DNA of 24,477 bases from Chloroflexota bacterium (GTDB lineage: Bacteria; Chloroflexota; Anaerolineae; Promineifilales; Promineifilaceae). The notes below the pieces were generated by a model that did not search any database, was not told where the DNA came from, and saw nothing but the letters and a program-made list of their open reading frames with translations. The stretch covers positions 1 through 24,477 of the forward strand of contig QQUD01000480.1 in assembly GCA_008501785.1 (NCBI GenBank). The letters run 5' to 3'. Below, piece by piece: positions 1 to 24,477 of the stretch (its first letter is position 1; the number at the start of each line of letters is the position of its first letter). Both the position numbers and the translations under genes were made by a program.

Positions 1-1046
1 TCATGTGCCTTTTGTGCTTGTGGATGAATATTGTGCAGTGGATAATCTTTAAAGACATATCTCACTGTGCCGTTGTCAATGTATTCTTGCAGTTGTGGCA
101 TTGTTTCCAGTACATGACGGCGACAGAAAGGGCATTGATAATCGGAATACTCAACAATTGTGATAGGTGCTGCCAACGATCCTTTAGCAGGTTCATCATT
201 TAGATGAATATCAACAGGACCAGCCGCTGGTGGAGGCGGATTGTTCGCTTCACGAGGTCGATATGCGTCTGCCAATTGCCCAGCTTTTGCCAGCTCAATG
301 GCATACTCGAAAAGCTCATAAGGTTGTGCGCCACTGATCGGATACCCATTGATGAAAAAAGCAGGGGTGCCTGTTACTTCCAGGCGTAATCCTTCGGATA
401 ATGTTTCTTGCACAACAGCTGCATTTTCATTAATTGCCAAACATTGTGTTATGTCTGGTAATCCAGCTTCTGGGAATACTGACAGAATTGCCGTGTCCAT
501 TGCTTCTAGATTATCAGCCTGGAAACGCTCCGCTTTAACAAAAAACAGATCGTGGGCTTGCCAGTAGGCTTCGGTCCCATCTGATTGACCGGCACAAAGT
601 GCTGCTTCATGCAAACGGTAGGCGAGGGGATGCAGGCTCTCAATCGGAAAATCTTTAAAAACGTAGTAAACCTGGCCGGTATCAATAAAGTTCGCCTTGA
701 TTTGCGGCATTGTTTCTAGCACATGACGGCGGCAGAAGGGGCATTGGTAATCTGAGTATTCCACAATAACAATGGGCGCGTTTGGATCTCCTAATGCTGT
801 CGATGGCCGATTTTCTGTTCCAGTGGGAAAGATGCCTGAAATGGTGTCATCATTTGATGTTTGCTGTAATTCATTTTTTTCAGGTTGACTTGTTGGTGTG
901 GGTAATCTTTCTATGGAATCGGAAGCAAAGGGTGCCGTTTGGACAGGATCAGTATCCTCAGTAGATTCTGGTGCGGCTGGACCGCAGCCAGCCGCAGTTA
1001 CCAAAATCAAGAATGTGGTTAATAGTAAGAATGTGATTTTTTTCAT
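1..1046 (-). CDS. Lipoprotein with two tandem DsbA-like thioredoxin domains (3' end beyond window)
   Basis: Open from ATG at 1046 to the left edge, about 348 codons, with no stop, so the C-terminus is missing. The N-terminus is a lipoprotein signal (KK, hydrophobic core, lipobox ending AAGC with Cys about residue 21), then a Thr/Pro/acidic linker. Domain 1 carries CPFC at residues 102-105 and the cis-proline motif TGTP at about 225-228. After a linker with four prolines, domain 2 repeats the same start, with CPFC at 305-308. The stretch VEYSDYQCPFCRRHVLETMP is identical in both domains, although the DNA differs at about nine third codon positions. DsbA-family proteins make or shuffle disulfides outside the cytoplasm. 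The gene starts 11 bases after the stop of the thioredoxin-like lipoprotein gene, so the two form one transcript. Family is certain; whether it oxidises, isomerises or feeds a VKOR-type partner is not visible. Confidence 0.9.
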   Translation of the reverse strand, partial: MKKITFLLLTTFLILVTAAGCGPAAPESTEDTDPVQTAPFASDSIERLPTPTSQPEKNELQQTSNDDTISGIFPTGTENRPSTALGDPNAPIVIVEYSDYQCPFCRRHVLETMPQIKANFIDTGQVYYVFKDFPIESLHPLAYRLHEAALCAGQSDGTEAYWQAHDLFFVKAERFQADNLEAMDTAILSVFPEAGLPDITQCLAINENAAVVQETLSEGLRLEVTGTPAFFINGYPISGAQPYELFEYAIELAKAGQLADAYRPREANNPPPPAAGPVDIHLNDEPAKGSLAAPITIVEYSDYQCPFCRRHVLETMPQLQEYIDNGTVRYVFKDYPLHNIHPQAQKAH

Positions 1047-1057
1047 CAGTATTCATC

Positions 1058-1438
1058 CTACGGCGTAATTTGGTCTAAATAGGTGCGAAGGTTAACGGCC
1101 GTTTCCGCCCCAAACACGTCTTGAACCATCACCCCATCCGCATCCAAAATAGCAACCGAGGGATGACCTCGTAATCCATAACTTTGCTGGACGCGTTCGT
1201 TTTCAGGAATTTCTACGTTTAGGCGTACAAAATTAACCTGTTCGCCATATTCAGCCTCTAACCCATCCACGATGGGTGCAAATTGTTGTCAAGGCACTCA
1301 GTTTTCGGTGTAAAACAGCACAAAAGCCGGGCCAGCAATTTCAGTGTCAGCGTTGTTTTGGCTGTTATTATTCGTGACACATGAAGTCACAATGAGAGTC
1401 ACTAAAGCAGCGATAACAATTTTTAAAGACTTTTTCAT
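1058..1438 (-). CDS. Thioredoxin-like lipoprotein with a putative UxxU (double selenocysteine) active site
   Basis: The frame from ATG 1438 to TAG 1058 is 127 codons, interrupted only by TGA at 1298-1300 (residue 47) and TGA at 1289-1291 (residue 50). A conventional gene caller keeps only the part downstream. Residues 1-20 are a lipoprotein signal (lipobox VTSC, Cys20). Residues 36-46 read GPAFVLFYTEN, the thioredoxin beta strand before the active site. Then come TGA-Val-Pro-TGA-Gln-Gln, so both TGAs occupy the two CxxC cysteines. A normal thioredoxin-fold C-terminal half follows (LNVEIPEN, cis-Pro93 in RGHPSV, LDADG). AAGGGG precedes the ATG. A 7-bp stem-loop follows at selenocysteine-insertion distance. 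I infer a selenoprotein with UxxU; a pseudogene or double sequencing error is the alternative. It lies between the DUF3105 gene and the tandem-DsbA gene in the same operon, which suggests an extracytoplasmic thiol/selenol redox role. No selA, selB, selC or selD lies in the window. Confidence 0.75.
1261..1277 (-). promoter_or_regulatory. Candidate bacterial SECIS stem-loop
   Basis: In the mRNA sense (minus strand) the sequence forms a perfect 7-bp stem ACCCATC/GATGGGT with a GTG triloop, inside the coding region. The loop begins 18 bases after the second TGA and 27 bases after the first. Both distances fall within the 16-37 base window usually given for bacterial SECIS elements, and the first loop base is G, as the family consensus requires. 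One element could therefore serve both codons. No bulged U like that of the E. coli fdhF element is obvious, so SelB recognition remains an inference. Confidence 0.6.
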
Positions 1439-1453
1439 TGCAATCAAACCCCT

Positions 1454-2062
1454 TTATTCAATAGGTATACCAACACCGTTTGCACAAGATGCACCCCGTT
1501 CTGGTGTTGTCGGCCCTTGCAGATATTGATCGATAAAATCAGGAATGCGCGTATCATCGACGGAATCTACTTCTAACTGAATTTCCCATGCTGTTAATAC
1601 AACTGGACTCTGTAAATCCGGGTAAGGACTCAGTAACATATGGGATTCTCCACCAACCAAATCTTGCAAAGTGGCAACATCTGCACCATCAAGATCGGGT
1701 TGATAAGCAATCCATACCGCGCCGTGTTCTAAAGAATGAACCGCATTGGCTGCATCAATCGGTTCATCATAAACGCCACAATTTTGCCACACATCGCTGT
1801 GCAATCCACCAACGGGCGGCAGCTCTCCCTCATAGGTTTGCTCGTTATCATGACCGCGCGGCTGCCGCAGGAAGGTAACAATCCCTTCAATTGGTAATGG
1901 ACCGCGTAGGCTCAGGAAAAGCAAATAACCTAACCCGACAAGGCCCACTACGACAATGCCTAGAGGAACCCAAATGGTTAATAAACGCTTGCGTTTTTGA
2001 CGGGCGATCTCCTGACGTCTCTTCTCTTTTTTGCTTACTTTTGGCTTGGATTGTGATGTCAT
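1454..2062 (-). CDS. DUF3105 family membrane-anchored protein
   Basis: A 202-residue protein. A very basic N-terminus (about 1-27, KKEKRRQ...RQKRKR) precedes one membrane segment (about 29-51), then an extracytoplasmic domain. The domain shows the DUF3105 hallmarks: an N-terminal GLHSDVWQNCGVYDEPI stretch with a conserved Cys, then HSLEHGAVWIAY, and an SPYP segment. The two His and the Glu of HSLEHG look like metal ligands or a catalytic site, but no activity is established for the family that I can name. The gene lies 22 bases after the cytochrome c gene and 15 bases before the thioredoxin-like gene, so it shares their operon. Start at ATG 2062; a weak purine-rich stretch precedes it. Family call is firm; function unknown. 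Confidence 0.85.
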   Translation of the reverse strand: MTSQSKPKVSKKEKRRQEIARQKRKRLLTIWVPLGIVVVGLVGLGYLLFLSLRGPLPIEGIVTFLRQPRGHDNEQTYEGELPPVGGLHSDVWQNCGVYDEPIDAANAVHSLEHGAVWIAYQPDLDGADVATLQDLVGGESHMLLSPYPDLQSPVVLTAWEIQLEVDSVDDTRIPDFIDQYLQGPTTPERGASCANGVGIPIE

Positions 2063-2084
2063 AATGCTTTCCTATTTTTCAAGA

Positions 2085-2588
2085 TTATTCGGATGCGCGA
2101 GCCTGTTCTCGTATGGTGGCTTCCCGTTGCAGTTGGCGAACGTCGTTGGGCCAGGTGCTTTTGATGAAGGTAAGAACGGCCGTTATCTCCCCATCTGTCA
2201 ACAACTCACCAAACGCAGGCATTGCGCTGGTGCCACCAATATTCATCTTGTTCAGCCGTGCGCCGCCCAACACAATTGAATTGACGAGCGTTGGATCACC
2301 ATGATGCCAGGTGTGCCCACTTTCATCGTGCGGTGGGGAGCGGAAAGAGCCATCCTCATTTTGCTGCTTCCAATTGGCCTCCCCTTCCAGATTGACACCG
2401 TGACACGCAGCGCAGTTGGCTGCGTAAACCGTTTTACCCAATGCAATCTCGTCTGCGGATGTCACAGGCATTATTTCTGCTTGACCTGATCCACCAGATT
2501 GAATTGTTGTTGATTCGGCGCTTAAAGTTGATTGGCAGGCTACCAATCCCCATGACAAAATAATCAAAAGTAGTAAAAAACGCTGCAT
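2085..2588 (-). CDS. Monohaem cytochrome c lipoprotein
   Basis: The start is placed at ATG 2588, not further upstream, because residues 1-18 then form a clean lipoprotein signal ending LVAC (Cys18) and AAGAGA lies just upstream. The protein is 167 residues. The haem motif is CAACH at 59-63 (Cys59, Cys62, His63), and the likely axial Met is Met122 in GGTSAMPAFGELL. Several His residues sit between them (H86, H91, H94, H95). This is a small class I cytochrome c tethered to the outer face of the membrane. It is the first gene of the cytochrome c, DUF3105, thioredoxin-like, tandem-DsbA cluster and may pass electrons to or from these redox proteins or a terminal oxidase. Partner is inferred only from position. 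Confidence 0.88.
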   Translation of the reverse strand: MQRFLLLLIILSWGLVACQSTLSAESTTIQSGGSGQAEIMPVTSADEIALGKTVYAANCAACHGVNLEGEANWKQQNEDGSFRSPPHDESGHTWHHGDPTLVNSIVLGGARLNKMNIGGTSAMPAFGELLTDGEITAVLTFIKSTWPNDVRQLQREATIREQARASE

Positions 2589-2698
2589 AAAATCTCTTTT
2601 TTCGGGAAATATCGTTTGTAGAGTAATAGTAGAGGAAGATGAATCAGGAGAACAGGGCGGTTTGGCGTATGCAAAACAGGCCATTTGGCGGGTGTCTT

Positions 2699-2775
2699 CA
2701 GTAAATGGTAATCAGTGAACGATAATCGGTTTACTAAACACCGACTACCGTTCATCGAATACAGATTACCGAAAC
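2699..2775. repeat. Inverted array of degenerate heptanucleotides (array A)
   Basis: Eleven consecutive 7-base units keep strict phase from 2699 to 2775. Units in the left part look like CAGTAAA or CAGTGAA; units in the right part look like their complement family (CCGTTCA, CCGACTA, CAGATTA), so the array is inverted about a centre near 2734. The right end covers the stop codon of the copper ATPase gene (2766-2768). It shares unit type and architecture with the arrays at 12371-12447 and 19776-19866. A function in mRNA 3' end structure or termination is possible but not shown. Confidence 0.65.
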
Positions 2776-4892
2776 GACAATCGCCGTAAAGTTTGAGCGT
2801 TAATTGCAACGATGATCGTACTAATCGACATCACCAATGCGCCAATCGCTGGGGGCATATCAAATCCGAGCGGAGCCAAGACGCCTGCGGCCAATGGAAT
2901 GGCAATGATATTATAGCCAGCCGCCCACCAGATGTTTTGCACCATTTTGCGCTGACTGACTTTACTCAACTTGATAATTTTCACCACGTCTAGCGGATTG
3001 CTTTGCACCAGAATCAGTCCAGCCGATTCTACTGCCACATCTGTACCGCTGCCGATTGCAATGCCAATATCTGCACGGGTCAGAGCTGGGGCATCATTGA
3101 CGCCATCACCAACCATTGCTACTTTTTTGCCTTGCGCTTGCAGTTCCATCACCTTTTTATCTTTATCTTCTGGCAGCACTTCGGCAAAGTAACGGTCAAT
3201 GCCCAATTCTTCAGACACGGCTTTCGCTACATCCTTGCTGTCACCGGTGAGCATGGCAACTTCAATTCCCATCTCATGCAGCTTTTCTACCGCAATTCGG
3301 CTTTCTTCTCGAATCACATCAGCTAATGCAAAAGCAGCAATTACCTGCGATTCACGCACCAGATAGATAACAGCTTGCCCTTTGGCTCCGGATTCCTGAC
3401 TAAATTGAGAAATGTGGTCAGGCAATGCAGTTTCAAGATACCCCAACAAACGAGGACCACCCATAAAAACAGCTTGCCCATTGTGATTGGCCTGCACGCC
3501 GCGCCCTTTTAGTGCTGTAAATGTTGTGATCGTCGGCAATGTCAGCGATTTTTCCATCGCTGCTTCACGAATGGCGCGGGCGATGATGTGTTCAGAATCA
3601 CCCTCAACGGCTGCTGCCAATGCCAATGCCTCATCATCGGAAACACCATCTGCCGTAATAGTTCCTACGACACCCTGTTCACCTTTGGTGAGCGTGCCGG
3701 TTTTGTCAAAAATAATCGTATTCAGTTCACGAGCTGATTCCAATGCCAGCCGGTCCCGCACCAGAATGCCGTTGCTGGCTGATAATGATGTGGAAATGGC
3801 AACAACCAATGGTACGGCCAATCCCAATGCATGAGGACATGCGATAACCAATACCGTTACTACACGTTTGAGTACGTCGATATTGAAACCAGTTGCAATA
3901 ATCCAGAGCAGTGCTGTCAGGGCAGCGGCACCAAGTGCCGCATAAAAGAGGTATGCAGCAGCTTTGTCTGCTAACAGTTGGGTGTTCGACTTGCTTTCCT
4001 GGGCGTCCCGCACTAGCCGCATGATGCCGGAAAGGGCGGTGTCGTCGCCAACGGCCGTTACCACCACCCGCAAACTGCCACTCCCATCATTCACTGTGCC
4101 ACCAATCACCGGCCCCCCTGGTTTTTTCTTCACCGGCTTCGACTCGCCAGTAATCATCGCTTCATTTACATCGGATGTGCCGTCAAACACCTCGCCGTCT
4201 GCGGGAATGGCTGCGCCGGGTCGTACCAGCACCTTGTCGCCAGCTTTGAGTTCGGCAGATCGAATTTGAGTGGTTGAGCCATTTTCATTGATGCGTTCGG
4301 CTGTGTCAGGCATCAGTTTCGCCAGTTCATCCAATGCGCCTGATGCCTGACGCACGCTGCGCATCTCCATCCCATGGCCCAGCAGCATCACGACCATCAG
4401 CGTCACCCGTTCCCAAAAGAAGCTTTCGCCCACATCACAAATGATGGTAGCCATGCTGTAAATAAATGCGACAGAGATTGCCAGTGAAATCAGCGTCATC
4501 ATGCCAGGTTGGCGTCCGCGCAGCTCCCAGGTTGCCATTTGCAAAAATGGCAGCCCACCGTAAACAAATACAACAACTGACAAAACTGGCGTAATCCAGG
4601 TACTGCCAGGAAACTGGGGCGCACTGTAGCTTAACCAGTTTTGAATGGCCGGACTGAAAATCAGCACGGGAATTGTAAGGAAAAAGGATACCCAAAAGCG
4701 GTTGCGAAACATGATTTCGTGACCTAAATGGCTGCCATGTCCGGCATGGTTGTCATGATCATCATGGCTACCATGGCCTGTATGATCTTCATCATGTTGG
4801 TGCATCGCGTGGTCGTTATGAGTAGTGGTGGCTTGCATAGAAATATTGGCATCATGGCCTGCATGATGCTCGTGAGCCGTATGTTCTTTCAT
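2766..4892 (-). CDS. copB: P1B-type copper/silver-transporting ATPase, CopB-like
   Basis: A full-length 708-residue protein. Residues 1-60 are His-rich (HEHH, HDDHDNH and similar) and replace the Cys-based HMA domain of CopA-type pumps. Membrane segments follow at about 66-86, 98-119, 130-150, 157-172, 312-333 and 340-370. The metal-site motif CPH (352-354) marks the CopB (P1B-3) class. Catalytic landmarks are TGES (248-251), the phosphorylated Asp396 in DKTGTLT and GDGVNDAP (595-602). Two more membrane segments lie at the C-terminus. The usual SEHP motif of the nucleotide-binding domain reads SEHI here (about 433-436). It should export Cu or Ag from the cytoplasm using ATP. AAAGGA precedes the start, and it follows the unknown gene at 4905-5501 by 12 bases. 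The stop lies inside heptad array A. The gene symbol is by family resemblance. Confidence 0.93.
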
Positions 4893-4904
4893 GGTTTTGT
4901 TCCT

Positions 4905-5501
4905 TTAGAGGTCTGTGTAAGTTGTTACTTGCACATCAGATAGTTGTCTAAGTCGAGGGCGAATGTGATGACAATATTGAATATTCGTCACGACCAATAT
5001 CCTGTTGCCTGGATTATTTTCTGTAACCTTCATGACTGCCTGGGTTAATGCTTCAATGTGTTCATGATAGGATTGCTGGATTTGAATACCTGCCAGTTTG
5101 CGAATGATGTTGTAGAGACTGTTTCCCCAATGATGCCGCCATCCTTGGTTCATTGCATCAGGACCAGGGGCGGTTTGTTGCATCCAGTTCAACACCCGCC
5201 TTATCTGACGAATAAGAAACCCGCGCCACCCTGTCACATTTATTTTCTCTAACGGAAGCTTGCCCGCGATGGGGGCAACCACAATGTCGGTTTGGTAAGC
5301 CAATGGCAGTAGTGCATCCCGATACTCAGGTGGTAAATGGCTGAAATCCTGTGCCTGCCATTGGTCCATTGTCATATCCAGGCAAAGCAAGTCAGGATTG
5401 ATATTTTTTACCAGGTCAATTAACGTTGACAGATCATAGGGGATGGGGTCGTCATGAAATTCTGTTAATGTCCCTAGAACAGCAACGGATGTGCGGGTCA
5501 T
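4905..5501 (-). CDS. Conserved hypothetical protein, faintly TraB/ChaN-like
   Basis: A 198-residue soluble protein without a signal peptide or membrane segment. It opens with a beta strand and a short motif, VAVLGTLTEFHDD. INPDLLCLDMTMDQW follows at about 34-48, and it ends with ILVVTNIQYCHHIRPRL then a final strand. The order GT.., PDL..D, then a late strand followed by His residues recalls TraB/PrgY or ChaN-like folds, but the match is weak and I do not assign it. AGGAG lies upstream of ATG 5501. It is 12 bases ahead of the copper ATPase gene, so the two are probably co-transcribed. A role linked to copper export is suggested by this position only. Confidence 0.6.
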   Translation of the reverse strand: MTRTSVAVLGTLTEFHDDPIPYDLSTLIDLVKNINPDLLCLDMTMDQWQAQDFSHLPPEYRDALLPLAYQTDIVVAPIAGKLPLEKINVTGWRGFLIRQIRRVLNWMQQTAPGPDAMNQGWRHHWGNSLYNIIRKLAGIQIQQSYHEHIEALTQAVMKVTENNPGNRILVVTNIQYCHHIRPRLRQLSDVQVTTYTDL

Positions 5502-5537
5502 GTTGGTCTCCTGCGATAGTCTTGATTTAAGCAGTCG

Positions 5538-5564
5538 TTAGTCGATACGCTTGTTTTTTGCCAT
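5538..5564 (-). other. Eight-codon ORF with a strong ribosome binding site (possible leader peptide)
   Basis: On the minus strand AAAGGAG is followed, after seven bases, by ATG and eight codons reading MAKNKRID, then TAA. It sits in the 161-base gap between the LuxR-type regulator gene and the unknown gene at 4905-5501, upstream of the latter. It could be a leader peptide, the remnant of a longer gene, or chance. No attenuator-like hairpin was evident between it and the next start. Confidence 0.3.
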
Positions 5565-5662
5565 ATCGCTGCTCCTTTATGTTTGTGATGATGGTTATAT
5601 GATATGGCGTGTTTGTTATTGACGATACGGCAAAATCACGGATTGCGTCTAGGTGATTCCAC

Positions 5663-6322
5663 CTAATTTTGGTGTGTCTCCCACCCGTGTTCAACCGCCC
5701 AAAGGACAGCTTCGGTGCGTGAAGACACTCTCAATTTGCCATAGATGTTGCGTAGATGCGCTTCCACTGTGCGTACGCTGAGAAACAGGGTTTGAGCAAT
5801 ATCTTTGTTGGTTAGCCCTTTTGCCAGCAAATGTAACACGTCAGATTCGCGGCTGGTGAGGGCATCAACTTCGGGCTGTTTTTGTAATATTTCACCACGA
5901 GCGAGGGCGGTTAAGGCCTGGGCTGCTAGTGTTGGGGGGAGCACAATTTCCCCACGTCCAGTGGCAATGATGGCCCGTGACAGATCCGCAATGGTGGCAT
6001 TTCGGCTGAGACAGCCAGCCGCACCCGCCTGAAGTAGTGAGACAATTTCAGCCAGTTCATATTCATCAATAAGGACAAGTGAGCCATAGTTGGGAGAATG
6101 TTGTGTGATGTGGCGAACAAATTCGGGAGATTGTTTCGGAATATCGATCAATAACGTTGCTGGATTGGGTGGTGGAGAGAGCGCGGCAAGGTCATCGTGA
6201 TTTGCAACGGTTGCCCAAACAGCAAGCCCTGGCTGCTGGTTCAATAACGCATTCCATGCGCTCAGGTGCAGTGCATTTTCGGCCAGAATAATAACCTGTG
6301 TTACAGACGCTGGGTGTGGCAA
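5663..6322 (-). CDS. LuxR/NarL-type regulator with degenerate receiver domain
   Basis: A 219-residue protein beginning at TTG 6322. The start is supported by GGAGG seven bases upstream, and there is no suitable ATG nearby. Residues 8-125 have the receiver fold (VIILAEN..., ATLLIDIPKQ with Asp60, GAAGCLSR), but the acidic pair is reduced to Glu15 and the conserved Lys is Arg107, so phosphorylation by the normal route is doubtful. Residues 153-215 are a complete LuxR helix-turn-helix (LTSRESDVLHLLAKGLTNKDIA, then VRTVEAHLRNIYGKL). No kinase gene is adjacent. Candidate targets are its own promoter and the downstream unknown gene and copper ATPase gene. The DNA-binding assignment is firm; the input signal is unknown. 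Confidence 0.88.
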   Translation of the reverse strand: MPHPASVTQVIILAENALHLSAWNALLNQQPGLAVWATVANHDDLAALSPPPNPATLLIDIPKQSPEFVRHITQHSPNYGSLVLIDEYELAEIVSLLQAGAAGCLSRNATIADLSRAIIATGRGEIVLPPTLAAQALTALARGEILQKQPEVDALTSRESDVLHLLAKGLTNKDIAQTLFLSVRTVEAHLRNIYGKLRVSSRTEAVLWAVEHGWETHQN

Positions 6323-6363
6323 ATACTAGCCTCCATTAAAAAACCGAGATTGGAGACAAAGGA

Positions 6364-6388
6364 GAATTAGTAACGCAATTACTAATTC
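6364..6388. promoter_or_regulatory. Perfect 10-bp inverted repeat upstream of the LuxR-type gene
   Basis: GAATTAGTAA at 6364-6373 is repeated as TTACTAATTC at 6379-6388 with five bases between. It lies about 40 bases upstream of the TTG start of the LuxR-type regulator and downstream of the flavoprotein stop. No T-run follows on either strand, so an operator for a dimeric regulator is more likely than a terminator. Which protein binds is unknown. Confidence 0.4.
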
Positions 6389-6498
6389 CATTGTTGTCAT
6401 TGATGAGTAACTCACCTACGGTTTCTAAATTATTCAAGGTCATTGCTGTGTACTGTCCAATCTATTCATTACTTCTTCTCTTCCAAAACAAAAAAATA

Positions 6499-7719
6499 TT
6501 AGAGTGACGCCGGAATGCCGAAAAGTTTTGCCCCAAGGTTCATTCCCAGTCGTGCAGAGTGTCGCCGCAATCCTTCATTTAGCCAGTATTGCTCGAAGGC
6601 TACTTTGCCCCAATGCCACAGCTTGCCTGAGCGCGGCAAAGGTACGAGAGGGTCCGGCTCGGCATAGAAATGACCACTGGCAAAAGCGGCTGAACCACTC
6701 CCAGTTTCGAGCCAGCAATAGCCGACGCCATCAAACTGGGCCTGAGCAGCTTCTCCTCGGATGTCGGCGATGATACGGGCAGCAACGGTTTCGCCCTCGC
6801 CATGCGCAAAAACACCCGCCTTGGGGAGAGGTTTGCCGTTGGCCAGGGTAACGGCCGTTACATCACCGATAGCATATACGTTTTCAAAACGCGTGGACAG
6901 AGTGTTTTTATCCACCGATATCCAACCATTTTCATTAGCCAGCGGTGATTCCTTGACAGCTCGCGGTGGGCGATGCGGCGGCACACCTGCCAGAAAATCA
7001 AAAGATTCGTGACGGCCCTCTTTGAAGACCAATTCCTTTGCTTCCGGATCAATGTGGGTCAGATTCAGCTCTGGATTGAAGATAATTCCCTTCGTTTCCA
7101 ACATCTCCACTACCGCCTGACCCATAGCCGGTCCGGCCACTCCCATTGGAGCCGATTCCGGCGTATAAACTACCAGCTCGATTTGATCTCGACTTCTGTG
7201 TCTCCGAAAATGGTCATCCAGCAGCAGTGCTGTCTCGTAAGGAGCTGCCGGACATTTATAGGGCACGGCCGAAACTAAAACGGCTACACGACCACGTTGG
7301 AAGCCTTGTAACGCCGCCCAGAGTTTAGTCGCCCCCTCCAAATCGAAGGGAGTATAGGCAGACTCAGAGAAACCGGGCATGGAACCAGGGGCCAGATCAG
7401 CACCAAGAGCAAGTACGAGGTAATCGTAAGCCAATGTTTCTTCACTTGTATATACCAGGTTGCGGTCAGGATCAATCGTCTGTATCTCAGCTTGCACTAC
7501 CTCAATCCCAGGCGTCAATAAGCGCTGCAATGCTTTTGTAATCTGCTTCGGCTGCCGCCAGCCAACCATCACCCACAGCAGAGACGGCGTGAAGACATAT
7601 TCAGCCTGTTTGTCAATTACCACGATGCGATGTTTTGATGCCAGGTGCCGATGTAAAGCGTTGGCTGTCACAATGCCGCCCACACCACCGCCCAGAATTA
7701 GAATAGTTTTCTTGTTCAT
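6499..7719 (-). CDS. sqr: FAD-dependent oxidoreductase, sulfide:quinone oxidoreductase-like
   Basis: The start is set at ATG 7719 because GGAGAG lies just upstream and residues 5-15 then form the FAD-binding strand and loop ILILGGGVGGI. The protein is 406 residues. FAD motifs continue with LVLALGADLAP (about 101-111) and the late VYAIGDVTAV (281-290). Cys156 in the motif YKCPAAPYE and Cys335 in GYCWLETG are placed like the redox cysteines of sulfide:quinone oxidoreductases. PLPKAGVFAHGEGE and the C-terminal amphipathic stretch (FEQYWLNEGLRR) fit membrane-surface quinone reduction. The reaction would be sulfide to polysulfide with electrons to quinone. A related flavocytochrome or NDH-2-like activity cannot be excluded. 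The truncated cytochrome c gene lies just upstream (7826-8092), separated by a hairpin. Confidence 0.8.
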   Translation of the reverse strand: MNKKTILILGGGVGGIVTANALHRHLASKHRIVVIDKQAEYVFTPSLLWVMVGWRQPKQITKALQRLLTPGIEVVQAEIQTIDPDRNLVYTSEETLAYDYLVLALGADLAPGSMPGFSESAYTPFDLEGATKLWAALQGFQRGRVAVLVSAVPYKCPAAPYETALLLDDHFRRHRSRDQIELVVYTPESAPMGVAGPAMGQAVVEMLETKGIIFNPELNLTHIDPEAKELVFKEGRHESFDFLAGVPPHRPPRAVKESPLANENGWISVDKNTLSTRFENVYAIGDVTAVTLANGKPLPKAGVFAHGEGETVAARIIADIRGEAAQAQFDGVGYCWLETGSGSAAFASGHFYAEPDPLVPLPRSGKLWHWGKVAFEQYWLNEGLRRHSARLGMNLGAKLFGIPASL

Positions 7720-7769
7720 CGTATCTCTCCTTTCGCTTGTTTCATTCAAGATGAAAGCAAACAAAGGCT

Positions 7770-7789
7770 CTCACCAATTCTCAGGTGAG
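7770..7789 (-). terminator. Weak hairpin between the short cytochrome and flavoprotein genes
   Basis: CTCACC at 7770-7775 pairs with GGTGAG at 7784-7789, leaving an 8-base loop. On the minus strand the hairpin is followed by a T-rich but interrupted tract (CTTTGTTTG). It may weakly attenuate read-through from the cytochrome fragment into the flavoprotein gene. Confidence 0.3.
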
Positions 7790-7825
7790 CGCCATTCCTC
7801 TTATCGTATAGGTAAAAATTACCTT

Positions 7826-8092
7826 TTAATCAGAATGATCATCTTCATGTTCCTCTTCTGCGTGTTCATCTGTGTGCTCGTCTTCAATATGTTTATCATC
7901 TGCATCGCTTACCGTACTCATCATTTCGCCATCGGCCAGTGAAGCGGGTTTGGGTTCGAGTGTTTCTGCAGCAGGACCACCTCCCATTCCAGTTTCCCCG
8001 TGGCAGGCAACGCAGTTTGTTTGGAAAAGCGCTTGTCCGGCTTCCACTGCTTCGTAGTCATCAGCAATTAGTAAAAATTGTTTGCGGTTCAT
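7826..8092 (-). CDS. Short cytochrome c-like protein with acidic His-rich tail (possibly truncated)
   Basis: An 88-residue frame. Residues 14-57 match the N-terminal half of a class I cytochrome c (AGQALFQTNCVACHGETGMGGGP, haem motif CVACH at 27-31, then PKPASLADGEM). The half that should carry the Met ligand is absent. Residues 58-88 are instead a low-complexity Asp/Glu/His tail (DDKHIEDEHTDEH and on). There is no signal peptide for export, and no good ribosome binding site precedes ATG 8092; an in-frame stop lies five codons upstream. It is either a decayed cytochrome gene or a small protein whose tail binds metal. It lies between the sensor kinase and the flavoprotein genes. Confidence 0.5.
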   Translation of the reverse strand: MNRKQFLLIADDYEAVEAGQALFQTNCVACHGETGMGGGPAAETLEPKPASLADGEMMSTVSDADDKHIEDEHTDEHAEEEHEDDHSD

Positions 8093-8236
8093 GCTAGCAT
8101 ACGATTTTCAGGAGAAATACAATAGTGTGAACCTTCAGTTATCATCGGGACATACGAATTGTTTGGCTCATCTGGGATTTTCCTCAATGTTTGGTAAACA
8201 GGCTTTTAGTATTGTGCCATTTCTTGAGTTGTCCAT

Positions 8237-9961
8237 TCATTTTTGAAGCAGGTTTGTTGAATCTGGTAACGATATGGTTAAACGGGTGCCATTCCCTGGC
8301 GAAGATTCGATTTCCATTTTTGCACCGATGAGTTCGGAGCGTTCTTGAATGCCAAGCAGTCCGAAGTGTCCTGTAATTGCCATTTCGGCCGGACTTTCTG
8401 GCACTGTAAAACCACACCCGTTATCTTTTATCATTAAACGAGTCGATTGGTTAGCAAAATCGAGTGTTACAGTCGCTTGAGTCGCATGTGCATGGCGGGC
8501 AATATTGCTCAATGCCTCTTGCCCCATGCGATAAAGCGCCAATTCTTCAATAGACGTGAGCCGTCTTTGTGTGCCTGACGTGCAAAAATCAACCAGAATT
8601 TGAAGTGTACGTCCCGTTTCTTTTGTAAGCATGTCTAATGCTGGCACTAATCCTAAATCTTCCAGGTAAATAGGCCGTAGGGCTTGTGTGAGGCGGCGCA
8701 GGTCGGTGATGGTTTGCTCGGCCATTTGCTGCATTTCAGTTAGTTGGGATTGGGTTTTAGATGAATCGGCTGTGAGTTGGGCGAATTGGATGCGTTGATT
8801 GAGGGCAATTAAGGCTTGAATCGTATCATCATGCAGTTCACGAGCTAAACGCCGCCTTTCTTCTTCTTGCCCCGCAGTGACCGCACCTAGGTAGCCACGT
8901 AAACTTTGTTGGCTTACCTTTACTTTTTGAGCCATATGCATCAATTCATTTTGCAGTCGCTGAATTTCGCTGATGCCACCAACGGATTCACTAATCGCCT
9001 CGAAGTCGCCCCAACCCAGTTCGGTTGCTTTGCGCTCGAGTGCTTGCAAGGGCTGCACAATTTGGCGCACGCCAAACCAGAGAGCTGTCAGCGTTATAAT
9101 AATGACCGGTACCAAAACAAGAGGTGCTAATTCTGTGGTCCGCAGTAATGGATCGGCCACGGCCCGCCATGGCTCTTCGATGACCAATGCCCAGTTGACG
9201 GCCGAAACTGGGCTAAATGCGATCACATGTTCATCCCCGTCAATGGAAAGGTATGTTGTCCCACTTTCACCACGCAAGGCACTGATAACGCCGGGGTGTT
9301 TGGGAATGCCATTTTCTGACAATGGAAGGCTGCCAACTTGGTAGAGAATATGGCCGTCTCTATCAGTTACAAACGCCGATGCCTGATCATCCGGGCTGAA
9401 AATGTCGGCCAATGCTTCGCGAATGAGCCGTTCTGGTGAAAAAGCCCCAACCGCGATCAGCCCCCCTGGTTGAGCAGCACCAACCAACAACAGTTCCTCA
9501 TTACTTGCTGGATCAGTTAAAAGCGGAAAAAAAGGTGCGTCATTCGATAAATCACCAGTCTGGATGTTAGCTGACAGCCGTTCATACACCGCCCGTGCTT
9601 CCCAAATATCTGCCGCATTAGTCGATGCCAATAAATCCCCACCCGAATCAAAAACAGCTAGGCCACCATCAAAGTCTGGCAGCATAAAAGAGAGATCATT
9701 CAGGGCATGTTCCGGTGTTTCTGACACAGAAGCTTGCAAAACAAGATTACGAACGGCAGCAGCGCGGTAATTCAACTGTTCAGAAATAGCAGCAGCAGCA
9801 GCTCTGGTGGCACGCTGGTCGCGTTCCCCCACCATAGACCGCATTGCCTGTTGATGTAAAGATAAGCCGCCAAACGCAACTACAAACAACAGTAATGTTA
9901 AGGGGAGGACGATGAAAACAAATAGCTGTAATGGGAAGCTGCGCCAGCGTTTGAAATTCAT
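8237..9961 (-). CDS. Sensor histidine kinase (dCache-like sensor, HAMP, HisKA_3)
   Basis: A 574-residue protein with membrane segments at about 11-33 and 278-298. They enclose a large extracytoplasmic sensor with two PAS-like halves (for example LAVFDSGGDLLAST at 101-114 and AFVTDRDGHILYQVG at 196-210), typical of a double Cache domain. HAMP spans about 298-350. The phospho-acceptor is His377 in RRLARELHDDTIQAL, the HisKA_3 signature of NarX/DesK-type kinases. ATP-binding motifs are Asn485 (EALSNIARHA), DNGCGF (513-518) and GLLGIQER (534-541). Its start codon overlaps the stop of the NarL-type regulator gene as ATGA (9958-9961), marking a cognate pair. The ligand is unknown. Confidence 0.93.
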   Translation of the reverse strand: MNFKRWRSFPLQLFVFIVLPLTLLLFVVAFGGLSLHQQAMRSMVGERDQRATRAAAAAISEQLNYRAAAVRNLVLQASVSETPEHALNDLSFMLPDFDGGLAVFDSGGDLLASTNAADIWEARAVYERLSANIQTGDLSNDAPFFPLLTDPASNEELLLVGAAQPGGLIAVGAFSPERLIREALADIFSPDDQASAFVTDRDGHILYQVGSLPLSENGIPKHPGVISALRGESGTTYLSIDGDEHVIAFSPVSAVNWALVIEEPWRAVADPLLRTTELAPLVLVPVIIITLTALWFGVRQIVQPLQALERKATELGWGDFEAISESVGGISEIQRLQNELMHMAQKVKVSQQSLRGYLGAVTAGQEEERRRLARELHDDTIQALIALNQRIQFAQLTADSSKTQSQLTEMQQMAEQTITDLRRLTQALRPIYLEDLGLVPALDMLTKETGRTLQILVDFCTSGTQRRLTSIEELALYRMGQEALSNIARHAHATQATVTLDFANQSTRLMIKDNGCGFTVPESPAEMAITGHFGLLGIQERSELIGAKMEIESSPGNGTRLTISLPDSTNLLQK

Positions 9962-10617
9962 GATTGCATTTCAGCAGTGATTAATCCCAGCGACACCGCT
10001 TTCATGACAGCCTCTGTGCGGCTGTTTGAACCTAATTTGCCATAGGTTTTGGCCAAATGGCCTTGTACGGTGCGATCACTAATGCCGAGGTGTAAGCCAA
10101 TAGCTTTGTTGGTATATCCTTTGGCCACAAATGCAAGTACTTCCAGTTCGCGGTCTGTCAGAGGTTCGTATTCAGGTTGGGCACTGCTGTGACCTGCGAT
10201 TTGGGCCATCAACTTTTGAGTAATAGCTGGGTCTAGTGCCGATTTTCCCTCATTGACATCATATACTGCTTGCACGATGTCCACCGGAGATGCCGTTTTC
10301 AGCACGTACCCATTCGCACCTGCCTGTAAAACGGCCATTACATACGGATTATCATCATAGGCGGTGAGGACCAGCACACCCACTTCTCGATAATTTGCCC
10401 GCACCCAGCGTGTGACCTCAATGCCAGTTGCATGAGGCATTTGAATATCCAAAACGGCAACATCCGGTTTGTGGGCTGTGATTAACTCCTGTGCCATCAA
10501 GCCGTCATCGGCTTCGGCAACCACTTCAATATGAGGGTCGTGTTCTAAAAATTGGCGAATCCCTGCGCGGACAACGGCATGATCATCAGCTAATAATACG
10601 CGAATTATTTTACTCAT
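9958..10617 (-). CDS. NarL/FixJ-type response regulator
   Basis: A 219-residue protein with an intact receiver: acidic pair Asp11/Asp12, phospho-acceptor Asp57 in VAVLDIQMP, Thr85 and Lys107 (YVLK). A LuxR helix-turn-helix follows at about 152-215 (LTDRELEVLAFVAKGYTNKAIG, then DRTVQGHLAKTYGKLG). It is the partner of the kinase that starts at 9961, with ATGA overlap. Its own ATG overlaps the stop of the DUF2085 fragment (10614-10617), so three genes are translationally coupled. Confidence 0.94.
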   Translation of the reverse strand: MSKIIRVLLADDHAVVRAGIRQFLEHDPHIEVVAEADDGLMAQELITAHKPDVAVLDIQMPHATGIEVTRWVRANYREVGVLVLTAYDDNPYVMAVLQAGANGYVLKTASPVDIVQAVYDVNEGKSALDPAITQKLMAQIAGHSSAQPEYEPLTDRELEVLAFVAKGYTNKAIGLHLGISDRTVQGHLAKTYGKLGSNSRTEAVMKAVSLGLITAEMQS

Positions 10618-10961
10618 GGCCTTAGACCTGCTTTTTGGAATTTGTGTTCAAGTTGGGCGCTGGTTTCTGCAAATGAGTCTTGAATGCGTGGGTAAAGAAA
10701 CCAAACAACACCCAAACCAAACAAGATACCTGTCAGTAAGCGCATCCAGGAATTGAAAGACCCGAATGCATCACCTATATAAAAGGTAGCTGGAAACATA
10801 TGGTTGGTCAAGTCAGCCAGCCAAGCATTGCTGTCTCGAAAGCCGCCACCAATGCCCTGAGTAAAATCGCTGATCATGTGTGTGAAACCGTCAATGGCCA
10901 TCGGTAAGAGAAATAAGAAAAAAACTTTTTTACCTCCAGATAACCAAATACAAGTAATCAT
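10614..10961 (-). CDS. C-terminal part of a DUF2085 membrane protein
   Basis: A 115-residue frame. FFLFLLPMAIDGFTHMI (about 14-30) and RLLTGILFGLGVVWFLYPRI (about 74-93) match the last two membrane segments of DUF2085 proteins. The usual N-terminal Cys-rich and first membrane segments are missing; upstream DNA in all three minus frames soon meets stops without recognisable DUF2085 sequence. No clear ribosome binding site precedes ATG 10961. Its stop overlaps the start of the NarL-type regulator gene by ATGA, suggesting the fragment is still translated with the two-component pair. Either a 5' rearrangement truncated the gene near 10960, or this is a naturally short relative. Confidence 0.6.
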   Translation of the reverse strand: MITCIWLSGGKKVFFLFLLPMAIDGFTHMISDFTQGIGGGFRDSNAWLADLTNHMFPATFYIGDAFGSFNSWMRLLTGILFGLGVVWFLYPRIQDSFAETSAQLEHKFQKAGLRP

Positions 10962-11141
10962 ATGAATCCATTATTCATAACTACTTTAAGCGGTACTTTA
11001 TTTATCGAATTTGATTCTGGCGCACATGGACCAGAACTGACGGGCACACTTATTCGTCAAGTCTTTGTCGTTTCTAATGATCCTGAGCAAGCAGAAGCGG
11101 TGGTTAAACTGGCGGCCAATATCCTCCCGCCTGAAGAATAG
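10962..11141 (+). CDS. Small unknown ORF of 59 residues, divergent from the DUF2085 fragment
   Basis: ATG 10962 to TAG 11141 encodes MNPLFITTLSGTLFIEFDSG and on to an acidic end, KLAANILPPEE. The residue pattern looks coded (alternating strand, then an amphipathic helix), with no membrane segment. The ATG lies directly against the ATG of the DUF2085 fragment on the other strand (CATATG), there is no ribosome binding site, and it is the only plus-strand candidate in the left half. I do not recognise it. It may be a gene remnant brought in by the event that truncated the DUF2085 gene. Confidence 0.35.
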   Translation: MNPLFITTLSGTLFIEFDSGAHGPELTGTLIRQVFVVSNDPEQAEAVVKLAANILPPEE

Positions 11142-11177
11142 TAGATCAACGTTACTGCGCCAAGGCAGCAATGCAAA

Positions 11178-12353
11178 TTACAACCGGTGAGCATTCGTTT
11201 GGGTCAACGGCAGCCAAAACATAAATTGGCTGCCCTGTCCCAATCCTTTACTTTCAGCCCAAATACGGCCGTTATGCGCCTCCACCAAATGCCGTGCAAT
11301 AGTCAAGCCAATCCCACTGCCGCCGCTGGCCCGTGCCCGTGACTTATCGACCCGATAAAAGCGGGTAAACAAATGGGGCAAGTGATCAGGTGCAATCCCC
11401 ATCCCCGTATCAGCAATCGAGAAAAATATTCCGTTATCCTTGCGTTGAAGGGTGACATCTACCCGTTCACCAGCAGGCGTGTATTGCAGCGCATTCCCGA
11501 TCAAATTGATCAATAATTGTGAAATGCGGTCTGAATCTGCCTCAACCATGAGCAAAGCTGATGGGATGTGCAGATGCAATTGCACCCCTTTGTCCTCAAA
11601 TTGATGGCGTAACTGATTTGCAATCTTATTTGTTAGTGCGCCCAAATCAATCGGCTGAATGTGCAGGTCATACGACCCGGCTTCGACTCGGCTGAGTTCC
11701 TGCAAGTCTGTGACCAGTCGCTGTAGACGAGCAGCTTCATGATACACCTGCTGATACGTTTCTGGGTCTGCTGGCAGTATGCCATCCATCAAGCCTTCCA
11801 TCGACCCTTTGATAACGGTGAGGGGCGTGGTCAGTTCGTGAGAGACATCCCCAATGAGTTGGCGGCGCAGCGTGTCCGATTCCTCCAGTTGGGCGGCCAT
11901 CTGGTTGAAGCTATGTGCTAATTGCCCCATTTCGTCCAGCTCGGTGATAGGGCGGTTGGTGGGTGTGCTGACACGACGGCCGTAATTGCCCTGGGCGATC
12001 TGGCGACTGGCGTGCATCATGTCGCGCACGGGGGTGATGACGCGCCGAGAAATGAAGAGGCTGATGCCAATGGCAATCAAGGTGGCGGTGGTGAGGGCGA
12101 TGAAAGTGGCTTCGGTAACGGCCGTTCTAAAATGTATAAACAAATCATCCATCATCATCCCAGAATTGTCCATACTCATCATATGTTGTCCGCCGGTTGC
12201 AGTTCCCATTGTTGCCATATGTCTGGCAAAAGTGCGCGGAATCGCAAACTCCATTACCACCAACAAAGTTGCTGCCCCGACCAATACCACAATTAGATAG
12301 GAAAAAAAGAGCTTCCAACGCAGTTGCCGACGTATTTGTTTAATCATCATCAT
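11178..12353 (-). CDS. Sensor histidine kinase with Met/His-rich sensor loop
   Basis: The start is placed at one of three consecutive ATGs (12353, 12350, 12347) because the in-frame sequence further upstream is heptad repeat. The protein is about 391 residues. Membrane segments lie at about 15-36 and 80-102. The short loop between them is strikingly Met/His-rich (HMATM, QHMMSMDNSGMMMDD, about 45-70), recalling copper- or silver-sensing sites. HAMP is at about 103-157. The phospho-acceptor is His172 in GDVSHELTTPLTVIKG. ATP-binding motifs follow (LINLIGNALQYTPAG, DTGMGI, GSGIGLTIARHLVEAH). It follows the OmpR-type regulator gene by 83 bases that include heptad array B. With the copper ATPase in the same region, a CusS-like copper sensor is a reasonable inference. 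Confidence 0.92.
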   Translation of the reverse strand: MMMIKQIRRQLRWKLFFSYLIVVLVGAATLLVVMEFAIPRTFARHMATMGTATGGQHMMSMDNSGMMMDDLFIHFRTAVTEATFIALTTATLIAIGISLFISRRVITPVRDMMHASRQIAQGNYGRRVSTPTNRPITELDEMGQLAHSFNQMAAQLEESDTLRRQLIGDVSHELTTPLTVIKGSMEGLMDGILPADPETYQQVYHEAARLQRLVTDLQELSRVEAGSYDLHIQPIDLGALTNKIANQLRHQFEDKGVQLHLHIPSALLMVEADSDRISQLLINLIGNALQYTPAGERVDVTLQRKDNGIFFSIADTGMGIAPDHLPHLFTRFYRVDKSRARASGGSGIGLTIARHLVEAHNGRIWAESKGLGQGSQFMFWLPLTQTNAHRL

Positions 12354-12370
12354 CCCAAAAAGCCAATAAT

Positions 12371-12447
12371 CGGTATTCGGTGAGCGGTAAACACTCACTG
12401 CTCACTGCTCACCGTTTACTGTTAACCGCTTACCGTTCACCGATCAG
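12371..12447. repeat. Inverted array of degenerate heptanucleotides (array B)
   Basis: Eleven 7-base units in perfect phase. The first three read CGGTATT, CGGTGAG and CGGTAAA. The rest are of the complementary type (TGCTCAC twice, CGTTTAC, CGCTTAC, CGTTCAC). The array therefore folds on itself, with TCGGTGAGCGGTAAAC opposing TCGGTGAACGGTAAGC on the other strand. It spans the stop codon of the OmpR-type regulator gene (12437-12439) and fills the gap to its kinase gene. Confidence 0.75.
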
Positions 12448-13117
12448 GTTCAAACCGATACCCAACCCCGCGCACCGTCACAATGCCGTGATGCGAACCG
12501 AGTTTCTGGCGCACATGGCCTAAATGCACATCGACGACGCGGATTTCGCCAAAAAAGTTTTGGCCCCAGACTTGTTCTAACAGTTGTTCGCGGCTGAGAA
12601 CCATGCCTCGGTGGGCGGCTAATGTTTTTAGTAGATCAAATTCTGTTGACGTGAGTTCGACTTCCTGCCCATCCACCCATACGCGGCGACCACCCAAATC
12701 AATACGCAGATGTTGAAATTGCAGCATTTGATTGTCTGGTTGGGTACTATCGGCCTGCAAACGGCGCAACGCTGCCTTGATTCGTGCGACTAGCTCTCGC
12801 GGGCTGAATGGTTTGGTTAAATAGTCGTCCGCGCCTACCGACAACCCTATAATTTTGTCTGTTTCTTCATTTTTGGCGGTGAGCATGATCACGTACACAT
12901 CTGATTCGCGGCGCAGCCGTGAAAGTAGTTCCAGTCCATCCATTCCTGGCAGCATGATGTCCAGCACAATCAGGTGTGGATTAAAAGTTAGTGCGGTTTG
13001 GAGACCAAAACGGCCGTTTTGCTCCGTCCGAATCTCATACCCTTCAGGCCGCAGGTAAGCCGTCACCAGGTTCAGAATGTTTTCTTCATCGTCAATAATC
13101 AGAATTTTTGCAGTCAT
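12437..13117 (-). CDS. OmpR/PhoB-type response regulator
   Basis: The start is set at ATG 13117 (MTAKILIIDDEEN). Upstream in-frame codons are encoded by a decamer repeat and are not protein-like. The protein is 226 residues. The receiver has Asp9/Asp10, phospho-acceptor Asp53 in LIVLDIMLPGMDG, Thr80 and Lys102 (LTKPF). A winged helix covers about 130-226 (ELTSTEFDLLKTLAAHRGMVLSREQLLEQVWG in pieces, ending VRGVGYRFEPDR). It pairs with the Met-rich sensor kinase downstream. The likely targets are copper-handling genes such as the CopB-like ATPase in this window, inferred from sensor composition and neighbourhood only. Confidence 0.95.
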   Translation of the reverse strand: MTAKILIIDDEENILNLVTAYLRPEGYEIRTEQNGRFGLQTALTFNPHLIVLDIMLPGMDGLELLSRLRRESDVYVIMLTAKNEETDKIIGLSVGADDYLTKPFSPRELVARIKAALRRLQADSTQPDNQMLQFQHLRIDLGGRRVWVDGQEVELTSTEFDLLKTLAAHRGMVLSREQLLEQVWGQNFFGEIRVVDVHLGHVRQKLGSHHGIVTVRGVGYRFEPDR

Positions 13118-13146
13118 GCTTTCAGTTAGTCCAAAATGAGATAGGA

Positions 13147-13176
13147 CACAGATTAACACAGATTTGCACAGATAAA
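13147..13176. repeat. Three tandem decamers (CACAGATNNN)
   Basis: CACAGATTAA, CACAGATTTG and CACAGATAAA follow each other in exact 10-base phase, 30 bases upstream of the OmpR-type regulator start. They lie in its 5' leader or promoter. They could be direct-repeat operator half-sites one helical turn apart, or simply a dispersed intergenic repeat. Confidence 0.5.
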
Positions 13177-13301
13177 AATGGCAACAGAGTATAGCAAGAA
13201 ATCGTGGGGACAAATGAACAGACGATAATTTGCCACCTTCGATGAGGCGTGATGGAAGTTAAATAAATAATCAGGTAATAGAAAACTACAAAATGTGGCC
13301 C

Positions 13302-13368
13302 TGTCATTCCCGCGCAGGCGGGAATCTACTCGACTACGTCATGGATTCCCGCCTGCGCGGGAATGACA
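13302..13368. repeat. Perfect 25-bp inverted repeat of the dRS3-like type
   Basis: Arms at 13302-13326 and 13344-13368 are exact reverse complements across a 17-base spacer. Each arm is itself a hairpin, ATTCCCGC and GCGGGAAT around four bases. This matches the ATTCCC(N8)GGGAAT pattern known as dRS3 in Neisseria and as scattered intergenic repeats elsewhere. Confidence 0.8.
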
Positions 13369-13427
13369 AGTTCCCTATTACCGTTTTATTTTCTTAACGT
13401 TCATAACGCCCCATCTACGAGAAGAAA

Positions 13428-13495
13428 GCCCTTTCAGGGCTAAGAATCAGTCAGGCCCGGAGGGCCTTCCACCTCGTAGCCAGGGGCTTCAGCCC
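13428..13495. repeat. Cluster of three GC-rich hairpins (REP-like)
   Basis: GCCCTTTCAGGGC at 13428-13440, GGCCCGGAGGGCC at 13454-13466 and GGGCTTCAGCCC at about 13484-13495 form three short hairpins in 68 bases. The order and flanks (CCACCTCGTAGCC between the last two) resemble REP elements mobilised by RAYT transposases in other phyla. No RAYT gene lies in the window. Confidence 0.55.
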
Positions 13496-13701
13496 TCGGC
13501 GGGTGCGGCAGATATTTTGTCCCCACAAATCGTTGCAATACTCTGGGCAATTGGTAAACTATAGAGTTTCTTTTACACGCTGGGATGAACGCTCAGGTGG
13601 TGATTTATTCCACGCCTTTTTCACGATGAACCTGCGTTCCTTTCACAGTAATTTTTCTCTCAATGTGACATAATGACAATTGAAATTTTTGGATTTATGT
13701 A

Positions 13702-13764
13702 AGGTGCGACGCACTTTTTGTCGTGTGCTTTTATAAGCATTATTGCAGAAAGTGCGTCGCACCT
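13702..13764. repeat. Perfect 16-bp inverted repeat just upstream of the PilN-like gene
   Basis: AGGTGCGACGCACTTT (13702-13717) is repeated in reverse complement at 13749-13764. Each arm contains the small palindrome GTGCG-A-CGCAC, and the 31-base centre holds a further 5-bp stem (TGCTT/AAGCA, 13726-13739). It ends 22 bases before the GTG start at 13787, so if transcribed it would structure the leader. It may be a mobile repeat or a regulatory element. Confidence 0.65.
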
Positions 13765-13786
13765 AGGTGAATGAGAGAAGATTATT

Positions 13787-15676
13787 GTGTTATCCCGAAA
13801 CTCGTTTGATGAAGAATCTGGTTTAATTTTTAGTCGTTTAGCAAGGCTTGGTCTTCCCCAAATATTGTGGTTAATTGCTCTTGGATTGATCATATTATTT
13901 GTGCCGCTTTATTTTATTGGGGCAGCGCTGCAAGATGATGTCAGTTCGCTGCAATCAGAGCTGGCTCCTTTGGAGACGGCTTTAGCCAGTGCGCCCACGC
14001 CGCTGCCTTTGGCAACGCAGGTGGCACAGACAACGGCCGTTTCCGCCACACTCCTCACCGACAATATTAACTGGCCTGCGGCCATGAATTTTATTCGTAC
14101 CTACAACCCATCCGAAATTACTATCACTGGCATCAATCAAGTTGATAACCAGCTTTTTATCTCTGGGCAAGCGGCAAACGATGCGCTTGTGGTTGCGTAT
14201 GCGCGTAGTCTCGAAACATCGGGTGCGTTTAAGCGCGTGCAGGTGGAGTCGATTGTGGTGGCTGCGGGTGCAGAAACGCCGACGCCGTTGATTGACACGA
14301 CGCGGGTTGTGGAAATTGTGGGAACAACAACGGCCGTTCCCGGTGTGCCGACCGTTAGCCCTACCCCAACCATTACCTCAACGCCGCTGCCCACCTGGAC
14401 ACCAACACCTGATTTGCGGGATGATTTTGAGTGGGATGACACGGTAGCAAAGACCTTGTTTTTGAATGACATACAGCGCCACAATTTTTATCCTACTTTT
14501 GATGTTGATTTGGTCACCTTTTTAGCGAAAGCTGGCCGAACCTATCGCGTTTATACACAAAATTTGACGGCTGGTGTTGATACGTTTTTGACAGTGTCGC
14601 ATGGTGAAACCACGCTGACCAACGATGACGCATCTTTGGGTACGCTGGCTTCTTCGGTGACGGTGCAGGCTCCTGATGATGCAGATATTTCGGTGCTGGT
14701 GCGGATTACGAATCGCGGGGCGTATGGTGCTGATAAATATTATCAAGTGCTGGTTCAAGAAATTGTGCCGACTGTGACCCCGACATCGGTTCCGGTAACG
14801 CCCAGCACACCGACCCTAACACCGACGTTGACGAATACGGCCGTTTCCACTAACACGCCGATTCCATCGACCCCGCCCACAGCTACCCCCGATTTGCGTG
14901 ACGATTTTGAGCCAGATGAGGTGGACGCTCCGTTGATTGCAGTTGGGGAAACACAGGCTCACAGTTTTTACCCGACTAGTGATGGTGACAATGTTCAGTT
15001 TGCCGTAAAAGGTGAACGTGTTTACGAAGTACAAACGAGTGAATTGGCAGTTGGTATTGACACAAAAATGGTTGTTTCTCTGGGTGAAACCAGTTGGGAA
15101 AATGATGATTATGCGCCATCTGGTTCGGGTAATTTTGCATCGGCTGTTTGTTTTACAACGACTGCAGAACAGGATGGAGAAACGGCCGTTATCCATCTTG
15201 AAAATGTAACCCCACAATTTGAACCCGATAAATATTACACGCTGTCACTTGTTGAGCTACCGGATTTACAGCTCAATGTTGAGCAACTTGATTTCACATT
15301 GGCTTCAGATGCAACTGAGCCGGCGACAGAATTGGTTGCGCTAACGGCGACGAATGTTGTTTCGTGGACGGCCGTTTCTGACACACCTTGGCTTTCGCTC
15401 GATTTGCTCACCGGAACCACACCAGCTAATTTAACAGTTTCTGCGAACAGCACAGACTTAGCCGAAGGGCTGCACGAAGGCAGCATCACGTTTTCATGGT
15501 CAACGGTATGTGAAAAAGAAATCCCAGTGACGCTAAACGTGACTGCCCCGGCAAGCAGCAGCCTTAATTCTGACTGGCAGACAGCCAACAAACCTGCTGT
15601 GAATGTGGGTAAACGGACTGCATTTCAGGGTAAGGGTTTGGTTGAATTTGTGATAGTGGTTGAATTGGGGGATTGA
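13787..15676 (+). CDS. PilN-like membrane protein fused to two PPC-like domains and a BACON-like domain
   Basis: A 629-residue protein starting at GTG 13787, preceded by GAGAAG at good spacing. A short cytoplasmic segment is followed by one membrane helix (about 24-46). A PilN-type domain comes next (about 94-158, with SEITITGINQVDNQLFISGQ and an LETSGAFKRVQVESI end). Thr/Pro linkers (180-208 and 328-368) join two homologous beta domains, each starting TPDLRDDFE and carrying a FYPT-D motif (about 208-326 and 368-490), like bacterial pre-peptidase C-terminal (PPC) domains. Residues about 494-586 (LDFTLASD, WLSLDLLTGTTPANLTVSA) resemble a BACON or IgG-like domain. PilN normally ends after its pilus-assembly domain at about 200 residues, so the C-terminal two-thirds is extra. 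The stop overlaps the start of the PilO-like gene (TGATG). No pilM precedes it. Confidence 0.75.
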   Translation: MLSRNSFDEESGLIFSRLARLGLPQILWLIALGLIILFVPLYFIGAALQDDVSSLQSELAPLETALASAPTPLPLATQVAQTTAVSATLLTDNINWPAAMNFIRTYNPSEITITGINQVDNQLFISGQAANDALVVAYARSLETSGAFKRVQVESIVVAAGAETPTPLIDTTRVVEIVGTTTAVPGVPTVSPTPTITSTPLPTWTPTPDLRDDFEWDDTVAKTLFLNDIQRHNFYPTFDVDLVTFLAKAGRTYRVYTQNLTAGVDTFLTVSHGETTLTNDDASLGTLASSVTVQAPDDADISVLVRITNRGAYGADKYYQVLVQEIVPTVTPTSVPVTPSTPTLTPTLTNTAVSTNTPIPSTPPTATPDLRDDFEPDEVDAPLIAVGETQAHSFYPTSDGDNVQFAVKGERVYEVQTSELAVGIDTKMVVSLGETSWENDDYAPSGSGNFASAVCFTTTAEQDGETAVIHLENVTPQFEPDKYYTLSLVELPDLQLNVEQLDFTLASDATEPATELVALTATNVVSWTAVSDTPWLSLDLLTGTTPANLTVSANSTDLAEGLHEGSITFSWSTVCEKEIPVTLNVTAPASSSLNSDWQTANKPAVNVGKRTAFQGKGLVEFVIVVELGD

Positions 15677-16752
15677 TGAATCGGAACACAAGTATGATTG
15701 CATATTTTCGTGAAAATATATTGACACTGCTGGCAGTTGTGATGATTGCGCTGCTGTTGGTTGGGTATTTACTGTTTGCTGGCATAGTTTTGTGGCCGCA
15801 ATGGCAGACCAGAACGGCGTTGATGACCCGGTTGGATGCTGCTGAAGCTGCCATCAGCCAACCGGCACAAGATGTACCGAACACGGATGCATCATCTGAC
15901 GCACCCAATTTCCCGGTCCCGGATAACGCAGATGAAGCGGCTGCGCTTTTTTTAACAGAACAGCAAGCGGCCGATTTGCTGCAAAACCTGGCAAATTATG
16001 CTGATGCCAGTGGTGTGAATATCGTTGACTTGCAGGCGCAGCCATCGGCAAATGATGGTCAGAAATCGGTTTATGATGTGCGCCAATTTCGGCTGTCATT
16101 GTCTGGTGAGATGGTGCAGTTGATGGATTTTGTGGCACGGTTGAGGGAAACGGCCGTTTCCAGCATCCAACTCGCCAATTTACAAATGGCAGATGGCTCT
16201 GAAACGGATACGTTGACATTGGATTTACTCCTGTACACATCTCCATACGCGAATGGTACGGTATTAGCTGACTTACCACAGGCACCAACGCCACTCCCTC
16301 AACCAACAGCATCGCCACCCGAAATAACACCCGCCGATGCTCTGGCTGAACAGATTCATGAACCCTGGTCGCAAGAAAATTGGTCGGCAACAATTGACAT
16401 CATTGAGCAAATTTTGGCGATTGACGCCAGCTATTCAGAAATGAGCGAAAAACTATATGCTGCGCATGTCAACTATGGATACCAAATGTTGGAGCAAGGT
16501 GACGAAGCTGGGGCAAAATTGCAATTTGAACAAGCATTGGCAATCAATGCAAATGGCGAGGCGGCTATGGCCGGTTTGCAAGCATTGGCTGACCCGGTAG
16601 CTACCGCACAGCCAATGCGATACCAGGTGCAGCAAGGGGATACGTTGTTTTCGATTGCACGGCGATTTGGTGTGTCTGTAGATGTTTTGCGTGCCGCCAA
16701 TGGGTTGACTGACAACACTATTGCGACGGGTCAAGAATTGCTCATTCCCTAA
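15676..16752 (+). CDS. PilO-like membrane protein with TPR and C-terminal LysM domain
   Basis: The start is ATG 15676, which overlaps the previous stop by one base and follows GGGGGA. The protein is 358 residues. One membrane helix (about 15-40) leads to a short coiled stretch and a PilO-type domain at about 90-190 (AADLLQNLANYADASGVNIVDL in pieces, the YDVRQFRLSLSGEMVQLMDFV core, then TLTLDLLLYTSP). A Pro-rich linker (about 200-220) follows. Two helical TPR-like repeats lie at about 225-305 (YQMLEQGDEAGAKLQFEQAL). A LysM domain closes the protein at about 315-358 (YQVQQGDTLFSIARRFGVS, LRAANGL). LysM binds peptidoglycan. With the PilN-like partner it would form an inner-membrane pair anchored to the wall. 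Ordinary PilO lacks TPR and LysM. Confidence 0.78.
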   Translation: MNRNTSMIAYFRENILTLLAVVMIALLLVGYLLFAGIVLWPQWQTRTALMTRLDAAEAAISQPAQDVPNTDASSDAPNFPVPDNADEAAALFLTEQQAADLLQNLANYADASGVNIVDLQAQPSANDGQKSVYDVRQFRLSLSGEMVQLMDFVARLRETAVSSIQLANLQMADGSETDTLTLDLLLYTSPYANGTVLADLPQAPTPLPQPTASPPEITPADALAEQIHEPWSQENWSATIDIIEQILAIDASYSEMSEKLYAAHVNYGYQMLEQGDEAGAKLQFEQALAINANGEAAMAGLQALADPVATAQPMRYQVQQGDTLFSIARRFGVSVDVLRAANGLTDNTIATGQELLIP

Positions 16753-16766
16753 TAGATGGAAAAAAT

Positions 16767-16836
16767 CGTAGGACAAAATGCTGTTTTGTCCAATGTGTAG
16801 ACTCTATACCAGGGCAAGACAGCATCTTGCCCTACG
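16767..16836. repeat. Pair of inverted hairpin repeats with compensatory changes (BIME-like)
   Basis: Copy 1 (16767-16791) and copy 2 (16812-16836, opposite orientation) are 25 bases each and differ at four positions only. Each copy has CGTA outside an 8-bp stem and a 5-base loop. The four differences are two A-T to G-C base-pair swaps, so each stem stays perfect. The loops, TGCTG and CAGCA, are complementary to each other. The pair lies between the PilO-like gene and the phosphodiesterase gene and could act as a terminator or as a mobile REP-type doublet. Confidence 0.75.
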
Positions 16837-16890
16837 AATGCTAGAAATCCTGTAAAATAGAGATAATTATTTTTTAACAGGAGATTTGTC

Positions 16891-17586
16891 ATGTCAACAA
16901 AACAAACTCATAAAATGTTGTGTATTGGGCACCGGGGTGCGATGGGTCATGCACCTGAAAATACACTATTGTCTATTAACAAAGCGATTGAAATGGGTGC
17001 TGATTGGGTTGAGGTCGATGTATATCTAGTGGAAGGTGAACTGATTGTGATTCATGATCCACTGCTGGAGCGCACGACGAATGGGGCAGGGGCGGTGATG
17101 GAGCAGTCGTTGGACACCTTGCGCTCTTTGGATGCTGGTCGGGGTGAGAAAATTCCGTTTTTACGCGAGGTTTTTGACCTTGTGGATAAACGAGTGGGCA
17201 TCAATGTTGAGTTGAAGGGACCGAAAACGGCCGTTTCCACCGTCAACTTCATTCACGACCAAATCGAGAACGGCTGGTCATACGACAATATTTTGGTTTC
17301 ATCGTTTGACCACACTATGCTGCGAACTGTGCAACAGCTCGATGACCGTATTAAGATTGGCGCATTGATTTTCCACGAGCCAGATGATCTGGCACAGGTC
17401 GTGAAAGAAATGAATGCATTTTCTATTAACCCGTGGCTGATGGCTGTAACCGAGACCTTTGTGCAAAATGCGCATGACCAGGGGCTTCAAGTCTATGTTT
17501 ACACCGTTAATGAACCTGATGATATTGAACGAATGCGTCAATGGAGGGTTGATGGCATCTTCACAAATTATCCTGATCGGGTTTGA
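16891..17586 (+). CDS. Glycerophosphodiester phosphodiesterase
   Basis: A 231-residue cytosolic protein with AGGAG ahead of ATG 16891. It shows the full family signature: GHRGAMGHAPENT with His14, Arg15 and Glu23, then GADWVEVDVYLVEGELIVIHDP with Glu41, Asp43 and His55, and NVELKG with Glu107 and Lys109. VYVYTVNEPDDIERM and DGIFTNYPD close the TIM barrel. It hydrolyses glycerophosphodiesters to glycerol 3-phosphate and an alcohol, using a metal ion. No signal peptide is present, so it acts inside the cell like UgpQ. It is probably a single transcription unit, since an inverted repeat pair lies upstream and a 249-base gap downstream. Confidence 0.93.
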   Translation: MSTKQTHKMLCIGHRGAMGHAPENTLLSINKAIEMGADWVEVDVYLVEGELIVIHDPLLERTTNGAGAVMEQSLDTLRSLDAGRGEKIPFLREVFDLVDKRVGINVELKGPKTAVSTVNFIHDQIENGWSYDNILVSSFDHTMLRTVQQLDDRIKIGALIFHEPDDLAQVVKEMNAFSINPWLMAVTETFVQNAHDQGLQVYVYTVNEPDDIERMRQWRVDGIFTNYPDRV

Positions 17587-17734
17587 AAGAGAAAATTAAA
17601 CATAAGAAGTTTCACCAAAGGAGCGAAGGTGAGGAGGGGGTAAATCTTAACATCTTTGCGACTTTGCGTGACATAATATTGATAGTTAGAAAGCCTAATG
17701 TGTAATTTAGGTTAAACGGCCGTTTGAGCGCCTA

Positions 17735-17743
17735 TGTTATAAT
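17735..17743 (+). promoter_or_regulatory. Candidate extended -10 promoter for the membrane protein gene
   Basis: TGTTATAAT is a perfect extended -10 box (TGnTATAAT) about 93 bases before the ATG at 17836, in the 249-base gap that follows the phosphodiesterase. No convincing -35 is present at 17-base spacing. The same gap holds one ACGGCCGT copy (17716-17723) and a TTTGCGACTTTGCGTG-type motif near 17656. Confidence 0.4.
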
Positions 17744-17835
17744 AATTTTTAATTATCTTCCTTGATTACTTTTCACCTGTTGTTGCTTTTCGTATTGGAA
17801 AACTACGTTCATCATAAAAAAACCTGGGTAGTGTT

Positions 17836-18534
17836 ATGAAATGGATTCGTTTGTCTGGTGCAGGCTCATTACTCTTGAGCGTTATATTTTTAGTCGTATA
17901 TTTAGCTCAAATGGCAAAACGGCCGTCTCCCTTCCTCTGGTTGCCAATAGCGTTGTTCCTGTCTATTGGCGTGACCAATTTGATTTGGCCCTGGTGGCAG
18001 TCGCGCAAAAAAGTTGATTCTATTGACGCATTTTTTGCTAAAGTGTGGCCGCAAACACGTGCCATACACGCCACCATCTATCTAATTGTGTTAGCATTTG
18101 GCTTGTTTTTATTTGGCATGGTATTTTGGCATTGGGGCAATAATTCGGCTTGGGGTACCACCTTCTTTGTCATTCTTGTGAGTGCCATTATTACCCTTGG
18201 CTTATATTACTTACGACGGATCAATCGTTTCGACAATTCCAATTACACGGAATTGCGACAGTTATTAAGCAACAGCCTGAGTGATGTGATGTGGGTCTAT
18301 GAAATGCCACCTCTCGCCCCTGAGTTAGCAGACGGTAATGGGATGATTCAAATGTCTACGCTCTATTTTTGGTTGAATGACAATTCTGTGCATCGTATCA
18401 ATGTGCCAGATTCTGTGATACGGCCGTTATTCACGTTCATCCAAGATCAGGCATCCCACGTCTCAATTGGGTATAATCCTGACAGTTCAGATATTTTGCA
18501 TCATCCTAAAAACGAATCTGCTAACCATGAATGA
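17836..18534 (+). CDS. Unknown membrane protein with four transmembrane segments
   Basis: A 232-residue protein. Hydrophobic segments lie at about 8-26, 32-52, 77-98 and 107-126 (WGTTFFVILVSAIITLGLYY), each followed by a basic loop. The C-terminal 100 residues form a soluble domain (YTELRQLLSNSLSDVMWVYE, then MSTLYFWLNDNSVHRINVP) that looks like a small alpha/beta unit, perhaps cytoplasmic. I do not recognise the family. Only a weak GGGTAG lies upstream of the ATG. Its stop lies inside the start of the acetyltransferase gene (overlap 18527-18534), so the two are translationally coupled, although no functional link is evident. Confidence 0.65.
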   Translation: MKWIRLSGAGSLLLSVIFLVVYLAQMAKRPSPFLWLPIALFLSIGVTNLIWPWWQSRKKVDSIDAFFAKVWPQTRAIHATIYLIVLAFGLFLFGMVFWHWGNNSAWGTTFFVILVSAIITLGLYYLRRINRFDNSNYTELRQLLSNSLSDVMWVYEMPPLAPELADGNGMIQMSTLYFWLNDNSVHRINVPDSVIRPLFTFIQDQASHVSIGYNPDSSDILHHPKNESANHE

Positions 18535-19042
18535 TCGATCCAAACAACTTGTCCATTCTTTGAAAATTTCTACCATAACCCGCAGTACAGCCCCCCTTCT
18601 CTTAAATTGGCATTATCCACGCCCATACCACATCTACAATATGGCTTCTGATGATCCCGCTGATGCTGCTGCAACGATTGCCTACTTGCTCAATCCGGCA
18701 CATCAATTTTATGAAATGACGCTGCCAAAAGAAGGCGTTGTCGGCTTTTGTAGCTTTGGTGAAGATGGACAGGTGCCTGGTGGTGACTATTCGCAGCCAG
18801 CATTAGACATTGGGATGGGCATCCATCCAAATTTGACGGGTAAGGGGTTGGGGGCTATCTTTGTGCAGGCAGTTATTCAGTTTGGGATGGAAATGTTTCG
18901 GCCAACATTGCTGCGAGTGACGATTGCCACGTTTAACGAACGTGCCCAACGGGTGTGGCAGCAGAATGGGTTCCAGCCAGGTCAGGCGTTCGTTCATGAG
19001 GGGACAAAACGGCCGTTTATCATTTTCACCTGCAAAGTTTAA
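18527..19042 (+). CDS. GNAT family N-acetyltransferase
   Basis: The start is placed at ATG 18527, overlapping the preceding gene by eight bases; an earlier in-frame ATG at 18467 would lie deep in that gene. The protein is about 171 residues. The acetyl-CoA-binding motif is IGMGIHPNLTGKGLGAIFV (about 89-107), followed by VTIATFNERAQRVWQQNGF, the usual GNAT beta-5/alpha-4 region, and a final strand with FIIFTCK. GNAT enzymes move an acetyl group from acetyl-CoA to an amine; the substrate cannot be read from the sequence. The overall shape is closest to RimI/RimJ-like members. Confidence 0.85.
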   Translation: MNDRSKQLVHSLKISTITRSTAPLLLNWHYPRPYHIYNMASDDPADAAATIAYLLNPAHQFYEMTLPKEGVVGFCSFGEDGQVPGGDYSQPALDIGMGIHPNLTGKGLGAIFVQAVIQFGMEMFRPTLLRVTIATFNERAQRVWQQNGFQPGQAFVHEGTKRPFIIFTCKV

Positions 19043-19050
19043 AGGTTTAA

Positions 19051-19110
19051 ACTTCCCGGAAGCTGAGGGGACCTATTGCTTTTGTCATTGGTCGATAGTT
19101 CCTGGGAAGC
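19051..19110. repeat. Imperfect inverted repeat between acetyltransferase and hydrolase genes
   Basis: ACTTCCCGGAAG...GGGACC at 19051-19073 is mirrored imperfectly by 19090-19110 (GGTC...TTCCTGGGAAGC). CTTCCCGGAAG is itself a small palindrome. It occupies most of the 90-base gap and ends 10 bases before the ribosome binding site of the hydrolase. Confidence 0.4.
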
Positions 19111-19132
19111 AAATTAAAACAGGAAGGCCATT

Positions 19133-19780
19133 TTGCAAAACATCATCTTGCTGCACGGATTCGCCTCTTCTGGCAACTCAACCAAAGCGCGGTTTTTGCG
19201 CCCAAAATTTGAAAAATATCCAAACAGTTCATTTCATGCGTTTGACTTTAATCCCACGCCCACCGACTTTGAATACATGACCGTTACAGGCATGATCAAT
19301 CGCCTGCGTCAAACTATTGTGGATCGCCAGCTCGAAAATGTGTCGCTCATTGGTAGCTCAATGGGGGCGTTAGTGGGGCTAAACTACGCACACAGATATG
19401 GTGGTATCGACCGGCTGCTGTTAATGGCTCCAGCACTCTCCTACTTTTCGGGCAGCCGCGAAGAGGAAGTTGCCCGTACTTTGGACCCAAATCAGACCGA
19501 GCTGGTGCAACATTACGCCTTTGAGCAAAAAATACCGCTGCGAGCTGAAATGGATATCGATGGCTTGTTGTACCGAGTGCCTGTGCCGCCCCCTGTGCCC
19601 ATCACGATCATTCACGGCCGTTTTGATGACGTCGTTCCCATTGCGCATAGTCAGAAATATGCGGCCCAATACCCCGACCATGTAAACTTAATTGCAGTCG
19701 ATGCTGACCATCCCCTCCACGATCAGCTTGATGTGATGTGGCAGCAAGTACAACAATATTTGATAGGAAGAGGAGAATAA
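19133..19780 (+). CDS. Alpha/beta hydrolase (YqiA/YcfP-like esterase)
   Basis: A 215-residue cytosolic protein starting at TTG 19133. AGGAAGG lies five bases upstream, and the frame from here gives the complete N-terminal strand and oxyanion motif IILLHGFASSG; the next ATG is about 49 codons in. The nucleophile elbow is GSSMG with Ser76. The acid is Asp165 or Asp166 in HGRFDDVVP, and the base His193 or His196 in DADHPLHDQ. The size and early HGF motif fit the compact YqiA-type esterases. The substrate is unknown. Its stop codon (19778-19780) lies within the first heptad of array C. Confidence 0.85.
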   Translation: MQNIILLHGFASSGNSTKARFLRPKFEKYPNSSFHAFDFNPTPTDFEYMTVTGMINRLRQTIVDRQLENVSLIGSSMGALVGLNYAHRYGGIDRLLLMAPALSYFSGSREEEVARTLDPNQTELVQHYAFEQKIPLRAEMDIDGLLYRVPVPPPVPITIIHGRFDDVVPIAHSQKYAAQYPDHVNLIAVDADHPLHDQLDVMWQQVQQYLIGRGE

Positions 19781-19866
19781 TGAATAAGTAATCGTGAATA
19801 ATAAATTGTGAAGTAGGAGACCTCATTCACAATTCACAATTCAGTATGCACAATTCATTATTTTCT
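19776..19866. repeat. Inverted array of degenerate heptanucleotides (array C)
   Basis: Thirteen 7-base units in unbroken phase. The left half has AATAATG, AATCGTG and AATTGTG. The right half has the complementary type ATTCACA (twice), ATTCAGT and ATTCATT, turning around the unit AGACCTC (19818-19824). It starts in the last sense codon of the hydrolase gene, crosses its stop, and ends 69 bases before the tricorn protease start. Confidence 0.75.
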
Positions 19867-19935
19867 GGCTAACGACTATAAATCTTTGAAATCAACATCA
19901 CTTGTTGTTTTCCTTTCTGATAGGTTTTGCAATTA

Positions 19936-22900
19936 ATGAACAATACAAATACAGACCCCATTCAAGGCTTTTATCGCTTTCCAACCATTCATAAAAAATC
20001 GGTTATTTTTACTGCTGAAGGTGATTTGTGGCAGGTTTCCGTTCGTGGTGGCACAGCGCGTCGCCTGACCACGCATCATGGTGTTGAATCACATGCAGCG
20101 GTGTCGCCAAACGGCCGTATTCTCGCCTTTTCTGCCCAATACGAAGGCCCCACCGAAGTCTACACCATGCCCGTCAGCGGCGGGCGACCACAGCGCCACA
20201 CGTTTGAAGATGGACAGGCATTGGTGGTAGGATGGACGCCGGACGGCAAAATTATCTACAGCACCACGCGCTACGCCACTTTACCAAACACTCAACTGTG
20301 TACCATTGACCTTGAATCTGGTGCAACGACCCTGATTCCACTCGCGCAGGCCAGTGATGGCAGCTATGATGCGTCTGGCAAAACACTCTACTTCACACGA
20401 TTGCCATTCCAGGGCAGCTTCACCAAGCGCTACAAAGGTGGGACGGTGCAGAACATCTGGAAATTCACAAGTGGAGCTGATGAAGCTATCCCCTTAACGG
20501 CCGATTACGCAGGCACCAGCAAAACTCCGATGTGGTGGAACGGCCGTCTCTATTTCGCCACCGACCGCGACGGCACCATGAACCTGTGGTCAATGGATGA
20601 AAACGGCGATGATTTGCAGCAGCATACTGAGCATAAAGGCTGGGACATTCATGCACCTGCTTTGCACAATGGCAAAATTGTGTACCAGCTTGGCGCAGAC
20701 CTCTATTTGTACGCAATTGATATGGCTGAAACAACCCTGCTAGACATCACCCTGGCTTCTGATCTGGACCAAACACGCCATCGTTGGGTGAAAAACCCCA
20801 TCAACTATCTGAGCCATTGGAGTTTGTCACCGGATGGGGATCGGGTTGTATTCACCACACGTGGCAAGGTGTTTGTGGCACCGGTAGAACACGGCCGTTT
20901 CATACAACTTACTCGAAGCAGCCATGCCCGATATCGCAGCGCCACTTTTTCCCCAGATGGCAAATCAATTTTTGCCTTGTCCGACGCATCTGGTGAGCTA
21001 GACTATTACAAACTCCCTGCCGATGGGTTGGGCACACCTGAACAGTTGACCGATGCAGGGCCTGGGTTTCGCCATCGCCCACAGCCTTCGCCAGATGGCA
21101 AATGGTTTGCCTACACCGACCGCGATCAACAGCTTTGGGTGGTCAATATAGAAAACCGCGACCCTAAACTGGTTGTTGCTTCTGATATGGAGATGATTTT
21201 TAATGTCAGTTGGTCGCCAGACAGCCGCTGGTTGGCCTTTACGCAAATGGCAGACAACACGAATGTGCAAATTATGATTTACAGCGTAGAAGATGGGGGG
21301 ATAACGGCCGTTACCTCAGACCGTGTTTACTCCTACAATCCCCAATGGAGTCCCGACGGACAATGGCTCTACTTCCTCTCAGATCGCCATTTCAACTCAC
21401 TCGTTCCCAGCCCTTGGGGGGCGCGTCAACCAGACCCTTACTTTGACAAAACCACAAAAATCTACCAAATTGCCCTGCAAAAAGAGACCCGTCTACCCTT
21501 CCAACCCGATGATGAGCTGTACAAAGAAGTTGAAAAGAAAAGTTCCACTGATAAAAAAGATTGCGAGAAAAAAGAAGAGCCATGTGCCGTTGAAATAGAA
21601 TTTGAAGGACTTTCACAGCGCTTGTATGAGGTGCCGCTGGCCCCAGGAAACTATGTGGGACTTTCCGTTAATAAAAAAGCGCTGTTTTGGTTAGAAAAAA
21701 CGCCTGGGCAAAACGGAAAATATAATCTGGCCGCGCTAGAAATCAAAAACAAAAAGATCGAGCCGATTCCGTTGGCGCGAGACATCAAGGGATACAGCCT
21801 CTCTCATGATGGTGAAAAAATAGCGGTGCGTCAAAACAATCGATTTTATCGCTTCAATGCCACTGGCAAACCACCCAAACCAGATGATAAAAAATGGGTG
21901 AACCTTTCCGGCTGGACCTTCGATGTCGATTTGCAGCAGGAATGGCGGCAAATGTTCATTGAGGCGTGGCGGCTAGAACGCGATTACTTCTATGATCCCA
22001 ATCTGCATGGCATCGATTGGCAAGGTTTGTTAGATCGCCATCTGCCTTTGGTTAATCGCGTCACAGACCGGTATGAACTTGACCACCTTATTATGCAGGT
22101 GGTGGGTGAAATGGCCGCATTGCACACGTTTGTGCATACTGGTGATGCACGTCGCGGGCAAGACAGAATTAGGCTGGCGGCGCTGGGTGCCACCTGGGTG
22201 CGCGATGAAGCCGCCGGTGGCTACCGAATTGAGCACATTTACCGGTCTGAGCCTGATTATCCAGAGCGGCTGGCTCCGTTAGCGCGACCTGAAGTTAATA
22301 TTTCCGAAGGCAGCATTGTGCAGATGATTAATGGCGTTTCCACTTTGTCAGTCGCGCATCCGGCGCTGTTGTTGCGTAATCAGGCGGGCAATCAAGTCAG
22401 GGTGAGGGTGAAAATGCCTGCACTGAGCGGAGCCGACGTGGCCGATTCCGACACCTCCACCGACAAAATCATCATCCCCATCTCCACTGCCAAAGAAACC
22501 GACCTCCGTTATGGCGAGTGGGAATACCTCAATCGCCTGCACGTTGACGAAAAAGGAAACGGGCGGCTTGGCTACGTGCATCTCCGCGCCATGAGCGGTG
22601 AAAACTATACAGAATGGGCCGAACATTTTTATGCCGTTTTCAATCGGGAAGGGTTGATTATTGACGTACGCCACAATCGCGGCGGCAATATTGATAGTTG
22701 GATATTGGGCAAACTGCTGCGCCGTGCCTGGTTCTATTGGCAGCCACGTGTCGGCAAACCAAGCTGGAACATGCATTACGCTTTTCGTGGGCAAATGGTC
22801 GTCATTTGCAACGAGCGCACTTCCTCAGATGGCGAAGTATTTGCAGATGGGTTCCGCCGCCTGGGATTGGGCAAGCTGATTGGTACCCGCACCTGGGGTG

Positions 22901-23181
22901 GTGAAATCTGGCTGTCGCGCAACAATCATTTGGTAGACAAAGGCATTGCCACTGCTGCCCAAACTGGCGTCTACGATGCCGCAGGCGACTGGCTGATTGA
23001 AGGGCACGGCGTAGACCCCGACATCGTCGTTGACAACTTGCCCCATGCCACATTCAACGGCTCCGATGCCCAACTCAACACCGCCATCCACCACCTGCTC
23101 ACCGAAATCGAGGCCAACCCTAATCCCGTTCCCCCCCCGCCACCCCATCCTGACAAATCTTTCGATTACAGATTAAAATGA
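19936..23181 (+). CDS. Tricorn protease
   Basis: The start is placed at ATG 19936 (MNNTNTDPIQGFYRFPTI); a TTG three codons earlier is possible. The protein is about 1081 residues, full length for the family. The first two-thirds is beta-propeller: repeated WSPDG/SPDGK-type blades up to about residue 500 (for example SWSPDSRWLAF, QWSPDGQWLYFLSD). A Lys/Glu-rich loop follows at about 532-552. The C-terminal third is C1 (WRQMFIEAWRLERDYFYDP), a PDZ-like part and an S41-type core. Likely catalytic residues are His734 (FVHTGD), Ser964 (TSSDGE) and Glu1022 (LIEGHGVDPD). VRHNRGGNID precedes the serine, as in S41 peptidases. Tricorn cuts peptides released by the proteasome or other ATP-dependent proteases. 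It has no signal peptide, so it is cytosolic, and appears to be monocistronic. Confidence 0.95.
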   Translation: MNNTNTDPIQGFYRFPTIHKKSVIFTAEGDLWQVSVRGGTARRLTTHHGVESHAAVSPNGRILAFSAQYEGPTEVYTMPVSGGRPQRHTFEDGQALVVGWTPDGKIIYSTTRYATLPNTQLCTIDLESGATTLIPLAQASDGSYDASGKTLYFTRLPFQGSFTKRYKGGTVQNIWKFTSGADEAIPLTADYAGTSKTPMWWNGRLYFATDRDGTMNLWSMDENGDDLQQHTEHKGWDIHAPALHNGKIVYQLGADLYLYAIDMAETTLLDITLASDLDQTRHRWVKNPINYLSHWSLSPDGDRVVFTTRGKVFVAPVEHGRFIQLTRSSHARYRSATFSPDGKSIFALSDASGELDYYKLPADGLGTPEQLTDAGPGFRHRPQPSPDGKWFAYTDRDQQLWVVNIENRDPKLVVASDMEMIFNVSWSPDSRWLAFTQMADNTNVQIMIYSVEDGGITAVTSDRVYSYNPQWSPDGQWLYFLSDRHFNSLVPSPWGARQPDPYFDKTTKIYQIALQKETRLPFQPDDELYKEVEKKSSTDKKDCEKKEEPCAVEIEFEGLSQRLYEVPLAPGNYVGLSVNKKALFWLEKTPGQNGKYNLAALEIKNKKIEPIPLARDIKGYSLSHDGEKIAVRQNNRFYRFNATGKPPKPDDKKWVNLSGWTFDVDLQQEWRQMFIEAWRLERDYFYDPNLHGIDWQGLLDRHLPLVNRVTDRYELDHLIMQVVGEMAALHTFVHTGDARRGQDRIRLAALGATWVRDEAAGGYRIEHIYRSEPDYPERLAPLARPEVNISEGSIVQMINGVSTLSVAHPALLLRNQAGNQVRVRVKMPALSGADVADSDTSTDKIIIPISTAKETDLRYGEWEYLNRLHVDEKGNGRLGYVHLRAMSGENYTEWAEHFYAVFNREGLIIDVRHNRGGNIDSWILGKLLRRAWFYWQPRVGKPSWNMHYAFRGQMVVICNERTSSDGEVFADGFRRLGLGKLIGTRTWGGEIWLSRNNHLVDKGIATAAQTGVYDAAGDWLIEGHGVDPDIVVDNLPHATFNGSDAQLNTAIHHLLTEIEANPNPVPPPPPHPDKSFDYRLK

Positions 23182-23347
23182 TATTTCTGGTCCCCTCCTG
23201 GATGTTGTTTCGTGGTTGCATAAGATGTTATTACAAAAATAAGATAGCCTTAATTGTGTCTGTAATCGTAAATGAATAGAATTTTTTATGGAGCAAATGC
23301 GGCTATTTTGTATCTTTTTTTGATATGGTAAAATTAGGAGGGGGTTC

Positions 23348-24477
23348 GTGCGCATCAATCTATCTAAGAATACACAAACAATAGAAATAAGAATTTTCCG
23401 AACAGAGAGTCTCCTGCTGTTGGTATGCGGGATATTAATGCTTTTACTGGTGGTCAGACGCCTTCAAGGAGCAAGTGGGCAGAATAATGTTTCTTCTTTC
23501 GCCACAGCTTTTACGTATCAGGGAGAACTCATTCAGGATGGTGCTCCTGCTAACGGTGTTTTTGATTTTGAATTTCGACTGTGGGATGGGGCAGATTCGG
23601 TTAATGCAACCCAAGTTGGTAGCAGCTTTGCTGCTGAAGATGTGATAGTAGATGATGGATTGTTTATGGTCGTGCTAGATTTTGGGGAAGGCGTGTTTAA
23701 TGGAGATGCGCGATGGTTGCAAATATGGGTGGCGGCTGATGGTGAATCATCGTTGACTGCATTGACTCCAATGCAGCGAATAACGGCCGTTCCCTATGCG
23801 CTTTATGGTGAAGATGCAGATGCCGATCCGGCAAATGAATTGCAAACCCTGACGCTGAATGGCAATGTACTGTCTATTGATCAAGGAAACAGTGTCACGC
23901 TGCCGGGGGGGACTAGCAATACGGCCGTTCAGGCGGGTACGGTTGCACTTCCGAGAGCAGAAACGTTCGGAAGCACGCTGCTGCAAATTCCCATCTCGTT
24001 TGGTGCACCTTTTAGCGAGCCGCCTGTGATAGCCGTCAGCCCGATGACAAATGATACAAATGTGATTGCCGGTACTCATTTTTCGGTACAGAATGTCACG
24101 ACAACAGGATTTGAACTACAGGTTTATCAATCAGCCCCTGCAGTGACGCTTACATTAGACGATTATTTTAATGTTGGCAGCTATAGTTCTCATGTAATTG
24201 TGAACGGCAACCCGGCTGTTAGCTACTATGATGACACAGAAGAAGACCTGAAATATGTTCGTGCATTAGATATTGATGGAAGCCGTTGGGGATCCCCGAT
24301 GATGGTTGACGGTGCTGAAGGAGTCAATGAGATTAATGAATTAGGATTGTCCCCCGTGATGAAAATCATTAACGGGAATCCAGCCATAATCTATAAACAA
24401 TCTTGTTGTGATCATGAATTGCGATACGTTCGTGCTTTGGATGTGAACGGAGATGTGTGGGGAACGCCAATCGTTGT
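23348..24477 (+). CDS. Surface protein with H-type lectin domain and propeller-like repeats (3' end beyond window)
   Basis: GTG 23348 is preceded by AGGAGGGGG (23337-23345), among the strongest ribosome binding sites here. The frame is open to the right edge, 376 codons. A hydrophobic segment at about 19-36 is the export or anchor signal. Residues about 53-160 form a beta domain common to surface proteins of this group (FTYQGELIQDGAPANGVFDF, ending MQRITAVPYALYG). A linker DPANELQTLTLNGNVLSID follows. Residues about 195-262 (FGAPFSEPPVIAVSP, FELQVYQ) match an H-type lectin domain. From about 287, two repeats of roughly 56 residues begin (NGNPAVSYYD..LKYVRALDIDG and NGNPAIIYK..LRYVRALDVNG), typical of a beta-propeller. 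It is probably secreted or cell-surface, binding carbohydrate or matrix. Confidence 0.75.
   Translation, partial: MRINLSKNTQTIEIRIFRTESLLLLVCGILMLLLVVRRLQGASGQNNVSSFATAFTYQGELIQDGAPANGVFDFEFRLWDGADSVNATQVGSSFAAEDVIVDDGLFMVVLDFGEGVFNGDARWLQIWVAADGESSLTALTPMQRITAVPYALYGEDADADPANELQTLTLNGNVLSIDQGNSVTLPGGTSNTAVQAGTVALPRAETFGSTLLQIPISFGAPFSEPPVIAVSPMTNDTNVIAGTHFSVQNVTTTGFELQVYQSAPAVTLTLDDYFNVGSYSSHVIVNGNPAVSYYDDTEEDLKYVRALDIDGSRWGSPMMVDGAEGVNEINELGLSPVMKIINGNPAIIYKQSCCDHELRYVRALDVNGDVWGTPIV

What the first reader, a model, noticed from the sequence alone, without database searches (positions are those of the whole stretch)
1058..1438. A UxxU selenoprotein: thioredoxin-like lipoprotein with two in-frame TGA codons at the CxxC cysteines
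Seen: a 127-codon lipoprotein frame is interrupted only by two TGAs nine bases apart, in the exact place of the thioredoxin CxxC, with the fold intact on both sides. A 7-bp stem with a G-first triloop lies 18 and 27 bases downstream. Known: bacterial selenocysteine is encoded by TGA with a SECIS stem-loop about 16-37 bases downstream, and selenocysteine usually replaces redox cysteines. Inferred: both TGAs encode selenocysteine, giving a diselenide-capable active site. UxxU is rare; I know it from SelL-type proteins but not from a thioredoxin-like lipoprotein between a DUF3105 gene and a DsbA gene.
Basis: partly seen in the sequence, partly recalled or inferred. Interest (0 to 1): 0.93.

Follow-up and report, generated by a model that had tools for sequence, protein, structure and literature searches.

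The report
Thioredoxin with two selenocysteines
This bacterial gene has UGA stop codons in place of both active-site cysteines of a thioredoxin, followed by a hairpin that its relatives share, so it likely makes a membrane-anchored thioredoxin whose active site would be a selenium pair (a diselenide) instead of the usual sulfur pair.

Summary
Minus-strand frame 1438-1058 is open except for TGAs at 1298-1300 and 1289-1291, where thioredoxins have CxxC. A 17-nt hairpin starts 11 nt after the second TGA; it is the only perfect 7-bp, G-first-triloop stem in the window.

It is not a one-off. I found 55 distinct UxxU sequences, from the window and 51 genomes (50 of them among 396 sampled genomes of one Chloroflexota class). 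The hairpin core is complete in 50 of 55 UxxU and 25 of 29 UxxC relatives, but in 1 of 31 CxxC relatives; it covaries and exceeds all 1000 synonymous-codon shuffles.

TGA still means stop: 18 of the 50 UxxU genes whose end is seen finish with TGA. Of the 51 genomes, 48 have selA or selB over cut-off and two more a TGA-bearing selD; one near-complete genome (G684) has no sel gene over cut-off. The window's own genome is not held.

53 of 55 form one branch without any of the 61 non-UxxU rows placed. Their active site is altered: the Asp26 position is never acidic (53 of 53), and His precedes the cis-proline (52 of 53).

Likely an extracytoplasmic diselenide thioredoxin; partner and function are inferred.

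The parts
1058..1438 (-). UxxU thioredoxin-like lipoprotein gene (126 codons plus TAG stop at 1058-1060)
   Evidence: Read-through translation; Pfam Thioredoxin 44.2 bits, cut-off 23.5; predicted Trx fold
1298..1300 (-). first in-frame TGA (residue 47, position of Trx Cys32), predicted Sec
   Evidence: TGA at this position in 55 UxxU and 29 UxxC sequences
1289..1291 (-). second in-frame TGA (residue 50, position of Trx Cys35), predicted Sec
   Evidence: TGA in 55 UxxU sequences, TGC/TGT in 29 UxxC
1261..1277 (-). 17-nt hairpin (7 bp plus GTG loop), predicted SECIS, 11 nt after the second TGA and 20 nt after the first
   Evidence: Sec-linked, covarying, above the synonymous-codon null
1268..1270 (-). 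GTG of the hairpin loop; also the start codon of the 70-aa truncated ORF (window 1058-1270)
   Evidence: 70-aa ORF window:1058-1270:-; P0002 is the same 70-aa product
1379..1390 (-). lipobox VTS-C (residues 17-20)
   Evidence: sequence; lipobox-like motif by a loose pattern in 51 of 55 UxxU sequences
1316..1318 (-). Leu41, at the place of thioredoxin's buried Asp26
1160..1165 (-). His92-Pro93: His before the cis-proline
   Evidence: invariant in the 8 sequences of A4
1449..1455 (-). AAAGGGG, Shine-Dalgarno-like, 10 nt before the ATG
   Evidence: sequence, (not tested)
3..1046 (-). tandem DsbA-like (Thioredoxin_4) gene, runs off the window
   Evidence: Pfam 147.1 bits, 2 stretches; NF041057 172.8 bits, below its cut-off of 190
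1454..2062 (-). DUF3105 gene
   Evidence: 150.6 bits
2085..2684 (-). cytochrome c gene
   Evidence: Pfam 44.6 bits
2766..4892 (-). copper-type P-type ATPase gene
   Evidence: TIGR01511 565.3 bits, cut-off 397

Best explanation
The gene most likely encodes a lipid-anchored, extracytoplasmic thioredoxin-fold selenoprotein whose two active-site cysteines are both predicted to be replaced by selenocysteine (U-V-P-U). Shown: two in-frame UGAs at the CxxC position, shared by 55 distinct sequences, and a covarying hairpin 11 nt after the second UGA that is nearly absent from the Cys relatives. Inferred: SelB bound to this single hairpin recodes both UGAs. UxxC relatives have the hairpin in the same place, 20 nt from their only UGA, so both spacings appear usable, and the second Sec would need only one base change (TGC or TGT to TGA). 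Inferred chemistry: the pair cycles between diselenol and diselenide. With selenols already ionised, the buried acid of thioredoxin (Asp26) would be dispensable, and it is absent here; an invariant His before the cis-proline would tune the selenolates. Inferred role: passing electrons or thiol exchange on the outer face of the membrane to neighbours such as the DsbA-like protein, in the service of copper and haem proteins.
Against: No selenium has been measured. One near-complete genome with an intact UxxU gene (G684, contig of 5.63 Mb) has none of selA, selB, selD or tRNA-Sec over cut-off. selB is common in the phylum anyway (307 of 400), so 41 of 51 is no enrichment. Five UxxU rows have a flawed hairpin core (L032, L087, L089, L091, L146). 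The bacterial pattern quoted in PMC8659212 (passages) is 11 nt from UGA to hairpin; the first UGA is 20 nt away. 9 of the 23 loci with flanks have none of the three commonest neighbour clusters, so the partner is a guess. Two UxxU rows (L151, L154) fall outside the branch.
Confidence: 0.86

Rival explanations
1. Same double-Sec protein, but the selenium pair mainly binds Cu(I), with His92 as a third ligand, as a lipoprotein copper chaperone (Sco-like in work, not in kinship), rather than cycling as a diselenide.
For: A copper-type ATPase lies in the window operon and proteins of its cluster in 11 of 23 loci; YHS, HMA, DUF411 and a cupredoxin-like neighbour (the last below its cut-off) in single loci; His next to the active site in 52 of 53 of the UxxU branch and rare elsewhere.
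Against: No metal site was tested; the fold is plain thioredoxin; no SCO1/SenC Pfam match at E<=0.001; 12 of 23 loci lack the ATPase cluster.
Confidence: 0.2
2. UGA is read as an ordinary residue (Trp or Cys) by a changed code, not as Sec.
For: Some database gene calls read the pair as WxxW (P0001 and P0014-P0023).
Against: TGA terminates 18 of 50 of these very genes and 8 of 17 window genes; aligned relatives have Cys; the hairpin is Sec-linked; sel genes are present in nearly all genomes checked.
Confidence: 0.02
3. Only one of the two UGAs is decoded as Sec; the other usually terminates or is read otherwise, so full-length protein is a minor product.
For: A single hairpin serves two UGAs; in UxxC relatives one Sec suffices; two recodings in series are expected to be inefficient (general knowledge).
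Against: Both TGAs are kept in all 53 branch members, with no Cys-bearing row among those placed inside; conservation of the C-terminal half needs read-through of both; SelL has two Sec two residues apart inserted with one SECIS (PMC3316567, passages).
Confidence: 0.05
4. Pseudogene or sequencing error.
For: Two stops in a short gene; G684 keeps the gene without detectable sel genes.
Against: At least 50 of 396 sampled genomes carry both TGAs; constant length and invariant residues.
Confidence: 0.01

Closest known systems
Sec-containing thioredoxin (PF00085, UxxC; Table 1 of PMC13188914, sections read)
   Same: Thioredoxin fold; Sec at the first active-site position; SECIS after the UGA.
   Different: Here the second position is Sec too, the protein is a lipoprotein, the Asp26 position is not acidic and His precedes the cis-proline.
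SelL and other UxxU proteins (Prx-like, NF041115 metal-binding, FmdB, some SELENOW; Table 1 of PMC13188914 and passages of PMC2398784, PMC3316567, PMC7539508)
   Same: Two Sec spaced UxxU; for SelL one SECIS serves both; a diselenide bond is stated in the title of the SelL paper cited there (not read).
   Different: Those are peroxiredoxin-like, metal-binding, FmdB or SELENOW proteins; the 8 A4 members do not match the SelL-related or NF041115 models at E<=0.001.
UxxC and CxxC lipoprotein thioredoxins of the same phylum (found here, e.g. L051, L061, L034)
   Same: Same architecture; 25 of 29 UxxC rows have the same hairpin core at the same place.
   Different: One or no Sec; an acidic residue at the Asp26 position in 25 of 29 UxxC and 5 of 10 CxxC rows, Gln before the cis-proline in 23 of 29 and 5 of 10.
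NF041057 Rcas_1661 thioredoxin-like (seleno)lipoprotein (DsbG-like)
   Same: Also a (seleno)lipoprotein by name; the neighbouring window gene 3-1046 resembles it (172.8 bits, below its cut-off of 190).
   Different: A different family (Thioredoxin_4); the 8 A4 members do not match it.

Membership tests
Bacterial selenoprotein | In-frame UGA at a redox site where homologues have Cys | tested here: met
Bacterial selenoprotein | SECIS-like hairpin just 3' of the UGA, conserved with Sec | tested here: met
Bacterial selenoprotein | sel genes in the same genome (the window's own) | not testable with these tools
   No whole genome held
Bacterial selenoprotein | sel genes in genomes of relatives that carry the gene | tested here: met
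   48 of 51 with selA or selB over cut-off; G700, whose UxxU row L134 is nearest to the window's in the tree, has selA, selB, selD and tRNA-Sec; exception G684
Bacterial selenoprotein | Selenium in the protein | not testable with these tools
   needs mass spectrometry or 75Se
Thioredoxin domain PF00085 | Pfam gathering score | tested here: met
   44.2 bits, cut-off 23.5
Thioredoxin (equivalog TIGR01068) | NCBIfam cut-off | tested here: not met
   window protein 49.6 bits, cut-off 96.8
Thioredoxin (classical) | Buried Asp26 and its lysine partner | tested here: not met
   Asp position F/Y/M/L/V/W in 53/53; Lys57 position Arg in the window, mixed in the branch
Thioredoxin (classical) | cis-proline opposite the active site | tested here: met
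   Pro in 52 of 53, one gap
SelL | UxxU motif | tested here: met
SelL | Peroxiredoxin-like domain | tested here: not met
   No AhpC-TSA Pfam match at E<=0.001; no SelL-related NCBIfam match in the 8 members of A4
Bacterial lipoprotein | Signal peptide with lipobox Cys | tested here: met
   By motif only: VTS-C in the window; 51 of 55 by a loose pattern
Sco copper chaperone | SCO1/SenC domain | tested here: not met
   no such Pfam match at E<=0.001

The most novel reading that the evidence does not exclude
A clade of Chloroflexota has a thioredoxin in which selenium has fully and stably replaced sulfur. The double Sec is fixed, the thiol-activating Asp is gone and a new invariant His sits at the site. 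It would be a natural diselenide thioredoxin on the cell surface, either running at a potential that a disulfide cannot reach or holding Cu(I) between two selenolates, and decoded by one bacterial hairpin that serves two UGAs 9 nt apart.
Probability: 0.4. Interest if true: 0.85.

Novelty: new variant of a known kind. Interest (0 to 1): 0.68.

Why it matters
A 2026 inventory of 119 prokaryotic selenoprotein families (PMC13188914; Table 1 read in full) lists thioredoxin PF00085 only as UxxC. A fixed UxxU thioredoxin family would be a natural test of what a diselenide does in a very well understood redox fold, and would give matched UxxU/UxxC/CxxC sets with one hairpin for asking how a bacterial SECIS decodes two UGAs. 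It also shows how such genes are lost to annotation: callers start them after the second TGA, some at the GTG in the hairpin loop (mostly 70-84 aa products), or read them as WxxW.

Tried and rejected
Changed genetic code: rejected, TGA is a normal stop. Chance hairpin forced by the protein sequence: rejected by the synonymous-codon null. Single-sequence folding as proof: not significant, dropped. Rfam scan of the window at gathering scores: no hit, uninformative. tRNA scan of the window: none. sel genes in the window: none among the 20 products scanned with Pfam. selB co-occurrence as proof: not discriminating, since 307 of 400 sampled genomes have it over cut-off. UxxS locus L064: its genome G219 has no selA or selD over cut-off and no selB match at E<=1e-50, so that TGA reading is doubtful; it is counted apart. 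Weak rows kept in the counts: L020 UxxC (28 bits) and L103 CxxC, which overlaps a Redoxin/AhpC-type neighbour (L126:7271-7843). A dedicated NCBIfam model: none matched by the 8 A4 members at E<=0.001. Chloroflexi SepRS/SepCysS as a source of Cys at UGA (PMC5424206, passages): the word UGA does not occur there. Structure neighbours: thioredoxins and thioredoxin fusions or complexes among the rows shown; no Sco chain among them, which excludes nothing. Literature: searches 'selenoprotein'+'UxxU' (5 papers), with Chloroflexi (17), with Anaerolineae (6), 'two selenocysteine'+thioredoxin (4), UXXU and look-alikes (872, only 25 listed, mostly noise) and selenoproteome+Chloroflexota (1). Of the listed papers I saw passages of PMC13188914, PMC9312934, PMC2398784, PMC5424206 and PMC7539508, Table 1 of the first, and for the others only titles and starts of abstracts; none of what I saw describes a UxxU thioredoxin. 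The library lacks most subscription journals.

Full report
Observation. The minus-strand frame 1438-1058 was read with TGA as a residue. It has a lipobox (VTS-C), then FYTEN-U-VP-U-QQFAPIVDGLEAE and a normal thioredoxin C-terminal half. Pfam scores it as Thioredoxin (44.2 bits, cut-off 23.5). The hairpin ACCCATC-GTG-GATGGGT starts 11 nt after the second TGA and is 17 nt long. PMC8659212 (passages) describes the bacterial SECIS upper stem-loop as 17 nt, 11 nt from the UGA. No other perfect 7-bp stem with a G-first triloop occurs in the window on either strand. One sequence folded alone is not significant.

Relatives. A protein search gave 13 matches. One (P0001) is the window protein with WVPW; the other 12 are 70-79 aa, the window's own 70-aa product P0002 among them, and begin at the residues that the hairpin encodes or just before, as expected if callers cannot cross the TGAs. 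The genome-contig scan gave two loci, both TGA-xx-TGA (L001, Caldilineae; L002, Ardenticatenales). Searching 400 genomes of the phylum and 396 of the class of G002 with a UxxU profile (the match list is cut) gave at least 50 of those 396 genomes with a listed two-TGA match. From the window and the fetched loci, a script took 55 distinct UxxU, 29 UxxC, 1 UxxS and 31 CxxC sequences; one further UxxU locus (L144) shares its first 60 nt from the second TGA with L135 and was merged. Only part of the one-TGA and no-TGA matches was fetched (loci of those calls), so the UxxC and CxxC counts are samples.

Hairpin. In codon register, without alignment gaps, the five core pairs are all standard in 50 of 55 UxxU, 25 of 29 UxxC and 1 of 31 CxxC sequences. 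The one CxxC case (L167) sits beside a UxxC sequence in the tree (99*) and looks like a Sec-to-Cys relic. Drawing synonymous codons at random while keeping each protein gives a mean of 11.5 and a maximum of 24 for UxxU, and 5.6 and 13 for UxxC, in 1000 draws. Over UxxU+UxxC 95% of cells pair, against 12-49% when slid by 1-3 bases, with changes on both sides at 5 of 6 pairs; these counts do not correct for kinship. The five UxxU failures are L032, L087, L089, L091 and L146. UxxC sequences keep the hairpin at the same place, that is 20 nt from their only UGA. I infer that one hairpin can serve both UGAs.

Decoding. TGA remains a stop: of 55 UxxU genes the stop is seen in 50, and 18 of these end in TGA; 8 of 17 window genes checked do so too. 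In the seven genomes first checked, selA and selD are over cut-off in 7 of 7, each selD with one in-frame TGA; tRNA-Sec reaches the gathering score in 6 of 7, and selB is over cut-off in 6 of 7. In all 51 genomes with a UxxU locus, selA is over cut-off in 46 and selB in 41, either in 48. Of the three without both, G667 and G672 have a selD with an in-frame TGA and G672 also a tRNA-Sec. G684, on a 5.63-Mb contig, has none of the four over cut-off. That is unexplained: recent loss, a gap in the assembly, or a dead gene. selB alone is common in the phylum (307 of 400), so it does not discriminate.

Context. In the window the order on the minus strand is copper-type ATPase, cytochrome c, DUF3105, UxxU thioredoxin, DsbA-like tandem protein, with gaps of 15 and 11 bases around the thioredoxin gene. 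Over 23 loci with flanks, the sequence clusters that hold the window's ATPase, cytochrome c, DsbA-like and DUF3105 proteins occur in 11, 10, 7 and 3 (a greedy ORF choice, so lower bounds; not each member was checked with Pfam). 9 of 23 have none of the first three. Single loci add YHS, HMA, DUF411, cation efflux, PCYCGC, DUF1573 and, below cut-off, cupredoxin-like genes. This points to copper and haem-protein handling outside the membrane; the partner is not known.

Known or new. Sec in thioredoxins (UxxC) and UxxU in other folds are known (PMC13188914 Table 1; passages of PMC2398784, PMC3316567 and, for SELENOW, PMC7539508). A UxxU thioredoxin is not in that table, and the 8 A4 members matched no dedicated model in NCBIfam release 20.0. 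I call it a new variant of a known kind. PF00085 UxxC selenoproteins and SelL give the frame; the double Sec in a thioredoxin lipoprotein, the changed active site and the one-hairpin-two-UGA layout in bacteria are what is new to me in these searches.

Noticed in passing
L126 (G684:C1:364800-378800): Intact UxxU gene with hairpin in a near-complete genome without selA, selB, selD or tRNA-Sec over cut-off.
   Followed up: partly
L167: CxxC lipoprotein that still carries a perfect Sec-type hairpin core, next to a UxxC sequence in the tree: a likely Sec-to-Cys relic.
   Followed up: partly
L064 (G219:C1023): TGA followed by Ser at the second site (UxxS) with a perfect hairpin, but no selA, selB or selD over cut-off in that genome.
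   Followed up: partly
L050-L063 and L155-L165: Sister UxxC thioredoxin-like proteins (FRFTUGTC and related types), most with the same hairpin at 20 nt from the UGA; likely also mis-annotated.
   Followed up: partly
P0001, P0014-P0023: Database proteins in which UxxU genes are translated as WxxW (code-4 gene calls), beside many 70-84 aa calls that start after the second TGA.
   Followed up: yes
L129:7331-9913: Copper-type ATPase near a UxxU gene whose N-terminal part matches NF041115, the UxxU metal-binding (seleno)protein model (101.7 bits, cut-off 95).
   Followed up: no
window 6499-7764: Sulfide:quinone-reductase-like protein related to the selenoprotein subtype NF049943 but below its cut-off (248.5 of 525).
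   Followed up: no
window 3-1046: DsbA-like protein with two Thioredoxin_4 stretches, close to a (seleno)lipoprotein model, cut by the window end.
   Followed up: partly
L074-L080: selD of the seven UxxU genomes first checked each carries one in-frame TGA, so SelD is likely itself a selenoprotein there.
   Followed up: no
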